DNA from: Natribaculum luteum
GTDB lineage: Archaea; Halobacteriota; Halobacteria; Halobacteriales; Natrialbaceae
Length of the DNA: 64,000 bases
Assembly: GCF_023008545.1 (NCBI RefSeq)
Contig: NZ_CP095397.1
Span: 930,001 to 994,000 of the forward strand
Reading direction: 5' to 3'
Below, in pieces: positions 1 to 64,000 of the stretch. Position 1 is the stretch's first letter. Each line of letters starts with the position of its first letter. Made by a program: the position numbers and the translations under genes. The notes under the pieces were generated by a model, which was not told the DNA's origin, did not search any database, and saw only the letters and a list, made by a program, of their open reading frames with translations.

Positions 1-62
1 TCGAAGACCCCGAACACGAGCGAACGCGCGCGTTCCTCGGCGAACTGGCTGGCATCCAATGA
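1..62 (+). CDS. C-terminus of ABC transporter ATP-binding protein (polar amino acid type), partial
   Basis: Only the last 19 codons are in the window. They end in an ArgThrArgAlaPheLeuGlyGlu-type tail, which resembles the C-termini of GlnQ/HisP-class ATPases. The TGA at 60-62 overlaps the ATG of the following permease (59-61). That overlap supports one operon encoding an amino-acid importer; the binding protein would lie further upstream, outside the window. The family call rests mainly on the neighbour and is an inference. Confidence 0.6.
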   Translation, partial: EDPEHERTRAFLGELAGIQ

Positions 63-1078
63 CGACGACGGACGTAGACCAGACTGCGGTCGGCGAACTC
101 CCTGGGCGTCGGCGGTTCGTGGTCGGTGTCGTCGGCGTCGTCTTCTGGGCGTGGCTGCTTGCCCGCTGGGCCTCCCACAACACGCTGCTGGACCGGCTGT
201 TCACCGCCCTCGGTGCGCCGAATCTCGTCCAGTCGGAACTGGGCGTCCGCCAGCGCGAGCCGTGGCTCCCGGCCGAACCGTTCCAGGCCGCTTCCAACGG
301 CGTCGCCGACGTCGCCGCGTCGCTCGGCCCCGCGAGCGTGTTGCTCGAGTGGCTCGCCTGGCTGTTCGACCTCGCGGCGTTCGCGACGACGATCGGTCCA
401 CAGCTGGCCGCCGGCGCGTTCGTCACAGTCTACCTGACGGTCCTGTCGATGTTCTTCGGCCTGCTCATTGCCGTTCCGCTGTCGGTCGCCCGGGTCTACG
501 GCGGGCCCGTCCTCAGTCGCATCTCCCTCGCGTACACGGAACTCATCCGGGGGACGCCCCTGCTCGCCCAGCTATTTTTCCTCTACTTCGGGCTGCCGCT
601 TGCAGGGTTTATCGACAGCTTCGGCGTCGTCGGCAGCGGCGGCGTCCCGCGAGCGGCCGTCTTCGTCGCCATCGTCGGCTTTACGATCAACTCCTCGGCC
701 TATCAGGCGGAGTACATCAGGGCCGCCCTGCAGTCGGTCGACCCCGGACAGCTGACCGCGGCGCGCTCGATCGGGCTCTCGAAGCTCCAGGGAATCCGGT
801 ACGTCGTTCTCCCGCAGGGACTTCGCTTCGCGATTCCGGGGTGGACCAACGAGTTCGTCTACCTCATCAAGTACTCCTCGCTGGCGGCGTTCATCACCGT
901 TCCCGAACTGTTCCGCCGCGCCCGAAACATCGGCTCGGACACGTTCCAGTTCACGGACGTCTACGTCATCGTGGCCCTGTTCTACCTCGCGCTGGTGTTG
1001 ACGACGGCGCTCGCGATGGGCAAACTCGAGCAGGCGGTCGCGATTCCGGGGCTCGGACGGAGTGCCGATCGCGACTGA
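59..1078 (+). CDS. Polar amino acid ABC transporter permease (HisM/GlnP family)
   Basis: This 339-residue inner-membrane permease is predicted to form the channel of an ATP-driven amino-acid importer. An N-terminal segment (about 20-37) is followed by an extracytoplasmic stretch. The family core starts near residue 118, with a ThrValTyrLeuThrValLeu segment and then a GluLeuIleArgGlyThrProLeu motif typical of the three-TM HEQRo permease domain. The cytoplasmic EAA-type loop that docks on the ATPase is visible near residues 240-260 (ArgSerIleGlyLeuSer...ValLeuProGlnGly). The start overlaps the stop of the upstream ATPase gene. The gene ends at 1078 and a MITE-like element begins at the next base. 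Substrate is not deducible. Confidence 0.9.
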   Translation: MTTTDVDQTAVGELPGRRRFVVGVVGVVFWAWLLARWASHNTLLDRLFTALGAPNLVQSELGVRQREPWLPAEPFQAASNGVADVAASLGPASVLLEWLAWLFDLAAFATTIGPQLAAGAFVTVYLTVLSMFFGLLIAVPLSVARVYGGPVLSRISLAYTELIRGTPLLAQLFFLYFGLPLAGFIDSFGVVGSGGVPRAAVFVAIVGFTINSSAYQAEYIRAALQSVDPGQLTAARSIGLSKLQGIRYVVLPQGLRFAIPGWTNEFVYLIKYSSLAAFITVPELFRRARNIGSDTFQFTDVYVIVALFYLALVLTTALAMGKLEQAVAIPGLGRSADRD

Positions 1079-1186
1079 TACTGCCGGACAACACGGTTCA
1101 GACGTCGATCGCACTCGAGACGCTGTCGTCGCTGCCGACAGCCGTCGAGACGCGATCGAGTAGTCACTGACTGTTGTCCGGTAGTA
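1079..1186 (+). repeat. MITE-like element, copy 1 (108 bp)
   Basis: The ends are inverted repeats: TACTGCCGGACAACA at 1079-1093 and its complement with one mismatch at 1172-1186. The interior holds a short hairpin (GCTGTCG/CGACAGC). Two near-identical copies lie at 17053-17130 and, in inverted orientation, at 19432-19539. No ORF is present, so this is a non-autonomous element or a regulatory repeat. The left end directly abuts the TGA of the ABC permease gene. Confidence 0.8.
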
Positions 1187-1243
1187 TGAACCCTGGCCGG
1201 CGGAACCGACGCTGTAACGACGACGGCCGTCCTCTCTACGACG

Positions 1244-1486
1244 GTGAAGTACGACCGCATCCGCGCGAAACGACCGACGCACGACCTCGAGGCGTGGCAG
1301 GTCGGAACGATCGAGCGCGTCGACGACCGCGACGGCCACTGTGCCGTCGACGTTTCGACACCAGACGGACAGCGAGTGACGCTGATCGTTTCGCTCGAGC
1401 TTCGGGACCTCTTCGTCCGTCGGCTCGACCTCGAGCCCGACGAAACGCCCGTCGGCGAACGAGTCTGGTACAGGCGACGGACGTGA
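1244..1486 (+). CDS. Conserved haloarchaeal small protein (DUF7861-like)
   Basis: The ORF encodes 80 residues from a GTG start and runs from LysTyrAspArgIleArg to a basic ArgArgArgThr tail. The first half has a TrpGlnValGlyThrIleGluArgVal strand followed by acidic stretches, suggesting a small all-beta fold. I recognise it as a conserved haloarchaeal hypothetical protein, probably DUF7861, but assign no function. It lies 57 bp downstream of the MITE-like element and ends 33 bp before the convergent deaminase gene. Codon use matches the neighbours, which supports it as a real gene. Confidence 0.6.
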   Translation: MKYDRIRAKRPTHDLEAWQVGTIERVDDRDGHCAVDVSTPDGQRVTLIVSLELRDLFVRRLDLEPDETPVGERVWYRRRT

Positions 1487-1519
1487 CTCGAGCCGTCCGA
1501 GTTCCCGTCGCGTCCGCGC

Positions 1520-1984
1520 TCACCAGTCGAACTCCTCGTGGATCGCCCGCCCGTCGTCGTTCAGCACCGGCCCGACGACGTCGGTGACGCCCTCGAGGAT
1601 CTCCCTGGCGCGGACCTGTGTCTCCCGCCCGGTGAACGCGGCGATCTCGTCGCCACCGACGCTGTAGACGATCCGCCCGAGACCGGCATACCGGAGCCCG
1701 CCGGCGCACATCGGACACGGCTCGGTACTCGTGTACATGACGGTCTCGGCGCGTGTTTCGGGCTCGAGTTCCCGCCGGGCGCGGTACGCGAGGTGGAGTT
1801 CGGGGTGGCGGCGAACGTCGTCTTCGGTCACGACGCGGTTCGACGCCTCCATGACGATCTCGTCGTCGCGAACGAGCACGGAGCCGAAGGGTCGGTCGCC
1901 GCGAGCGACGGCCTCACGCGCCAGTCCGAACGCCCGACGCATGTGCGATTCGTGGTCGAACGTCTCGAAACTCGAGTCGGTCAC
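1520..1984 (-). CDS. Nucleoside/nucleobase deaminase (cytidine deaminase superfamily, COG0590)
   Basis: This zinc-dependent deaminase has about 154 residues. The zinc and proton-shuttle motif reads His60-Pro-Glu62, and the PCxxC motif supplies Cys90 and Cys93 (ProCysProMetCysAlaGly). The HisProGlu variant instead of HisAlaGlu is typical of a subgroup of COG0590 rather than a defect. The track-long frame starts at 2011, but the only clear TATA element (about 2010-2016) overlaps that codon. The GTG at 1984 lies about 29 nt downstream of the TATA box and fits a leaderless start. Substrate (guanine, cytosine or a tRNA base) cannot be told from sequence. Confidence 0.8.
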   Translation of the reverse strand: MTDSSFETFDHESHMRRAFGLAREAVARGDRPFGSVLVRDDEIVMEASNRVVTEDDVRRHPELHLAYRARRELEPETRAETVMYTSTEPCPMCAGGLRYAGLGRIVYSVGGDEIAAFTGRETQVRAREILEGVTDVVGPVLNDDGRAIHEEFDW

Positions 1985-2007
1985 GCTTCGGACGACGGCC
2001 CGGGAAG

Positions 2008-2017
2008 ACAAGTATAC
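2008..2017 (-). promoter_or_regulatory. TATA box of the deaminase gene
   Basis: The plus strand reads CAAGTATACTGG here and gives AGTATACT on the minus strand. Its centre is about 29 nt before the GTG at 1984, the usual spacing for a leaderless haloarchaeal transcript. It decides the start used for the deaminase. Confidence 0.5.
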
Positions 2018-2099
2018 TGGTGGCTACGGCTGGCACTCGACGGGACGTGACCGAGCATCGTCGAGCGTCGTCGGCGTTTTCGGTGTCGCCGGCACCCGA

Positions 2100-2900
2100 T
2101 CAGTTCCACGGCGCGTCCTCGAAGTCGACCTGCCGTCGCTCGCGGTCGATGGCGTCGATCCGCGCCAGGTCTTCGTCGGACAGCGACAGTTGTTGCGCCT
2201 CGCGGTTCTCCCGGATGTGGGCCTCCGAGGTCGCTTTCGGGATGGCGACGACCTCGTCTTTCGACAGCAACCACGCGAGGCTGACCTGCGCCGGCGTCGC
2301 CCCGTGTTTCTCGGCGATCTCGACCAGCTCCGGAACTTCGGCCACCGACCCCTTCGCCAGCGGCGAGTACGCGACAAGGTGGTGGCCGTGCTCGCGAGCA
2401 TACGCGCGCAGCTCCTCTTGCTGGAGCAGCGGATGACACTCGACCTGGTGTGCGAAAAGCGGCGCGTCGAGGTGGTCGAGTGCCTCCTCGAGCAGTTCGG
2501 GCGTGAAGTTCGAGAGGCCGACGTGGCGAATCAGGCCCTCGTCGTAGAGCCGGTCGAACGCCGCGAGCGTCTCTTCTGTGTCGTACGTCCGCAGCGGCCA
2601 GTGGACGTACAGGAGATCGACGACGTCGACGTCCAGTCGGTCACGAGACGCGCGGGCGCACTCGAGGACGTCGTCGTACGCGAGGTTGCTCGAGTGGAGC
2701 TTCGTCGCCACGAAGACGTCCTCGCGGTCGACGTCAGCGGCGGCGATGCCCTCGCCGACGGCGGCTTCGTTCTCGTACATTTCGGCGGTGTCGACGTGCC
2801 GGTAGCCGAGGTTCAGCGCGGTTTCGACGCTCGCCGCACAGACCTCGGGATCGGTGTTCTGGTAGGTTCCGAGTCCGATCGGAGGCAGTTCGTCGCTCAT
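2100..2900 (-). CDS. Aldo/keto reductase family oxidoreductase
   Basis: The protein has 266 residues and an (alpha/beta)8 NADPH-dependent aldo-keto reductase fold. It opens with IleGlyLeuGlyThrTyr. The tetrad is visible: Asp in HisValAspThrAlaGluMetTyr, Tyr in MetTyrGluAsnGlu, Lys in AlaThrLysLeu, and His in ValHisTrpPro. The C-terminal IleProLysAlaThrSer segment is the coenzyme phosphate-binding region. I chose the ATG at 2900 because it begins directly before the first strand; the frame stays open 19 codons upstream without family similarity. Likely substrates are aldehydes or sugars. It stands alone between the deaminase and the DUF2250 pair. Confidence 0.9.
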   Translation of the reverse strand: MSDELPPIGLGTYQNTDPEVCAASVETALNLGYRHVDTAEMYENEAAVGEGIAAADVDREDVFVATKLHSSNLAYDDVLECARASRDRLDVDVVDLLYVHWPLRTYDTEETLAAFDRLYDEGLIRHVGLSNFTPELLEEALDHLDAPLFAHQVECHPLLQQEELRAYAREHGHHLVAYSPLAKGSVAEVPELVEIAEKHGATPAQVSLAWLLSKDEVVAIPKATSEAHIRENREAQQLSLSDEDLARIDAIDRERRQVDFEDAPWN

Positions 2901-2979
2901 CGAGAGACGCGTCGGCCGACTGGCTAATGGGTGTTCCGACGATCCAGGCCGGTTCACTCGAGGAGGACGGAAGAGGGCG

Positions 2980-3192
2980 TCACTCGTCCTCGAGGTCGCG
3001 CAGGATCCGATCCGCCTCGTCTGTCGTCACGTAGTAGGTGTGTTTGCGGTGGGTCTCGGTCTTCGGCTTGAGTTTCCGCTCGGTGCCCTTGATGATCGAC
3101 CCCTCGTAGGTTCGCACGAGGCCGACCCGCTGCATGGCCGCGTAGAGCCGCCGGACGTACTCGAAGTCCATCTCGAGTTCGTTCGCGGTCAT
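2980..3192 (-). CDS. Small winged-helix protein (DUF2250-like)
   Basis: This 70-residue basic-helical protein overlaps the stop of the upstream gene through ATGA (3189-3192), so the two are translationally coupled. It resembles the C-terminal half of that upstream protein: a segment like GlyLeuValArgThrTyrGluGlySer, then LysLeuLysProLysThrGluThrHis, HisThrTyrTyr and a final helix with an acidic tail. This looks like a stand-alone winged helix of the DUF2250 type. It was probably produced by domain duplication. DNA binding is inferred. Confidence 0.75.
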   Translation of the reverse strand: MTANELEMDFEYVRRLYAAMQRVGLVRTYEGSIIKGTERKLKPKTETHRKHTYYVTTDEADRILRDLEDE

Positions 3193-3848
3193 CCGCGGGA
3201 GTCGGGGCCGCCACGAGAGAGGCGACGAGCGAGCGTCCTGGCGTCCTCGATCCACCGCAGGAAGTTCTCCTTGCCCTCGCGTTCGTCGAGAAAGCGCAGC
3301 AGGTGATCGCCCTCGCGAGAGAGACGATAGTAGGTGTGGTGCTGGTGGGTCTCGAGTGCACGCTTGAGTTTCACGTCTCGCCGTTTCAGCATCCCGGACT
3401 CGATGCGCTCTATCACGCCGCCGTCCTCGAGTTCCGTGCACGTCTCGGCGGTCTGCTCGCGGTCGGCGTTCAGGTGGCCCGCCATCGACCGCGGGTAGTC
3501 GCCTTTGACGTCCTTGAGGTGATAACAGATCAGAAATGCCAGCGGTTCGGGCGGAACCTGCGCCAGTTCGCCCGCGACGGCCTCTCGCTCCTCCAGTTTG
3601 TCCTCGAGTTCGGACGCGCGTTCGTAGCGTCGCTGGGCGTTCTCGGCGGCATCCCGGTCGAGATCCAGCGTGACCTCGATCTCGTCGCCGGTCGGCGTCT
3701 CGAGCGCCAGCGTGAGTTCGCCGGTCTCCCAGTGGTCGCCCGACTCGTTTCGGGCGCGCTCGAGAGCGTCCGTGACGGTCTCGATGCGGGTGAATATGGT
3801 GTCCGCCTCCGTGCGAAGCCGATCGATCTCGGCTCGTGACACCACCAT
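3189..3848 (-). CDS. DUF2250-type protein with coiled-coil N-terminus
   Basis: The protein has 219 residues. Residues 1-95 form a helical region containing an acidic strand pair and an AspAlaAlaGluAsnAlaGlnArgArgTyrGluArg segment that resembles the coiled coil of archaeal NFACT/NEMF proteins. Residues 100-200 look like a winged helix (DUF2250): an AlaPheLeuIleCysTyrHisLeu helix, a GluAspGlyGlyValIleGluArg wing, and a ThrHisGlnHisHisThrTyrTyr motif repeated in the downstream gene. The function is unknown. It is the first gene of a two-gene operon with its own TATA box. Confidence 0.75.
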   Translation of the reverse strand: MVVSRAEIDRLRTEADTIFTRIETVTDALERARNESGDHWETGELTLALETPTGDEIEVTLDLDRDAAENAQRRYERASELEDKLEEREAVAGELAQVPPEPLAFLICYHLKDVKGDYPRSMAGHLNADREQTAETCTELEDGGVIERIESGMLKRRDVKLKRALETHQHHTYYRLSREGDHLLRFLDEREGKENFLRWIEDARTLARRLSRGGPDSRG

Positions 3849-3871
3849 CGTCCCAGAGAGTACGGGTTGGT

Positions 3872-3884
3872 GACGTATATACTG
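3872..3884 (-). promoter_or_regulatory. TATA box of the DUF2250 operon
   Basis: The plus strand GACGTATATACT reads AGTATATACGTC on the minus strand. It is centred about 29 nt before the ATG at 3848 and sits in a locally AT-richer patch. Confidence 0.55.
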
Positions 3885-3967
3885 TCTGCTGTCCCCGTCT
3901 CCCGGAGCCTGCCGGACGGGTCGCGGGTACGGCGGAACTGACTACAGTCGACGGTATCCGTTCGTCG

Positions 3968-4444
3968 CTAGAGTTCGAAGACCTCGCGACGCCACTCCGC
4001 CGCGATCCGGTCGAGATCCCGTTCGACGTTCGAGGCAGAGAACGTGTCGCCCGTTCCGCTCCACTCGATGGAGAGCTTCGAAATCGGTGCCAGTGCGAGT
4101 CCACTGACGGTGATCGGTCCCTCGGCCGTGTGCACGACCCACTCGGTTCGGAGCCCGGTCGACGTTCGCGTGACGTCGTCGATCTGGGCGTCTGCGGCCG
4201 CCCACCGTTCGACGAGTCCGTCGGTGAGCCGGCGAAGCCGGCGTTCGCCGAGGAGGTGACTCCCGATTCCGCCGCCGGCGAGCACGCCGAAGGCGACGAC
4301 CGCCACGACCGGCCCGCCGTAGGGAAGGTTCAACGACGCCGCGACGGCGGCGATCACGACGACGAGCGCGACGACTCTCGCGTCGTGTGCGCTCGGGACG
4401 GTGCCGTTCCAGTCGGCGTCCTGTGACTGCTGGTCGAGATGCAT
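3968..4444 (-). CDS. Two-TM membrane protein of unknown function
   Basis: The 158-residue protein has two hydrophobic helices near residues 24-41 and 43-62, with few polar residues between. A soluble C-terminal domain follows, rich in beta-prone segments (TrpValValHisThrAlaGluGlyProIleThrValSer). I do not recognise a named family. It has its own gene space with about 120 bp on the 3' side and 143 bp on the 5' side before the divergent pcm gene. Acidic, haloarchaeal-type composition supports a genuine gene. Confidence 0.7.
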   Translation of the reverse strand: MHLDQQSQDADWNGTVPSAHDARVVALVVVIAAVAASLNLPYGGPVVAVVAFGVLAGGGIGSHLLGERRLRRLTDGLVERWAAADAQIDDVTRTSTGLRTEWVVHTAEGPITVSGLALAPISKLSIEWSGTGDTFSASNVERDLDRIAAEWRREVFEL

Positions 4445-4587
4445 ATCGAAGCGTGTGCGGGAGTCACGACAGCGTCGGGATAACGGTTCGCCTGCCTCAC
4501 TCCTCGCTTTACGTCGTGACTCGCCCTCGATCGGTGTCTGGCATCTCGCCCCGAAGAAGGATACTCGTGGTCCTCGTCGGGTCGCGT

Positions 4588-5247
4588 ATGGACGACGAGC
4601 GCACGTCGCGAGCGCGCAGCGACCTCGTCGACCACCTCCGGCGAACCGGTCGAATCCACTCGAGTAGCGTCGCGGCGGCGGTCGAGGCGGTCCCTCGCCA
4701 CGAGTTCGTTCCGGAGTCGGCCCGCGACCGGGCCTACGAGGACCGGCCGCTCGAGATCGGCCGGGGACAGGTCGTCACCGCGCCACACCTCGTCGCCCAG
4801 ATGACCGAACTGCTCGAACTGGATCGGGGCCACCGGGTCCTCGAGGTCGGGACGGGAAGCGGCTATCACGCGGCCGTGATGGCCGAGATCGTCGGCCCGG
4901 AGCGCGTCTTCTCCCTCGAGCGGTTCCCCGACCTCGCGACGCGGGCGCGGGACGCCCTCGAGCGGACCGGGTACGGCGACGTGACGGTGATCGTCGGCGA
5001 CGGCTCGCTGGGGCTCCCTCGCGCCGGCCCGTTCGACCGGATCAGCGTGGCGGCCGTCGCGCCGTCGGTACCCGATCCGCTCGGCGACCAACTGACCGAC
5101 GACGGGACGATGGTGATCCCGCTTGGACCTCGCGAGGGGCCACACGAACTCCACCTCGTCGAGCGTGCCGACGGGCGACTCGAGCGGACACCACACGGGC
5201 GGGTGCGGTTCGTCCCGCTGATCGGTCGGTACGGATTCGAGCGGTAG
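4588..5247 (+). CDS. pcm: Protein-L-isoaspartate O-methyltransferase
   Basis: The 219-residue SAM-dependent enzyme repairs isoaspartyl residues in damaged proteins. Family signatures are visible: ValProArgHisGluPheValPro near residue 36, an IleGlyArgGlyGlnValValThrAlaProHis substrate loop near 60, and the SAM motif ValLeuGluValGlyThrGlySerGlyTyr near residues 85-95. The open frame extends 67 codons upstream, but the ATG at 4588 begins with a haloarchaeal-type acidic leader and fits family length. The neighbours are unrelated. The call is secure. Confidence 0.93.
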   Translation: MDDERTSRARSDLVDHLRRTGRIHSSSVAAAVEAVPRHEFVPESARDRAYEDRPLEIGRGQVVTAPHLVAQMTELLELDRGHRVLEVGTGSGYHAAVMAEIVGPERVFSLERFPDLATRARDALERTGYGDVTVIVGDGSLGLPRAGPFDRISVAAVAPSVPDPLGDQLTDDGTMVIPLGPREGPHELHLVERADGRLERTPHGRVRFVPLIGRYGFER

Positions 5248-5261
5248 CGACGTGCCGTCGG

Positions 5262-6464
5262 CTACTCCTCCCACGACGTACTCCTGTCGGCGGGACGGGG
5301 CGGTGCCTCCGGATCGGCCATCGTCGGCCGGTCGTCGGGAATCGGCGCCTCGCGCCAGTCACCGACGGGGACGTCGCCGCGTTCGGCGCGGCGCTCCTGT
5401 CTCTCGAACACCTCGGTGACTCGCTCGTCGCCGTCGCTCGCGTCGCGTTCGATATTTTCGGGGAGACTGCTCGAGAACTCGTTGTCGACGAACCGGTTGT
5501 CGTCGCCGGCGGGCGTCCCGAGTGCGAGGTCCGCCGTTCCCGATCCCGAGACGTCGTTTCCCCGGACGGCGTTCCCCGCCGGTTCGACGACGTTGTGCTG
5601 GGCGACGATTCCGAAGTGCTCGTGGTCGCGGACCTCGTTGTCCTCGATCAGGTTCTCCCGACCGCCCCAGACGAGGATTCCCGCGCCGAACGGTGCGTAG
5701 ATCGACGGGGCGTCGAGTTCGTCGTTCTCGTACACCTCGTTGCCCACGACGTGTGCCGACCGCTGTGGCGAGTCGCGCTCGTCGAGCGTGTTCGGGACGA
5801 TTCCGACCCTGTTGTGTCGCCACGTCGAGTCCCGAATCGTCAGGTTCCCGCCCGCGCTCGTCCCCGAGTAGCCCATGTCGTTGTACTCGGCGACCACGTT
5901 CGAGACGACTGCGTCGAACGGGTGGTTTCGCCCGAGGTAGAAGCCGGCGTCGGGATGGCCCGAGGCGTAACTATGTTCGAATCGGCCGTCTCGAGATCGG
6001 TAGGCGTAGATCCCGTACGTCCCGTCGTTGTACGCTGTGAGGTAGCTACCCCGGAACCCCTCGACGTCCGTCCAGTAGAAGGCGGTGCCCGTGTAGTGGC
6101 GGGCGGTCATGTTCTCGAGGGCGACCCCGTCCGCCTCGACGTGAATCCCGTAGGCTCGCTCGAACGCGCCGTCGAGGACGACGTCGTTGCGGTCGATGCC
6201 CCGGATCGTGAGCCCCGGCGTCGTGACGTCGACGGTCTCCTCGTAGGTTCCCGGCTCCACGAGGACCAGGTCGCCGGCCCCGGCGGCGTCGACGCCGTCC
6301 TGTACCGTCGGCTGGTCGTCGGGAACGCGAACGGTGTCGAAGTCGTCCGCGTCGTCCTGCGTCGTCGACGGCATCGTACAGCCGGCGACGCCCGCGAATC
6401 CCGCGACGGCCGCCGTTCGAAGCATTCGTCTCCGCGTTCGTTCCACCTCGATCACCCGACCCAC
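5262..6464 (-). CDS. Secreted right-handed beta-helix (NosD/PbH1-type) lipoprotein
   Basis: The 400-residue exported protein starts at a GTG. An N-terminal ThrArgArgArgMetLeuArg twin-arginine motif is followed by an alanine/glycine-rich segment and a lipobox ending ValAlaGlyCys. That predicts a Tat-exported lipid-anchored surface protein. The mature part has repeated short parallel-beta rungs (AsnLeuThrIleArgAspSer, AsnLeuIleGluAspAsnGluVal, AsnAlaValArgGlyAsnAspVal, AsnArgPheValAspAsnGluPhe), the hallmark of PbH1 repeats. The final 60 residues are charged and probably disordered. A carbohydrate-binding or polysaccharide-modifying role is typical for the fold, but no catalytic residues can be named. 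Confidence 0.85.
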   Translation of the reverse strand: MGRVIEVERTRRRMLRTAAVAGFAGVAGCTMPSTTQDDADDFDTVRVPDDQPTVQDGVDAAGAGDLVLVEPGTYEETVDVTTPGLTIRGIDRNDVVLDGAFERAYGIHVEADGVALENMTARHYTGTAFYWTDVEGFRGSYLTAYNDGTYGIYAYRSRDGRFEHSYASGHPDAGFYLGRNHPFDAVVSNVVAEYNDMGYSGTSAGGNLTIRDSTWRHNRVGIVPNTLDERDSPQRSAHVVGNEVYENDELDAPSIYAPFGAGILVWGGRENLIEDNEVRDHEHFGIVAQHNVVEPAGNAVRGNDVSGSGTADLALGTPAGDDNRFVDNEFSSSLPENIERDASDGDERVTEVFERQERRAERGDVPVGDWREAPIPDDRPTMADPEAPPRPADRSTSWEE

Positions 6465-6701
6465 GACCTACCGCGAGCAGTCGCTTCGTTCTTGGGGGTC
6501 GCTCGAACTCACGACGGATCGAGTCGTCGCCCTCGAAAACGGGACTCGAGGCGCTATCGTTTTCTGAGTTCACTCGCTACTGTCACGTATGCCCGATAGC
6601 AGTCTACACGTGGAGGGTCGTCGCGTTGGCACCGTCGGTGACGCGACGAGCGCCTTCCGGTCTCGCGTCCGGAACGATCTGCAGCGGCGACGGAGGAACG
6701 G

Positions 6702-8048
6702 ATGGTAGACGTCGCGCTCTCGATCACTCGAGTGCTCGTCGCGCTCTTTCTCGTCTTCCTGAACGGCTTTTTCGTCGCCTCCGAGTTCGCGTTCGTCCGG
6801 ATCCGTTCGACGTCGGTCGAGACGCTCGTCGACGAGGGGAAGGCGGGTGCGGACACGCTCGCGGAAGCCGTCGAGAATCTAGACGACTACCTCGCGGTCA
6901 CGCAACTCGGCATCACGATCGCCTCGCTGGGTCTCGGGTGGATCGGCGAACCGGCCGTGGCGGCGCTTCTCACGCCGGTGCTCGCGCCGGTACTCCCCGA
7001 GGGCGTCATCCACCTCGTGTCCTTCGCGGTCGGCTTCAGCGTCATCACGTTCCTGCACGTCGTGTTCGGGGAACTCGCGCCGAAGACGATCGCCATCCAG
7101 GAAGCCGAACGGATCGCGCTCCTCGTCGCGCCACCGATGAAGCTCTTTTATTACCTGTTCGTTCCCGGTATCATCGTCTTCAACGGCACTGCCAACTTCT
7201 TTACGCGACTCGTCGGCGTCTCCCCCGCTTCCGAGACCGAAGAGACCCTCACCGAAGAGGAGATCCTGATGGTGCTGACGCGGTCGGGGAGAAAAGGGCA
7301 GATCGACATGGAGGAAGTCGAGATCATCGAACGGGTCTTCGAACTCGACGACACGACGGTTCGCGACGTCATGATCCCACGTCCGGACGTGGTGAGCGTC
7401 CCGTCCGACCTTCCCCTGTCGGAACTCCGTGCGCTCGTCGTCGAGGCGGGTCACACCCGGTATCCCGTCCTGGACGCCGAGAACGACGACCAGATCGTCG
7501 GCTTCGTCGACGTCAAGGACGTTCTGCGAGTGAGTGAGGTCGGTGGCGACGCCGATTCTGTGGTTGCCGGTGACGTCGCTCGCGAGGTCGCGATCGTCCC
7601 GGAAACTGGCCGCCTCGACGAACTCCTCAGGGAGTTCCAGGACGAGGAGTGCCAGCTCGCGGCGGTGATCGACGAGTGGGGCTCGTTCGAGGGGATCGCG
7701 ACGATCGAGGACGTCGTCGAGGTGCTCGTCGGCGACATTCGAGACGTGTTCGACGTCGACGAAGGCGAGCCGTCGATCGACAGGCTCGAGGACGGCACCT
7801 ACGCCATCGACGGGGCCGTCTCCCTCTCGGACGTCAACGACGCCCTGGACGCCGACATAGAGAGCGACGAGGTGAGGACGATCGGCGGGCTGGTGCTGGA
7901 TCGACTGGGTCGTGCCCCCGAGGCCGGCGACCAGGTCGACGTCGACGGCTACGTCGTCGTCGTCAAGGACGTCGAGGGTACCCGGATCCAGTCGGTCGTC
8001 GTCAGCGAGAATGCGACGGAACGACAGCCCGAAGAGCCGGCGGAGTAG
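6702..8048 (+). CDS. CNNM/HlyC-CorC family membrane protein (DUF21, CBS pair, CorC_HlyC)
   Basis: The 448-residue protein has three domains in order. The DUF21 transmembrane domain (about 1-200) contains PheLeuAsnGlyPhePheValAlaSerGluPheAlaPhe and several hydrophobic helices. The CBS pair (about 205-335) starts near ThrValArgAspValMetIleProArg. The CorC_HlyC domain (about 345-435) has GlyAlaValSerLeuSerAspValAsn. Homologues are proposed Mg2+ or Na+/Mg2+ exporters, with CBS domains sensing adenosine nucleotides. The first residues already enter the membrane helix, which fits the ATG at 6702. The gene stands alone. Confidence 0.92.
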   Translation: MVDVALSITRVLVALFLVFLNGFFVASEFAFVRIRSTSVETLVDEGKAGADTLAEAVENLDDYLAVTQLGITIASLGLGWIGEPAVAALLTPVLAPVLPEGVIHLVSFAVGFSVITFLHVVFGELAPKTIAIQEAERIALLVAPPMKLFYYLFVPGIIVFNGTANFFTRLVGVSPASETEETLTEEEILMVLTRSGRKGQIDMEEVEIIERVFELDDTTVRDVMIPRPDVVSVPSDLPLSELRALVVEAGHTRYPVLDAENDDQIVGFVDVKDVLRVSEVGGDADSVVAGDVAREVAIVPETGRLDELLREFQDEECQLAAVIDEWGSFEGIATIEDVVEVLVGDIRDVFDVDEGEPSIDRLEDGTYAIDGAVSLSDVNDALDADIESDEVRTIGGLVLDRLGRAPEAGDQVDVDGYVVVVKDVEGTRIQSVVVSENATERQPEEPAE

Positions 8049-8169
8049 CCGTTTTCGCTGTATCCGTCGACGATGCTCGACCGTCGACGACGCTACTCGA
8101 ATCGTGGTCTCGAGGTCGAGAATCGACGATCGCTGCGCTAGTGCAAGCGACTACCAGAAAGGCGTCGAA

Positions 8170-8454
8170 TCAGTCGATGTGGCCTTCGCGACGCAGCTGG
8201 GCGGCGTCCTGGCCCGTGTAGCGCCACTCGATGGTGGCTTTCTCGTCCTGGAAATCCCAGGGCTCGACGAGCACGACGTCGTCCTCGTTGATCCACGTTC
8301 GGTACTTCATTCGACCGGGGATTCGTCCCATGCGGTTCTTGCCGTCTTCACAGCGAACGCGGACGTGGTTGCCGCCGTTGTGTTCCGTTACGACAGCGAA
8401 CAGTTCGTCGCTGGAAGGCATGCGGAGGTTCTTCCGCTCGGATTCTTCACTCAC
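8170..8454 (-). CDS. eif1A: Translation initiation factor eIF-1A
   Basis: The 94-residue OB-fold protein promotes Met-tRNA and mRNA binding to the small ribosomal subunit. The ordering [12 protein letters not shown], ArgMetGlyArgIleProGlyArgMet, ArgThrTrpIleAsnGlu and then the TrpArgTyrThr tail is diagnostic. Translation begins at a GTG (8452-8454). A TATA element centred about 26 nt upstream supports a leaderless GTG start rather than the internal ATG. Expected to be essential. Confidence 0.96.
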
Positions 8455-8474
8455 ACGCTATCTACGTGGAGCAC

Positions 8475-8485
8475 ACGTTTAAGTG
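8475..8485 (-). promoter_or_regulatory. TATA box of eIF-1A gene
   Basis: The plus strand ACGTTTAAGTG reads CACTTAAACGT on the minus strand. Its centre lies about 26 nt before the GTG start of eIF-1A. Confidence 0.5.
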
Positions 8486-8652
8486 ATTGGTGGGGGCCGC
8501 TAGCGCTTGACACGATACGGTTCTCGAGGGATCGAACCGCGAATTCCGGTTTTCGGCCTGCAGACAGGATTTTCGACTCGAGATCGGCCAGCAGTGCACC
8601 GTCGGATTCGTGACAGACGGTAGTACGTGTCACCACTGGGTAAAACATGAAC

Positions 8653-8665
8653 TTTTATTATATAT
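8653..8665 (+). promoter_or_regulatory. Strong TATA element facing the 66-residue gene
   Basis: TTTTATTATATAT is the most AT-rich motif in the area. Expected transcription start is near 8685, leaving about 90 nt of leader before the ATG at 8776, or defining a separate small RNA. Confidence 0.5.
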
Positions 8666-8775
8666 GGGGCAGAACGTGCGGGTACAGATGTCGGTCGTAC
8701 ACGTAGACGTAGCAGCCTGACTCTCCTCGCAGCGCACCGCCCGACGATCTTCACACGACACCAACGCGACCGACG

Positions 8776-8976
8776 ATGAGCACCCGAAACTTGCCAACCC
8801 AGACCGAATCGACGCCCGAATCGCCCGCGAACGAACGACTGTCGACGCCGATGGCCGATCGATCGCCGACCGACCGTTCGCCTGCGACGTTCTCGTACGG
8901 ACAGACGAACCGGCTGCAAAATCTCATCGACGAGTGGAACGCCGCTTTCGTCGATCGTGATCGGGATCGAGCGTGA
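8776..8976 (+). CDS. Small hypothetical protein
   Basis: The 66-residue ORF has a Ser/Thr/Pro-rich, disordered first half with two ArgSerPro-type repeats. It has a helical C-terminus (GlyGlnThrAsnArgLeuGlnAsnLeuIleAspGluTrpAsn). The helical end looks conserved; the first half does not. I do not recognise the family. The upstream AT-rich promoter supports expression, but the long leader leaves doubt whether this is the product. Confidence 0.45.
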   Translation: MSTRNLPTQTESTPESPANERLSTPMADRSPTDRSPATFSYGQTNRLQNLIDEWNAAFVDRDRDRA

Positions 8977-9018
8977 CCGACCTCCGGCCTGTACCGCCGT
9001 TCGATGCGACGCCGCCGA

Positions 9019-10212
9019 CTAGTTCGTTGTGACGACTTCGATCACGTCTCGCGGCTCGACCTCGTAGTCTTTCCCCAGCTGGCGGTTCGTCCGGCAGTCG
9101 ATCGCGTGGAGGAAGCCGTCGCCGATGTCCGAGTGGAGACTGTAGGCGAAGTCCTCGGCGGTCGATTCCGGCGGGATCAGGTAACAGTCGGGCAACACCT
9201 CGCCACGTTCGTTACCCAGCCCGTTTGCGCCGCCGGGAAACACCGGCGTCACGCCGAGCACGTCGAAAAGCGCCGTCTCGAGTGCCGCCTGGACGCCCGT
9301 CGCGCCGTACTCGGCGAGGAAGTCGCGGATCTGCTCGAGGCCCTGCTCCTGATCGGCGGAGACGTCACCCGTGATCTCGAAGTCGTCGTCGCCGGGACGG
9401 TAGTCGACGACGCCCGCCTTCTCGGCGGACTTGAGCGCCTTCTCGGCGTGTGCGCTGCAGGGGACGATCGTCAGGTGGTCGTAGTCGGGATCCGACGTGA
9501 TCTCCTCGTAGTTTTCCTGTGCCTCGGGCGTGTCCATCTTGTTCGCCGCGATCACCATCGGCTTGGTCGCCTTGCGGATCTCGCGGGCGAGCTCGAGTTT
9601 GTCCTCCTCGTCCCACTCCTCGGGGTCGAAGCCGACGTCCACCCGGCGGATGAGAAGTTTGATCTCGTCTTCGTTCGTCTTGAACGCGCTCATCTGCTCG
9701 GCGAGTTCCTCCTCGATGGCGTCGTCTTCGGTCGTGTAGCCCGACGAGTAGCGTTCGATCCCCTTCTCCAGGACGTCGAGGTACCACTGGTCGAGTTCTT
9801 CCTCCAGGAACGCGACGTCCTCCCGGGGGTCGTGCCCTTCGGTGGGTTCGCCCTCGAGGTCCGTCTTCCCGGAGAAGTCGACGACGTGGACGAGCACGTC
9901 TGTCTCGTTTAAGTCGGTCAGAAACTGGTTGCCGAGGCCGTTCCCCTCGTGTGCGCCGGGGATCAGCCCCGCCACGTCGACGAGCTTCGTCGGCACGAAC
10001 CGCATCCCGTGATCGCAAAAGCCGACGTTCGGAGTGCACTCCTCGTCGAACTCGGGCGCTGCACACTCGACGCGGACGTACGCCTCGCCCACGCTCGGGT
10101 CGATGGTCGTGAACGGGTAGGCCCCTTCGGGCACGTCGTTCATCGTCGCCGCGTTGAAAAACGAGGACTTGCCGACGGAGGGTTTGCCGACGAGTCCGAT
10201 CCGGTAACTCAT
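9019..10212 (-). CDS. YchF/Ygr210-type TGS-domain GTPase (OBG family)
   Basis: The 397-residue soluble translation-associated P-loop NTPase opens with the G1 motif GlyLysProSerValGlyLysSer near residues 9-16, then the G3 AspValAlaGlyLeuIle near 73-78 and AsnLysMetAsp (G4). The C-terminal TGS domain occupies about 305-397. YchF-type proteins bind ribosomes. The extension PheProGlyGlyAlaAsnGlyLeuGlyAsnGlu matches the archaeal/eukaryotic Ygr210 branch. The open frame continues far upstream over the next gene, but GlyLeuValGlyLysPro must lie near the N-terminus, so the start is 10212. Confidence 0.93.
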   Translation of the reverse strand: MSYRIGLVGKPSVGKSSFFNAATMNDVPEGAYPFTTIDPSVGEAYVRVECAAPEFDEECTPNVGFCDHGMRFVPTKLVDVAGLIPGAHEGNGLGNQFLTDLNETDVLVHVVDFSGKTDLEGEPTEGHDPREDVAFLEEELDQWYLDVLEKGIERYSSGYTTEDDAIEEELAEQMSAFKTNEDEIKLLIRRVDVGFDPEEWDEEDKLELAREIRKATKPMVIAANKMDTPEAQENYEEITSDPDYDHLTIVPCSAHAEKALKSAEKAGVVDYRPGDDDFEITGDVSADQEQGLEQIRDFLAEYGATGVQAALETALFDVLGVTPVFPGGANGLGNERGEVLPDCYLIPPESTAEDFAYSLHSDIGDGFLHAIDCRTNRQLGKDYEVEPRDVIEVVTTN

Positions 10213-10292
10213 TGCCCTCTCTCGGCACCTGTCGCCTAAACGGGTTACTGTCCGCCGCCGCAGTGGTATGCGACCGCGTACCGCCTGCCTGA

Positions 10293-11363
10293 CTACTCGA
10301 GGACCGCCTCGAGCGCGTCCATCGTCCGCTCGACGCGCTCCACCCTCGCGTTGTGTCCCATGTGGCCGACGCGGAGGACGTCGTCCTCGAGGTGGGCGAG
10401 CCCCGTCGAGAGGACGATCCCGTGCTCCGCTTGGACCCGCTGTTGGAGGTCGGCTGCCCGCCCCTCGACATGCAGCGCCGTCACCGTCGGCGAGGCGAGG
10501 TCGTCGCTCTCGGGGTACAGCGACAGGCCGAGTTCGCGGGCTCGTTTTCTGCACACCCGCGCGGCTTCCTCGTGGCGGTCGAACACCGCCTCGAGTCCCT
10601 CCTCGAGCAGGCGGTCGATCGCGGCGTCGAGCGCGACCAGGTTCGACGTCAGGTGCGTGTACGGGAACCAGCCCTCGTCGGCGGCAGTGCGCCAGGGCTC
10701 GAGGTCGGCGTAGAACGAGCGCGTCTCGGTCTCCTCGATGCGCTCCCAGGCGCGGTCGCTGACCGAGAGGACAGTCAGTCCCGGCGGCGCACTGAAACAC
10801 TTCTGGGAGGCTCCGAGACAGACGTCGATCTGCTCGGTCGGCACCGGCGCGCCCCCGAGCGAGGAGACGGCGTCGACGATGCTGAGGACGTCGTGCTCGG
10901 CGAGCAGGTCGAGGACCGGCTCGAGGTCGTTCAGGGTGCCGGTGGGCGTCTCGCAGTGGACCATCGTCGCGACGTCGAACGCGCCGTCTGCGAGCGTCTC
11001 CTCGATCGCCTCGAGGTCGAGCGGCCCCGTCGAGGGCGACTTGCAGGTCTCCGCCTCGCCGCCGTACAGGTCGACGAAGTCGGCGAAGCCGTCGCCGTAG
11101 ATGCCGTTCGAGAGACAGAGCACGCGGTCGCCCTCGTCGACGAGCGACGCGACGGCCGCCTCGAGGCCGAGGATGCCCTCGCCACCGAGGATCGCGACGT
11201 CGTCGCCCCCGTAGATCGCCTCGAGTTTGTCGGTCAACTTGCGGTAGAACTCGACGAACTCGGGTTCGACGTCGGGGTTCCAGGTCGGTTCGCTCATCCG
11301 TTCCCGGACGTCGTCGGGGATCTCCGTCGGGCCGGGCGTCATTCGCAGTCGGTCGTCGCTCAT
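10293..11363 (-). CDS. Serine-pyruvate / alanine-glyoxylate type class V aminotransferase
   Basis: The 356-residue PLP enzyme is predicted to move amino groups between small amino acids and glyoxylate or pyruvate. MetThrProGlyProThrGluIlePro begins the chain. Asp164 in IleValAspAlaValSerSer contacts the PLP ring nitrogen. Lys188 in GlyAlaSerGlnLysCysPhe is the Schiff-base lysine. The C-terminal ValLeuArgValGlyHisMetGly is a family mark. Length is normal and the active site intact. Exact donor and acceptor are not predictable. Confidence 0.9.
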   Translation of the reverse strand: MSDDRLRMTPGPTEIPDDVRERMSEPTWNPDVEPEFVEFYRKLTDKLEAIYGGDDVAILGGEGILGLEAAVASLVDEGDRVLCLSNGIYGDGFADFVDLYGGEAETCKSPSTGPLDLEAIEETLADGAFDVATMVHCETPTGTLNDLEPVLDLLAEHDVLSIVDAVSSLGGAPVPTEQIDVCLGASQKCFSAPPGLTVLSVSDRAWERIEETETRSFYADLEPWRTAADEGWFPYTHLTSNLVALDAAIDRLLEEGLEAVFDRHEEAARVCRKRARELGLSLYPESDDLASPTVTALHVEGRAADLQQRVQAEHGIVLSTGLAHLEDDVLRVGHMGHNARVERVERTMDALEAVLE

Positions 11364-11484
11364 ACCGGAGACGCCAGTCCGCGAGCGCATAAAACCACTC
11401 GAGGCGACGCCGTCCGTTCGCCTCCGTCCGTCGTCGAACGGACAGCCTCGAGCAGTGACGAATCCGGTTCGGTCGGTGACGCGA

Positions 11485-12828
11485 TCAGAGCCGTTCGACG
11501 GTTCTGGCGGCGTTGATTCGACCCGCCCCGAGATCCGGATCGCTCTGCCCGGTCCCGAGTTCGGCACCGTGTTTGATCGCCTGCTCGACCTGGTTTGCGT
11601 TCGCACTCGGCCGTCGCTCGCGGACGAGTCCGGCCAGCCCCGTCACCTGCGGGGCGGCCATCGACGTGCCGGCGAAGTGGTCGTACGGCATGTCGTAGAG
11701 CTCCGGCGGCACGCTCGAGAGGACGAGGTTCGTCGGGTACGGCCACGCCGTGTCGTCGGCCAGCGACTTCTCGAGCGTCTCGTATCCGCCACCCGGCGCG
11801 CCGACGTCGATCTCGTTCGTGCCGTAGTTCGAGTAGAACGTTCGCAGGTCGTTCGGTCCGGTCGCGCTGATGCTCATCGCGCCTGCGGTGCTGTTGGGAA
11901 CGGTGAAGAACCCGCCCTGCTGGAGGTTGGCGTCGGAGTTACCCGCACTCGCGACGATGACGGTGCCCAGACTCGTGGCGCGCTGGATCGTCCGCTCGTA
12001 GGCGACGCGGATCCCCTCGGCGTTGACCTGCGGCGGGAGCGGCGGCGTCCCGATGCTCATGTTCGCCGCGTCGGCACCGATTTCGGCGGCGTAGTCGATC
12101 GCCCGCAGGATGTCGGCGGTCGTGGTCGTGAGCACCTCCTCGCCGTCGATCTCTTCGAACCAGAACACCCGGGCCGAGACGAGCGTCGCGTCGGGGGCGG
12201 TGCCGACGATGCCCGTCCCGTACCCGTCGGCACCCTGATCGGGCGTCGCGGCCGCGATCCCCGAGACGTGCGTTCCGTGGCCGTCTACGTCCGTCGGTTC
12301 CCCGTCCGTGACCGTCTGACCGTCTTTGAACAGTCGACTCCGCTCTTCGTCGACGTTCGGCGCGAGATCGGGGTGATCCGAGTAGATCCCGGTATCGAGA
12401 ATCGCCAGCGTCGTTCCCACACCCGTCGCGTACTCGTGTGCCTCGAGGACGTCCTGGACCTGCTTGTCCCACTGGAGGTCGTACAGATCGTCTATCTCCT
12501 CGAGTGTCGACTCGTCCGGAGCCGCCCGCAGTTCCGGCAGGTCGACCTCGAACCGGACGTCCGCGGCAGCGGCGCGAACCCCACGAATCCGCTGGAGGTC
12601 GCTCTCGGCGTCTTCGGGCCCGGAGACGAGCAGTACGTCCCTGTCGGCCAGTTCGGCGGTCACCTCGAAGCCCTCGCGCTCGAGTCGACTCCGAACGTCT
12701 GCTCCGCTCGCAGTGACGAGATAGCGCGTCTGCCCGCTCGCAGTCACCGTTCCGATCGCGACCAGAGAGAGTCCGGTCGCGGCCGTGCTGCTCAGGAATC
12801 GTCGTCGCGTCTGGTGTCGTCGGCGCAT
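11485..12828 (-). CDS. Tat-exported subtilisin-like serine protease (halolysin type, S8)
   Basis: The 447-residue secreted protease starts with a twin-arginine signal (ThrArgArgArgPheLeuSerSer, residues 7-14) leading into a hydrophobic core. An I9-like propeptide follows, up to about residue 120. The triad is complete: Asp145 (LeuAspThrGlyIle), His184 (AspGlyHisGlyThrHis) and Ser389 (GlyThrSerMetAlaAlaPro), with oxyanion Asn297. I chose the ATG at 12828 because the upstream alternative would place 14 extra residues before the Tat motif. No C-terminal pre-peptidase domain is present, so it is shorter than classical halolysins. Confidence 0.93.
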   Translation of the reverse strand: MRRRHQTRRRFLSSTAATGLSLVAIGTVTASGQTRYLVTASGADVRSRLEREGFEVTAELADRDVLLVSGPEDAESDLQRIRGVRAAAADVRFEVDLPELRAAPDESTLEEIDDLYDLQWDKQVQDVLEAHEYATGVGTTLAILDTGIYSDHPDLAPNVDEERSRLFKDGQTVTDGEPTDVDGHGTHVSGIAAATPDQGADGYGTGIVGTAPDATLVSARVFWFEEIDGEEVLTTTTADILRAIDYAAEIGADAANMSIGTPPLPPQVNAEGIRVAYERTIQRATSLGTVIVASAGNSDANLQQGGFFTVPNSTAGAMSISATGPNDLRTFYSNYGTNEIDVGAPGGGYETLEKSLADDTAWPYPTNLVLSSVPPELYDMPYDHFAGTSMAAPQVTGLAGLVRERRPSANANQVEQAIKHGAELGTGQSDPDLGAGRINAARTVERL

Positions 12829-12966
12829 CGCTTGCCGACACCGATCACCATCATAATAGGAAAGTACCACCTACTGACGTATCGTTCTGCCGGGAACACA
12901 CAGACACGTGTGAACGATCACCAATGTATTTGAGTGACGAACACGTGACTCGTACCGGTCCGCACG

Positions 12967-13617
12967 TCACTCCCTCGAGAAGCCGCCGCCTCGCCGTCGG
13001 TACAGTCGACCGCGAACGAACGGCGTCGCCGGGAAGACGCCCAGTTCGAGGCGTTCGACCTCGTCGACGCGAAACGCGTCGTGGGCCACAAATCGTTCGA
13101 CCGTCTGGCGGTCGAGTTGACACCCCGCGGCGACGCGTTCCCACAGTGGGTTGAGCACCGCCTGCCCGGTCGCTCGCCAGCCGTCGGCATGGACGTGCTC
13201 GAGGAAGCGAAACTCGCCACCGGGTTTCAGGACGCGGGCGACCTCGTCAGTGGCGGCGGCGGGGTCGTCGACCGTACAGAAGACCATCCCCGAGAGCACG
13301 ACGTCGAAGGCGTCGTCGGGATAGGGTAGCGACTCCGCCCGCGCCCCGCGGAGGTCGACCGCGAGTCCGGTCTCGTTCGCCTGCGTTTGCGCTCGCGTTC
13401 GCATGTGCGGGTCGGGTTCGATCGCGTGGTACTCGAAGTCGTCCGCCGGGGGCGCGACGTAGGGAAACGTGTTGCCCGTCCCGGCACCGAGTTCGAGGAC
13501 GCGCCCCTCGAGATCAGCGGCGAGGTACTCCCGGTGTGGTTTCAACAGCCGTTCCATCGCCCCCATTCTGTCGTACAGCGCCGCGAAAAGCGGGTGAGAG
13601 ATCTCGTCGCTCGCCAT
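12967..13617 (-). CDS. Class I SAM-dependent methyltransferase
   Basis: The 216-residue protein belongs to the UbiE/Methyltransf_11 group. Motif I is ValLeuGluLeuGlyAlaGlyThrGlyAsn near residues 40-49, motif II carries GluProAspProHisMet, and motif IV is AspValValLeuSerGlyMetVal. The post-motif ValLeuLysProGlyGlyGluPhe is canonical. It belongs to the phosphatidylethanolamine-methyltransferase-like haloarchaeal group, but substrate is unknown. The start at 13617 removes an arginine-rich N-terminal extension without family similarity. Confidence 0.85.
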   Translation of the reverse strand: MASDEISHPLFAALYDRMGAMERLLKPHREYLAADLEGRVLELGAGTGNTFPYVAPPADDFEYHAIEPDPHMRTRAQTQANETGLAVDLRGARAESLPYPDDAFDVVLSGMVFCTVDDPAAATDEVARVLKPGGEFRFLEHVHADGWRATGQAVLNPLWERVAAGCQLDRQTVERFVAHDAFRVDEVERLELGVFPATPFVRGRLYRRRGGGFSRE

Positions 13618-13710
13618 ACAGATCCATGAGCGTGCGTCCGTAACTCTTCGTCGGTTCTGAGAACGGTCCGAATCGCTTTGTTCGTTCCTCCGGTCTAGTG
13701 ACACGGAGAC

Positions 13711-14073
13711 ATGTCGAGGACCAGCTCGCCGCTCGAGGACCCGATCTCGGTGTTCGTGCTCGTCGCCGTCCTGCTCGGACTGTTTTCCGTCGGATCGGCG
13801 CTCGCACGGGCGGAGTCGGTCTCGGCGTGGGCGATCGGCGTCGGCTTCGGGTTCGGGTGGCTTGCCATGTACGCCGGTCGGCTCGACGCGCTCGCGAGGG
13901 TGGGACGACGGGTGAAGGCCCTCGGACGCGGTGTCGTCCCGGTCGTCGCCGTGGTGCTCGCGGGCACGACGTTCGTACTCACCTCGAGTCTGTCGCTCGA
14001 GTCGTGGCTGCTCACGAACACCTCGTTCGGCCTGCTGCTCGGGGTCGCCACCGTGGTACTCGTCGGGCCGTAG
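13711..14073 (+). CDS. Small four-helix membrane protein, unknown function
   Basis: The 120-residue ORF has hydrophobic segments at about 12-33, 37-55, 76-92 and 103-120. A basic loop (ArgValGlyArgArgValLysAlaLeuGlyArg) lies after helix two. No motif I can name is present. It is divergent from the methyltransferase, with 93 bp between starts, and converges with the flavoprotein gene. Codon use and the acidic N-terminus support a real gene. Confidence 0.65.
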   Translation: MSRTSSPLEDPISVFVLVAVLLGLFSVGSALARAESVSAWAIGVGFGFGWLAMYAGRLDALARVGRRVKALGRGVVPVVAVVLAGTTFVLTSSLSLESWLLTNTSFGLLLGVATVVLVGP

Positions 14074-14112
14074 CCTGCTCGCGGCCGTTGTCGGACGGAG
14101 GACGAGCGACGC

Positions 14113-15540
14113 TCAGTCACCGCGCGGTTCGACGTTCTGATTGCGCCGGAACGTGTTCGTCGGGTCGTACTCGGTTTTCACCTCGACTACCCTGTCGTAG
14201 TTGTCCCCGAAGACGGTGCGCGCCGGGTCCTCGTTGAAGCCGGGGAAGTTACCGTAGCCGCCCGAGACGGCGGGTAACGCTCGCACCTGACTGATGCCCT
14301 CGCGGACCCAGTCGACGTTCTCGTCGTCGCCGTCGGGGTCGTCCCAGTTCGCCTCGAACGTGAGCATGTAGCGCCTGCCGCGGTGCCAGAACGCCGTCTC
14401 CGTCGGCTCGAGGTCGTCGATCGCACCGCCGAGTTGCCAGAGGTCGACGGTCGACAGCTCGGAGGGGCTCTTCGTCCCGTGGCCGACGACGAGATCGACG
14501 ACGTCATCGGTGAGGTCGTCGACGTACACCGACTTCCAGTAGTAGCGCCGGCCGTCGGGGTAGTCCTCGTCGAGCATCTGCTGGAGGTCGACGTACGTCA
14601 TCGGCCCGCTGAGGTCGACGATGGGTTCGGCCAGTTCCCGAAGCGGACGGAACTCCGCGTCGGCGTCGTCTTCGTCGCCGACGTGACAGCCCAGCAACGC
14701 GACCGCCGGCTCGCCCCACGCCGACTCCGGAAACTCCTCGAGTTCGGGCACGAACGCGGTGAACGCGATCACGGTCGCCTCGTCGGACGCGTCCGTGGCC
14801 CACTCGCGGAACCGGGTCAGCACCTCGACTGCGTCGTCGCCGCGATACCACGGAAAGAGCGCGACCACCTCGGGGCCGACCTCGTGGAGGCGGTACTCGA
14901 AGGACGTGACGACGCCGAAGTTCCCGCCACCGCCGCGGATCGCCCAGAAGAGGTCCGCGTTCCGGTCCTCGCTCGCGACGCGAACCTCGCCGTCGGCGGT
15001 GACCACGTCGACCGACTCGAGGGCGTCGCAGGCGAGACCGTACTTCCGCCGGAGGTGGCCGACGCCGCCGTTGAGCGTCAGCCCCGCGATTCCGGTCTCC
15101 GAGACGACGCCGAGCGGTGCCGCGAGGCCGAACAGTTGCGTCTCGCGGTCGACGTCCCCAAGGGTCGCGCCGCCCGCCGCTCGAGCCGTCTGCGTTTCCG
15201 GATCGACGCGCACGCCGTTCATCTCCGTGAGGTCGACGACGATGCCGCCGTCGCACACCGCGCTGCCCGCGACGTTGTGGCCGCCGCCGCGAACCGCGAC
15301 CGGCAGGTCGGACTCCCGGGCGAACGTCACCGCGTCAACCACGTCGGCGGTTCCGCGACACCGGGCGACGATCGCCGGGTACCTGTCGATCATCCCGTTC
15401 CAGATCCGTCGCGTCTCGTCGTACTCGTCGTCGTCGGGCGTGAGCACCTCACCCCGGAACAGTCCCCTGAACGCTCTGACCTGTGCTTCCGGCAGTTCGC
15501 CGAACGCGTCCGCCCCCGCGTGAGTACCAGCTTTCGCCAT
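14113..15540 (-). CDS. FAD-linked oxidase, berberine-bridge (BBE) type
   Basis: The 475-residue flavoprotein has an N-terminal FAD_binding_4 (PCMH) domain and a C-terminal BBE domain. ArgGlyGlyGlyHisAsnValAlaGly at residues 84-92 carries His88, the usual covalent FAD-histidyl site. AsnGlyGlyValGlyHisLeuArgArgLysTyrGly is the second FAD loop, and AsnGlyMetIle sits near the start. The BBE signature near the C-terminus includes AspAsnTyrAspArg and a final tyrosine-aspartate-proline-thr-asn segment. Members oxidise sugars or alkaloid-like compounds; substrate here is unknown. The start at 15540 gives the normal family N-terminus. Confidence 0.9.
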   Translation of the reverse strand: MAKAGTHAGADAFGELPEAQVRAFRGLFRGEVLTPDDDEYDETRRIWNGMIDRYPAIVARCRGTADVVDAVTFARESDLPVAVRGGGHNVAGSAVCDGGIVVDLTEMNGVRVDPETQTARAAGGATLGDVDRETQLFGLAAPLGVVSETGIAGLTLNGGVGHLRRKYGLACDALESVDVVTADGEVRVASEDRNADLFWAIRGGGGNFGVVTSFEYRLHEVGPEVVALFPWYRGDDAVEVLTRFREWATDASDEATVIAFTAFVPELEEFPESAWGEPAVALLGCHVGDEDDADAEFRPLRELAEPIVDLSGPMTYVDLQQMLDEDYPDGRRYYWKSVYVDDLTDDVVDLVVGHGTKSPSELSTVDLWQLGGAIDDLEPTETAFWHRGRRYMLTFEANWDDPDGDDENVDWVREGISQVRALPAVSGGYGNFPGFNEDPARTVFGDNYDRVVEVKTEYDPTNTFRRNQNVEPRGD

Positions 15541-15671
15541 AGATCTAGCTCCGACGCGATCTCGAATAAAGTCGTATTGCGAATTTACCTGACAGACAAA
15601 CTTCCCGACGTTCATCCCTCGAAAGTCGGGTTTTCGTGCAGTACTCGAGGACGCGTTTCGACGGCGCGAGG

Positions 15672-16304
15672 CTACTCGGGCGTCGGGTGAGACTCGAGTG
15701 CCAGGTCCGCGGGCTCGAGCGTGTAGTACCGTTCCCAGACTGGCGCGAGGCTCACGACCCGCACGCCGGCGATTTCTGCCTCGCGGTGTCTGTGGTGGTG
15801 ACCGACGAGACAGAGGTCGGGCGCTGTGGCCTCGAGCAGGCCGTTCACGTGCTCACAGCCGGGGTCGTAGCCGTAGGAGAGCAGCCCCGTCGGGGCCTCG
15901 TGGGTGAGAAAGACGTCGACGCCGTCCAGTTCGGCCGCCCGGTCGACGTCCTCACGGGTGAAGTGTCGCCGCCGGTCGCCCTCGAGTTCCGACCGCGAGC
16001 AGTCGTACTTCGTCGGGGCGTAGTTGCCCGAGAGACCCGCGACGCGCACTCCCTCGACCGTCGCCGCCGTGCTGGCGAGTAGATGGGCGTTCCGGACGTC
16101 CGGCGACTCGTCGCCGTCCCGCAGCGCGTCGACGACGTCGAGGTCTTCGTTGTTGCCCGCGACGAACCACGTCGGCGCTGGCAGGTCGTAGTACTCGAGG
16201 TCGCCGACGTGCAACGCGGCGTCGGGGTCGACCGCCTCGTAGGCCGCGAGGAGGGCGTTGCGGTTCTCCGGGTCGGAAGCGTGAGCGTCGCCGAGGACCA
16301 GCAT
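15672..16304 (-). CDS. Metallophosphoesterase (calcineurin-like)
   Basis: The 210-residue enzyme has the ordered dimetal motifs GlyAspAlaHis (5-8), HisValGlyAspLeuGlu (about 33), GlyAsnAsnGlu (about 50), ThrHisGluAlaPro and GlyHisHisHis. All ligands are present, so it is likely active as a phosphatase or phosphodiesterase. The second motif GlyAspAlaHis replaces the usual AspxHis spacing with family-acceptable variation. It is a single-gene unit, divergent from the phosphoribosyltransferase gene. Confidence 0.87.
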   Translation of the reverse strand: MLVLGDAHASDPENRNALLAAYEAVDPDAALHVGDLEYYDLPAPTWFVAGNNEDLDVVDALRDGDESPDVRNAHLLASTAATVEGVRVAGLSGNYAPTKYDCSRSELEGDRRRHFTREDVDRAAELDGVDVFLTHEAPTGLLSYGYDPGCEHVNGLLEATAPDLCLVGHHHRHREAEIAGVRVVSLAPVWERYYTLEPADLALESHPTPE

Positions 16305-16431
16305 CGGTACCGTCGAGTGTTCGCTTCGCAGCCGGTTAATCCCCGGGCGTCGCCGATCTCGTCGTCTCGTCCCGTCGGGAACGACACGTGGCGTGTAACA
16401 ACAAAGGTGATGGGCGTCGTAGTCGCTGATC

Positions 16432-17052
16432 ATGTTCGCTGATCGAACCGAAGCCGGCGAACGGCTCGCTGAGGACCTCGGTCGTCGCGACGTCGAGGCC
16501 GACGTCGTCCTCGGGATTCCGCGCGGTGCGCTCCCGGTAGCCCGACCGGTCGCGGACGAACTCGACGCCGACCTCGACGTCGTCGTGGCGTCGAAGATCG
16601 GCGCGCCGGGCAACCCCGAACTCGCGGTCGGGGCCGTCGCGAGCGACGGCAGCGTCTGGCGCAACGACGACCTCATCGCGCGACTGGGCGTCCCCGAAGA
16701 CTACCTCGAGCGCGAACGAGAGAACGAGGCCGAATACGCACGTGAGAAGGCCGAACGCTACCGAGACGACGGTCACGTCCCCGACCTCGAGGGGAAACGG
16801 GTGGTCGTCGTCGACGACGGCGTGGCGACGGGTGCGACCGCGCGGGCGTGTCTCAGGCTGGTCCGCGAGGCCGGTGCCGACCACGTCGTCCTCGCGGTTC
16901 CGGTCGGTCCACCCGACTCGCTCGAGGAGATTTCGACCGAGGCGGACGAGATCGTCGCACTCGAGCGACCGCGGAGTTTCGGCGCGGTCGGGCAGTTCTA
17001 CCGGAACTTCGGCCAGGTGTCCGACGAGGAGGCGATGACCTACCTCGAGTGA
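16432..17052 (+). CDS. Phosphoribosyltransferase family protein
   Basis: The 206-residue type I PRTase-fold protein contains the PRPP loop ValValValAspAspGlyValAlaThrGlyAlaThr at about residues 123-134. A flexible hood region is rich in Glu and Arg, and the N-terminal ValLeuGlyIleProArgGly motif is characteristic of the small ComF-like/YpdF haloarchaeal group. The base substrate cannot be deduced. The stop codon TGA (17050-17052) is directly followed by MITE copy 2. Confidence 0.88.
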   Translation: MFADRTEAGERLAEDLGRRDVEADVVLGIPRGALPVARPVADELDADLDVVVASKIGAPGNPELAVGAVASDGSVWRNDDLIARLGVPEDYLERERENEAEYAREKAERYRDDGHVPDLEGKRVVVVDDGVATGATARACLRLVREAGADHVVLAVPVGPPDSLEEISTEADEIVALERPRSFGAVGQFYRNFGQVSDEEAMTYLE

Positions 17053-17130
17053 TACTGCCGGACAACACGGTTCAGCCATCGATCGCACTCGAGACGCTGT
17101 CGAGTATTCACTGACTGTTGTCTGGTAGTA
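17053..17130 (+). repeat. MITE-like element, copy 2 (78 bp, internal deletion)
   Basis: It has the same termini as copies 1 and 3 but lacks about 30 bp of the central hairpin region. The join lies between GCTGTC and GAGTATTCAC. It starts at the base after the TGA of the phosphoribosyltransferase gene. Confidence 0.8.
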
Positions 17131-17173
17131 TGAGGGCGGCCGTAGCCGGCCGTTCGTTCCAGCGCGCCGTCGC

Positions 17174-17692
17174 TCACTCGAACAGTTCGCCGTGTCGCTC
17201 GGCCAGGTTCGTGTACGCGCCGGAGGAGTACTCCTCGAAGATCGCGTCCGGGTCGATCGTCGTCTCCGAGAGCGGCGTGACCGACGCCGGGACGCCCCTG
17301 ACGAACGAGTGTGGCGGAATGTCGTACCCCTCGGGCACGGTCGTTCCCGAGGCGACGATGCTTCCCTCGCCGACGTGTACCCCGGAGTTGAGCGTCGCGT
17401 TGAAGCCGATCAGCGACTCGTTCTCGACGACGGCGTCGTTGAGGACCGCACCGTGACCACACATCACGTGCTCGCCGAGCGTCGAGGCGTGCAACGTCGC
17501 GTTGTCCCCGACGTGTGCGGATCGGCCGACGACGACGGAGCCGACGTCGCCGCGACAGACCACGCCCGGCCAGATGCTCGCGTTCGCCTCGACGGTGACC
17601 GAGCCGACCAGCGTCGCCTCGCGACTGACGTGTGCCTCGTCGTGGACCGACGGCGTCGCACCCTCGAACTCGTACGTTCTTCGTTCGGCCAT
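17174..17692 (-). CDS. Gamma-class carbonic anhydrase-like hexapeptide-repeat protein
   Basis: The 172-residue protein has a left-handed beta-helix of hexapeptide repeats (residues about 18-130) and a C-terminal helix, as in YrdA/gamma-carbonic anhydrases. The equivalents of two zinc histidines are visible, His68 (AlaThrLeuHisAlaSer) and His80 (MetCysGlyHisGlyAla). The usual third ligand in LeuHisGly is Asn85 here (ValLeuAsnAsp). The fold is clear, but carbonic anhydrase activity is uncertain. It is convergent with the phosphoribosyltransferase gene, the MITE lying between them. Confidence 0.85.
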   Translation of the reverse strand: MAERRTYEFEGATPSVHDEAHVSREATLVGSVTVEANASIWPGVVCRGDVGSVVVGRSAHVGDNATLHASTLGEHVMCGHGAVLNDAVVENESLIGFNATLNSGVHVGEGSIVASGTTVPEGYDIPPHSFVRGVPASVTPLSETTIDPDAIFEEYSSGAYTNLAERHGELFE

Positions 17693-17898
17693 GTGGGTCG
17701 ATGACGCGAGCCACGCTCAAAGTTCTTTTCTAGAAACTATCGTTTTTGTCAGACGATTCGACAGAGATGGCGACAGTGGGCCGCCGGTCGGACGAGCGTC
17801 GCCGTGATCGGAGCCGGTCGGATCGAACTCGTAATCGAGCGTGAGGGTGCCAGCAACGCTTTTTGTGGCGTCCGTGGACAGACTGACGGAGGTCACAC

Positions 17899-18123
17899 GT
17901 GCCGGACGACAACCCAGCAATCACGACGATCGAGCTCTGGATCCGCTCGTTCGCGCCGACGGTCGCGAGGCCGAGCCACGAGCGCGCGATCGAACGCGTG
18001 AAACGACTCGAGGTGCTGGTCCGCGAGGAGAGCGAGGGGTCGACGCTCGAGTTCGACGATCGGTCGACGGACCGATCGCCAGACGACCCAGCGCGTCGTC
18101 ACCGTTCGGGCCGCCCGTACTGA
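17899..18123 (+). CDS. Short conserved haloarchaeal N-terminal domain, possibly truncated
   Basis: The 74-residue ORF starts at GTG. Residues 7-50 (IleGluLeuTrpIleArgSerPheAlaPro, then a helix IleGluArgValLysArgLeuGlu) match the N-terminus of a larger family of about 130-160 residue haloarchaeal proteins, as I recall them. The remainder (residues 55-74) is low-complexity, with arginine and serine, and does not continue that family. It may be a naturally short paralogue or a gene that lost its 3' half. No function is known. Confidence 0.45.
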   Translation: MPDDNPAITTIELWIRSFAPTVARPSHERAIERVKRLEVLVREESEGSTLEFDDRSTDRSPDDPARRHRSGRPY

Positions 18124-18254
18124 TCTGGATGTCGAGACAGAACGCAATCGCCGGTAACGTTCGAAGCCAGTCGGTAGTGGCGCGACGGTAGAGACAACAT
18201 TGCTCGGTACCACAACGCGTAGTTTGTACCGGGCCTGCTCTCCGTTCGAGACCG

Positions 18255-18725
18255 ATGGCCGAGACCGACGACGCTGTGACGGATCGCGCCGAGCAGTCGA
18301 TCGAACGGATCGGGTGCTTCGTTCACGCCGTCGAGATCTTCGCGGCAGCCGTATTCGCCGTCCTGTTCGCGATCGGCGTCGGCGATCTCGTATTACAGAT
18401 CGTCCGGGCCACCATGACGGGCGCGATCACGGATCCACTGGTCGTGATCGGCTTCATCGACACAGGCTTGCTCCTGTTGATCATCGTCGAGGTATACCAG
18501 ACGGTCATCGCATACGTCGAGGAATCGAACACGAGCCGGATCGTCGTGCTCGTCACCTACACCGGCATCATCGCGATGGTCCGGAAGATCATCACGTTTC
18601 GGACTGGCGAGTACGCCACCGCCACAGACGCGTTGCTGGCTGCAAGCGCGTACACGCTGGTGCTTTTCGGGCTGGTCGCGCTTCTGTGGGTGTATCGCTC
18701 GAGCGACGGGAGCGAAATCCTGTGA
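18255..18725 (+). CDS. PsiE-like membrane protein (phosphate-starvation-inducible E family)
   Basis: The 156-residue protein has four hydrophobic segments at about 26-48, 62-80, 92-110 and 128-147. The intervening helix with GluValTyrGlnThrValIleAlaTyrValGlu and the LysIleIleThrPhe stretch are typical of the PsiE family. The biochemical role is unknown. The ATG begins a short acidic cytoplasmic leader. It ends 35 bp before the small zinc-finger gene. Confidence 0.85.
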   Translation: MAETDDAVTDRAEQSIERIGCFVHAVEIFAAAVFAVLFAIGVGDLVLQIVRATMTGAITDPLVVIGFIDTGLLLLIIVEVYQTVIAYVEESNTSRIVVLVTYTGIIAMVRKIITFRTGEYATATDALLAASAYTLVLFGLVALLWVYRSSDGSEIL

Positions 18726-18760
18726 AAAGTTCTATGGTACCACGAAACATGATGTTGGGT

Positions 18761-18922
18761 ATGGCCAGCGAATCGACCACTGTCGAGATGTCTCGGTGTC
18801 TGAACTGCGGTTTCGAGGCCCCGTGTGGCGACAACGATTGGGTTCGGATCGACGTACCGGGGCTCGGTCGGATGACCCAGTGTCCGAACTGTAACAGTAC
18901 GAACGTCATCACCGGCAGGTAG
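18761..18922 (+). CDS. Small zinc-finger protein (DUF7563-like)
   Basis: The 53-residue protein has two CxxC knuckles (CysLeuAsnCys and CysProAsnCys) 36 residues apart, with a third cysteine between. It has the GlyLeuGlyArgMetThr segment of haloarchaeal DUF7563-type micro-proteins. Several such small CPxCG-type proteins affect fitness or regulation in Haloferax; a role here is inference. I chose the ATG at 18761 over 18734 because a weak TATA-like element lies near 18733. It is below the usual ORF size cutoff when started here. Confidence 0.75.
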
Positions 18923-18990
18923 CCGACGAGTCGAGCGCCCCGACGACGAGAGCAGACAGACACTTACGCCTCTCGACCGTACGCGGTCGT

Positions 18991-19401
18991 ATGAGTCCGG
19001 AGTCCGACGACCTTCCGGCGAGCGACGCGGAGTGGCGTGAGCAACTCTCCGACGAGGAGTACCGCGTCCTCCGCGAGGCCGGCACCGAACCGCCCTTCAG
19101 CGGCGAGTACGTCGACCACGAAGCCGACGGCTCCTACGCCTGTGCGGGCTGTGGCGCGACGCTGTTCGACGCCGACACGAAGTTCGAGTCGGGGTGTGGC
19201 TGGCCGAGTTTCTACGACGTCGACGACGAGCGTATCGAGACGCACCGCGACACCAGCCACGGGATGATCCGCACCGAAGTCCTGTGTGCGAACTGCGGCG
19301 GCCACCTCGGACACGTCTTCGACGACGGTCCCGAGCCGACCGGCAAACGGTACTGTATCAACTCGGTCTCACTCGAGTTCGACGACGAGCGAACGGACTG
19401 A
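18991..19401 (+). CDS. msrB: Peptide methionine-R-sulfoxide reductase B
   Basis: The 136-residue enzyme reduces methionine-R-sulfoxide in oxidised proteins. The catalytic Cys122 lies in ArgTyrCysIleAsnSer. The structural zinc is held by Cys51/Cys54 and Cys99/Cys102. The segment GlyCysGlyTrpProSerPhe is the family's substrate pocket. All catalytic features are intact. It stands alone, and MITE copy 3 begins 30 bp after the stop. Confidence 0.95.
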
Positions 19402-19431
19402 TCCTGCCTGCCGTACCTCCAGTGGTCCTCA

Positions 19432-19539
19432 TACTACTGGACAACAGTCAGTGAATACTCGATCGTGTCTCGCCGGCTGTCGCCGCTGGCGACAGCGTCT
19501 CGAGTGCGATCGATGGCTGAACCGTGTTGTCCGGCAGTA
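19432..19539 (-). repeat. MITE-like element, copy 3 (108 bp, inverted)
   Basis: This copy is in opposite orientation to copies 1 and 2. Read on the minus strand it matches copy 1 along nearly its whole length, including the central hairpin and both termini. Right flank TGAACTGC and left flank TCCTCA show no obvious long target duplication. Confidence 0.8.
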
Positions 19540-19543
19540 TGAA

Positions 19544-19587
19544 CTGCAGGATCGAATCCGGCGGGGCGGGCCGATTCGACACTGCAG
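19544..19587 (+). other. Hairpin next to MITE copy 3
   Basis: CTGCAG (19544-19549) and TCGAATC (19552-19558) pair with GATTCGA (19573-19579) and CTGCAG (19582-19587). A symmetric two-base internal bulge separates the two stems, and the loop is a 14-nt GC-rich stretch. It begins only 5 nt after the MITE. It could be a terminator-like or processing structure. The rest of 19588-19792 shows nothing recognisable. Confidence 0.45.
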
Positions 19588-19792
19588 TCGACGCTCGGAA
19601 GGGTACCAGGATTTTTGTACGAAGACGCGACCAGACGGCCCATGCACTGACGATCCGTCCGGTCGCGGCCCTGGCGGTCGCGTGGCCGACCGCACCGGAG
19701 TTCGACGCAGCGTGCCACCTGTTCGCCTCGAGACGGACAGTGAGACGCTCGAGTCTCATCCGAACGCGATCGGTTCCGGCGACGAGAACGCC

Positions 19793-19799
19793 TTTATAT
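19793..19799 (+). promoter_or_regulatory. TATA box of egsA
   Basis: TTTATAT at 19793-19799 is centred 26 nt before the ATG at 19822. This is the classic spacing for a leaderless archaeal transcript. Confidence 0.7.
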
Positions 19800-19821
19800 C
19801 GCGGCTGCCATCCTCAGAGAT

Positions 19822-20883
19822 ATGTTCGAGAAGTCGACGTGGATTCGGCTCCCGCGAAACGTGGTGGTCGGACACGATGTCCTGTCCCAGACCGTCGACG
19901 TCGTCGACGACCTCCACCTGCAGGGCCGACCGCTGTTCGTGACGAGTCCGACGCCTCGAGCGGTCGCGGCCGATCCGATCGCCGCCGACTTCGAAGCGGC
20001 AGGCATCGAACCCGCCGTCGTCACGGTCGAGCAGGCGAGTTTCGACGCCGTCGAGCGAGTGATCGAGACCGCCGAAACCGAGGCGGTCGCCTATCTCGTC
20101 GGGATCGGGGGCGGAAAGGCAATCGACATCGCGAAGATGGCGAGCCACCACCTCGGGATGGGATTTCTCTCGGTGCCGACGGCCGCGAGTCACGACGGCA
20201 TCGTCAGCAACCGCGGCTCGGTACCGGAGGGCGACACTCGACACAGCGTCGCGGCCGAGCCGCCACTCGCCGTCGTCGCGGACACCGAAATCCTGGCCAA
20301 CGCGCCGTGGGAGCTCACGACGGCGGGGTGTGCGGACATCATCTCGAACTACACCGCCGTGATGGACTGGCGGCTCGCCCACCGGCTGAAAAACGTCGAG
20401 TACTCCGAGTACGCCGCCGCGCTCTCGGAGATGACCGCCGAAATCCTCGTCGACAACGCCGACCTCATCCGGCCGGGACTCGAGGAGTCGGCCTGGGTTG
20501 TGACCAAGGCGCTCATGTCCTCCGGCGTCGCGATGAGCATCGCCAGTTCGTCGCGACCGGCAAGCGGCGCGGAACACCTCTTCTCACACCAGCTCGATCG
20601 GCTCGAACCCGGCGCGGCTCTGCACGGCCACCAGGTTGGCATCGGGTCGATCATGACCGCCTACCTCCACGGCGGCGACCGGGGGATCTGGCGGGACATC
20701 CGCGACGCACTCGACAGCATCGACGCCCCGACGACCGCGGCCGAACTCGGCATCGACGACGAGACGGTCGTCGCGGCGCTGTCGACCTGCCACGAAATTC
20801 GCGACCGGTACACGATCCTCGGCGACGGCATGGACGAACGGGCCGCTCGAGACGTCGCGAAGAAAACCGGTGTCATCTCCTGA
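19822..20883 (+). CDS. egsA: sn-Glycerol-1-phosphate dehydrogenase
   Basis: The 353-residue NAD(P)-dependent enzyme makes the G1P backbone of archaeal lipids from dihydroxyacetone phosphate. The dinucleotide loop GlyIleGlyGlyGlyLysAlaIleAsp lies near residues 94-102. The metal and catalytic Asp is in AlaSerHisAspGlyIle, and the zinc histidines are in AlaGluHisLeuPheSerHis and LeuHisGlyHis. Length and motifs are complete. Expected to be essential for membrane synthesis. Confidence 0.96.
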   Translation: MFEKSTWIRLPRNVVVGHDVLSQTVDVVDDLHLQGRPLFVTSPTPRAVAADPIAADFEAAGIEPAVVTVEQASFDAVERVIETAETEAVAYLVGIGGGKAIDIAKMASHHLGMGFLSVPTAASHDGIVSNRGSVPEGDTRHSVAAEPPLAVVADTEILANAPWELTTAGCADIISNYTAVMDWRLAHRLKNVEYSEYAAALSEMTAEILVDNADLIRPGLEESAWVVTKALMSSGVAMSIASSSRPASGAEHLFSHQLDRLEPGAALHGHQVGIGSIMTAYLHGGDRGIWRDIRDALDSIDAPTTAAELGIDDETVVAALSTCHEIRDRYTILGDGMDERAARDVAKKTGVIS

Positions 20884-20910
20884 AGCCGTTTCGGGCGGTG
20901 CGTCGACCGA

Positions 20911-21750
20911 CTACCCGAGATCGGTCCGTCCGAACTGCCACGTCCCGACCGCCAGCGGGACGACGATCCAGCCGGCGAGGATCACGAGCATGAACCAGCC
21001 CTGCACGTAGAAGACGTCGCTCGCGGTCGTCGTGGACTGAAGTGCACGGAAGCTGTCCGGGAAGACGAGTTTCATCCCGTTGAGGTAGGCTCCGGTCGGG
21101 CTGAGACTGAAGATCAGATCCAGCAGTGCGTCGCTGTAGCTGACGCCGAGTTCGGTGAGGACGAACTCGGCCATCCTGACGGGACCGATCGGCAGGAAGT
21201 TCCAGACGATGTTGAACACGAAGAAAAAGCCGATCGCACCGCTCATCGCCCGCGAGCGACTCGAGGTGGCCGCCGAGATGCCGACCGCGACGGCGACGTA
21301 GGAAAGCGCGTACAGCAGCGTGAGCACGGCGAACGCGCCGTAGACGTCGTACTCGACGGTCATGTCGGGGACGAGCAGCCGTCCGGCGACGTCGCCGACG
21401 GCGAACGCGACGAGCAACGCGACGGCGACGACGGCCGCCCGCGCGAGGAGTTTCCCGAGTACGACGTCCGTCCGCGAGACCGGGAGGCTCAGCTGGTACT
21501 TGATGCTGCCCGACTCGCGCTCGCCCGCGATCGAGAGGTAGGCCGCGACGAGCGCGGCGAGTGGGATCACGAGCGCACCACCCAGCCCGGCGAGACCCCA
21601 GAGGATCATGTAGAAGTCCGGGTTCGTCGAGTTGCTCTGGCCCCAGTAAAACAGGAGCATGAAGAGGACGTACAACACCATCGGAGCCCAGACGAGTTTC
21701 GCCCGTCGCACGTCGAGGAAGTCCCGTTTTGCGACCGAGACGACGTTCAT
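20911..21750 (-). CDS. ABC-2 type transporter permease
   Basis: The 279-residue protein has about six hydrophobic segments and the GluArgGluSerGlySerIleLys motif after the second helix. That motif is typical of NosY/NatB-like ABC-2 permeases. It overlaps the stop of the ATPase gene at 21747-21750 (ATGA), so the two are coupled. It ends AspLeuGly after a final membrane helix. Substrate unknown; exporters of this class move drugs, sodium or lipids. A paralogous pair lies at 61414-63176. Confidence 0.88.
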   Translation of the reverse strand: MNVVSVAKRDFLDVRRAKLVWAPMVLYVLFMLLFYWGQSNSTNPDFYMILWGLAGLGGALVIPLAALVAAYLSIAGERESGSIKYQLSLPVSRTDVVLGKLLARAAVVAVALLVAFAVGDVAGRLLVPDMTVEYDVYGAFAVLTLLYALSYVAVAVGISAATSSRSRAMSGAIGFFFVFNIVWNFLPIGPVRMAEFVLTELGVSYSDALLDLIFSLSPTGAYLNGMKLVFPDSFRALQSTTTASDVFYVQGWFMLVILAGWIVVPLAVGTWQFGRTDLG

Positions 21751-22694
21751 GCAACCACCTCCTCCGGCTGCATCTCGTCTGGAGACTCGGCCGTCTCACC
21801 CGTGTACTGGTTGAACAGCTCCTCGAGCGAGGTGTCAGCCGAGAGGATGTCGGTCACGGTCGCCCGGTCGTCCAGGTAGCGCACGACGTCGACTTTCGCC
21901 GAGGGAGCCACGCAGGTCGCGGTGACGACGTCGTCCTCGAGCGAGACCTGGCGGACGCCGTCGATCGACTCGAGGGCGAGCGAGTCGGGGATCGACTCGA
22001 GTTCGATCTGAATGGTGGCGTCGCCGACAGCCTCGTCCTGGAGGTTCTCGATGGAGTCGAGCGCGACGAGTCGGCCCTCGTTCATGATCCCGACGCGGTC
22101 ACAGACTGCCTCAACCTCCGAGAGGATGTGACTCGAGAAGAAGACGGTCGTGCCGGAGTCGGCTTCCGACCGCAGCAGCGAGCGCATATCCTGGATACCG
22201 GTCGGATCGAGACCGGAGGACGGCTCGTCCAAGATCAGCAGGTCGGGATCGCCGACCAGCGCCATTCCGAGGCCGAGACGCTGGCTCATCCCCTTCGAGT
22301 AGCCGCCTGCAGGGCGGGCACGGTCGTCGGGCGAGAGGCCGACGCGCTCTAAGATTGCGTCCGGGTCGTCGTCGGTTCCTTTGGTCTCGATGACCCACTC
22401 GACGTGCTCGCGTCCGGTGAGCCGGTCGTACAGCGTCGCACCTTCGGGGAGGACGCCGATTCGGTCTCGGATCGCCTCGATCTCCTCCTGGGTGTCGTAG
22501 CCGAGGACCGTAGCCGACCCCTCAGTCGGGCGGACGAAGTCGAGTAACATGTTGATCGTCGTCGACTTGCCGGCACCGTTCGGGCCGAGGAAGCCGAACA
22601 CCTCCCCCGACTCGACGGTGAGGTCGAGGTCGGAGACGGCGAGGACGTCGTCGCCGAACCGTTTTGTCAGGGCGGATGTCTGGATAGCAGACAT
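21747..22694 (-). CDS. ABC transporter ATP-binding protein (ABC-2 exporter)
   Basis: The 315-residue protein has an intact Walker A (GlyProAsnGlyAlaGlyLysSerThr near residues 39-47), a signature-type GlyTyrSerLysGlyMetSerGlnArg, and a Walker B with LeuIleLeuAspGluPro. The C-terminal 90 residues form an exporter-type extension. The frame stays open to 22862, but the ATG at 22694 follows a TATA box by about 31 nt. It is the first gene of the two-gene operon with the downstream permease. Confidence 0.92.
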   Translation of the reverse strand: MSAIQTSALTKRFGDDVLAVSDLDLTVESGEVFGFLGPNGAGKSTTINMLLDFVRPTEGSATVLGYDTQEEIEAIRDRIGVLPEGATLYDRLTGREHVEWVIETKGTDDDPDAILERVGLSPDDRARPAGGYSKGMSQRLGLGMALVGDPDLLILDEPSSGLDPTGIQDMRSLLRSEADSGTTVFFSSHILSEVEAVCDRVGIMNEGRLVALDSIENLQDEAVGDATIQIELESIPDSLALESIDGVRQVSLEDDVVTATCVAPSAKVDVVRYLDDRATVTDILSADTSLEELFNQYTGETAESPDEMQPEEVVA

Positions 22695-22717
22695 ACTTGC
22701 CAAATCATGTTGGTGTG

Positions 22718-22732
22718 CTGTATATTTTTCTG
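22718..22732 (-). promoter_or_regulatory. TATA box of the ABC-2 exporter operon
   Basis: The plus strand CTGTATATTTTTCTGA reads TCAGAAAAATATACAG on the minus strand. Its centre is about 31 nt before the ATG at 22694. It marks the operon promoter. Confidence 0.6.
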
Positions 22733-22916
22733 ATGGTGTGTGTCCACGATACACGCGAGAAGGTATATCACGACATCGCAACGAGAACGGCGGAGTAGTG
22801 AGGGGTCGATTCACGAAGAGACCACTCGAGCGCTCATAACGATGGCTGTGAGTCGTTACCACCGCAACCGCGAACCGTCTTGCGGCTACGTCGGCAACCA
22901 GCCACAGGCATCATTA

Positions 22917-24773
22917 TCAGACGTGCTCGTCGAGGAAGTCGGCGATCGCCGAGTAGGCTTCGATACGGTTCTCGAGTTTCGAGAAGCCGTGGCCCTCGTC
23001 CTCGAAGATCAGTTTTCGGACGGGCACGCCGTGTTCGCGGACTTCCTCGACGATCTGTTCCGCTTCGCCGACCGGCACGCGGGGGTCGTTCTCGCCGTGG
23101 AGGACGAAAAGCGGGGCCTCGATCTTCTCGACGTTGTTGATCGGCGAGATCGACTCGAGGAACTCCCGGTCGTCCTCGAGCGACCCGTACTCGGCTTCGC
23201 GCAGTTCGCGTCGCCACTCGCCGGTGTTCTCGAGGAAGGTGACGAAGTTGGCGATGCCGACGACGTCGACGCCGGCGGCCCACAGGTCGGGGTACTCGGT
23301 CATCGACGCGAGCACCATGAATCCACCGTAGGAGCCGCCGTAGGCGACGATCCGGTCGGGGTCGATCGCGTCGTGGGCCTGGAGCCACTCGACGCAGGCG
23401 CGAATGTCGGCGACCGAGTCCATCCGTTTTTCCACATCGTCTAAGCTCGCGTACTCGCTGCCGTACCCCGACGAGCCTCGGACGTTGGGCTCGAAGTAGG
23501 CGTAGCCGCGGTTCAGGAAGTACTGCTTGACGCTCGAGAACGACGGCCGGCGCTGGCTCTCGGGGCCGCCGTGGATGTCGACGATCACCGGCGTCGACCC
23601 GGCGTCGCACTTCTCGGGGAGGGTGAGAAAGCCGGGCACCTCGAGGGCAGCACGGGACGACGTCCCGCGAGCGGACGAGCTTTGCCCGTCGACGCCGGAG
23701 CTCTCGACGTGGACGAGGTCTGACTCGCGGAACGTCTCGGGCGGGATGCCGGCGGTGGGTGCGGCGGTCCACCGTTCGGTCTCGCCGGTCTCGATCTCGA
23801 CGACGAAGACGTTCGCGTTGACGTCGTCGCCGGTCGTCGACACCGCGAAGCGCTCGGCGTCGGGATCGAAGCTCACGCCGCCGGAGACGCCTCCGGGGAG
23901 ACCGGGTTCGGGGAAGATCTCGAACGCGGTCGGATCGTCGCCGTCGAGTTCGCCGACCGTCAGTTCGGTGTACCCCTCGACGTTTCGCGAGTAGACGAAC
24001 CGGCCCATCTCGTCGTCGAGCGCGATCCCGTCGACGTTCCACCCGTTCCCGTCGACGACCGTCTCGAGGTCGAGCGTCTCGAGATCGAGGTAGGCCAGGT
24101 AAAGGGTGTCCGCGCCCTCGTCGGTCACGAGGTAGAGCCCGTCGCCGTCGGGTGACCAGTTCGCGCTCTGGTAGCGGACGTCGCCCTCGTGGGGCGTGAG
24201 GTGGGTCAGCTCGCCGGTCTCGACGTCGAGCGCGTAGAGGTCCTGGTCGAAGTTCGAGTAGGCCTGCGAGACCAGCAGTCGGGAGTCGTCGGGACTCCAG
24301 CCGCCGACGGTGAGCCAGCCGTCGCCCTCGTAGACGAGGTCGGCCTCGTCGCCGACGGCGTCGCGGTCCTGGACGTAGACGTCGAAGACCGCCTCGTCGC
24401 GACGATTCGAGGTGAACGCGAACCGATCGCCGTCGTGGTCCCACCCGCCCCAGCGGTGCTTGGCGTCGGGCATCGCCGTGAGGTTCGTGATCTCGCCGGA
24501 CTCGGCGTCCAGCCGGAACAGCTGTGCGCGTTCGTTGCCGCCCTCGTCCATGCCGAACGCGAGCTCTGGCCGCTCGGGCGACCACGACGCGAACGTCACG
24601 CGCTCGTCGTAGAAGGTTCGCTGTTCGGGCCACCCGCGCGGGGACTCGAGCGTCCAGACCTGCGGGACGCCGGTGGTGTCCATCAGAAAGGAGAGTCGGT
24701 CGCCGTCCGGTCCGAACGACGCGCCGTAGGCGCTGCGAACGTTCAGGTATCGCTCGATGTCGTACGTGCCCAT
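22917..24773 (-). CDS. S9 family peptidase (acyl-aminoacyl/prolyl oligopeptidase type)
   Basis: The 618-residue protein has an N-terminal seven-bladed propeller (about 1-370) with WD40-like SerProAsp/AlaPheThrSerAsn blades. A C-terminal alpha/beta hydrolase follows (about 390-618). The catalytic Ser is in GlyGlySerTyrGlyGly (about 481), Asp in GluAsnAspProArg (about 562) and His in GluGlyHisGlyPhe (about 594). It cleaves short peptides or removes N-acyl residues. Its linker carries a serine/arginine-rich insertion absent from usual homologues (see separate feature). Start chosen where the canonical MetGlyThrTyrAsp begins. Confidence 0.92.
   Translation of the reverse strand: MGTYDIERYLNVRSAYGASFGPDGDRLSFLMDTTGVPQVWTLESPRGWPEQRTFYDERVTFASWSPERPELAFGMDEGGNERAQLFRLDAESGEITNLTAMPDAKHRWGGWDHDGDRFAFTSNRRDEAVFDVYVQDRDAVGDEADLVYEGDGWLTVGGWSPDDSRLLVSQAYSNFDQDLYALDVETGELTHLTPHEGDVRYQSANWSPDGDGLYLVTDEGADTLYLAYLDLETLDLETVVDGNGWNVDGIALDDEMGRFVYSRNVEGYTELTVGELDGDDPTAFEIFPEPGLPGGVSGGVSFDPDAERFAVSTTGDDVNANVFVVEIETGETERWTAAPTAGIPPETFRESDLVHVESSGVDGQSSSARGTSSRAALEVPGFLTLPEKCDAGSTPVIVDIHGGPESQRRPSFSSVKQYFLNRGYAYFEPNVRGSSGYGSEYASLDDVEKRMDSVADIRACVEWLQAHDAIDPDRIVAYGGSYGGFMVLASMTEYPDLWAAGVDVVGIANFVTFLENTGEWRRELREAEYGSLEDDREFLESISPINNVEKIEAPLFVLHGENDPRVPVGEAEQIVEEVREHGVPVRKLIFEDEGHGFSKLENRIEAYSAIADFLDEHV
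23641..23700 (-). repeat. In-frame insertion with GGGACGACGTCCC palindrome in the S9 peptidase
   Basis: A perfect 15-nt palindrome with a one-base centre (7+1+7, 23653-23667) sits in a stretch encoding Ser/Gly/Arg-rich residues between the propeller and hydrolase domains. The usual linker in this family is short. The flanking GCGGACGAGC-type sequence suggests a small dispersed repeat that landed in frame. That it is a repeat elsewhere in the genome is not shown by this window. Confidence 0.45.
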
Positions 24774-24929
24774 GACACAGAGATATCGACTCGAAATGGT
24801 AACGGTTTCGTCTCGAGCCGTCGGTCGTCGGCGCTGCAGGCCGGGCCTTCGGTCCATAGGGCCGCCGACCAGGTGCTGTGGGCCGTGCCTAACAAAGCGC
24901 CTCCAGCGCGGGAAAGAGAGCGAGACGCA

Positions 24930-25664
24930 ATGCGACGCGACGAGTACCAGGAGCCGTCGACGATGGCGGTACTCGCCATCGTGGTCGCCATCCTCGTGAC
25001 GTTCGGCGGGGTTGCGGCGTTCGTCGGACCGGACGTGTGGACGGGCACCGGTCCGTCGGAGGCGTCCGACGACGAACCGCCTCCGTCGAGCACGTCGGCC
25101 GACGACGATCCGAACGCTGGACTCGAGGACGACGCGGCTGGAAACGGCGCGGATAGCGGCGGTGACGAGCCAGCCGCGGACGACGACCCCATCGGGAATG
25201 CAGACGAGTCCGGCGAAGACGGGACGAGCGAGCGCCCGACGGACGACGAACCGACGACCGAAGCGTCCGACGAAGCGGACGCCGAGAGTGCCACAGCGCC
25301 CGACGAAGCGGACGAGCCGGGAGACGGCGACGACTCGCCAGTCGACGAGTCAGCGGACGACAGCCTCGACGTCGACGTACCCGACGGCGAGGACGTACTC
25401 GACGAACTCGAGTTGCCCGACGGAGACGACCTCGCGGAAGAGACGGGTCTGCCGGACGACGTCGAGCTACCGGACGAGGGCGTCGGGCCACCGGACGACG
25501 CCGGGCCGCCCGACGACGCCGGCCCGCCCGACGATGCTGGACCACCTGCTAGTGAGGACGAAGACGACGACGACGACGATGATGACGACGACGATGATGA
25601 CGACGACGATGATGACGACGACGATGATGACGACGACGACGATGACGACGAAGACGACGAGTAA
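24930..25664 (+). CDS. Membrane-anchored acidic protein with poly-aspartate tail
   Basis: The 244-residue protein has a short cytoplasmic N-terminus and one hydrophobic helix at about 12-33 (MetAlaValLeuAlaIleValVal...). An extracellular, almost entirely Asp/Glu/Ser/Pro/Gly tail follows. Near the C-terminus a GlyProProAspAsp hexapeptide occurs in three or more copies and then a run of 29 aspartates. No enzymatic motif is present. It resembles cell-surface acidic proteins that hold water or cations, which is inference. It is 70 bp upstream of a glycosyltransferase gene. Confidence 0.75.
   Translation: MRRDEYQEPSTMAVLAIVVAILVTFGGVAAFVGPDVWTGTGPSEASDDEPPPSSTSADDDPNAGLEDDAAGNGADSGGDEPAADDDPIGNADESGEDGTSERPTDDEPTTEASDEADAESATAPDEADEPGDGDDSPVDESADDSLDVDVPDGEDVLDELELPDGDDLAEETGLPDDVELPDEGVGPPDDAGPPDDAGPPDDAGPPASEDEDDDDDDDDDDDDDDDDDDDDDDDDDDDDDEDDE
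25563..25649 (+). repeat. Aspartate-codon microsatellite
   Basis: Twenty-nine consecutive GAC/GAT codons form about four GACGACGACGATGAT 15-nt repeats with irregular ends. The mixture of GAC and GAT is a third-position-only pattern, so slippage changes protein length without frame change. Confidence 0.9.
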
Positions 25665-25700
25665 GTTCCCGACGGGTGCCGACGCCGAACCGGAAAAAGT

Positions 25701-25710
25701 GACTTTTTAA
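25701..25710 (+). promoter_or_regulatory. TATA box of the GT4 gene
   Basis: GACTTTTTAA is centred about 29 nt before the ATG at 25735, again consistent with leaderless transcription. Confidence 0.5.
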
Positions 25711-25734
25711 CCCGCGACTGCGTGCCGACACCAC

Positions 25735-26796
25735 ATGCGCATCGCGTTCGTCTCCTTCGAAACGGTCCACCACCGCGAAACGGAGACGAACGTCCGTCTA
25801 CAGCGCGTGATCTCGGGGCTCTCGGCGCGTGGACACGACGTTCACGTCCTCTGTGCCCGGTTCTGGACCGGCGAGGAGCGTCGCCTCGAGCGCGACGACG
25901 TCGTCTACCACGGCGTCGCGCCCGACCTCGAGTCGCGTCGCTCGTTTTGCCTTCGGCTGCCGTCGGTGCTGCGGTCGATCGGTCCAGACGTGATCCACGC
26001 GAGCGCGCAGCCTGCGGGACAGGTACTCGCCGCCAGCGGCGCGTCGACGCTCACGCGAGCGCCGCTGGTCGTCGAGTGGTACGGCGAGGAGGGCGTCGAC
26101 GACGGGCGACTGCGCCAGTGGGCGACCGGTCGGCCGGATCGGATCGTCACGCCGTCTCGACTCGTCCAGACGTGGGTGCGAGAACTCGGCGTCGACGGCG
26201 ACCGGATCGAGGTGATCCCGAACCCAGTCGAGATGGATCGAATCCGGGAGACGCCGCCCGGCGACGCCGCCGACGTCGTCTACGCGCGCCGCCTCGACGA
26301 GGAGGCGAACGTCGAGAGCCTCCTGCTCGCGCTCGCCGAGTTGCGCGACCGCGAGTGGTCTGCGACGATCCTGGGGGACGGCCCCGAACGCGAGACCTAC
26401 GAGGGACTGGCGAGGGACCTGCGGATCGACGATCGCGTCACGTTCGTCGGCGAGACGACGAGAGATGAGCGCATCGCAGCCTACAGGAGCGCACACGTCT
26501 TCGTCCAGACGGCCCGCCACAGCGTCTTCCCGACCGAGTTGCTGTGGGCGCTCGCGTCGGGCTGTGTCGGCGTCGTCGAGTACCACGTCGACTCGAGCGC
26601 CCACGAACTCGTCGAGGGCCGCGAACGAGGGTTTCGCGTCACGAACGAGGACGAACTCGTCGACGCGATCGTCGAGGCGGGCGACCTCGAGCACCGGACG
26701 GACGACGAGCGGTTCGCGGAGTTCGACCGCGACCGGGTGATCGAACGGTACGTCGAGAGCTACCGGGAGATACAAGACGAACGTGGACTGTTCTAG
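25735..26796 (+). CDS. Glycosyltransferase family 4 protein
   Basis: The 353-residue GT-B fold enzyme transfers a sugar from a nucleotide donor. The N-terminal SerPheGluThrValHisHisArg/GluThrAsnValArgLeuGln loop binds the acceptor side. The linker ValIleProAsnProValGlu is near residue 161, and the C-terminal donor domain ends in HisSerValPheProThrGluLeuLeu, which is the GT4 glutamate-type motif ExxGxxxxE in a weakened form. Acceptor and donor are unknown; its neighbour is the poly-Asp surface protein, and cell-surface glycan work is possible. Confidence 0.85.
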   Translation: MRIAFVSFETVHHRETETNVRLQRVISGLSARGHDVHVLCARFWTGEERRLERDDVVYHGVAPDLESRRSFCLRLPSVLRSIGPDVIHASAQPAGQVLAASGASTLTRAPLVVEWYGEEGVDDGRLRQWATGRPDRIVTPSRLVQTWVRELGVDGDRIEVIPNPVEMDRIRETPPGDAADVVYARRLDEEANVESLLLALAELRDREWSATILGDGPERETYEGLARDLRIDDRVTFVGETTRDERIAAYRSAHVFVQTARHSVFPTELLWALASGCVGVVEYHVDSSAHELVEGRERGFRVTNEDELVDAIVEAGDLEHRTDDERFAEFDRDRVIERYVESYREIQDERGLF

Positions 26797-26807
26797 CTAT
26801 CGTACCG

Positions 26808-27044
26808 ATGAGTGACGTTCCCTGGATCGTACGGGCGTTCGTCTCGCTTCTCGTCGTCCTGTTCGGCGGCACCGTCGGCGTCCTCGTCGCCGGTCCGCTC
26901 GGCGGCGTCGGCGGTGCGATCGTCTCCGGTCTTGGATGGGCCTGGGCGAGACGACGAGACGCGCGTGCAACTCGTATCGAGGCCCTCGAGCGTCGCGTCG
27001 ACGAACTCGAGACGAGGAACGACGGAGACGACTCGCGGTCGTGA
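26808..27044 (+). CDS. Small membrane protein with coiled coil
   Basis: The 78-residue protein has two hydrophobic segments (about 8-25 and 28-45, glycine rich). A basic helix and a C-terminal coiled coil with ArgIleGluAlaLeuGluArgArgValAspGluLeuGlu heptads follow. Function unknown. It starts 11 bp after the glycosyltransferase stop and shares an operon with it. The ATG at 26808 is the first after that stop; the open frame extends upstream only inside the GT gene. Confidence 0.7.
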   Translation: MSDVPWIVRAFVSLLVVLFGGTVGVLVAGPLGGVGGAIVSGLGWAWARRRDARATRIEALERRVDELETRNDGDDSRS

Positions 27045-27068
27045 TCGGATCGGCCCGACCTCGCGGAC

Positions 27069-29516
27069 CTACTCTCGTTGCTCGTCGTCGAACGATCGCG
27101 GATCTCGCGTCGCGAGCGCCGTCTTCACGGCGGCGACGTTCTCCGGAACGTCGTGGACGCGGACGATGTCGGCCCCCCGATCGGCGGCGAGTGCCGTCGC
27201 GGCGACGGTCGGCTCGCCCCGCTCGCCGGCGTCGCGGTCGACGAGACCGAACATGGACTTGTGCGAGTGGCCGATGAGGACGGGACAGTCGAGCGCGCGC
27301 AACTCCTCGAGTCGGTCGAGCAGTTCGAAGCTCTCAGCGGCCGACTTGCCGAACCCGAGTCCGGGGTCGACGACGATCTGCTCCCGGTCGAGGCCCGCCT
27401 TCTCGGCGAGCAACACCAGTTCCGCGAGCTGGTCGATCACGTCCTCGACGACGTCGTCGTAGGTCACGTCGCGGTCGGGGACGACCGGCGCGTCGATGCT
27501 GTGCATGACGATCAGCGGCACGTCGTACTCCGCGGCGACAAAGCGCATCTCTGGGTCCTCGAGTCCGGAGACGTCGTTGACGACGTCGGCACCGGCTTCG
27601 ATGGCCGCGCGGGCGACGGCGGCCTTCCGGGTGTCGACGGAGACCGTCACGTCGAGGTCGGCGATCCGCTCGATCACGGGGACGACGCGGTCGATCTCCT
27701 CCTCGGTGGAGACGGGCTCTGCACCGGGTCTGGTCGACTCGCCGCCGACGTCGATCATGCCGGCCCCGTTCTCGACCATCGCTTCCGCCCGGGCGACGGC
27801 GTCCTCGAGCGCCTCGTACTCGCCGCCGTCGTGGAAACTGTCGGGGGTGACGTTCAGGATGCCCATCACCGTCGTCCCGCCCTGCCACGGGTAGCGCACC
27901 TCGAGCGCCTCGTCGTCGAGATCGAGAGTTTCCCGAAGTTCGCGGGCGACCTCCGCGAGGCCGTCGGATCGAGTCTCGAGTCGGTCGACGAGTCGCCTGA
28001 ACTGCGAGAGCGTGCCCATCAACACGGCGTCGACGGGCTCGTCGCCCCGCTTGAGGCCGGAGAGAGCACACTCGCCGCCGAGACCGAGCAGTTCCTGTTT
28101 GAGCGCGATCGCCTGCGGGTACTGCAGGCTCGTCTCGACGACCCGGTGGACCGCCTTCCCGTGCAGGCGAGTGGCGTCCCCTTCGGCGACGGCCGCGTCC
28201 TCGAGCGCCCGGCGGGCGTCGTCCTCGTCCCGAATCCGTTTGGGAATCTCGGTTCGAGTATATCGTCTTCGGGCTTCGGCGACGGCGAACAGCGAGCCCG
28301 TGACCAGCACGCAATCGTCCGCGTCGGCGTCCGCGAGTGCGCTCGCGAACGCGTCCTCGACGGCCCGCTGCGTCCGGACGGTCCCGGCGCCGGCACGGTC
28401 GAACACTTCCGCGAGCGTCGCCTCGTCTTCGGCGCGGTCGAGGGTCGGCCGGCAGGCGATCACCGAGTCGGGCGTCGGCAGCATCGCCGCCATCTCGCGG
28501 TGGTCCTTGTCGTGCATCGCGCCGAAGACGAGGTGGAGGTCGTCGTACTCGAACGACGACAGCGTCTCGGCGAGGCGCTCGCAGGCCCCCGGGTTGTGCG
28601 CGCCGTCGAGGACCACCAGCGGCTCGGTGTCCATCACTTCGAATCGGCCGGGCCAGTGAGCGTTTCGCAGCCCGCGCTCTACGTCGCGCCGGGAAACGTC
28701 GGCGACCTGGCGGGCGAGTGTCGCCGCGATGGCCGCGTTCTCGGCCTGGTGTTCCCCGAGCAGCGGAATCCGCGTCTCGAGGTCCCAGTCCGGTCCCTCG
28801 ATCGAGACGACCGCTTCGGTGTGGTTCGTCCGCCCGCCGTAGGTGACCCGTACGTCCGCCTCGCTGGTGCCGACGGTGACGACGTCGCCGGCGACCTCGC
28901 GGGCGGCCTCGAGTGCGCTCCCGGAGAGACCGGTGACGAGCGGCGCGTCGTCGGGTGCGACGTGGGCCTTGTCGCGGGCGATCTCCTCGACGGTCTCGCC
29001 GATGACGCTCGTGTGCTCGAGGCTGACGCTCGTGACGGCGCTTGCGACCGGGTCGACGACGCTCGTCGCGTCGTACCGGCCGCCGATGCCGACCTCGAGG
29101 ACGGCGACGTCGACGTCCTCGCGGCCGAAGTGCCACAGGGCGAGCGTGGTCATCGTCTCGAAGAACGTCGGTGACTGGCCGTCGGCAGCCTGGTCGACGA
29201 CGTACTCGCGTGCGGCGTCGACGAACTCACAGATCGCGCTGCGGGGAATCTTCCGCCCGTCGACGCGGATCCGCTCGCGAACGTCCGCCAGATGTGGCGA
29301 CGTGTACAGCCCGACGGAGAGGCCGGCCTCCCGGAGCGTCCGCTCGAGCATCCGGGCCGTACTCCCCTTCCCGTTCGAGCCGGCGACCTGGACGTAGTCG
29401 ACGCCCTCGTGGGGATCCTCGAGGTGTGCGAGAAACTCCGCCGTCGACTCCGTGCCGGGCCTGGGCCGGAAGCGACGCAGGTCGAAGAGAAAGTTCGCCG
29501 CCTCGTGATACTCCAT
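27069..29516 (-). CDS. FolC-FolP fusion: dihydrofolate synthase / dihydropteroate synthase
   Basis: The 815-residue bifunctional folate enzyme joins pterin and p-aminobenzoate, then adds glutamate. Residues 1-415 are FolC-like, with ValAlaGlySerAsnGlyLysGlySerThr near residues 43-52 and a GluHisThr motif. Residues about 545-815 are FolP, with MetGlyIleLeuAsnValThrProAspSer, AspValGlyGlyGluSerThrArgPro and IleGlyHisSerHisLys. A helical linker joins them. This fusion is established in haloarchaea. The start at 29516 gives MetGluTyrHisGluAlaAla, the usual FolC beginning. Confidence 0.95.
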   Translation of the reverse strand: MEYHEAANFLFDLRRFRPRPGTESTAEFLAHLEDPHEGVDYVQVAGSNGKGSTARMLERTLREAGLSVGLYTSPHLADVRERIRVDGRKIPRSAICEFVDAAREYVVDQAADGQSPTFFETMTTLALWHFGREDVDVAVLEVGIGGRYDATSVVDPVASAVTSVSLEHTSVIGETVEEIARDKAHVAPDDAPLVTGLSGSALEAAREVAGDVVTVGTSEADVRVTYGGRTNHTEAVVSIEGPDWDLETRIPLLGEHQAENAAIAATLARQVADVSRRDVERGLRNAHWPGRFEVMDTEPLVVLDGAHNPGACERLAETLSSFEYDDLHLVFGAMHDKDHREMAAMLPTPDSVIACRPTLDRAEDEATLAEVFDRAGAGTVRTQRAVEDAFASALADADADDCVLVTGSLFAVAEARRRYTRTEIPKRIRDEDDARRALEDAAVAEGDATRLHGKAVHRVVETSLQYPQAIALKQELLGLGGECALSGLKRGDEPVDAVLMGTLSQFRRLVDRLETRSDGLAEVARELRETLDLDDEALEVRYPWQGGTTVMGILNVTPDSFHDGGEYEALEDAVARAEAMVENGAGMIDVGGESTRPGAEPVSTEEEIDRVVPVIERIADLDVTVSVDTRKAAVARAAIEAGADVVNDVSGLEDPEMRFVAAEYDVPLIVMHSIDAPVVPDRDVTYDDVVEDVIDQLAELVLLAEKAGLDREQIVVDPGLGFGKSAAESFELLDRLEELRALDCPVLIGHSHKSMFGLVDRDAGERGEPTVAATALAADRGADIVRVHDVPENVAAVKTALATRDPRSFDDEQRE

Positions 29517-29640
29517 ACTCGAACCACAGAGTCCGGCCGCTTTAGGGTGTCGAACTCGCGGCTCCGTGCGACGGCGTCGCGACTCGAGAGACGCTGCCGG
29601 CGGCGATTCGGCGACCGCGAGCGGAACCCCCGAAGGCCGC

Positions 29641-30036
29641 TCAGAGGGCGACGGAGGTGTCCGCCAGGTCGGTCGTCGTGACGACGCCGATGATCTCACC
29701 GCCTTCGTTGACGACCGGCAGGTGGTGGAACGTACGCTCGCGCATCGTCTCGACTGCCGTCTCGAGCGGTTCGTCCGGCGTGACGGTGACGACGTCCGTC
29801 TCCATCACCGCGCGGACAGAGGGAACGTCGCTTCCGGTCAGGAACGTCTCGTCGGCCGCGAGTCGCACGAAGTCGGTTCGCGTGAGGATACCCTGCGGGC
29901 TGTTGTCGTCGTCGACGATAACGAGCGAGCCGATGCTGGCGTCTTGCATCGCCTGTGCGGCGTCCGTGATCGGGTCGTCGGGACGGATCGTCACGACCGG
30001 CGAGGTCATGATCTGGCGTACTGACGTGTCACTCAT
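29641..30036 (-). CDS. CBS-domain protein
   Basis: This 131-residue protein consists of two tandem CBS motifs (about 8-62 and 74-130), which pair to bind adenosine nucleotides or act as a sensor. Patterns such as ThrIleArgProAspAspProIle and GlyIleLeuThrArgThrAspPhe are typical. The ATG at 30036 or 30042 cannot be separated. It stands alone; target protein unknown. Confidence 0.87.
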   Translation of the reverse strand: MSDTSVRQIMTSPVVTIRPDDPITDAAQAMQDASIGSLVIVDDDNSPQGILTRTDFVRLAADETFLTGSDVPSVRAVMETDVVTVTPDEPLETAVETMRERTFHHLPVVNEGGEIIGVVTTTDLADTSVAL

Positions 30037-30126
30037 ACGCATTCGTTTCGGCAGGACACTCTTAAGGATTGATGATGAGAGATAGTCGGAACGAGGGGTC
30101 AGCCGAGGCTCGGCGACGGTGGGCGG

Positions 30127-30852
30127 TTAGAGGTAGGAGGCGTCCCACCGCGTCGGTTTCCGGGCGTTTCCACAGCCGGAACACTGGATACGTCCCATCG
30201 GGTCCATCGCGGTCGCGAGCGTCCCACAGCCGGCGCAGTAGTATCCGTACCGGGTCTCCCTGTCGGGATCGGTAAAGACGGGGTTGAACGGCGCGTCCGA
30301 GCCGGCGTCCTCGTCGAGCTGGTCGACGTAGACGACCTCGCCGTCCTCGCTGACGACGCTCTGCAGGCGGTCGGACTCGGCGTCGAGGTAGATGTACTGG
30401 AAGTAGCGGTTGCCGTCGATCTCGAGTTCCTCCTCGTCGACCCGCTCGAAGCCACGCGCCTCGTAAAACGACGCGCCCGTCTGGTTGTCCGACAGGACGC
30501 GCCCTCGCAGGTACGCCGCTCCCTCCTCGGTCAGTCGCTCGCGGGTCCGTTCGAACAGGTCGCCGCCGATCCCGTGCCCGCGATAGTCGGGGTGGACGTG
30601 CAACCAGAGGAGGTCGCCCTCGCCGCCGTCGGTGACGACGACGCTCTCGGAGAACGCGACCGGTTCGCCGTCGCGTTCTGCGAGGAGGACGTCGTGTTCG
30701 TCGAGCGTCTCCTCGAACGCATCGGGGCCGTACCACTGTTCGACCGCGTTCTCGATCGTTCCGGGGTTCAGCGAGTACGACGTCTCGAGCGATCGGCGGG
30801 CGATCTCGGTGATCGCGTCCCGATCGTCGGCCGTGGCGTCGCGAATTTCCAT
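30127..30852 (-). CDS. GNAT N-acetyltransferase with C-terminal zinc ribbon (DUF5816)
   Basis: The 241-residue protein has a GNAT domain at about 1-155 with the acetyl-CoA loop TyrArgGlyHisGlyIleGlyGly. A beta linker and a zinc ribbon follow (CysAlaGlyCys...CysSerGlyCys, last 40 residues), ending in LysProThrArgTrpAspAla. The latter is the DUF5816 signature of haloarchaea as I recall it. Acceptor unknown. The start at 30852 lies directly after an AT-rich promoter (TATTAATAAT), which favours this ATG over the long open frame to 31020. Confidence 0.85.
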   Translation of the reverse strand: MEIRDATADDRDAITEIARRSLETSYSLNPGTIENAVEQWYGPDAFEETLDEHDVLLAERDGEPVAFSESVVVTDGGEGDLLWLHVHPDYRGHGIGGDLFERTRERLTEEGAAYLRGRVLSDNQTGASFYEARGFERVDEEELEIDGNRYFQYIYLDAESDRLQSVVSEDGEVVYVDQLDEDAGSDAPFNPVFTDPDRETRYGYYCAGCGTLATAMDPMGRIQCSGCGNARKPTRWDASYL

Positions 30853-31003
30853 ATTAATAATGTGGAATGCGGCGTCATAAATCCCAGTCTTGGAACGAGA
30901 TTTTGCGAGCGAACCGAGCGACACGTCGACGTCCGGTGAGAGGCGAGCAGGTTCTGGTCGATCGGTAGTGGTTCTATCGAAATCCGTCGACACTGGCAGG
31001 TGT

Positions 31004-31014
31004 CTTATAAATAT
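31004..31014 (+). promoter_or_regulatory. TATA box before the small TM gene
   Basis: CTTATAAATAT lies 31004-31014. A start near 31035 is expected, so the ATG at 31053 is a better start than 31026. Confidence 0.5.
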
Positions 31015-31052
31015 CGCCAAAGTCTATGAGCGTAGATTGTAATTATTCGATA

Positions 31053-31208
31053 ATGTCTGGTGCTGCAATTCAACGATTTGCGACGGTCGTGCTGTTGTTC
31101 GGCGGGTTCCTCGAACTCGGCGCAGGGACCAGCGGCGGATACGTATATATGTTGCTCGGCTTACTCGCTGGCGTAGTCGGATTAGTTATCGAACTCCGAG
31201 CACAGTGA
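31053..31208 (+). CDS. Small hydrophobic membrane protein
   Basis: The 51-residue protein consists of two predicted membrane helices (about 8-24 and 27-46), with glycine at the bend and few charges. It resembles many uncharacterised haloarchaeal micro-membrane proteins. The start at 31053 is chosen from TATA spacing; an alternative at 31026 would add nine residues. No function can be inferred. Confidence 0.55.
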   Translation: MSGAAIQRFATVVLLFGGFLELGAGTSGGYVYMLLGLLAGVVGLVIELRAQ

Positions 31209-31306
31209 CCGATACTAGACTACCTGTTCGTATCTCGAGGAGTAGCGACTCGATCAGAAAACGACGACGTAGACGGAGTCAGCGGCCAGAGCCGCCGTGA
31301 GAGCAG

Positions 31307-34486
<3,180 letters not shown>

Positions 34487-34513
34487 TTGTCGTTGTTCGT
34501 CCGAAGTTCGTAC

Positions 34514-34543
34514 ATCGTAATAAGCCCCACGAACTATTACGAT
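34514..34543 (-). promoter_or_regulatory. Inverted repeat overlapping the carB promoter
   Basis: ATCGTAATA (34514-34522) and TATTACGAT (34535-34543) form a perfect 9-bp inverted repeat with a 12-nt spacer. It lies 28-57 nt before the carB ATG (34486). The minus-strand sequence CTTATTACG inside the half-site can serve as the TATA box, so a bound repressor would block TBP. The other bases of 34544-34732 show nothing recognisable. Confidence 0.5.
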
Positions 34544-34732
34544 TCCCGTAGCGATTTTTCGAAATTCGAATCAGGCGCTGGACGGGTTCCACCGCCGGTT
34601 CGGGACTACGCCGGAGAACCAACTGCCAGGAAGCCGTCGGCCCGTACTCGGCTCTGACGTCTCGAGTCGTAGAGTCAGCGCGGCGCGACTGACACGAGAG
34701 AAAAGCGGTCTCGACGGCGGGACGAGTCGTGG

Positions 34733-35266
34733 TCAGACGGGGCGATCGTGTTCGGTCTCGAAGTCTCTGACCTGGCGGTACTCGTCGACGAACGCCTCGA
34801 CGTCGAACTCGAGCATCTGGGACTCGAACTCCGTCACCGCGGTCTCGTCCTCGGCGTGGCTGACGGCGTGTTCCATGAGTTCGACGACGAGTTCGACGAC
34901 GATCTCGTGGAGTCGTCGAGAGTCGAAGTCAGTGATCCACAGCATCGCGTAGCCGACGGTACCGTCTTCCGTGGCGTCGTAGGAGACGACGCGCTCCGGA
35001 AACTCCTCCATGACGACGCCGAGCAAGTGTGGGGTCCCGAACTCGTCGAAGTCGTCGGCGGTCTCGACGGTCTCGCGCAACACGGCGACGAGCGACTCGG
35101 GGAAAAAGCGCGAGGGTGGGTGAACGTCCATCACGACCGCGTGGCGGTCGCCACAGGAACACGCGTACTCGCGCATTCCGAGGTCGATCTCTCTCGGATC
35201 GAGGGACTCGCCACAGGGCAACTCGAGCGTCTGTCGATCGTCACCCGGAACGCGGGGCTCTGCCAT
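34733..35266 (-). CDS. Conserved haloarchaeal protein (DUF5815)
   Basis: The 177-residue protein contains a CysSerCysGlyAspArgHis motif near residues 34-42, the MetAspValHisProProSerArgPhe block and an acidic helical second half (LeuHisGluIleValValGluLeuVal). I recognise it as the DUF5815 family; no function is known. The cysteine/histidine cluster could bind a metal. I chose the ATG at 35266 because the TATA-like CCTTATGCA lies about 26 nt upstream; the alternative is 35293. Confidence 0.8.
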   Translation of the reverse strand: MAEPRVPGDDRQTLELPCGESLDPREIDLGMREYACSCGDRHAVVMDVHPPSRFFPESLVAVLRETVETADDFDEFGTPHLLGVVMEEFPERVVSYDATEDGTVGYAMLWITDFDSRRLHEIVVELVVELMEHAVSHAEDETAVTEFESQMLEFDVEAFVDEYRQVRDFETEHDRPV

Positions 35267-35386
35267 CGACGGTAGTTCGGCCGGCGTCTGCATAAGGGCG
35301 ACGACTTCTCACGGCAGTCGAGGCCGGTTACCAGTGCAATCGCGAGCGATTCGCAGTTGCACCGGAACTGACTCACGACCGCCGCG

Positions 35387-36157
35387 TCAGGGCAGGAGTT
35401 CGTCGTCGACGCCCGCCCACTTCTCGGCTTCCGCAGTGCGGAACGTCTCGAGTTGATCGAACGCGCTCGCGAGGACGGAAAGCGTGAACAGCCACGCGAG
35501 CGCGCCCACGGCGACGTTCACCAGTTCGGCGAGGACGGGAACAGCGCCGAGACCGATCGCGAGCAGCCCGCCGACCACGCTGATGGCGAAAAAGCCCAGC
35601 GCGGTGACGACGAGCACGCCGAACACGCGCAGTCGGTGGCCGCGCGTGAGTTCCCAGCTCCGTCGCATCGCCTCGAAGACGTTCGTCCGGTCGACGGCGA
35701 CGTACGGGTAGGTAAACGCGAGCGCGCTCGCGAGAAAGAGTCCCGGGAGCACGAACAGGACGAGGCCGAACGACACCGCAGTCGAGATCACGAGCGCGGC
35801 GACGACACCGTTCGCCGTCGCGACGAACAGCGCCATCGGTCGACCGACCGCGTCGGACGAGAGCAGAGTTCGGAACGCAACCAGCGAGACCGCGACCAGC
35901 CCGACCAGTGCGAGCAGCCACAGCAGCGTCGCGACACCGACCGGCATCTCGAGGGCGAGTGGCAACTCGTCGGGGAGCAGCGCCTCCTCGAACAGAGCGT
36001 CGTCGCCAAACTGGTCGCGCTGGGCTGCGAGTTGGCTCTGTGTCCCGACCGTCAACAGGAGGTGGGCGACGTAGAGACCGAGGAAGACGCCAAGCTGACG
36101 GCCATCAGCCAGGCGGACGATCCCGTCCTCGAGCGCCTCACCGACCGAAAGCCCCAT
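35387..36157 (-). CDS. Multi-pass membrane protein (DUF7847-like)
   Basis: The 256-residue protein has about five membrane helices, of which the PheLeuProGlyLeuPheLeuAla stretch and the ArgArgSerTrpGluLeuThrArgGly motif are typical of the DUF975/DUF7847 groups. It ends in a charged C-terminal tail. Function unknown. It starts 3 bp after the stop of the preceding DUF7124 gene and so belongs to the same operon. Confidence 0.8.
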   Translation of the reverse strand: MGLSVGEALEDGIVRLADGRQLGVFLGLYVAHLLLTVGTQSQLAAQRDQFGDDALFEEALLPDELPLALEMPVGVATLLWLLALVGLVAVSLVAFRTLLSSDAVGRPMALFVATANGVVAALVISTAVSFGLVLFVLPGLFLASALAFTYPYVAVDRTNVFEAMRRSWELTRGHRLRVFGVLVVTALGFFAISVVGGLLAIGLGAVPVLAELVNVAVGALAWLFTLSVLASAFDQLETFRTAEAEKWAGVDDELLP

Positions 36158-36160
36158 CGG

Positions 36161-36553
36161 TCAGGGCCAGTCGTCCCGGACCGGGTCGGCGTCGTCGTCC
36201 TCGCCGTCGTCCTCGCTGGCGAGTTCCCAGTCGGCGGCCTCGGCGGCGTCCTCGACGGCGAGGTACTCCCACTCGAGGTCGGCGGCGAGGGCTTCGTCGT
36301 CCTCGTCTGTGCCGACGAAGACGTGCCGGTCGGTGTCGAACTGCCGCCTGACGCTCTCGAGGCTCTCGGCTTTGCCTCGCGGACCAGAGAAGAAGTCCTG
36401 GCGAATGCGGTTCTTGCGCGTGAAGTTCGTGACCACGTAGGTCGGCTTCTCGGAGACGACGCCGACGTACTGGCTCCAGCCGCGAGCGTCGTCGAAGACG
36501 GCCTCCGGAGAGGCGAGTTCTTTCAGCGCCTCGAGTTCGAATGCGAGCGTCAT
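36161..36553 (-). CDS. Conserved haloarchaeal protein (DUF7124-like)
   Basis: The 130-residue soluble protein opens with ThrLeuAlaPheGluLeuGluAlaLeu, has a central ArgLysAsnArgIleArgGlnAspPhePhe motif, and a C-terminal Asp/Glu-rich disordered tail. I place it in the DUF7124 family with moderate confidence. The function is unknown. Its 3' end is separated from the DUF7847-like gene by only 3 bp, suggesting one transcript. The ATG at 36553 begins directly before the conserved start. Confidence 0.75.
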   Translation of the reverse strand: MTLAFELEALKELASPEAVFDDARGWSQYVGVVSEKPTYVVTNFTRKNRIRQDFFSGPRGKAESLESVRRQFDTDRHVFVGTDEDDEALAADLEWEYLAVEDAAEAADWELASEDDGEDDDADPVRDDWP

Positions 36554-36688
36554 GTCGCTGCCGCCGTTCATGCACGAACGGTGACGCGCACGGGCAAAAA
36601 CGGCTTCGATACGGTAAGAAGCGCCTCCCGTGATCCAAAATCCACCGGACGAGAGGGACCATCCGCTCGTCCACGCCGTCTGGCGAAG

Positions 36689-36823
36689 TCAGGTGAGTTC
36701 GACCCTGTAGTAGTCGGTGAAGACGATCACTTCGCCGTCGACGAACTCCGCGTCGTCGACGAGCGTAGACGGTGAGCCGGACTCGAGCAGGTCGTGAAAT
36801 CGCTCGAGGGCGGACTCACTCAT
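36689..36823 (-). CDS. Small hypothetical protein (44 residues) next to the IS
   Basis: The protein has 44 codons: MetSerGluSerAlaLeuGluArgPheHisAspLeu then an AspGlyGluValIleValPheThrAsp strand and a terminal TyrTyrArgValGluLeuThr. The acidic composition and codon use match the host. I do not recognise the family. The ATG (36821-36823) shares its final base (36823) with the inferred left TA of the insertion sequence, so the ancestral upstream sequence and promoter have been displaced by about 1 kb. Confidence 0.5.
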   Translation of the reverse strand: MSESALERFHDLLESGSPSTLVDDAEFVDGEVIVFTDYYRVELT

Positions 36824-36867
36824 ACTGTCAGCCAAAAATATTTCAAAGAAAAGCACGTTACTCCGAT

Positions 36868-37413
36868 ATGACCTCTCTCGACAACGTCTCTACCGAAGAC
36901 CTCCGCCAGGTCTTGGCGGAGGTCGAGGGAAAAAAGCCATCACAACGGCTCATGGCGGCGATCAATTACCTTGAAGAAGACGGTGCAACGCTACAAGAGG
37001 TCGCTGAACGCTATGGATACACTGCTGGCTGGCTCTCGCGGTGGCTTGATCGACTCGAACGGCTCGCCGACGAGCCGTTCGAGGAGGTCGTCTACGACGA
37101 GCACCGTTCAGGAAGGCCCTCAAAACTCTCCGACAAAGAACATGAACAGTTCGTTGAAGCGCTTCACAAGTCTCCAGAGGAAGTTGGACTTGACGCGCCT
37201 GCGTGGTCCGTTCCACTAGCTCGTCACTATCTCGCCGAGGAATTCGACGTTGAGTACAGTGAGCGTCACGTTCGACGATTGATGACCGAGGCCGGGCTGT
37301 CCTGGAAGACAGCCCGGCCGGAGTTTCACAAATCCGATGAGAGAGCACAGGAAGCATGGCAAGACGGGTTCAAAAAAAGCGCGACAACCTGGACGACGAA
37401 TACACGATCTTAG
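36868..37413 (+). CDS. IS630-type transposase, ORF A (DNA-binding part)
   Basis: The 181-residue product begins with a helix-turn-helix segment (about 10-75; AspGlyAlaThrLeuGlnGluValAlaGluArgTyrGly). A second winged helix (about 85-160) with TyrSerGluArgHisValArgArgLeu follows. It overlaps ORF B by 58 nt. A -1 shift in a run of seven adenines (37372-37378) would join the two into a full DDE transposase. Unshifted, the product ends in a short unrelated tail and would act as an inhibitor or binding protein. Confidence 0.85.
   Translation: MTSLDNVSTEDLRQVLAEVEGKKPSQRLMAAINYLEEDGATLQEVAERYGYTAGWLSRWLDRLERLADEPFEEVVYDEHRSGRPSKLSDKEHEQFVEALHKSPEEVGLDAPAWSVPLARHYLAEEFDVEYSERHVRRLMTEAGLSWKTARPEFHKSDERAQEAWQDGFKKSATTWTTNTRS
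36898..36924 (+). other. IS hairpin 1
   Basis: GACCTCCGCCA pairs perfectly with TGGCGGAGGTC across a 5-nt loop. It lies 30 nt inside ORF A. Confidence 0.7.
37054..37083 (+). other. IS hairpin 2
   Basis: CTCGAACGGCTCG pairs perfectly with CGAGCCGTTCGAG across a 4-nt loop, giving a 13-bp stem in ORF A. Confidence 0.7.
37290..37319 (+). other. IS hairpin 3
   Basis: GGCCGGGCTGTC pairs perfectly with GACAGCCCGGCC across a 6-nt loop, 53 nt before the A7 frameshift site. Confidence 0.7.
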
Positions 37414-37889
37414 CCATTGATCAGACGCGACAGGTTCTCTCGACACTGATTCACGCATGGTTTCCCAAGGGTGAGCGCCCGTCACTCCCGGTGACGGGCG
37501 CGTGGGACAGCATCAAACTTCTCGGTGCAGTCAGCGATACTGATGAGACGTTCTTTCTCCCCTGCGAAGAGAACTTCAACAGCGACACGACGATTCGTTT
37601 TCTGGACGCTCTCCAGACCGAGTTCGGCGAGAAAATCTGCGTTGTCCTCGACAACGCCTCGTATTTCACGGCGAACAGAGTCCAAGAGTTCGTTGAAGGT
37701 ACTCCGATCGAACTGTGTTACCTTCCGCGGGGTTCACCAGAGCTGAACCCCGCGGAAGAGTGCTGGCGACAACTCGATCAATCACTCGGCAACCGCCTAT
37801 TCGAAACGCTTGACGAACTTCGTGATGCTGCTCTCTGTGCACTGGACGAGATCAACGTGCCAGATGTCTTTACGTACTTATGTCCGTGA
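37356..37889 (+). CDS. IS630-type transposase, ORF B (DDE catalytic part)
   Basis: The 177-residue frame holds the DDE catalytic core: first Asp in LeuAlaIleAspGlnThr, second in ValValLeuAspAsnAla, Glu in LeuAsnProAlaGluGluCys. Its own ATG precedes the core, but the first ten residues make sense only after a frameshift from ORF A. It ends 1 nt before the inferred right end of the IS. The catalytic residues are intact, so it may be active. Confidence 0.85.
   Translation: MARRVQKKRDNLDDEYTILAIDQTRQVLSTLIHAWFPKGERPSLPVTGAWDSIKLLGAVSDTDETFFLPCEENFNSDTTIRFLDALQTEFGEKICVVLDNASYFTANRVQEFVEGTPIELCYLPRGSPELNPAEECWRQLDQSLGNRLFETLDELRDAALCALDEINVPDVFTYLCP
37372..37378 (+). promoter_or_regulatory. Likely -1 frameshift site (A7)
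   Basis: Seven consecutive adenines at 37372-37378 sit inside the ORF A/ORF B overlap. ORF A reads frame 1 and ORF B reads frame 0, so a -1 slip here gives the fused transposase. The hairpin at 37475-37501 is about 100 nt downstream and unlikely to be a classical stimulator. Confidence 0.55.
37475..37501 (+). other. IS hairpin 4
   Basis: GCGCCCGTCAC pairs perfectly with GTGACGGGCGC across a 5-nt loop in ORF B. Confidence 0.7.
37639..37657 (+). other. IS hairpin 5 (short)
   Basis: GCGTTGTC pairs with GACAACGC across CTC. It covers the second catalytic Asp codon region of ORF B. Confidence 0.5.
37722..37758 (+). other. IS hairpin 6
   Basis: CTTCCGCGGGGTTCA pairs perfectly with TGAACCCCGCGGAAG across a 7-nt loop. 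It is the longest stem (15 bp) and precedes the catalytic Glu codon. Confidence 0.7.
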
Positions 37890-38130
37890 GTATCAGTTCG
37901 TCGACGTGGCGAACTCGAGACGCCGCGTGAACCGAGTCGGTTCGTCGCAGCGAGAGCGTTCGGCGGACGGTATCACTGGTGGACATGTGGTGTGACATCA
38001 ATTAGCACGATAAGATATAAACGTTTGGTTTGACGCAGATTTCACGCAGACGATAGGCGACGCCGACTCGAGAGGGCGAACGGGGGCAATTCGACCACGA
38101 GACGAGCCCAAACCGAGACCAGCACACAAC

Positions 38131-38140
38131 GCTCTTATTA
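38131..38140 (+). promoter_or_regulatory. TATA box of the DUF5808 gene
   Basis: GCTCTTATTA is centred 26 nt before the ATG at 38162. The 270-bp stretch before it (37893-38130) shows only another AT-rich element (GATATAAACG, near 38013) and no gene. Confidence 0.55.
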
Positions 38141-38161
38141 CAGGGGACTGTACCCTCGAGT

Positions 38162-38449
38162 ATGGCGGACAAACCGACTTCCGGTGAGATTCTCGGTGTA
38201 CCGTACAACTTCGAGCGGCCAAGCCTGGGACGGATGCTCTCGGCGTACTGGCAGCCCGGCGAGGGAATGCTCGTCGAGAAGCCCTTCGGCGTCGGCTACA
38301 CGCTGAATCTTGCCAACTGGCGGTCGTGGATCGTCGTGCTCGTCGCGGGCGGGCTCCTGTGGCAACAGGAGAAGTCGAAGACCGCCACCAGCGAGGAGGC
38401 CAAAGCGGACGAGCCCGTCGAAGTCATCGTCGACGAAGACGACGACTAG
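38162..38449 (+). CDS. DUF5808 domain membrane protein
   Basis: The 95-residue protein carries the DUF5808 block (GlyValProTyrAsnPheGluArgProSer) followed by one membrane helix (about 52-68, TrpIleValValLeuValAlaGly). It ends in an acidic tail with AspGluAspAspAsp. Function unknown; it is common in haloarchaea. The leaderless promoter 26 nt upstream fixes the ATG. Confidence 0.85.
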   Translation: MADKPTSGEILGVPYNFERPSLGRMLSAYWQPGEGMLVEKPFGVGYTLNLANWRSWIVVLVAGGLLWQQEKSKTATSEEAKADEPVEVIVDEDDD

Positions 38450-38789
38450 CGTCGATCGGTCGACGATCGATCTCTCGTTCTCCCGGCGACCACGAGCGAT
38501 CAGTTCGTGGTGTCGCTCGTGTGACGTGGCGCGCGAGCGGCGTGTACGCCGTCGAAAATATTGCGCCGGATCGAAGGTATAAGTACGACTTCGCCGCTCG
38601 AGCGGTGGTATATTAGTTTCAATCATTATATTTTATCTTAGATAAGTTATCGATCGCTCACGTGAGGTGATGCTGAACCAACGCGGATACTATATTTCGC
38701 GAGTCCCGTAAGGCTATTAAACTCGAGTCGATCGACGGTCAGTCGTCGATGGCAGTCACACAGCCACACGAGAAAGCGGGTGACCGCAG
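38450..38789. other. Intergenic region before the TauE operon
   Basis: In this 340-bp stretch I see no gene of normal size. It is AT-rich from 38610 to 38720, with TATTAGTTTCAATCATTATATTTTA-type sequence and a promoter-like CTATTAAAC (38712-38720) facing the DUF7512-like gene. A 15-codon ORF at 38749-38796 overlaps the next start by 7 nt and is not convincing. Confidence 0.5.
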
Positions 38790-38939
38790 ATGCTAGGAAT
38801 CGAATCGTTCGGAGCGACGGGACAGGCGCTCACCGAAGTGGGCGTCGTACTCGCTGACGCGATCGTGCTGTACGTCGTCTACGGAGCCGTGACGTCGCTT
38901 CTCGGCGGGAAGATCAGGCAAACAGTGGGTGGTGAGTAG
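38790..38939 (+). CDS. Small membrane protein (DUF7512-like), partner of TauE/SafE
   Basis: The 49-residue protein is LeuGlyIleGluSerPheGlyAlaThr at the start, then a single membrane helix (ValValLeuAlaAspAlaIleValLeuTyrVal) and a basic, glycine-rich end. I recognise the DUF7512 pattern. It is too short for a usual ORF cutoff. It ends 3 bp before the ATG of the TauE/SafE exporter, so the pair is co-transcribed. It may be an accessory subunit; the role is inference. Confidence 0.7.
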   Translation: MLGIESFGATGQALTEVGVVLADAIVLYVVYGAVTSLLGGKIRQTVGGE

Positions 38940-38942
38940 TCG

Positions 38943-39947
38943 ATGGCGATGGAACTGTTCGGCATCGCGATGGTCCAGCTCATCCTGTTCGTCGGGTTTG
39001 GGCTGCTCATCGGGACGCTCTTTGGATTCTTCGGGATGGGCGGGTCGTTTCTCGTGACGCCCGCACTGCTCGTCCTGGGCTACGACTCCACGACTGCAGT
39101 CGGGAGTGGCCTGGCGTTCGTCTTCGGGACGTCGGTCATCGCCGCCCTTCGCCACCGCGATCACGGGCAGGTCGACTACAAACTCGGCCTCATGTTCATC
39201 GTCGGGATGACCGCCGGCATCGAGGTCGGCAAGGAGGCCGTCTTCTACCTGAAGGAACTCGGCATCGCCGACCTCGTCGTGAGCGTCTCGTACGTCGGCT
39301 TGCTCGCGGTCGTGGGGCTGCTCATGTTCCGTGACGCACGAAGCGACGAGCCCGACGACGCGAACGACGAGCCCGCGATCGCCGAACGGCTGGGTGCGTT
39401 CCAGATTCCGCCGATGATCTCTATCAAAGGCGGTGCGGAGGTTTCGCTGTGGCTAACGCTGAGCATCGCGCTGGGTATCGGCGTTCTCTCCGGCTTCCTC
39501 GGCGTCGGCGGCGGCTTCCTGCTGATGCCCGCCATGATGTACGTCCTCGGCGTGCCAGCGGCGGTCGCCGTCGGTACCGACGTGTTCCAGATTACGGCCT
39601 CCGGCGCGTTCGGTGCGTTCACCTACGCGCAGTCCGGTGCCGTCGACCTCTCGATCGTCCTCCCGCTGCTTACGGGCAGTGCGATGGGCGCTCGTATCGG
39701 TGCCGGCGCAACCGCGCTCGTAGACGAAGACGACATCACGGAGTACTTCGCCGCCATGCTGCTTGCAGGATCGGCCGCCGTGGCAAGCAAGAACCTCGGC
39801 AACGCCTACGACGTCGAGTTGCTGAACCAGCTCAGCATCGTGCTCATCTTCGGCGCAGCACTGGTGGTCACCGGGGCCATCGTGTGGGCGAGCATACAGA
39901 GTATGCAAGACGGCGAGACGGCCTCCGCTCCCGCCGCCGCCGATTGA
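38943..39947 (+). CDS. Sulfite exporter TauE/SafE family protein
   Basis: The 334-residue membrane protein has about eight helices arranged as two similar halves. Each opens with a GlyPhePheGlyMetGlyGlySerPhe or GlyPheLeuGlyValGlyGlyGlyPhe motif, the TauE/SafE signature. An acidic cytoplasmic loop (AspGluProAspAspAlaAsnAsp) separates the halves. Family members export sulfite or sulfoacetate or move other organosulfur anions; the substrate is unknown. It forms an operon with the upstream 49-residue protein. Confidence 0.9.
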   Translation: MAMELFGIAMVQLILFVGFGLLIGTLFGFFGMGGSFLVTPALLVLGYDSTTAVGSGLAFVFGTSVIAALRHRDHGQVDYKLGLMFIVGMTAGIEVGKEAVFYLKELGIADLVVSVSYVGLLAVVGLLMFRDARSDEPDDANDEPAIAERLGAFQIPPMISIKGGAEVSLWLTLSIALGIGVLSGFLGVGGGFLLMPAMMYVLGVPAAVAVGTDVFQITASGAFGAFTYAQSGAVDLSIVLPLLTGSAMGARIGAGATALVDEDDITEYFAAMLLAGSAAVASKNLGNAYDVELLNQLSIVLIFGAALVVTGAIVWASIQSMQDGETASAPAAAD

Positions 39948-39989
39948 GCGGCCTTTGTCACCCACTCGAGACCGAACTCGACGGGACGA

Positions 39990-40631
39990 CTACCGATCGA
40001 CTTCGCCCATGATCGTATCGAGACTGCCGATCGCGGCGATCAGGTCGGGGACGTACTCGCCGCGGACGATCTCGGGGAGTGCAGAGAGGTTCGAGAAACA
40101 GGGGCTCCGAATCTTGAACCGGGCGGGCGTGTCCGTCCCGTCCGAGCGGATGTAGATGCCGAGTTCGCCCTTCGCGGCCTCGACGGCGCGATAAATCTCG
40201 GCGTCGTCGTCGGGTTTGAGCGTCCGGGGGACGTTGCTCTGGATCGTCCGATCGTCGTCGGGCCACTCCTCGAGTACGTCGAGACACTGCGCGACGATCT
40301 TCGCTGACTCCTCGATCTCCCACATGCGCACGAGGACGCGACTGTAGTTGTCCTCCCTGTCTTCGCTGACGACGTCCCACTCGAGTTCGGGGTAGTAGCC
40401 GTAGGGGTCGTCCCGCCGGAGGTCGTAGTCGATCCCCGAACCGCGAGCGACGGGGCCGGTACAGCCGTACTGTTTCGCGACGTCTGGCTCGAGAACGCCG
40501 GTGTCGACGCAGCGAGCCTGGAACACCTCGTTGGTAACGAGCAGGTCGTGGTACTCGTCGATCTTCGCCGGGAGCCCGTCGAGGACGTCGCCGACGAACT
40601 CGGCTGTGCCTCCGGAACGGCCGCCGAACAC
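39990..40631 (-). pseudogene. 5'-truncated NADH dehydrogenase-like subunit D (nuoD/nuoCD) remnant
   Basis: The 213-codon frame encodes only the C-terminal part of complex I subunit D: LysIleAspGluTyrHisAspLeu, ThrGlyProValAlaArgGlySerGlyIleAspTyr, AspAspProTyrGlyTyr, then ArgPheLysIleArgSerProCysPheSer. Haloarchaeal NuoCD is about 550 residues; everything before the PheArgProGlyGly region is absent and upstream sequence does not continue it. The GTG at 40631 is merely the first possible start. A whole complex I must lie elsewhere, so this is a decaying duplicate or a product of rearrangement. Confidence 0.7.
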
Positions 40632-40714
40632 CTCCGGAAGGCAGAGCAGACAGTGATCGACAGCCTCGAGTTGTAACCGACGACGCTTTGCCCCCGCCGG
40701 ACGGCCCCTCGAAC

Positions 40715-41314
40715 ATGGCCATCCAGTTCGTCACGGGCAACGAGGGGAAAGTCCGGGAAGCACGCGAGTACCTCGAGGGCGTCGAACCAGTCGAGCAGGT
40801 CGCGTTCGACTACACGGAGATCCAGAGCGACGACCTCGGCGAAATCGCGGCACACGGCGCACTCGAGGCGTTCGAGGAACTCGGCGGCGAAGACGGCGTG
40901 CTCGTCGACGACGCGGGGCTGTTCGTCGACGCGCTCGGAGGATTTCCGGGGCCGTACTCGGCGTACGTCGAGGACACAGTCGGCGTCGAACGCCTCTGGC
41001 GGCTCGCGAGCGAGGAGGAGAACCGGCGGGCACACTTCCGGACGGTGCTGGCCTACGTCGACGGCGAGCTGCTCCGCACCGCGGAACGCTCGAGCAGGGA
41101 CGGAAGCGACCCACGAGAGCTTGGCGTACAGACGTTCGAGGGATCGGTCGCCGGGACGCTCGTCGCACCCCGGGGCGAGGGCGGGTTCGGCTACGATCCG
41201 ATCTTCGAGTACAACGGGACGACGATGGCGGAGATGAGCACCGAAGAGAAGAACGCGATCTCCCACCGAGGGCGCGCCCTGGCGGCATTCGCGGACTGGT
41301 ACGCCGACCGGTGA
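40715..41314 (+). CDS. rdgB: XTP/dITP (non-canonical purine NTP) pyrophosphatase
   Basis: The 199-residue Ham1/RdgB enzyme removes deaminated purine nucleotides. PheValThrGlyAsnGluGlyLys at the N-terminus is the substrate loop, GluAspAspAlaGlyLeu-like LeuValAspAspAlaGlyLeu holds the catalytic Asp pair, and PheGlyTyrAspProIlePhe and SerHisArgGlyArgAla follow. Length normal. Start chosen at 40715 because the family begins directly with the first strand. It is divergent from the nuoD remnant. Confidence 0.95.
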   Translation: MAIQFVTGNEGKVREAREYLEGVEPVEQVAFDYTEIQSDDLGEIAAHGALEAFEELGGEDGVLVDDAGLFVDALGGFPGPYSAYVEDTVGVERLWRLASEEENRRAHFRTVLAYVDGELLRTAERSSRDGSDPRELGVQTFEGSVAGTLVAPRGEGGFGYDPIFEYNGTTMAEMSTEEKNAISHRGRALAAFADWYADR

Positions 41315-41463
41315 TAGTGTCGACTGCGACTGTGTCCCGGGCCGGGGGCCACGGGCGCTCCGGACCTGACTCGCAACCGTCGTTACGAGTCGGCCGACCG
41401 GCACCGATCTACATCGGTCCGTTCGACAGTTTGTGTAGATTGGTAACAGTAGACAATGACTAA

Positions 41464-41487
41464 ACCCTCCGTCGCCGTACGGAGGGT
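41464..41487 (+). promoter_or_regulatory. 9-bp inverted repeat directly before the HTH-GNAT start
   Basis: ACCCTCCGT (41464-41472) and ACGGAGGGT (41479-41487) are perfectly complementary with a 6-nt spacer. The repeat ends at the base before the ATG at 41488. It could be an operator for the gene's own HTH domain, or an RNA hairpin that hides the start. Confidence 0.5.
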
Positions 41488-42219
41488 ATGGACGCAATCG
41501 AGCGGCCAACGTTCGAGTCCGACGCCAGTCGGCGGATCTACGAGTACGTCGAGCGAAACGGCACCGTAAAACGGAACTCGCTTCGCGATCACGTCGACCT
41601 CTCCGCCGAGGAGTTCGGGACGCACCTCGAGGAGCTGAAGACGAGAGGATACCTGGAAGAAGAGGGCGGGACGCTCCAGATCGCACTCGAGTTCGGCGCG
41701 ATCGAGGAGTACGAGACCGACGGCCTCCACTTTACCGTTCGCCCGGCACGCCAGACCGACTTCGATGGACTCGTCGAGACCATCCGCGACGTCACCGCCG
41801 AGGAGACGTACGTCGTCGCCGAGACTATCGCCGAGCAACTCCTCTACGAGCAGGCCGTGACCCGGCACAACACCGTCGAGTCGCGCGTGTTCTTCGTCGC
41901 CACCGTCGACGGCGAGGTGGTCGGGTGGACCCACCTCGACTGTCCGCAGGTCGACCAGGTCCAGGAGGTCGCCCGCCAGACCGTCGGCGTTCGCGAGGCC
42001 TACCGCGGGAAGGGCATCGGGAGCAAACTGCTCCAGCGCGGACTCGAGTGGGCCGAGGCGAACGGCTACCGGAAGGTGTACAACAGCGTTCCGATGACCA
42101 ACGACCGGGCGCTCGAGTTTCTCACCGACCACGGCTGGGACACCGAGGCCATCCGCCGGGACCACTACACGATCGACGGCGAGTACGTCGACGAGGTCAT
42201 GATGGCCTACAGCTTCTAG
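41488..42219 (+). CDS. HTH-GNAT fusion acetyltransferase
   Basis: The 243-residue protein has a winged-helix-like N-terminus (about 8-65: IleTyrGluTyrValGluArgAsnGlyThrVal, then GluLeuLysThrArgGlyTyrLeu). A GNAT domain follows (about 82-240) with the acetyl-CoA loop TyrArgGlyLysGlyIleGlySer and a terminal aromatic strand. The substrate is unknown. The fusion suggests that an acetyltransferase recognises DNA or reads a protein partner. Confidence 0.85.
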   Translation: MDAIERPTFESDASRRIYEYVERNGTVKRNSLRDHVDLSAEEFGTHLEELKTRGYLEEEGGTLQIALEFGAIEEYETDGLHFTVRPARQTDFDGLVETIRDVTAEETYVVAETIAEQLLYEQAVTRHNTVESRVFFVATVDGEVVGWTHLDCPQVDQVQEVARQTVGVREAYRGKGIGSKLLQRGLEWAEANGYRKVYNSVPMTNDRALEFLTDHGWDTEAIRRDHYTIDGEYVDEVMMAYSF

Positions 42220-42241
42220 GCGCGCCCGACGCTGCCGACGA

Positions 42242-42715
42242 TCACGCCCGCGGGTCGACGTCCGGGCCCGGGTACGTGCTGCCTTCGACGGCCTCGTAGA
42301 GGCTCTCGGCGTCGAACAGGCGGGCGAAGGCGTCCGGCGGGCGAACGCTGACCGAGATTCGCGGCTGCAGCGTCAGCCCCGCCTTCGCGGACCGGAGTCC
42401 CTCGTCGTACGAGAGCAGGTGGGCCGCCGTTCCCCGGTAGGCCGAGGCGAGCGCGGGGTGGTCCCCTTCCGGATGCTCGACGCGGACGCGCTCGTCCTCG
42501 AGTCGTGCCCGGTGGTCTGCAGCGAGATCGGGATCGGCGAGGTCGGCGACGAGCGCCTCCGTTTCGGCGAGCAGTGGATCGCTCGCGACCAGTTCGGCCC
42601 ACGAGTGGCGACGAACGTGATCGAGCGCCTCGCGGGCGTCGCCGCCGACGAGTAGATCGGCCGCGAGCACGTCGGCGTCGGCGACCACACGGGCCGGGTT
42701 CGGTCGCTCAGGCAT
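42242..42715 (-). CDS. PIN-domain protein (toxin-like ribonuclease, DUF7384-like)
   Basis: The 157-residue protein is a PIN-like nuclease fold. Acidic metal-binding positions are visible: Asp13 and Asp15 in ValValAlaAspAlaAspVal, Asp85 in GlyAspHisProAlaLeu, and Asp104 in LeuSerTyrAspGlu. It overlaps the stop of the 34-residue upstream ORF by 8 nt, a typical toxin-antitoxin arrangement. I link it to the haloarchaeal DUF7384-type PIN group from memory. RNase activity is inferred. Confidence 0.8.
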   Translation of the reverse strand: MPERPNPARVVADADVLAADLLVGGDAREALDHVRRHSWAELVASDPLLAETEALVADLADPDLAADHRARLEDERVRVEHPEGDHPALASAYRGTAAHLLSYDEGLRSAKAGLTLQPRISVSVRPPDAFARLFDAESLYEAVEGSTYPGPDVDPRA

Positions 42716-42812
42716 CGTCGGTCCTCCGGCAGGCGAGTTCCTCGGCGATCTCCTCGAGTGTGACCTCGTACGTCTCGGCGCGGTCGAACAGCGCATCCCA
42801 GCGTTCGGTCAT
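42708..42812 (-). CDS. Small antitoxin-like protein upstream of PIN gene
   Basis: The 34-residue protein has ThrGluArgTrpAspAlaLeuPheAspArgAla, a helix, and GluIleAlaGluGluLeuAlaCysArgArg. It overlaps the PIN gene by 8 nt. Very short VapB-like partners of this shape occur before haloarchaeal PIN genes as far as I recall. It is too short for common ORF cutoffs. An antitoxin function is inferred from position and size only. Confidence 0.6.
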   Translation of the reverse strand: MTERWDALFDRAETYEVTLEEIAEELACRRTDDA

Positions 42813-42865
42813 CGCCGGACGTTCGACGCTCGAGGTGAAAAAGCGGTGCGTTCGGCGGGAGCGTC

Positions 42866-43963
42866 TCACCGCGAGCCGAGCCAGTAGACGACGGCCCCGA
42901 GGACGAACGCGACGCCGACGTTGACCAGCAGGCCGACGAGACCGACGGCGGCGACGAGGGCGAACGCCCGTAGTCCGTCGACGGGCTCGAATGCGGCTCG
43001 ACCGAGTTCGAGGGCGACGACGGCGAGCAGGACGCCGAGCAGGGCAAGCGGGAACGCGGCGAGCAACGCGCCGGTGGCGACGAGCGCGAGCGCGAGGTAG
43101 CCAAGTCCCAGCAGGACGTTCGCGCCGCCGGTTCGCGCGCCGAAGGCGTACTTCCCGGCGAGGCCGCCGCTGCCGTGACACATCGGCACGCCGCCGATCG
43201 GGACCGCCGTGAGACACGTGATGCCCATGCTCTCGGCGAGGTCGTCCGCCGAGACGTCGCGGCCGTAGAGGTCGGCACAGAGCAACGACGTCGCGATCGC
43301 TGCGTTGCCGATCGTCATTCCGAGCTGGGCGACCGTCCCCTCGAGCGCTCCCGCCGTGAGCGTCGGTCCGCCGACGGGAAAGAGCGTGGCGGCCGGTATC
43401 TGGAGCGTCGGCACGCCGGCGGCGACGACGGCGACGACCCCGCCGACGGCGAGGACGATCAGGGGACTCACCCGGTGGTAGCCGACGACGGCGAGAGCGC
43501 CCACGAGGGCGATCCCGGCGAGGGCAACGGGAACGTTCCCGATCGAGAGGTCGACGGCCGCCTCGAGCAACAGCAGGGCGACCGCGAGCTGGACGCCGCG
43601 GACGACCGGTTCGCCGACGACGCGCTGGACGCGACCGATCAGTCCGGCGCGGCCGGCGACGATCAGCGCGACGCCCGCGAGGAGGCCGGCCGCGGCGAGT
43701 TCCGCGTACGAGAGGACGCCGACGATCGACAGCCCGACGAGGGCTTTCATCGGCTCGACCGAGATCGGCATCCCGTAGTACAGCCCCCAGACGATCTGGA
43801 AGACGCCGAAGCCGACGAGGACGTGCGGAAGCGAGATGGTCGTGGTCATCGCGAGCGCGACCAGCAGCGGGAGGACCGTAATCGAATCCCCTAGCGCGCC
43901 GGTCAGCTCCCCCGTCGTGAACTCGAGATCGTGTCGAGTCGGCGTTTCCCACGAAAAAGCCAT
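42866..43963 (-). CDS. Molybdate/sulfate transporter (MOT1-type)
   Basis: The 365-residue protein has 11-12 hydrophobic segments and a duplicated half. It contains a short GlyAlaLeuGlyAspSerIleThrValLeuPro motif near residue 23 and a conserved ValProMetCysHisGlySerGlyGly block near residue 264, both seen in MOT1-type transporters (MFS_MOT1 domain pair). The family is related to SulP but lacks the STAS domain. Molybdate is the best-studied substrate; here sulfate cannot be excluded. It stands alone. Confidence 0.88.
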   Translation of the reverse strand: MAFSWETPTRHDLEFTTGELTGALGDSITVLPLLVALAMTTTISLPHVLVGFGVFQIVWGLYYGMPISVEPMKALVGLSIVGVLSYAELAAAGLLAGVALIVAGRAGLIGRVQRVVGEPVVRGVQLAVALLLLEAAVDLSIGNVPVALAGIALVGALAVVGYHRVSPLIVLAVGGVVAVVAAGVPTLQIPAATLFPVGGPTLTAGALEGTVAQLGMTIGNAAIATSLLCADLYGRDVSADDLAESMGITCLTAVPIGGVPMCHGSGGLAGKYAFGARTGGANVLLGLGYLALALVATGALLAAFPLALLGVLLAVVALELGRAAFEPVDGLRAFALVAAVGLVGLLVNVGVAFVLGAVVYWLGSR

Positions 43964-44049
43964 CTAGACCGGGGTACGAGACGGCTCCATTTCACTGTTT
44001 GCAGTAACTATCCTGCATTTCAGACGGCGAGTAGTGTGATGAGAAGTGG

Positions 44050-44919
44050 TTACGCCTCGAGTGCGCGCTCGAGCAGCGTCTCGAGCTGGCGCGTGACGGC
44101 GGCGTCGACGGGACGAAGCGGGCGTCGCGGCGTTCCGACGGGCTGGTCGCGCAGCGAGAGCGTCGCCTTGACGCCGGGGACGCCGTAGCGGGCCGTGACG
44201 GCCCGGTTGAGTTCGACGAGTGCGGCGTTCAGTTCGCGGGCGGCGTCGACCTCGCCGTCGCGGTGGAGCCGGTAGACATCGCTCGCGCGCTCGGGGACGA
44301 CGTTCGCGAGCGCGAGGACGCCGCCGTCCGCGCCCGCGTCGAGTCCCGCCGCGTAGACGCTGCCGCTGCCGACGAGGACGTCGAACGCCTCGTCGTCGGT
44401 CAGGCGGACGAGTCGCTGGATCGACTCGAGGCTGCCACTCGAGTCTTTGATCCCGGCGACGTTCTCGTGGTCCGCGAGGGCTTCGGCGGTCTCCGGCGAG
44501 AGTGCGTGATCGGTGAACTTGGGGACGCTGTAGAGGTAGATCGGGAGCGGCGAGTCGTCGGCGAGGTCGCGGTAGTACGCCTCGAGTGACTCGTCGTCGG
44601 CGTTGTAGTACGACGGCGTGACCACGAGCGCGGCGTCGGCGCCGACCTCGGCGGCGCGTTCGGTCGCCTCGAGCGTCGGTTCGTAGCCTTCGTGGCCGGT
44701 TCCCGCCAGGATCGGAAGGTCGGTCGCGTCGGCGACGGTCTCGATCACGCGAGCGCGTTCGGCCGGGTCGAGCGACGGTGCCTCGCCGGTCGAGCCACAG
44801 GGGACGAGGAAGTCGACGCCGTTCGACTCGAGCCACGTGGCCAGCTCGCGGAGCGATTCGTGATCGACACGACCCGACTCGTCGAACGGTGTTACGAGTG
44901 GGACGCCAGTGCCATGCAT
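44050..44919 (-). CDS. Dihydrodipicolinate synthase / KDG aldolase family enzyme
   Basis: The 289-residue (beta/alpha)8 class I aldolase forms a Schiff base through Lys158 (AlaGlyIleLysAspSerSer). Tyr130 (TyrLeuTyrSerValPro) and the GlySerThrGlyGlu motif (42-46) complete the site. These residues are shared by DapA, NanA and KDG/KDPG aldolases. In haloarchaea the diaminopimelate pathway is incomplete in many species, and a sugar-acid aldolase role is more likely, though uncertain. The start at 44919 removes a two-residue TTG extension. Confidence 0.85.
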   Translation of the reverse strand: MHGTGVPLVTPFDESGRVDHESLRELATWLESNGVDFLVPCGSTGEAPSLDPAERARVIETVADATDLPILAGTGHEGYEPTLEATERAAEVGADAALVVTPSYYNADDESLEAYYRDLADDSPLPIYLYSVPKFTDHALSPETAEALADHENVAGIKDSSGSLESIQRLVRLTDDEAFDVLVGSGSVYAAGLDAGADGGVLALANVVPERASDVYRLHRDGEVDAARELNAALVELNRAVTARYGVPGVKATLSLRDQPVGTPRRPLRPVDAAVTRQLETLLERALEA

Positions 44920-45014
44920 GCGCAAGCGTACGACCGCATCCAGTAAAGTGTCGGGGATTCGGTCGCCGGTTCGGGATCAGTACGGCTAAGGCCGCCGGGG
45001 CAGTCGGTCGACCC

Positions 45015-46022
45015 GTGACCGAGCTCGGAAAGATCGACCGGAGCTTCTTCGAACAGCACGTCGCGCCGAACCTCGGTGCCGACCGCGACGACGTCGTCGT
45101 CGGGCCGCGCCACGGCGTCGACTTCGGCGTCCTCGAGGTGGGCGGGCGGGCCGTCGTCACCGCGACGGATCCGCTGTCGATCCTCCCCGATCTGGGCTTC
45201 GAGCGGGCGGCGCGGTTCGCACTCGACCTCGTGCTGGCGGACGTCGCCGTCAGCGGCGTCCCCCCGTCGCACCTCTCGATCGCCTTCACCCTCCCGCCGG
45301 AGATGACCGACGAGGAGTTCGCGACCGTCTGGGAGACGATCCACGCAGAGTGTGCGGACCTCGGCGTCGCCGTCGTCACGGGCCACACGGCCAGGTACTC
45401 GGACTGCTCGTACCCGTGGGTCGGTGCGGCGACGGCCGTCGGCGTCGGCGACCGCGAGGACGTCGTCCGACCCGACGGTGCACGGCCCGGCGATCGGCTA
45501 CTGCTGACGACCGGTCCCGCCGCGGAGGCGGTCGGCCTGTTGACGACGCTGTTCGGCGACGAGATGGACCTCCCCGACGACGTCCTCGCGGACGCCCGCG
45601 ACCGCCTCGATGACGTCTACGCCGTCCGGGACGCGCTCACGGCTGCTGCCGCCGGTCCCGTCACCGCGATGCACGACGTCACCGAAGGCGGGCTGGCGGG
45701 CGCGCTGAACGAGATGGCAGACGGTGCCGGCGTTCGGTTCGCAGTCGATCGCGACGCCGTCCCGGTCCAGCCCGGCGTCCGCGAGGTCAGCGAGCACCTC
45801 GAGATCGACCCCTGGCACGCCACCAGCTGTGGCTCGCTGCTGCTCGCCGTCGAGCCCGCAGGCGTCGACGACGTGCTCGCGGCACTCGAGGCTCGCGACA
45901 CCGTCGTCGCCGAGATCGGCCGCGTCGAGTCCGGCGAGGGCGTCGTCGTCGACGGCGAGTCGCTCGCCCATCCCGGCGTCGACCCCTCCTGGGACGCGTA
46001 CGCCGACCTCGCCGAGAAGTGA
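45015..46022 (+). CDS. AIR synthase family protein (HypE/PurM-like fold)
   Basis: The 335-residue protein has the PurM/HypE dimer fold. AspProLeuSer is the N-terminal ATP-binding motif, AspValAlaValSerGly follows, and AlaMetHisAspValThrGluGlyGly opens the C-terminal half. It is distinct from true PurM in lacking the purine pathway context, and no hydrogenase genes are near. It may act on an unknown amide or acid. The GTG at 45015 is the only start giving the ThrGluLeuGlyLysIle beginning. Confidence 0.88.
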   Translation: MTELGKIDRSFFEQHVAPNLGADRDDVVVGPRHGVDFGVLEVGGRAVVTATDPLSILPDLGFERAARFALDLVLADVAVSGVPPSHLSIAFTLPPEMTDEEFATVWETIHAECADLGVAVVTGHTARYSDCSYPWVGAATAVGVGDREDVVRPDGARPGDRLLLTTGPAAEAVGLLTTLFGDEMDLPDDVLADARDRLDDVYAVRDALTAAAAGPVTAMHDVTEGGLAGALNEMADGAGVRFAVDRDAVPVQPGVREVSEHLEIDPWHATSCGSLLLAVEPAGVDDVLAALEARDTVVAEIGRVESGEGVVVDGESLAHPGVDPSWDAYADLAEK

Positions 46023-46082
46023 CTGCACCGCAGGGGCGAGAGCAGCCTGTGTACCTATGGCACTCCGGCGTGACCATCACGT

Positions 46083-47300
46083 ATGGCCGACAGCGGAGAC
46101 TCGATCGTGGCGACACTGCCCGATCGGTCGCGGGCCGTCTGGTGGACGCTGGCCCTCGCCGTCGCCACCGTCTTTCTCGCGATCGTCGTGCGCTATCTCG
46201 GTATCGTCGCCTTCGGCCTCTTTCTGTACTACGTCGGTCGACCCGTCTCCCGCCGGCTCGAGACGATCGTCGGAACGGCCGGCCGGGCAGCGGCGCTGAC
46301 GATCGTCGCCATCCTGCTCCCGCTGCTCGCCGTCATCTGGGCCGTCACGGCCGTCGCGATCGGCCAACTGCTCGCGCTGGCCGGCGGCGACGTCGGTCGC
46401 CTCCTCGAGGTCGCCGAACCGACGCTCGGCCTCGAGACGATTCCCGAGTCGCCCTCGGAGCTGTTCACCATCGTCGGCGACGAACTCAAGCCACGAGACG
46501 CGACGACGCTGCTCGACATCGGAACCGGCGTGCTCGCCCAGATCGGCGGGCTCGTCTTCGTGACCACGCTGCTTTTCGCGTTCGTCTACCTCCTGTTGCG
46601 TTACGAGAGAACGGTAGCTGACTGGGTACACGAGAACGTCCTCGGATCGGAGACGGCGGGTGCGACGTACCTGCGGGGGGTCGATCGGGAACTCGGCCGG
46701 ATCTACGGCGGACAGATGCTCACGATCCTCGTCGTCGTCGTGCTCGCGTGGGTGCTCTACACGGGACTCAACGTCGTCGCTCCCGCGGGCGTGTCGATCC
46801 CGTTCCCGCTGTTGCTCGCGCTCGTCACCGGCGTCGCCTCGTTCGTCCCGCTTATCGGCCGATCGCTCGTGTACGTGCCGCTCGTGGCGTACCTCGCGAT
46901 ACTGGCGCTACGGATCGACTCGCGGCTGCTCTGGTTCCCCGCCGCCACCGGCCTCGCCGGCGTGCTCGTCCTCGATCCGACCGTCCGGTACGGCATTCGG
47001 CCGTATCTCTCGAGTCACGGCACGCCCTCGAGCGTGATGCTCCTCAGCTACGTCCTCGGGAGCGCGATCTTCGGCTGGTACGGCGTCTTCCTCGCGCCGA
47101 TCGCAGTCGTCTCGATCCGACAGTTCCTCCGGTCGATCTTCCCCGCCCTGGTTCGGGGTGAGCCAGTTCGACCGGTCGACGACGAACGGACGAGCGACGA
47201 GTCGAGCGACGAGTCGGAACTCGACGCCGACGCGCCGACCGACGGTGGCGACGGGAGACCGACGACGCCGGCCGAAGACGACGCGTCGACGCTCGAGTGA
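46083..47300 (+). CDS. AI-2E family transporter
   Basis: The 405-residue membrane protein has about seven helices. Its central loop contains amphipathic segments typical of the PerM/AI-2E superfamily. The C-terminal IleArgProTyrLeuSer and GlyAlaIlePheGlyTrpTyrGlyValPhe-type region is visible, followed by an acidic disordered tail of about 45 residues. Members are proposed exporters of signalling molecules or Na+/H+ antiporters. It lies 60 bp downstream of the AIR-synthase-like gene, same strand. Confidence 0.87.
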   Translation: MADSGDSIVATLPDRSRAVWWTLALAVATVFLAIVVRYLGIVAFGLFLYYVGRPVSRRLETIVGTAGRAAALTIVAILLPLLAVIWAVTAVAIGQLLALAGGDVGRLLEVAEPTLGLETIPESPSELFTIVGDELKPRDATTLLDIGTGVLAQIGGLVFVTTLLFAFVYLLLRYERTVADWVHENVLGSETAGATYLRGVDRELGRIYGGQMLTILVVVVLAWVLYTGLNVVAPAGVSIPFPLLLALVTGVASFVPLIGRSLVYVPLVAYLAILALRIDSRLLWFPAATGLAGVLVLDPTVRYGIRPYLSSHGTPSSVMLLSYVLGSAIFGWYGVFLAPIAVVSIRQFLRSIFPALVRGEPVRPVDDERTSDESSDESELDADAPTDGGDGRPTTPAEDDASTLE

Positions 47301-47349
47301 CCGGCGGCGGACCACCACCGATTAGTACCACCAGAGAATACCAGCGGGT

Positions 47350-48708
47350 ATGAGACGATCACTGCCAGACGAGCGTCCCGTCGGCCTCACCATCGCAGGC
47401 AGCGACTCCGGCGGCGGCGCGGGCGTGCAGGCGGACCTCGCGACGATGGCCGCCCACGGCGTCTACGGCACGAGCGTCGTCACCGCAGTCACGGCCCAGC
47501 ACACGCGTGGCGTCGAGCGGTCGTTCGTCCTCCCGGTCGAGGAGGTCGAGGTCCAGTTCGAGGCGGTCCGCGACGACTTCGCGATCGGCGCGGCGAAGAC
47601 CGGAATGCTCGCGACGACCGAGATCGTCGAGACGGTCGCCGACCGCGCCGGCGAGTTCGCGTTCCCGCTCGTGGTCGATCCGGTGATGGTCGCGACCTCC
47701 GGGGACCGACTGCTCGAGCCCGCGGCCGAACGCGCGTACGAGGAACTGATCGCGGAGGCGACCGTCGTCACGCCCAACGCCGACGAGGCGGCGGTGCTGA
47801 CGGGAATCGACGTCGAGGACGGGGCGAGCGCACGGGAGGCCGGCGAACGGCTGTGTGAACTTGGGTCCGATGCGGCGCTAATCAAGGGTGGCCACGTCCC
47901 CGGCGAGACCGTCCGGGACGTGCTCGTGACCGACGAACGGACGGTGACGTTCGAGCACCCGCGGGTCGACACCGACGCGACCCACGGCTCCGGCTGTACG
48001 CTCGCGGCGGCGATCACAGCACGGCTGGCACGGGGCGACGACCTCGAGACCGCCGTCGGTCTGGCGACGGACTTCCTCGCGCGGGCGATCCGCTACCACT
48101 ACGACGTCGGGCAGGGGCCCGGCGCGGTCAACCACGCGGTCGAGCTCCGGAACGACGCCGCACGCGAGCGGACGGCCGAAGCGGTCCGGACGGTCGTCGA
48201 CCGGTTCGTCGCGGCGGACGTCTCGCCGCTGATTCCGGAGGTCGGCACGAACGTCGTCGGCGCGACGCCGTACGCCGAGACGGTCGCTGAGACGGCGGCC
48301 GTCGAGGGGCGGATCACCCGCACGCTCTCCGGCGTGAAACCGAACCGCGGCGTCCGCTTCGGAGCCTCGAGTCACGTCGCCCGCTTCCTGCTCGTCGCCC
48401 GGGAGTTTCATCCCGAACTGCGGTTCGCCGCGAACTGCCGGTTCGACGCCGACGTCGAGGACGCACTCGAGGACCTCGACTGGTCGGTCGCGGAGTACGA
48501 CCGCGCCGCCGAACCGGACGACGTCACAGAGACCGAAGGGAGCACGATGGAGTGGGCCGCTCGGCGCACGCTGGGCGACCGCGAGGAGCTGCCTGTCGCC
48601 GTAATCGACCGCGGCGACGTCGGCAAGGAGGCCACGACGAAACTGGTCGCGACCGACGCCGAGACGCTCGCCGAGCGAACGCTCGTGCTGTGCGATCGAC
48701 TCGAGTAG
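47350..48708 (+). CDS. thiD: ThiD-ThiN fusion (HMP-P kinase / thiamine phosphate synthase)
   Basis: The 452-residue bifunctional thiamine enzyme. Residues 1-260 form ThiD: ThrIleAlaGlySerAspSerGlyGlyGly, ValAspProValMetVal and the anion-hole GlySerGlyCysThr. Residues about 270-452 form ThiN, which replaces ThiE in archaea: the ArgPheGlyAlaSerSerHis loop and IleAspArgGlyAspValGlyLys are typical. It therefore phosphorylates HMP-P and couples it to the thiazole. No TPP riboswitch is visible in the 49-bp upstream gap. Confidence 0.94.
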   Translation: MRRSLPDERPVGLTIAGSDSGGGAGVQADLATMAAHGVYGTSVVTAVTAQHTRGVERSFVLPVEEVEVQFEAVRDDFAIGAAKTGMLATTEIVETVADRAGEFAFPLVVDPVMVATSGDRLLEPAAERAYEELIAEATVVTPNADEAAVLTGIDVEDGASAREAGERLCELGSDAALIKGGHVPGETVRDVLVTDERTVTFEHPRVDTDATHGSGCTLAAAITARLARGDDLETAVGLATDFLARAIRYHYDVGQGPGAVNHAVELRNDAARERTAEAVRTVVDRFVAADVSPLIPEVGTNVVGATPYAETVAETAAVEGRITRTLSGVKPNRGVRFGASSHVARFLLVAREFHPELRFAANCRFDADVEDALEDLDWSVAEYDRAAEPDDVTETEGSTMEWAARRTLGDREELPVAVIDRGDVGKEATTKLVATDAETLAERTLVLCDRLE

Positions 48709-48712
48709 GGAG

Positions 48713-49909
48713 TCAGTTCTCGAGCGCGTGGACGTCGCCGCTCGCGAACGGGCCGGCGAACGGGACGACGTACAGTCGATCGCCGACGGCGGCCATCCGG
48801 CCGGTCGTCCGAACGCCTTCCTCGTGCCAGCGAACCGTCCCGTCGACGTCGACCGCGAACAGCCCCTGGTTGGGCGTCCCGAAGTAGACCCCGTCGGCGA
48901 CGGCTGCCGGCGGCCCCCCGTACTGGCCGGTGTCGATAGACCACAGTTCGTCGCCAGACTCGAGGTCGAGACACGTCGTTCTCGTGGCACCGCCCGGGAG
49001 GTACGCGTGCCCGTGTGCGAGCGCTGGCATGACCGACGAGCCCGAACCGGTCTGGTATCGCCAGACGGTTCCGCCGTCCTCGCGGTCGAGTGCGTAGACG
49101 TCGCCGCCACGGGTCGAAGCGACGACGACGTCGCCGGCGACCGACGGTGGCGTGTAGAGGCCGCCGAGGTCGTCCCGGTACCACAGCGTCTCCTCGCCGT
49201 CGAGCGCGTACAGTTCGCCGTCGGATCCCGACACGCCGGTCGTGTAGACGACGCCGTCGGCGACGGCCAGCGAGGCGACGAACGGGCGGCCGCCACTGGG
49301 CTCGAGCGTCCACTCGATCGCCCCCGTCTCGGCGTCGACGGCGGCGGCGGCCGGACCGCCGACGATGGCGTAGAGCCGATCGTCGACGAGGACGGACGAT
49401 CCCCGACGGATCAACGCGTCGTTCGTCCACAGTTCCGTGCCGTCGGCGGCGTCGAGCGCGTACGTCCCGTTGTCCGAGGTGACGTAGACCACCTCGCGGG
49501 TGAGCGACGGGATCGACCGAACGCCGGCGTTCGGGTCGGCCTCGTACGTCCACAGTCGTTCGCCCCCCGTCGTGTATCCGAGGACGTCGCCGGCGTTGGT
49601 CCCGAAGTAAAACCGGTCCCCGCCGACCGCGACGCCACCACCGAAAGAGGTGTCGATACCCGACCCGCCGCGGGTGAGTTGCCTCGTCGTCGGGTCGGCC
49701 TCGAGCAGTGACGCGTCGGGGTTGTAGCCGGTGTTCGCGGAGTCGAATCCGTCGCCGGGCCAGGCGTCGGTGCCGTCGGTAAGCGGCGTCGCGTCGCGGT
49801 CGCCGATCGACCCCGCCGAACGGCGGGGATCGATCGCGGCGAGACAGCCAGCGCTCGCCGTCGCGAGGGCGCACCCGGCGAGCGAGCGGAGGAACGGGCG
49901 GCGTTTCAT
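48713..49909 (-). CDS. Tat-exported PQQ-binding-like beta-propeller lipoprotein
   Basis: The 398-residue exported protein has LysArgArgProPheLeuArg (residues 2-8), a hydrophobic core and the lipobox AlaSerAlaGlyCys (residues 18-22). The mature part has about seven propeller blades, each with a Trp/Asp-rich turn (GlyGluArgLeuTrpThrTyr, GlyThrGluLeuTrpThr, GlyAspGluLeuTrpSer). It looks like PQQ-like WD repeats used for protein scaffolding, with no proof of PQQ binding. It converges on the thiDN gene with a 4-bp gap. Confidence 0.88.
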   Translation of the reverse strand: MKRRPFLRSLAGCALATASAGCLAAIDPRRSAGSIGDRDATPLTDGTDAWPGDGFDSANTGYNPDASLLEADPTTRQLTRGGSGIDTSFGGGVAVGGDRFYFGTNAGDVLGYTTGGERLWTYEADPNAGVRSIPSLTREVVYVTSDNGTYALDAADGTELWTNDALIRRGSSVLVDDRLYAIVGGPAAAAVDAETGAIEWTLEPSGGRPFVASLAVADGVVYTTGVSGSDGELYALDGEETLWYRDDLGGLYTPPSVAGDVVVASTRGGDVYALDREDGGTVWRYQTGSGSSVMPALAHGHAYLPGGATRTTCLDLESGDELWSIDTGQYGGPPAAVADGVYFGTPNQGLFAVDVDGTVRWHEEGVRTTGRMAAVGDRLYVVPFAGPFASGDVHALEN

Positions 49910-50075
49910 ATCAGATTCGTTTCTTTTCGTGGTGTTAAACGTACCCGTTCGTCTCACGGTCGTCCGTTGGCGTGGGGTCGCTCGAGGGTGGAGACGTCGC
50001 CATCGAGGCGGGCGGCGCGCGGCCGGACGCGGAGCGACGCGGCGTTTTTTGACAGCGTGGGTCGTCACTCGAGGC

Positions 50076-50399
50076 ATGGTCGAGAGTCCGTTCGACGTCG
50101 AGATCCGCGTCGGCGAAGTACTGGAGGCGGAGGCGTTCCCGGAGACGGACAAGCCGAAGATGACGAAGCTGTGGATCGACCTCGGCGACGAGGAGATCCG
50201 ATCCTGTGCGCAACTGGGCTACCACCACGACCCCGACGAGTTGCCGGGGACGCAGGTGCTCTGTGCGACGAATCTCGGGTCGGTACGGATCGCCGGCTTC
50301 GAGTCCGAGGCGCTGACCGTCGGCGTCCCGGACGAGGACGGGAACCCGGTGCTCGTGACGCCGGCGGAAGACGTGCCGCTGGGCGGCGTGCTGTTCTGA
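50076..50399 (+). CDS. tRNA-binding-domain protein (CsaA-like)
   Basis: The 107-residue OB-fold protein has ValGluIleArgValGlyGluValLeuGlu at its N-terminus and TyrHisHisAspProAspGluLeuProGlyThrGln in the middle, matching CsaA/EMAP-II tRNA-binding domains. It binds RNA or acts as a small export chaperone in bacteria. It is upstream of nothing on its strand and converges with the SipW cluster, whose last gene ends 13 bp downstream. A direct functional link is only possible. Confidence 0.88.
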   Translation: MVESPFDVEIRVGEVLEAEAFPETDKPKMTKLWIDLGDEEIRSCAQLGYHHDPDELPGTQVLCATNLGSVRIAGFESEALTVGVPDEDGNPVLVTPAEDVPLGGVLF

Positions 50400-50411
50400 T
50401 CCGCGGATCGG

Positions 50412-50921
50412 TCACCCGCTCGACGCGTCCTCGGCGTCGGGGTCATCCGCGTCCGCTCCACCGTCGGCGTCCTCGTTCGGCGACTCGAGGGACGCGTCGT
50501 CGGTCTCGTCGGGGTGATCGGTGGCGGCCAGGCCGTCGCTCTCGCCGTCCGTGGTCGGCGGCTCGTCCTCGAGTGTGGCGTTCTCCTCGCCAGCCGCGCT
50601 CGAATCCGACTCGTTTTCGGCGAATCGCGTATCGTTCGTCGGGGTCCACGAGGTGCCGTTCTGGCCGTCGTTCGTCTCGTTTTCCACGCCACCGTGTGCG
50701 TGGGGCCTGGCCTCGTCATCACCAGGTTCGTCGGTCGGCCCGTCGTCGCTGGATCGGTCGCCCCCGACGACGGTCACCGCGAACGACTCGTCGGTCGAGA
50801 ACGTCCCCGAAACGGACTCGGTCGCAGTAAACAGGCCGACAGTGACGAACCCGCCGGCGAACCCACCCGTCACGACGAGCGCACAGAGGACGACGACGGC
50901 GACGCCTCGAATCGACGTCAT
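50412..50921 (-). CDS. Secreted acidic protein with SipW-cognate-like signal (last gene of cluster)
   Basis: The 169-residue protein has a hydrophobic N-terminal segment (about 6-30, ValAlaValValValLeuCysAlaLeuVal). It is followed by LeuPheThrAlaThrGluSerValSerGlyThrPheSerThr, which resembles the [AY]xFSDxExxxGNxxxAG class. The rest is an Asp/Glu/Ser/Asn-rich, probably disordered tail with possible N-glycosylation sites (AsnGluThr, AsnGlyThr, AsnAspThr). No C-terminal membrane segment is present. It overlaps the signal peptidase gene by ATGA (50918-50921). Confidence 0.7.
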   Translation of the reverse strand: MTSIRGVAVVVLCALVVTGGFAGGFVTVGLFTATESVSGTFSTDESFAVTVVGGDRSSDDGPTDEPGDDEARPHAHGGVENETNDGQNGTSWTPTNDTRFAENESDSSAAGEENATLEDEPPTTDGESDGLAATDHPDETDDASLESPNEDADGGADADDPDAEDASSG

Positions 50922-51766
50922 CGGTCGTCCTCCTCGAGCGTTCCGCCGTCGGCCGTCGGATGCGCGGTCTCGGTCGTCGGCTCCGGCGGCTCGGCTTCCC
51001 GGGCCGATGTGGACGCTGTGTCACCTTCGCCAGCGGACAGCCGCATCGAGAGCCACAGCCCGCCGACGGCGAGCAACGAGAACGCCGACGCGAACGCCAC
51101 CGCCGTCGTCAGCGTCGTCTGCAACTCGAGGGCCACGTAGACGGCGTACGGCGTGACCAGGGCGAGAACTCCCGTCGACAACAGGAGGTCGTTCGCGGTG
51201 ATCGTCACTGCCGCGTCCGCGGAACTCACGGTCGAGTCGGTGGCGACCCGGCCATTCGACTCCGTCGTTTCGGAACCGTGTCGCACGAGCGCCCACAGTT
51301 CCGTCAGAACGAGCAACGAAAGCGGGACGGCGACGAGCAGGACGAACCCGATCGTCGAGTTCGTCGCCCGGATCACGTATCCGATGTACGGGATCGTGAA
51401 GACGACGACGCCGATCACGTTCGCCGCCGGAATCGGGGTCGAGTCTACGTCGTCGTTCGCGTCGCCTTTCGTCTCGAAGACGGGACCCGTCTCCGTCTCG
51501 CGGACGTCGACGACGCGATGTGTTACCGGCGTCTTCGCGTCGCCTCGAGTGAACGTGATGACGTCCCCGTCGGCGATCGCCGTCGGCGCTCGCTCGTCGA
51601 CGACGACCACGTCGCCGGGTTCGATCGTCGGTTCCATGCTCCCCGAGAGCACGACGAAACTGTACTCGGCACCGACCACGCCCGGGACCGCGTAGACGAC
51701 GAACGGGACGACGAGGGCGATCAACAGCACGGAACCGAGCACGTTCGCGACTTGTCTGGTATTCAT
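50918..51766 (-). CDS. ER-type signal peptidase I (SipW-like)
   Basis: The 282-residue membrane protease removes signal peptides. An N-terminal helix (about 10-31) precedes the box SerGlySerMetGluProThr (41-47, catalytic Ser43). The second catalytic residue is His83 (ValThrHisArgVal), and the Asp is in LysGlyAspAlaAsnAsp (about 102). Ser-His-Asp instead of Ser-Lys marks the ER/archaeal/SipW type. Two further helices and an acidic tail follow. It overlaps both neighbours by ATGA and so is co-translated with its putative substrates. Confidence 0.92.
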   Translation of the reverse strand: MNTRQVANVLGSVLLIALVVPFVVYAVPGVVGAEYSFVVLSGSMEPTIEPGDVVVVDERAPTAIADGDVITFTRGDAKTPVTHRVVDVRETETGPVFETKGDANDDVDSTPIPAANVIGVVVFTIPYIGYVIRATNSTIGFVLLVAVPLSLLVLTELWALVRHGSETTESNGRVATDSTVSSADAAVTITANDLLLSTGVLALVTPYAVYVALELQTTLTTAVAFASAFSLLAVGGLWLSMRLSAGEGDTASTSAREAEPPEPTTETAHPTADGGTLEEDDR

Positions 51767-53271
51767 CGTCCTGTCACCTCACAGAGTGGGTTCCGTCGCC
51801 GATCGAACGCCTCGAGGACGGTCAGCGAGTACGTCCCGTCCGTCACGACCGTCCCGGGACCGAACGGCTCGGAACAGCTCGTATGAAAGTCGCCGATCGA
51901 CCGGGTTCCGTCGGCCGTGACGACGGTCACGTCGAAGTCCGGTCGCCCACTGTCGGCGAGCTCGAGCGTGAACGACTCGCCCGCGTCGATTCCGAAGACG
52001 CTGATCGTCGACCCGTTCCTGCCAGCCTGAGTGACGACGATGGTCGCGTCGTCCGCTGGCCCCGCGTACTCGAACGTCGCCTCGACCGCGCGGTGGTCGC
52101 TGCCGTCCGCACAGGGGACGCAGTCGAGATCGGATTCGTCGTCATCGTCGCTCTCGTCGCCGTCGGCACAGACGGAGACTGTGACGTTACTGATCCCGGG
52201 CCGTTCGTGGTCCGCGCGCTCGTCTGGATCGTCCCGGTCGCCGTGGGCAGCACAGAGTTCGCCCCGCGTCCGGGTCGACGGTGGCTCGATCGCGTACTCG
52301 ACGATCCGCGACTCGGGGTCCGAGGGATGGTCGCCGCCGTCCGACCCACCTGGCTCGTCGCCAGCCGGGGGCGTGCCGCGAGGGATGCCGCCGCCGATTG
52401 CCACCGCACAGATCGGCGGTGCATTTCGCTCCTCGCCGTCTTTCAGCAGCCGGAAGCTCGCACAGACCGTCTCGCGCTCGCCGTCGTCGCGCTTGTCCGT
52501 CACGGAGAGGACCTGAAGCTGGTACTCGTCGGTGATCAGGTACGTCTCTCCGGCCTCGAGCCGACCGCCCTCGACGTCGATCGTGCCGAGTTCGACGCAG
52601 TCCGCCGGTGGGCAGTCGAGTTCGGGACAACGAACGTCCGCGAACGGGCCGTCTCCGACGTCGGCCTCGGACACGTGCCGGCACTGCTCGGCGTAGAACT
52701 CGAGTTCGAGGCCGCTCTCGGCGGCAGTCGTCCACGTCGCGTCGGACGGAAGTCGGTAGCGAAAGACGAGACAGCGCTCCTCGCCCGTAGAGAGGCACGG
52801 CTGGTCGGGACCGTCGAGGCGCAGTCCGTCGGCGAGCGCACGACGGAGACCGTCCAGGGTTCCCCACCCCGACGCCGGGAACGTCGTGCTCCCGCCGGAA
52901 CGGCAGTCGTCGACGACGAGCTGGACCTCGAGGACGGAGCCGAGCGGATCGGCGATGGGTGGACAGTCGGTCCGGAGCCACACGCGAACGGGGTTCCCGT
53001 CGTCGTGGACGGCCAGACGGAACCGCTCGACGCCGGCGTCGCCGGGACGGAGCCCGTCGAACGCGAACGCGATGCGGCCGTCCGTCTCGGAACACGCGTC
53101 GGAGTCACAGCGAACGTCGATCCCGACGCGTCCCGCCTGCTGTGTGCCCGTAAACGACTCGAGGTCGCTCAGGTACGCACCGGTGCCAGCGCCGCCGGCG
53201 ACGCCGAACGCGCCGAGACCGACGCCCGCGAGTAACCGGCGACGGCTCAACCGGGTGGGGTCGCGGCTCAC
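51763..53271 (-). CDS. SipW-cognate-like secreted protein (TasA-like, with DUF7467-type C-terminus)
   Basis: The 502-residue exported protein starts at GTG. SerArgArgArgLeuLeuAlaGly (9-16) is a twin-arginine motif, then a Gly/Ala core and AlaTyrLeuSerAspLeuGluSer (32-39), the SipW-cognate class signature. A beta-sandwich follows, ending GluPheTyrAlaGluGlnCysArgHis (191-199). A second region (225-500) has paired cysteines and ThrIleSerValPheGly strands like the DUF7467 group. About 20 cysteines suggest disulphides. The open frame runs upstream, but only this GTG gives a normal signal peptide. Confidence 0.8.
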   Translation of the reverse strand: MSRDPTRLSRRRLLAGVGLGAFGVAGGAGTGAYLSDLESFTGTQQAGRVGIDVRCDSDACSETDGRIAFAFDGLRPGDAGVERFRLAVHDDGNPVRVWLRTDCPPIADPLGSVLEVQLVVDDCRSGGSTTFPASGWGTLDGLRRALADGLRLDGPDQPCLSTGEERCLVFRYRLPSDATWTTAAESGLELEFYAEQCRHVSEADVGDGPFADVRCPELDCPPADCVELGTIDVEGGRLEAGETYLITDEYQLQVLSVTDKRDDGERETVCASFRLLKDGEERNAPPICAVAIGGGIPRGTPPAGDEPGGSDGGDHPSDPESRIVEYAIEPPSTRTRGELCAAHGDRDDPDERADHERPGISNVTVSVCADGDESDDDDESDLDCVPCADGSDHRAVEATFEYAGPADDATIVVTQAGRNGSTISVFGIDAGESFTLELADSGRPDFDVTVVTADGTRSIGDFHTSCSEPFGPGTVVTDGTYSLTVLEAFDRRRNPLCEVTGR

Positions 53272-53332
53272 GGCGTCCCTCCACGTCGGACGGGCGGTGA
53301 CGTCGCCGTCCGCTCCGTCTCCCCCCTCGTGA

Positions 53333-54040
53333 TCATCGGCGCACCCCACACTGTTCTGCGCCGACGTCGATCCCGAACTCGACGGATTCGCCTTGCCACT
53401 CGTTGCTGACGGCTGTCGCAGTCCGCCAGGCGATGCCGAGACAGAGCCGCTCGCCCTCCGGGAGACAGTCGTCGAGGCCGGGACGGAGGAGCAGCCCCTC
53501 CGTATCTGGACCGTACGCCTCGCCGAACTGGGCGAGCGAGCACTCGAGGTCGGGGTTCGCCGGCACCGTCGCGGTTCCGGCACAGCCGCCGATGCCGAAG
53601 ATCCCGGTGTCGTACCACAGCGAGACGTCGATCACCTCGCTCAGTCTTCCCGAGACGGACGGGAACAGCCGAACGCGGGCGTTCATCTCCTCGGCGACCA
53701 GTCCGATGCCGATCGTTCCCGAGTCCCCGGGGAGGACGTTCGTCTCCCGGACGAGGGGGCCGTGTGTCTCCACGTCGTAGTCGTCGACGTACTCCTCGAG
53801 CGGGCCGTCCCCGGTCTCGCCGGTCGACGTCGCGTTCGTCGGTTCGCCGTTGTAGGTGCTGTACCAGGCGACGCGGAGCCGGGGGCCGTCGTCGCCCGCC
53901 GTCTGTGCGTAGGTGTAGCTCGTGTACGCGGGTGCGTCAGCCGTGACGGACGCCCGTCTGACCCCGGCGGTCGCGATCGCGGTCGTGCCGACGCAGCCGA
54001 GTAGTTGTCGTCTTGTGATGGCGGAGATTCGTCGTGTCAC
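53333..54040 (-). CDS. SipW-cognate-like secreted protein (compact TasA-like)
   Basis: The 235-residue protein starts at GTG. It has ThrArgArgGlnLeuLeuGly (9-15), a short hydrophobic region, a degenerate cleavage box and AlaTrpTyrSerThrTyrAsnGly (about 60), which parallels AspTyrLysSerThrTyrThrGly in the vWA protein. The C-terminal strands ValGluPheGlyIleAspValGlyAlaGluGlnCys match the PheTyrAlaGluGln ending of the sister proteins. It is a compact beta-sandwich of the same family. It is second in the cluster order and 266 bp downstream of the vWA gene. Confidence 0.75.
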   Translation of the reverse strand: MTRRISAITRRQLLGCVGTTAIATAGVRRASVTADAPAYTSYTYAQTAGDDGPRLRVAWYSTYNGEPTNATSTGETGDGPLEEYVDDYDVETHGPLVRETNVLPGDSGTIGIGLVAEEMNARVRLFPSVSGRLSEVIDVSLWYDTGIFGIGGCAGTATVPANPDLECSLAQFGEAYGPDTEGLLLRPGLDDCLPEGERLCLGIAWRTATAVSNEWQGESVEFGIDVGAEQCGVRR

Positions 54041-54306
54041 TGTCTGTCCTCCGGTTGTTCGGTCGTCCAGTCGTGGCCGATCGTGGCTCGCCCTCGCGCC
54101 GGCCACGGCCCCCGTCGATGCCGGTGGTGGCACACCGACGGGGATATGAATGAGCACCGTACCGTCCGCGACCGATCACGGCAGGGTCGTGCTTCCGTCG
54201 AACGGGACGGGGCAAGACGGTCCTACCGTCACGGATGGGCCACCGAACCGCCCGTAACGTTCGCCCGAAACGTGCCGGCACGGGGCGTCGCTCGAGCGTC
54301 GTCGAC

Positions 54307-55788
54307 TCACTGCGCGCTCGAGTCGGCGGCGAACGGGTTCGTCGGGTCGTCGTTGTGACGAGATTGTTCGGCGTAGAACCCGACGTCGAACGAGACGGAG
54401 TCGGTCTGGACCTCGTTGCCGACGTCGATCGGCAGTTCCCACTCGAGGCCGATACACTGGGTCAGCCCGCCCGCGAACGGCTCGCGCGCCTCGCTGGACC
54501 GATTGCCGTCGAGTGCGACGCCCTCCGAGAGGTGCTCCATCGTCTCCCGGAGCGTCCCCTCGTAGATGAGCGTCTCGCCCGCGAGCGTCTCCGCGACCTG
54601 TGCGAACACCTGCTCGATGGCGGCGTCGTCCACCGCGAAGAACACGTGCTCGTCGGTCGGTTCGCTGGCGAACTCTTCGAGATCCGCCTGGGTGGTGCCG
54701 CCGACGCCGAGCGCGTAGGTCTCGGTTCCGGCATTTTTGACGGTGTCGCCCGCATTCGCGGGGGCCGTTCCCGCGTTGTTCTGTCCGTCCGTCAGGACGA
54801 CCATCACCCGGTTGTCGTGTGTGTAGTTCTCGAGGTCCGACTGTCCGGTGAGAAGGCCCTCGCCGATCGCGGTCGAACCCCCGTCGGCGGGCAACGAGTC
54901 GATCGCACTCTCGACGGAGGCGTAGTCGCCCGTCAGCGACTGGACGACCTGTGCACTCTCGTCGTACCCGGCGGCGCTGAAGAACGTGACGCCGACCTGA
55001 TTGTCGGGATCGCCCTCCGTGAGAATCTTCTCTGCGAGGGCCTTCGCGCCCGCGATCGTCTGCTGGTTGCGGCTTCCGGACATCGAGCCGGAGGCGTCGA
55101 GTACCAGTTCGACGCAGACGGGCCCGTCGTCGCCTCTACCGGGTTCGTAGACGTTGTCACAGTCCTCGTCGTACCACACTGTGACGTCGATCGCGTCGGC
55201 GAGCTGTCCCTCGCCGTCGGGGTCGTCCGTGGAGACGCCCATCGCTTCCAGCGCGTCGACCTCGGGTTCGGTGTAGCCGTTCTGGGCGTTCTCGGTGAGT
55301 TCGCCGGTCATCCACACCCACGCGGGGTTGTCGCAGATGTGGAAACTGATCGTCACCTCGCCCGAGTCGCCGGGCTTGACGTCCTCGAGTGTGAACACCG
55401 GGATCTCGTCGCCGTTGACGAGGTTGAGCTCCGGGTCACACAGGTCCAGCTCCTGGACCTTGGTGGTCCAGTCGAGCGAGCCCACGTCCGGCACCTCACC
55501 GGTCAGGTAGACGCCGTCGCCCAGGTCCTCCACGTCGAAGTCGGGGTACATCGCGTCCACCTCCGCGAGCCGTCCCGGCCCACCCGTGTACGTGGACTTG
55601 TAGTCGAGTTTCAGGTCGAGTTCGCCCGCACTCAGGCTGTTCCCCGCGAACCCCTCCCCGTCGGAGAAGTACGCCGTGGTTCCGAGCGCTGCACCCGCAG
55701 ACGCGACGCCGATCGCGCCGATCCCACCGAGGACGCGTCGGCGAGACAGTCCGATTCCGCTGTCGTCTCTCTCTCGTTCGTCAGTCAT
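54307..55788 (-). CDS. vWA domain nested in a SipW-cognate/TasA-like secreted protein
   Basis: The 493-residue exported protein has SerArgArgArgValLeuGly (15-21) and ThrAlaTyrPheSerAspGlyGlu (38-45), with GlyAsnSerLeuSerAlaGlyGluLeuAspLeu (49-59). The beta-sandwich runs to ValTrpTyrAspGluAspCysAspAsn (204-212). A vWA domain follows, with the MIDAS DASGSMS at 231-237 and the metal threonine/asp region ValLeuThrAspGlyGln (331-336). Then the sandwich resumes at ThrLeuIleTyrGluGlyThrLeuArg (406-414) and closes with PheTyrAlaGluGlnSerArgHis. The insertion of vWA inside the sandwich is the notable point. Confidence 0.88.
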   Translation of the reverse strand: MTDERERDDSGIGLSRRRVLGGIGAIGVASAGAALGTTAYFSDGEGFAGNSLSAGELDLKLDYKSTYTGGPGRLAEVDAMYPDFDVEDLGDGVYLTGEVPDVGSLDWTTKVQELDLCDPELNLVNGDEIPVFTLEDVKPGDSGEVTISFHICDNPAWVWMTGELTENAQNGYTEPEVDALEAMGVSTDDPDGEGQLADAIDVTVWYDEDCDNVYEPGRGDDGPVCVELVLDASGSMSGSRNQQTIAGAKALAEKILTEGDPDNQVGVTFFSAAGYDESAQVVQSLTGDYASVESAIDSLPADGGSTAIGEGLLTGQSDLENYTHDNRVMVVLTDGQNNAGTAPANAGDTVKNAGTETYALGVGGTTQADLEEFASEPTDEHVFFAVDDAAIEQVFAQVAETLAGETLIYEGTLRETMEHLSEGVALDGNRSSEAREPFAGGLTQCIGLEWELPIDVGNEVQTDSVSFDVGFYAEQSRHNDDPTNPFAADSSAQ

Positions 55789-56176
55789 GGTTGGTTGTCC
55801 CGAACGGCCGACGGACCCTCGCGAGTCGGCTGCCGTTCAGTCGTCGAAACAGGTGGTGTCTGCCCTCGTAGTTACGAGCCGACACGTCGGCGTCGAACGA
55901 GACGATCGATCCCTGACGGCCGCGTCGAATCGACGATTCGACCGTCGTACGGCCGTCCAACCGGGATCATCGTCCGCTCGATCGGGCCAGCAAGGTCGCC
56001 CTGCCGGGTTCACACCGACGACCTCGAGCGGCGGTACGGGTCCCGTGTCGGTCGCGACGCGACCGGTTCGACGCCCCTGCCAGCGCGAAAAGAAGCGGTA
56101 TCGCCGACGGTACGGTCCACATGCTGACGTGTGTCCAGTCGAGAGTCCCTCACGACAGGGGTACGCGCCGACGCCG
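55789..56176. other. Divergent intergenic region of the SipW cluster
   Basis: This 388-bp spacer separates the cluster from the divergent DUF7344 gene. I see no ORF of note. It contains two centred palindromes: GTCGAATC-GAC-GATTCGAC at 55924-55942 and CGGTCGC-GAC-GCGACCG at 56049-56065. These are candidate operators. No clear TATA box stands before the cluster's first ATG (55788). Confidence 0.45.
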
Positions 56177-56707
56177 ATGTTCAGAACCAACGTCCTTCCC
56201 GAAGGAGAAATCTACGACGTCCTCGCGAACAGCCGCCGCCGCGAGACGCTCCGGTACCTGACGGACTCGAGCGCCGGCTCGATCACGCTCCGGGAGCTCT
56301 CCGTCGCCATCGCCGCCGACGAAACCGGCCAGTCACCGCCCCCGAAAAGGGTTCGCGAGAGCGTCTACAACTCGCTTCACCAGACGCACCTGCCGAAACT
56401 CGACGAACTGGGTGTCGTCACGTACAATCGTGACTCGAGAACGGTGACGCTGCGCGAGCGGGCACGCGAGGTCGACCGCTATATGGAGGTGCTCACGCGC
56501 TACGGCGTCACCTGGAGCGAACTGTACCGCAGTCTCGGCGTCGTCTCGCTGCTCGTCGTCGTCGCCGCCTTGCTCGAGGTGCCGTTCGTAAGCGCGGTCG
56601 ATCCGTTGCTGTGGACGAGCGGCTTCCTCGCGCTGTTCGCCGGCGTGATCGCCTCCCAGCTCTGGTCGAACCGCTGGTACGTGCTCCAGGCACTTCGCCC
56701 CCGATAG
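56177..56707 (+). CDS. Membrane-anchored winged-helix regulator (DUF7344)
   Basis: The 176-residue protein has an N-terminal winged-helix region (about 8-105) with AspValLeuAlaAsnSerArgArgArgGluThrLeuArgTyrLeu. A SerValTyrAsnSerLeuHisGlnThrHisLeuProLysLeuAsp block follows, then two membrane helices (about 118-140 and 142-164) and a short cytoplasmic end. This is the DUF7344 arrangement. It may sense the membrane or export state and regulate the divergent SipW cluster; that is inference. A second copy lies at 58087. Confidence 0.85.
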   Translation: MFRTNVLPEGEIYDVLANSRRRETLRYLTDSSAGSITLRELSVAIAADETGQSPPPKRVRESVYNSLHQTHLPKLDELGVVTYNRDSRTVTLRERAREVDRYMEVLTRYGVTWSELYRSLGVVSLLVVVAALLEVPFVSAVDPLLWTSGFLALFAGVIASQLWSNRWYVLQALRPR

Positions 56708-56828
56708 CGATTCGCCAGCGCGTTCGTCGACGTAGGCGAGGCTGCACTGGCATCCAGAAACGGACACCGGCAGTCGAGAAGGGAAACCGGTCGGTTCCGA
56801 GTGGCCGTTCGTCCGAGCGCGACGCTGG

Positions 56829-57638
56829 CTACTCGTCCTCGAGTTCGGTGGGATCGACGTCCATCTCGAACAGCCGGGCGTCACACTCGACGCACGTGGC
56901 GGCGACGACGTCTCGACGCCGACAGCAGGATTCGACGACGTCCTGTGAGAGGGCAACCGTCCCGCCACAGGCCGGACAGTGCTCGATGAACAGCCGGAGC
57001 ATACCGAGCAGTTCCCACCTGAGCGCGAGCGGGTAGTGCTCCCAGTTCGGGTCCCACGCTGGGAGTTCTGCGGCTGCTGCTGCGTCGGCGACGCACGCGG
57101 CCCGCGACGGCCAGTTCGCCAGCTGGGCGTCGTCCGCCCACGCGACGACCGCCTGCGGGCGTTCGTCGAGTTCGAGGCGCGTCGAATCGACCTTCGCGAA
57201 CTGGCCGAGACTCTCCCGGATCTCCGTCTCGTCCGTCCAGTGGGCTTCGATCGAACGCTCCCACGTACCGGCAAACGCGCGGTCGAGTACCAGGTCGTCC
57301 GCGTCCGGATCGTCGACGACGACGCCAACCTCGAGTAACGACTCCGCCGGATCGCGTCGTTCCCGGTCGATCCGCGTCGGCGTCTCGTCGAACAGCGCGA
57401 GAAACCGATCGGGGACGTACCGCTTCGTGATCGTCGGCGTGCCTGGAATCAGGTAGCCACGGAAGTAGACGATCGTGACCGCCCCTGCAAACGTCGCCAC
57501 GCCCGCACCGACCGCGAGCGCACCGTCGATCTCGGCGACCGCGCTCGCGACCGCGATCGCAAGGACCGCGGCGATCACGAGGTTGAGAATCGTACAGGGA
57601 CGACACCGGTTTTCGCCCGTATACGAGGGGTGTTTCAT
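56829..57638 (-). CDS. Membrane protein with C-terminal zinc-binding cysteines, unknown family
   Basis: The 269-residue protein begins HisProSerTyrThrGlyGluAsnArgCysArgProCysThr, then has two membrane helices (about 18-35 and 42-58). The long soluble part ends with CysProAlaCysGly, a CysCys pair and CysValGluCys, which could bind one or two zinc ions. I do not recognise the family with certainty. The ATG at 57638 is chosen because the preceding in-frame residues are not part of the conserved start. It separates the two DUF7344 genes. Confidence 0.75.
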   Translation of the reverse strand: MKHPSYTGENRCRPCTILNLVIAAVLAIAVASAVAEIDGALAVGAGVATFAGAVTIVYFRGYLIPGTPTITKRYVPDRFLALFDETPTRIDRERRDPAESLLEVGVVVDDPDADDLVLDRAFAGTWERSIEAHWTDETEIRESLGQFAKVDSTRLELDERPQAVVAWADDAQLANWPSRAACVADAAAAAELPAWDPNWEHYPLALRWELLGMLRLFIEHCPACGGTVALSQDVVESCCRRRDVVAATCVECDARLFEMDVDPTELEDE

Positions 57639-58086
57639 CGCTTCCAGAGCCGCGTGTAACTGTGTGACGACGTACATACCACGCGTCGACACCCTCGAGA
57701 GGTAGTTGTATGCCCCCTACTCACTCGACTCGCCGTTCCTGCTGGTCACCAAACGGTGCTCCCGATCGGAAGCGCCGGCCGACGACGACCGACTCGATCA
57801 CCGGACGTCCCAAACAGAAATGTAAAAATTTAATACATACTCGAATACGTACACTCTGGATAGTATCGCCAGCGGTTTGGACAGCCTACCGGCCGGTTAC
57901 CAGCGCGTGGAAGTCGATGCCATCACATTAATCTCTTGATATCTACATGAATTAACTACGTACAATATATAGAAAAATAAGTTCTATCTCCTGACTGCAT
58001 ACCGGCACGTCCTTTTGTATAATCATAAAGATACAGAATATAACAACGAAAACACATATGTTATTCTGAATCTGTACACTGTTCTC
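57639..58086. other. AT-rich intergenic region between the zinc membrane protein and the second DUF7344 gene
   Basis: The first 180 bp are host-like. From about 57815 to 58085 the region is strikingly AT-rich for this genome (TAAAAATTTAATACATAC; TACAATATATAGAAAAATAAG; TTTTGTATAATCATAAAG). No gene is seen. It may carry several promoters or mark acquired DNA or an old insertion site. Confidence 0.55.
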
Positions 58087-58665
58087 ATGGGGGGCGAGGC
58101 TATGGCCAGCGCGGAACAGACTACAGAAGCGGACGAATCGACACCACCGGACGGCGAGTCGCTCTCGAGAGACACGGTCTTTCAGACGCTCTCGAACCGT
58201 CGTCGCCGTCGCGCACTCCGGTACTTGATCCAGCATCGAAACGACGAAACGGTTCGGATGCGCGACCTCTCCGAGTGGATCGCCGCGGAGGAAAACGGCG
58301 TCTCGAGGGGGCAAGTGACGTACAAACAGCGAAAGCGGGTGTACACGTCGCTGTACCAGTCACACCTGCCGGCGCTGCACAGAGACGGGATCGTCGACTA
58401 CGACCGTGCCAGGGGAACGGTGTCGTTGACGCCTGTCGCCACCGAGTTCGACACGTACCTCGAGACGACATCGGAGAACGACCGTTCGTGGAGCACGTAC
58501 TGGCTCGGACTCGGCGTAACCGCCGTCACGGTCTCGGTCGTCGCCTTGCTTGGCGTCGTGCCGGCTCTCTCGAGAACCAGCCACCTCCTCGCGGTCGCGA
58601 TCTCGCTCGCGCTGTTCGCGTCCGCCGTCGTCTTCGCCAGCGTCGGAGGGCGTGACAGCAGCTGA
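58087..58665 (+). CDS. Second membrane-anchored winged-helix regulator (DUF7344)
   Basis: The 192-residue protein has the same design as the 56177 protein: ArgAspThrValPheGlnThrLeuSerAsnArgArgArg, then a conserved ArgValTyrThrSerLeuTyrGlnSerHisLeuProAlaLeu block and two C-terminal helices (about 140-158 and 163-182). The start may also be the ATG at 58102 (187 residues). It follows a long AT-rich promoter region and is 96 bp upstream of mutS, same strand. Target genes are unknown. Confidence 0.85.
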   Translation: MGGEAMASAEQTTEADESTPPDGESLSRDTVFQTLSNRRRRRALRYLIQHRNDETVRMRDLSEWIAAEENGVSRGQVTYKQRKRVYTSLYQSHLPALHRDGIVDYDRARGTVSLTPVATEFDTYLETTSENDRSWSTYWLGLGVTAVTVSVVALLGVVPALSRTSHLLAVAISLALFASAVVFASVGGRDSS

Positions 58666-58761
58666 AGGCCGAGACAGTTCCGCGGTCGCGGTGCTACGAT
58701 CGCGGACCACTTTCACCGCGGAACCCGCAGGACTTTTGCGCTCGAGGGCCACTGGCCCAGT

Positions 58762-61383
58762 ATGACCGAGGCGACGGGTATCGTCGGAGAGTTCCTCTCG
58801 TTGAAAGAGGAGACGGACGCGGAGTTGTTGGCGATGCAGTGTGGCGACTTCTACGAGTTCTTCGACGAGGACGCCGAGATCGTCGGCGACGAACTCGATC
58901 TCAAGGTGTCACAGAAGTCCTCCCACGGCTCGTCGTATCCGATGGCCGGGGTGCCGGTCGACGACCTCACCCCCTACCTCAAGGCGCTCGTCGAGCGCGG
59001 CTACCGCGTGGCGGTCGCCGACCAGTACGAGACCGAAAGCGGCCACGCCCGCGAGATCGTCCGGGTCGTCACGCCGGGTACCTTGCTCGAGACGAGCGAC
59101 GCCGACGCCCAGTACCTCGCGGCCGTCGTCGAGGGCTCGAGCGGGACCTACGGACTGGCGTTCGCGGACGTGACGACCGGTCGCTTTCTCGTCGCGGGAG
59201 CGACCGACGCAGACGAGGTGCTGACGGAACTGTACCGGTTCGGCCCGGTCGAGATCCTGCCCGGTCCCGAGGCGCGAAACGACGACGACCTGCTGAGCCG
59301 GGTACGAGAGCGGACCGACGCGACGCTCACGCTCCACGACGCGGAGGCATTCGCCCCAAAGCGGGCGACCCACGTCGTCCGGGAGCAGTTCGGCCGCGAG
59401 ACGATCGACCGGCTCGCCGTCTCCGATCCGGCGATCGCCGCCGCGGGGGCCGTCCTCGCCTACGTCGAGGAGACCGGCGCGGGCGTGCTGGCCTCGATGA
59501 CCCGCATCCAGGCCCACCACGGCGACGACCACGTCACTCTCGACGCGACCACTCAGCGTAACCTCGAGTTGAGCGAGACGATGCACGGCGGTAGCGAGGG
59601 CTCGCTGTTCGCGACGATCGACCACACCGTGACGAGCGCGGGCGGTCGTCTGCTCAAGGAGTGGCTCTGTCGCCCCCGGCGCTCGCTGTCGACGCTCGAG
59701 CGACGCCAGGAGAGCGTCGCCGCGCTCTCGACGGCCGCACTCGCCCGCGACGAGATCCGCGAGACGCTGGGTGAGGCCTACGACCTGGAACGGCTGGCCT
59801 CGAAGGCGACCCACGGCAGCGCCGACGCTCGGGATCTGCTCGCCGTTCGAGATACCCTCGCCGTCCTGCCGGCGCTGGCAGATGCTATCGAGGCGGAGCC
59901 TGCGCTTTCCGACTCGCCGCTCACCGAGATCGTCGACCGGCCAGACCGCGAGGCGGCCGCCGACTTACACGACGCGCTCGCGGACGCCCTCGCCGAGGAC
60001 CCCCCGTCGACGGTGACCCAGGGCGGCCTGCTCGAGCGCGGCTACGACGACGAACTCGACGAGGTGATCGACCGCCACGAGGAGGTCCGGGAGTGGCTCG
60101 ACACCCTCGCCGACCGCGAGAAACGCCAGCACGGCCTCAGTCACGTCACCGTCGACCGGAACAAGACCGACGGTTACTACATCCAGGTCGGCAAGTCCGC
60201 CGCCGACGGGGTTCCGGACCACTACGAGCAGATCAAGACACTGAAAAATTCCAAGCGATTTACGACCGAAGAACTCGAGGAGAAAGAACGCGAGATCCTG
60301 CGACTCGAGGAGCGACGCGGCGACCTCGAGTACGAACTTTTCTGTGAACTCCGCGAGGCGGTCGCGGGTCGTGCGGAACTGCTCCAGGACGTCGGCCGGG
60401 CGCTGGCGACCGTCGACGCACTGGCGAGTCTGGCGACCCACACGGCGGAAAACCGCTGGGTACGACCCGACCTCCACCGGGGCGAGGACCTCGAGATCGA
60501 CCAGGGTCGCCACCCGGTCGTCGAACAGACCACGGAGTTCGTCCCGAACGACGTGCGAATGGACGACGACCGGGGCTTTCTCGTCGTGACGGGGCCCAAC
60601 ATGTCGGGGAAGTCGACGTACATGCGCCAGGTGGCGCTGATCGTCCTGCTCGCGCAGGTGGGCAGTTTCGTCCCGGCTCGAGACGCGTCGATCGGCCTCG
60701 TCGACGGCATCTTCACGCGCGTCGGGGCGCTCGACGAACTCGCGCAGGGTCGGTCGACGTTCATGGTCGAGATGAGCGAACTCTCGAACATCCTCCATAC
60801 GGCAACGGAGGAGTCACTCGTCATCTTAGACGAGGTCGGACGGGGGACGGCGACCTACGACGGCATCTCGATCGCGTGGGCCGCCACGGAGTACCTGCAC
60901 AACGAGATCCGGGCGAAGACGCTCTTTGCGACCCACTACCACGAGCTGACGGGGCTGGCAGAACACCTCCCCCGGGTCGCGAACGTCCACGTCGCGGCTG
61001 ACGAACGAGACGGCGACGTCACCTTCCTGCGCACGGTCAGAGACGGCCCGACCGACCGCAGCTACGGCATCCACGTCGCCGACCTCGCGGGCGTCCCCGA
61101 ACCCGTCGTCGACCGGGCGCGGGACGTCCTGGAACGGCTGCGCGAGGAGAAGGCCATCGAGGCGAAAGGCGGCGGCTCGAGCGACCCCGTCCAGACCGTC
61201 TTCGACGTCTCGAGCGGGCAGTTTCGCGGGCCGGCCAACGCCGACGGTGGCGATCCGACGTCCGACCGCGATCCAGAACTCGAGGAGATCGTCGAGGACC
61301 TCGAGTCGATCGACGTCAACGCGACGCCGCCGGTCGAGTTGATGGCGAAAGTCCAGGAGTGGCAGCGGCGGCTAAAGGAGTGA
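58762..61383 (+). CDS. mutS: DNA mismatch repair protein MutS
   Basis: The 873-residue mismatch-recognition ATPase. The N-terminal GlyAspPheTyrGluPhePhe carries the Phe-x-Glu clamp that intercalates at mismatches. The core and clamp domains follow. The ATPase has Walker A GlyProAsnMetSerGlyLysSerThr (about 611-620), a Walker B with IleLeuAspGluValGlyArgGlyThr (about 690-700) and a helix-turn-helix at the end. Length and motifs are complete. MutL is not in the window, so its partner is located elsewhere. Confidence 0.95.
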   Translation: MTEATGIVGEFLSLKEETDAELLAMQCGDFYEFFDEDAEIVGDELDLKVSQKSSHGSSYPMAGVPVDDLTPYLKALVERGYRVAVADQYETESGHAREIVRVVTPGTLLETSDADAQYLAAVVEGSSGTYGLAFADVTTGRFLVAGATDADEVLTELYRFGPVEILPGPEARNDDDLLSRVRERTDATLTLHDAEAFAPKRATHVVREQFGRETIDRLAVSDPAIAAAGAVLAYVEETGAGVLASMTRIQAHHGDDHVTLDATTQRNLELSETMHGGSEGSLFATIDHTVTSAGGRLLKEWLCRPRRSLSTLERRQESVAALSTAALARDEIRETLGEAYDLERLASKATHGSADARDLLAVRDTLAVLPALADAIEAEPALSDSPLTEIVDRPDREAAADLHDALADALAEDPPSTVTQGGLLERGYDDELDEVIDRHEEVREWLDTLADREKRQHGLSHVTVDRNKTDGYYIQVGKSAADGVPDHYEQIKTLKNSKRFTTEELEEKEREILRLEERRGDLEYELFCELREAVAGRAELLQDVGRALATVDALASLATHTAENRWVRPDLHRGEDLEIDQGRHPVVEQTTEFVPNDVRMDDDRGFLVVTGPNMSGKSTYMRQVALIVLLAQVGSFVPARDASIGLVDGIFTRVGALDELAQGRSTFMVEMSELSNILHTATEESLVILDEVGRGTATYDGISIAWAATEYLHNEIRAKTLFATHYHELTGLAEHLPRVANVHVAADERDGDVTFLRTVRDGPTDRSYGIHVADLAGVPEPVVDRARDVLERLREEKAIEAKGGGSSDPVQTVFDVSSGQFRGPANADGGDPTSDRDPELEEIVEDLESIDVNATPPVELMAKVQEWQRRLKE

Positions 61384-61413
61384 TCGCCGGAGTACGAACG
61401 AGACGAACACCGA

Positions 61414-62259
61414 TCAGAGATCCGTCCCGTTGAACGTGACGTAGCCGATCGCAAGCGGAACGACGATCCAGAGCGCGAGCACGGCGAACCCGATCGCCGG
61501 GGTCGCGTAGAAGGCGTCGAAACCGGCAGCCTGCGTCTGCGCGTTGGCTTCGTCTGCGACGTCCGGCAACAGCGCGACGAGCGCCGAGAAGTACGCCGAA
61601 GACGGTGGGATCTGCATCACGACGTACATCCAGTCGGGCTGTTGCTGGGGGAGCGAGAACCCGTTGACGACGTAGACGACGGCGAGTGGCACCACGTCCC
61701 AGGCCAGTTCGAACACGACGAAGAAGCCAAGCGCCAGCGTCGTCGCCCGCGACGTCGAACCCGTCGTCGCCGAGAGGCCGACGACGATCGTCGCGTAGAC
61801 GACGGCGAAGACCACCGCGGCGAGGACGAACGTCACCAGCGGGACGACGTCGACCGTCCCGAGCAGCGCGGCGCCGAAGCCGAGTCCGACCAGGAGTCCG
61901 ACCCCGAGCGTGGCGGCGATCACGGCACCCCGACCGAGCACCTTGCCGACGAACACGTCGCCTCGAGTGTGCGGGAGTGCGAGCAACAGCTTGATGCTAC
62001 CGAGTTCGCGCTCACCGGCGACGGACTTGTACCCGACGATGATCGCAGCCAGCGCGACGAACAGCCCGGTGATCCCCGCCAGGAAGAACAACAGTCCGGC
62101 GAACGACACCTCTCCCGTCGCACCGGACGCCTCGGGGAGTTCGACGTACGCGTACGTCGTCAGCACCGAGAACAGCACGAACACGGCCAGCAGCGCCCAC
62201 AGCGCACGCGACTGGACCGCGTCCCGGAAATCCTTCTTGGCGACGGCGACCCAGCTCAT
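61414..62259 (-). CDS. ABC-2 type transporter permease (second exporter)
   Basis: The 281-residue protein has about six hydrophobic segments and the GlyGluArgGluLeuGlySerIleLys motif. The C-terminal LeuTrpIleValValProLeuAlaIleGlyTyr and AspLeu end matches the first exporter's permease, so the two systems are paralogous. It overlaps the ATPase gene through ATGA (62256-62259). Substrate unknown. Confidence 0.88.
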   Translation of the reverse strand: MSWVAVAKKDFRDAVQSRALWALLAVFVLFSVLTTYAYVELPEASGATGEVSFAGLLFFLAGITGLFVALAAIIVGYKSVAGERELGSIKLLLALPHTRGDVFVGKVLGRGAVIAATLGVGLLVGLGFGAALLGTVDVVPLVTFVLAAVVFAVVYATIVVGLSATTGSTSRATTLALGFFVVFELAWDVVPLAVVYVVNGFSLPQQQPDWMYVVMQIPPSSAYFSALVALLPDVADEANAQTQAAGFDAFYATPAIGFAVLALWIVVPLAIGYVTFNGTDL

Positions 62260-63176
62260 GCTCGCACCTCCTGCTCGTCGGTCGTGTACTTCACGAACAG
62301 GTCCTCGAGCGAGGACTCCTCGACGGAGAAGTCGCCGACCGACGCGCCGGCGTCGTCGAGCGTGTTCAGCACGGCGAACTTCGAGCCGCCGGTCAGCGTC
62401 ACCCGGAGTCGGTCGCCGTCGAGCGCGACGTCGCTGACGCCCTCGAGTCCAGCGACGGTCTCTAGCATGGCGTCGTCGACGCCGGAGACAGAGACGGACA
62501 GCGTCGTCGCGGCCTCGGTCGCGTGGCGCAGCCCGTCGATCGTGTCGACCGCGACGAGTCGCCCGCTGTCGATGATGGCCACGCGGTCGCAGATGGCCTC
62601 GACCTGTTCCATGATGTGACTCGAGAAGAAGACGGTCGTGCCCCGATCGTTCTCCCGGCGGATGATCTCGCGCATCTCGCGTGCGCCGTTGGGGTCGAGA
62701 CCGGTCGAGGGTTCGTCGAGGACGAGCAGGTCGGGGTCGCCGACCAGCGCCATCGCGAGGACGAGTCGCTGGCGCATCCCCTTCGAGTAGCCGCCGGCCT
62801 TGCGGTCGGCCGCCTCGGCGATCCCCACGCGCTCGAGCAAGGCGTCGACGTCCTCGTCGACCTCTTTTGACTCGACGACGAACTCGAGGTGCTTGCGGCC
62901 GGTGAGGCGGTCGTAGGCGTGGTAGCCGTCGGGGAGGACGCCGGTCCGCTGGCGGACGGCGAGGCTCTCCGCCTGTGCGTCGTGGCCGAGCACCGTCGCG
63001 GTACCGTCGGTCGGCCGGGTGAAGTCGAGCAAGATGTCGATCGTCGTCGACTTGCCGGCCCCGTTCGGACCGAGGAAGCCGAAGATCTCGCCCTCCTCGA
63101 TCGTCAGGTCGAGGTCGTCGACGGCGACGACGTCGCCGAACCGTTTCGTCAGTCCGTCGAGTTCGATCGCGGCCAT
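62256..63176 (-). CDS. ABC transporter ATP-binding protein (second exporter)
   Basis: The 306-residue ATPase has Walker A GlyProAsnGlyAlaGlyLysSerThr near residues 35-43, GlyTyrSerLysGlyMetArgGlnArg and LeuLeuValLeuAspGluPro. It resembles the 21747-22694 ATPase closely in layout. It is the first gene of the operon. The 225 bp beyond its start (63177-63401) contain no gene; a minus-strand TATA box is not obvious, but the patch near 63270 is AT-rich. Confidence 0.92.
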   Translation of the reverse strand: MAAIELDGLTKRFGDVVAVDDLDLTIEEGEIFGFLGPNGAGKSTTIDILLDFTRPTDGTATVLGHDAQAESLAVRQRTGVLPDGYHAYDRLTGRKHLEFVVESKEVDEDVDALLERVGIAEAADRKAGGYSKGMRQRLVLAMALVGDPDLLVLDEPSTGLDPNGAREMREIIRRENDRGTTVFFSSHIMEQVEAICDRVAIIDSGRLVAVDTIDGLRHATEAATTLSVSVSGVDDAMLETVAGLEGVSDVALDGDRLRVTLTGGSKFAVLNTLDDAGASVGDFSVEESSLEDLFVKYTTDEQEVRA

Positions 63177-63401
63177 AGCTACCGGGCCTCCGCGAGTATC
63201 GGTCGTCGATCACGGTCGTACGTCGGAGAGCTCATCGATCACACAGTTCGCCGGGGAGGTGAAAAGTATTGTTATCTCTCTTACATATTGACAGCGGTGT
63301 TACTCAAAAACGTTTGAGCGAGCGACGGACCGGTCATCGCCGTCGGTGATACCGGCGAGACCCTGCCAACGTCGGTCGGCTATCGTCGTGACGATCCGAC
63401 G

Positions 63402-64000
63402 TTACTCACCCGCCGGCAGGTCGTGGGAATCGCCGTCCGAGACCGGCGTCACCGTCAACTCGTCGTCCATCTCGAGGACGAGACGTTCATCCTCGAGTGT
63501 GATCTCGAAGCGGGCCTCGAGCGGCGAGAGAGAGCGGACGTCGGTCGTCCAGTCGTCGGCGGTGAAGTAGCCGAACAGTTCCCAGAGGGGTGTCTCGAGG
63601 ATCGAGATCCCGTGTCGCCAGAGGAACCCGACTGTCGCGGGGTGGAACGCGACCGGGACCTCGAGCGGAAGGTGCGTCACCATCCGACACTCCCGACAGG
63701 TGCTGACGAGCGTGTGAAGCGTCAGTTCGTCCCGCTCGAGGGTCTCGACGGTAGCGTCGACGGAGCCGTAACACTCGGAACAGACGCCGCCTTGCACCGC
63801 GACGGACGAACTCCAGATGCGGGAGCCGAAGCTCTCGGCGATCTCGGACGGCGACCGGCTGGCCGCCTGACTCCGCGGGAAGGAGTCGACCAGAAGCGTC
63901 TCGTCGCACGCCGCACACCGGACGACGAACCGTTCGTCGCTCGAGTCAGCGACGAGCGTCGACTCGCGACAGAGCGGGCACGTCCCGTCGACGTCGACCG
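63402..64000 (-). CDS. Zinc-ribbon protein with DUF7351-type C-terminus, probably a winged-helix regulator (partial)
   Basis: Reading continues to the window edge, so the N-terminus is missing. The visible part has CysProLeuCys, then CysAlaAlaCys and later CysSerGluCys and CysArgGluCys, a zinc-ribbon pair pattern as in haloarchaeal DUF7351 proteins. The C-terminal half is mixed alpha/beta with a TrpThrThrAspValArgSer strand. An ArsR-like winged helix normally lies upstream in this family; it is not in view. An internal GTG at 63797 is not the start. Confidence 0.7.
   Translation of the reverse strand, partial: VDVDGTCPLCRESTLVADSSDERFVVRCAACDETLLVDSFPRSQAASRSPSEIAESFGSRIWSSSVAVQGGVCSECYGSVDATVETLERDELTLHTLVSTCRECRMVTHLPLEVPVAFHPATVGFLWRHGISILETPLWELFGYFTADDWTTDVRSLSPLEARFEITLEDERLVLEMDDELTVTPVSDGDSHDLPAGE

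Follow-up and report, generated by a model that had tools for sequence, protein, structure and literature searches.

Fibres of Bacillus TasA are assembled by donor-strand exchange and TapA donates a strand to them (PMC9674648, PMC10151520), and the protein family concerned takes in the structural matrix proteins TasA and CalY (PMC10151520, PMC13082335). The archaeal bundling pili (AbpA) of Pyrobaculum calidifontis, as cited in PMC9674648 and PMC10151520, are TasA-related filaments, and the Tat-fimbriae (tafi), as cited in PMC12687288 (Galeva 2025), are Tat-exported surface fimbriae of haloarchaea. TasA-like fibres and haloarchaeal Tat-fimbriae are already known; the version decorated with inserted domains is new, and no paper describing the haloarchaeal operon analysed here was found in the literature searched.

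The operon lies in a window of 64,000 nucleotides (the whole stretch of Natribaculum luteum DNA that was analysed). It resembles the Bacillus TapA-SipW-TasA and B. cereus SipW-TasA-CapP-CalY systems in its SipW-type signals, in its dedicated peptidase and in the KPGD and final-strand motifs of a TasA/camelysin-related core; however, its signals are Tat-like and not Sec, domains are inserted into the subunit, and its regulator, a DUF7344 protein, is a different one. With AbpA it would share the character of an archaeal TasA-related filament system.

A conserved operon with an upstream DNA element

Five minus-strand genes encode, in this order, a vWA protein (54307-55788, 493 aa), a compact protein (53333-54040, 235 aa, GTG start), a large protein (51763-53271, 502 aa), an S26 signal peptidase (50918-51766, 282 aa) and an acidic protein (50412-50921, 169 aa). 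All were found at the positions given in the initial annotation, with a sixth gene, for an HTH protein (56177-56707, plus strand, 176 aa), divergent from the vWA gene; the two ATGA overlaps that had been read at 51763-51766 and 50918-50921 are both real, each of four bases. The gap from the stop of the compact gene (ATGA) to the start of the large gene (GTGA) is spanned by a mini-ORF of 22 codons (MITRGETERTATSPPVRRGGTP; 53268..53336, minus strand), read from the sequence, which possibly couples the translation of the two genes.

The same layout, in which an HTH gene stands beside one to six TasA-like subunit genes followed by the compact, large, SipW and acidic genes, recurs in many haloarchaeal genera, and the gene-neighbourhood comparison across haloarchaea shows the cluster to be kept far beyond one strain. 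Subunit, large protein and peptidase occur together in 59 of 85 sampled loci, and among those 59 the compact protein is also present in 48, the acidic protein in 40 and the HTH protein in 53. The compact-large-SipW-acidic block is tightly coupled (median intergenic gaps of -4, -1 and -4). Because this gene order recurs from genus to genus, the cluster is far beyond chance. In N. luteum only one canonical subunit gene is present, against two to six in other complete loci.

The description of the HTH protein as a membrane regulator is borne out by a match to Pfam DUF7344 (PF24035, 1.6e-28) and by two predicted TM helices, and 60 instances were counted in which an HTH gene and the first subunit gene point away from each other. 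When palindromic operators were sought, nothing better than short repeats emerged; the search led, however, to the element GACGTG-N6-CGTAACTA. Of 58 divergent regions, 32 carry it with 13-14 of its 14 positions, while shuffled sequences practically never do. At the N. luteum locus the element lies at 55869..55888 (minus strand), some 80-100 bp before the vWA gene, and is the genome's sole match with 0-1 mismatch. The HTH protein would control the operon, probably through this element.

A TasA/camelysin-related family with inserted domains

Profile comparison unites three parts of the operon in one TasA/camelysin-related family: the vWA protein, its compact neighbour and the N-terminal half of the large protein. 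When aligned with the subunit family by hhalign, the compact protein reached 99.8% (E 7.6e-29) over nearly its full length, and 99.6% against the insert-free core; the large protein, composed of a TasA-like N-domain (residues ~1-210) and a beta-rich C-terminal half (DUF7467 in relatives, 18 of 44), reached 99.9% (E 1.7e-35). Two sets of subunit relatives were compared with the camelysin model PF12389 (Peptidase_M73), which matches 33 of 47 in one and 67 of 82 in the other (best 7.8e-8); the SipW-cognate model TIGR04088 matches 81 of 82. The N. luteum vWA protein scores 20.8 bits on TIGR04088 (cut-off 19); PF12389 has no match to it at E up to 1, nor elsewhere in its genome, so that its family membership rests on these relatives.

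Aligned directly with the subunit profile, TasA gave a weak hhalign result (2-5% probability), and we therefore relied on the Pfam, NCBIfam and fold evidence. Against the core profile, TasA scored above all 999 shuffles, though slightly (9.7 versus 8.5 bits for the best shuffle), and the two share colinear KPGD and N-x-x-Q-G-x-S...F-x-A-x-Q blocks. In Foldseek the model of the large protein matched 8aur, a TasA fibre, with a probability of 1.00 and an E of 1.2e-3; the TMt was only 0.43, however, and the rmsd poor. When solved chains were searched by profile, pilin 9p0a was hit in its signal region and nothing else was found, so no sequence match to a solved AbpA chain was obtained. Taken together, the Pfam and SipW-signal matches of the relatives and the fold match of the large protein support the TasA-like kinship that had been proposed; the acidic protein does not have a TasA fold.

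The label "vWA protein" was correct as to the domain (Pfam VWA, 1.3e-23), which has a complete MIDAS (D231, S233 and S235 of the DxSxS motif, T306, D334), and missed that this domain is inserted into a TasA-like fold: the core strands occupy residues 59-206 and 407-475, with the vWA domain (~225-403) between them, at the site where relatives carry other domains. Of 97 vWA inserts, 95 are at one core position and 91 have a MIDAS-like motif, and the inserts as a whole form 26 clusters. AbpA has an undecorated subunit. The AlphaFold2 model of the vWA protein has a pLDDT of 86.5 and a pTM of 0.82, with residues 1-53 below 50; in Foldseek its top 50 matches are all of vWA type, the TasA-like core being masked by the vWA domain, and one fold match is to the vWA domain of Mfa5 (6tnj, E 2.7e-9). 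Mfa5, a tip adhesin of type V pili, is likewise a pilus protein that bears a vWA domain with a MIDAS; the haloarchaeal vWA domain differs in being built into the interior of the TasA-like fold, and it may be present over the whole length of a fibre.

Three exported proteins had been credited with a box after the signal. Two of these boxes are present, the SipW-type A39YFSDGE after the Tat-like signal of the vWA protein and AYLSDLE at residue 32 of the large protein, while the compact protein, like all of its 57 homologues, is without the A-Y-F-S-D box; it has a Tat-like signal, STYNG at residue 61 and the C-terminal end GAEQC. The FYAEQ strand occurs at residues 471 and 192 among the operon's exported proteins. 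The segment that follows the signal of the vWA protein, up to residue 53, is unplaced in the monomer model, as expected of a donor strand. An acceptor-only compact protein was considered and not adopted, because this protein has a conserved aromatic N-terminal stretch of its own, YTxYTYAQ.

Signal peptidase, acidic protein and export signals

The peptidase scores 115 bits on TIGR02228 (cut-off 51.85), the best among the TIGR02228 peptidases of the genome, and matches SEC11 structures (2.2e-19); it misses the cut-off of the Bacillus SipW equivalog NF046067 (108 versus 190 bits). All of 18 relatives keep S43, H83, D102 and D108, in agreement with the Ser-His-Asp type assigned earlier, and towards its C-terminus the protein has additional TM segments and a tail. 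From these sequence features it is classed as a dedicated SipW/Sec11-type S26 signal peptidase.

In the acidic protein, a Sec-type signal is followed by GLFTATE at residue 29, a donor-strand-like stretch and a disordered tail with 38 D/E and 3 K/R in 119 residues. The earlier reading that it has only the LFTATE-type box stands. Its alignment with the subunit family (hhalign, 91%) covers only the signal and box, and its homologues conserve little besides this segment. The N-terminal segment is also the key part of Bacillus TapA (PMC10151520); TapA, however, is folded, whereas the acidic protein joins a donor-strand-like stub to its disordered tail. Tat-like signals were found in 204 of 253 subunits, 52 of 64 large and 39 of 57 compact proteins, and in 4 of 50 acidic proteins; the subunits of four non-haloarchaeal operons are without them. 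No cell-surface anchor was recognised in the operon proteins.

Proposed fibre assembly and competing readings

We consider it probable that the operon builds an adhesive TasA-type surface or matrix fibre via donor-strand exchange. The vWA, compact and large proteins would be exported folded by Tat, and the co-encoded peptidase would remove their signals. In the vWA and large proteins it would cut immediately in front of the A-Y-F/L-S-D box and so free an N-terminal strand. This strand would complete the beta-sandwich of the next subunit, as in TasA, so that subunits would polymerise without an ATPase or sortase, and since the vWA domain sits in a subunit loop, the fibre would display metal-dependent adhesion domains. 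The acidic protein, presumably exported unfolded via Sec with its short donor-strand-like segment and acidic tail, would probably start or end fibres in a role comparable to that of TapA or CapP, and the large protein may anchor or cap the fibre through its extra C-domains. The complete scheme, in which Tat-exported, cytoplasm-folded subunits are released by a private SipW, polymerise by donor strands, carry an interchangeable spliced domain (often an integrin-like vWA) and are started or terminated by a donor-strand-only acidic protein, is put forward tentatively.

The products might instead be secreted monomeric adhesins or binding proteins that do not polymerise, their TasA-like core being only a stable carrier for a vWA or another domain. 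The number and variety of inserted domains agree with this, as does the single canonical subunit gene of N. luteum; yet few parts of the family are as well conserved as the N-terminal box that links signal and core, and a monomer would not need such a segment, which its own model leaves unplaced. Considering also that: (i) the acidic protein keeps little else than this segment, (ii) a dedicated peptidase remains linked; we regard monomeric adhesins as unlikely.

That the operon is a variant of the Tat-fimbriae (TafA-TafE) seems quite improbable. Tat-type signals are common to both, and the genome's Taf-like genes adjoin signal peptidases, with DUF7344 regulators at two of the three loci; however, the vWA protein scores only 11.3 bits on the TafA model (NF052520, cut-off 190), over the signal alone, other loci of the genome score higher, and the Taf-like proteins are encoded at separate loci, do not match the subunit models significantly and show no significant similarity in their mature regions. 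The Pfam name Peptidase_M73 and the matches among relatives could suggest camelysin-type metallopeptidases, but no HExxH-type zinc motif was read in the mature N. luteum operon proteins and TasA and CalY, which belong to the same family, are structural matrix proteins (PMC10151520, PMC13082335); this leaves a proteolytic role with very little credit.

Under the fibre reading, haloarchaea may make sticky fibres by bacterial-style strand-swapping. If true, the TasA matrix-fibre principle reaches a large archaeal group, the fibre subunit has a modular design in which many different adhesion or binding domains are accommodated at a single insertion site, and the question arises of how a donor-strand polymer forms from subunits folded before Tat export. 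The gene set and the DNA element are at hand for work on haloarchaeal biofilms, in which, to our knowledge, few matrix components have been defined so far. A further gene of the window (56829..57677, minus strand) encodes a protein with two TM helices and CxxC pairs at its C-terminus, and a homologue of it was found near the operon in 43 of the loci searched.

Gene content and order of the cluster

The six genes of the cluster were found where, and as, the initial annotation described them: on the minus strand, a vWA protein (54307-55788), a compact protein (53333-54040), a large protein (51763-53271), an S26 signal peptidase (50918-51766) and an acidic protein (50412-50921), and divergently a membrane HTH regulator (DUF7344; 56177-56707, plus strand). 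The two ATGA overlaps claimed there are genuine. A 22-codon mini-ORF (53268-53336, minus strand) joins compact to large, through ATGA on the compact side and GTGA on the large side; direct 4-base overlap of these two genes is seen in 33 of 46 compact-large pairs.

Searching with the vWA protein gave matches in 23 of 61 related genomes, some of them vWA-only. We compared gene order in twenty neighbourhoods, each spanning about 20 kb, and at another 67 loci taken from a species-level genome collection, and the anticipated conservation was borne out across many haloarchaeal genera (Halorubrum, Halopenitus, Natronomonas, Haloarchaeobius, Halobellus, Halolamina, Natronorubrum, Natronococcus and others): the HTH gene is divergent from one to six TasA-like subunit genes, which are followed by compact, large, SipW-type peptidase and acidic genes. 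Subunit, large and peptidase occur together in 59 of 85 loci, 36 of which hold three subunit genes; the window is alone among these 59 complete sampled loci in having just one canonical subunit gene; its rod, if any, must therefore be the vWA-bearing or the compact protein. Median gaps within compact-large-SipW-acidic are -4, -1 and -4, a tight coupling, and those between subunit genes are about 120 bp, a pattern that suggests an accessory block plus a separate subunit cassette. An alternative layout, HTH > SipW > acidic, convergent with one decorated subunit gene, was observed in L035, L044, L047 and L048.

Relationship to TasA and to Tat-fimbriae

In profile comparisons, the subunits matched the N-half of the large protein at 99.9%, the compact protein at 99.8% over nearly its whole length (99.6% in a second comparison), and the acidic protein at 91%, confined to the signal and box. 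The boxes attributed to the exported proteins held in part: the compact protein has no A-Y-F-S-D box, while its STYNG region and GAEQC end are similar to the other proteins. The SipW-cognate signal model (TIGR04088), proposed as a check, was matched by 81 of 82 relatives and, in the genome search, by the window's vWA protein (20.8 bits; cut-off 19); PF12389 (TasA/camelysin) was matched by 67 of 82 relatives, the window's own vWA protein falling below it in the Pfam search. The putative TasA/SipW family membership of the window's subunit rests on its relatives. TasA itself, its sequence checked against PDB 8aur, ranks above 999 shuffles by a narrow margin, with the KPGD and final-strand blocks colinear. 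The peptidase is indeed of the Ser-His-Asp type, a TIGR02228 member with S43, H83, D102 and D108 invariant; it is similar to SEC11 structures and scores best among the several TIGR02228 peptidases of the genome.

The model of the vWA protein was good (pLDDT 86.5, pTM 0.82) and places the vWA domain at about 225-403, flanked on both sides by core strands, with residues 1-53 not placed; its fold search returned vWA domains, among them the type V pilus tip protein Mfa5. For the large protein model (pLDDT 81.4, pTM 0.64), the match to the TasA fibre 8aur had a probability of 1.00 but a TMt of 0.43, and most other top-ranking hits were multi-domain beta proteins superposing poorly (TM-scores 0.2 or less).

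Archaeal TasA relatives are already known from work cited in PMC10151520 and PMC9674648, and haloarchaeal Tat-exported fimbriae (tafi) from work cited in PMC12687288. We considered whether the cluster is a tafi member and set this aside: the window's vWA protein does not match the TafA model, and we therefore describe the cluster as a novel version of the TasA/SipW kind. Taf-like genes lie elsewhere in the same genome, beside other signal peptidases; at L135, L136 and L137 these are of the TIGR02228 type, and DUF7344 HTH genes are present at two of the three. This suggests a regulator-plus-peptidase theme common to Tat-exported fibres.

Decorated subunits, predicted export and proposed assembly

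Among 229 mappable subunits, more than 100 residues separate the second core piece from the third in 62% and the first from the second in 16%, and 28% carry a stretch of this size at the C-terminus. The inserts form 26 clusters. The largest is vWA: of its 97 members, 95 are inserted at the same site as in the window, and 91 have a MIDAS-like motif. In a phylum search the insert-free core was matched in 37 of 296 genomes; matches outside the window's taxonomic order were mostly frames of 203-282 aa, so that decoration appears mainly haloarchaeal. SipW-type peptidases also occur in four loci outside that order (L122-L125). These are non-haloarchaeal operons encoding several small TasA-like proteins that lack decoration. 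By a simple motif rule rather than SignalP, twin-arginine motifs were assigned to 204 of 253 haloarchaeal subunits, to none of the 11 subunit-like proteins of L122-L125 and to only 4 of 50 acidic homologues, the last being in keeping with a possible Sec export of unfolded protein.

Donor-strand assembly, established for TasA (PMC9674648; PMC10151520), is most likely also the mode for the putative fibre proteins of the operon. The SipW-type peptidase would release the donor strand, and the acidic protein, because a donor-like segment is all it keeps, may by inference serve as fibre starter or terminator. In B. cereus, CalY polymerisation is controlled by CapP (C-domain disordered; PMC13082335).

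Regulator and upstream element

Divergent orientation of a DUF7344 HTH gene and the first subunit gene was counted 60 times. In the intervening DNA, 13-14 of the 14 positions of GACGTG-N6-CGTAACTA are found in 32 of 58 loci, counts that are not fully independent since Halorubrum makes up many of the compared loci; none was expected from shuffles. Its orientation is constant, upstream of the subunit gene, and it may be either an operator or a core promoter. At 0-1 mismatch, the 4.6 Mb genome contains no match other than the window's copy (55869-55888, minus strand).

Beyond the regulator, 56829-57677 (minus strand) encodes a membrane protein that has two TM helices, CxxC pairs at its C-terminus and no Pfam family. 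At 43 of the searched loci a homologue neighbours the operon, and a second DUF7344 HTH, in the window at 58015-58665, frequently accompanies it.
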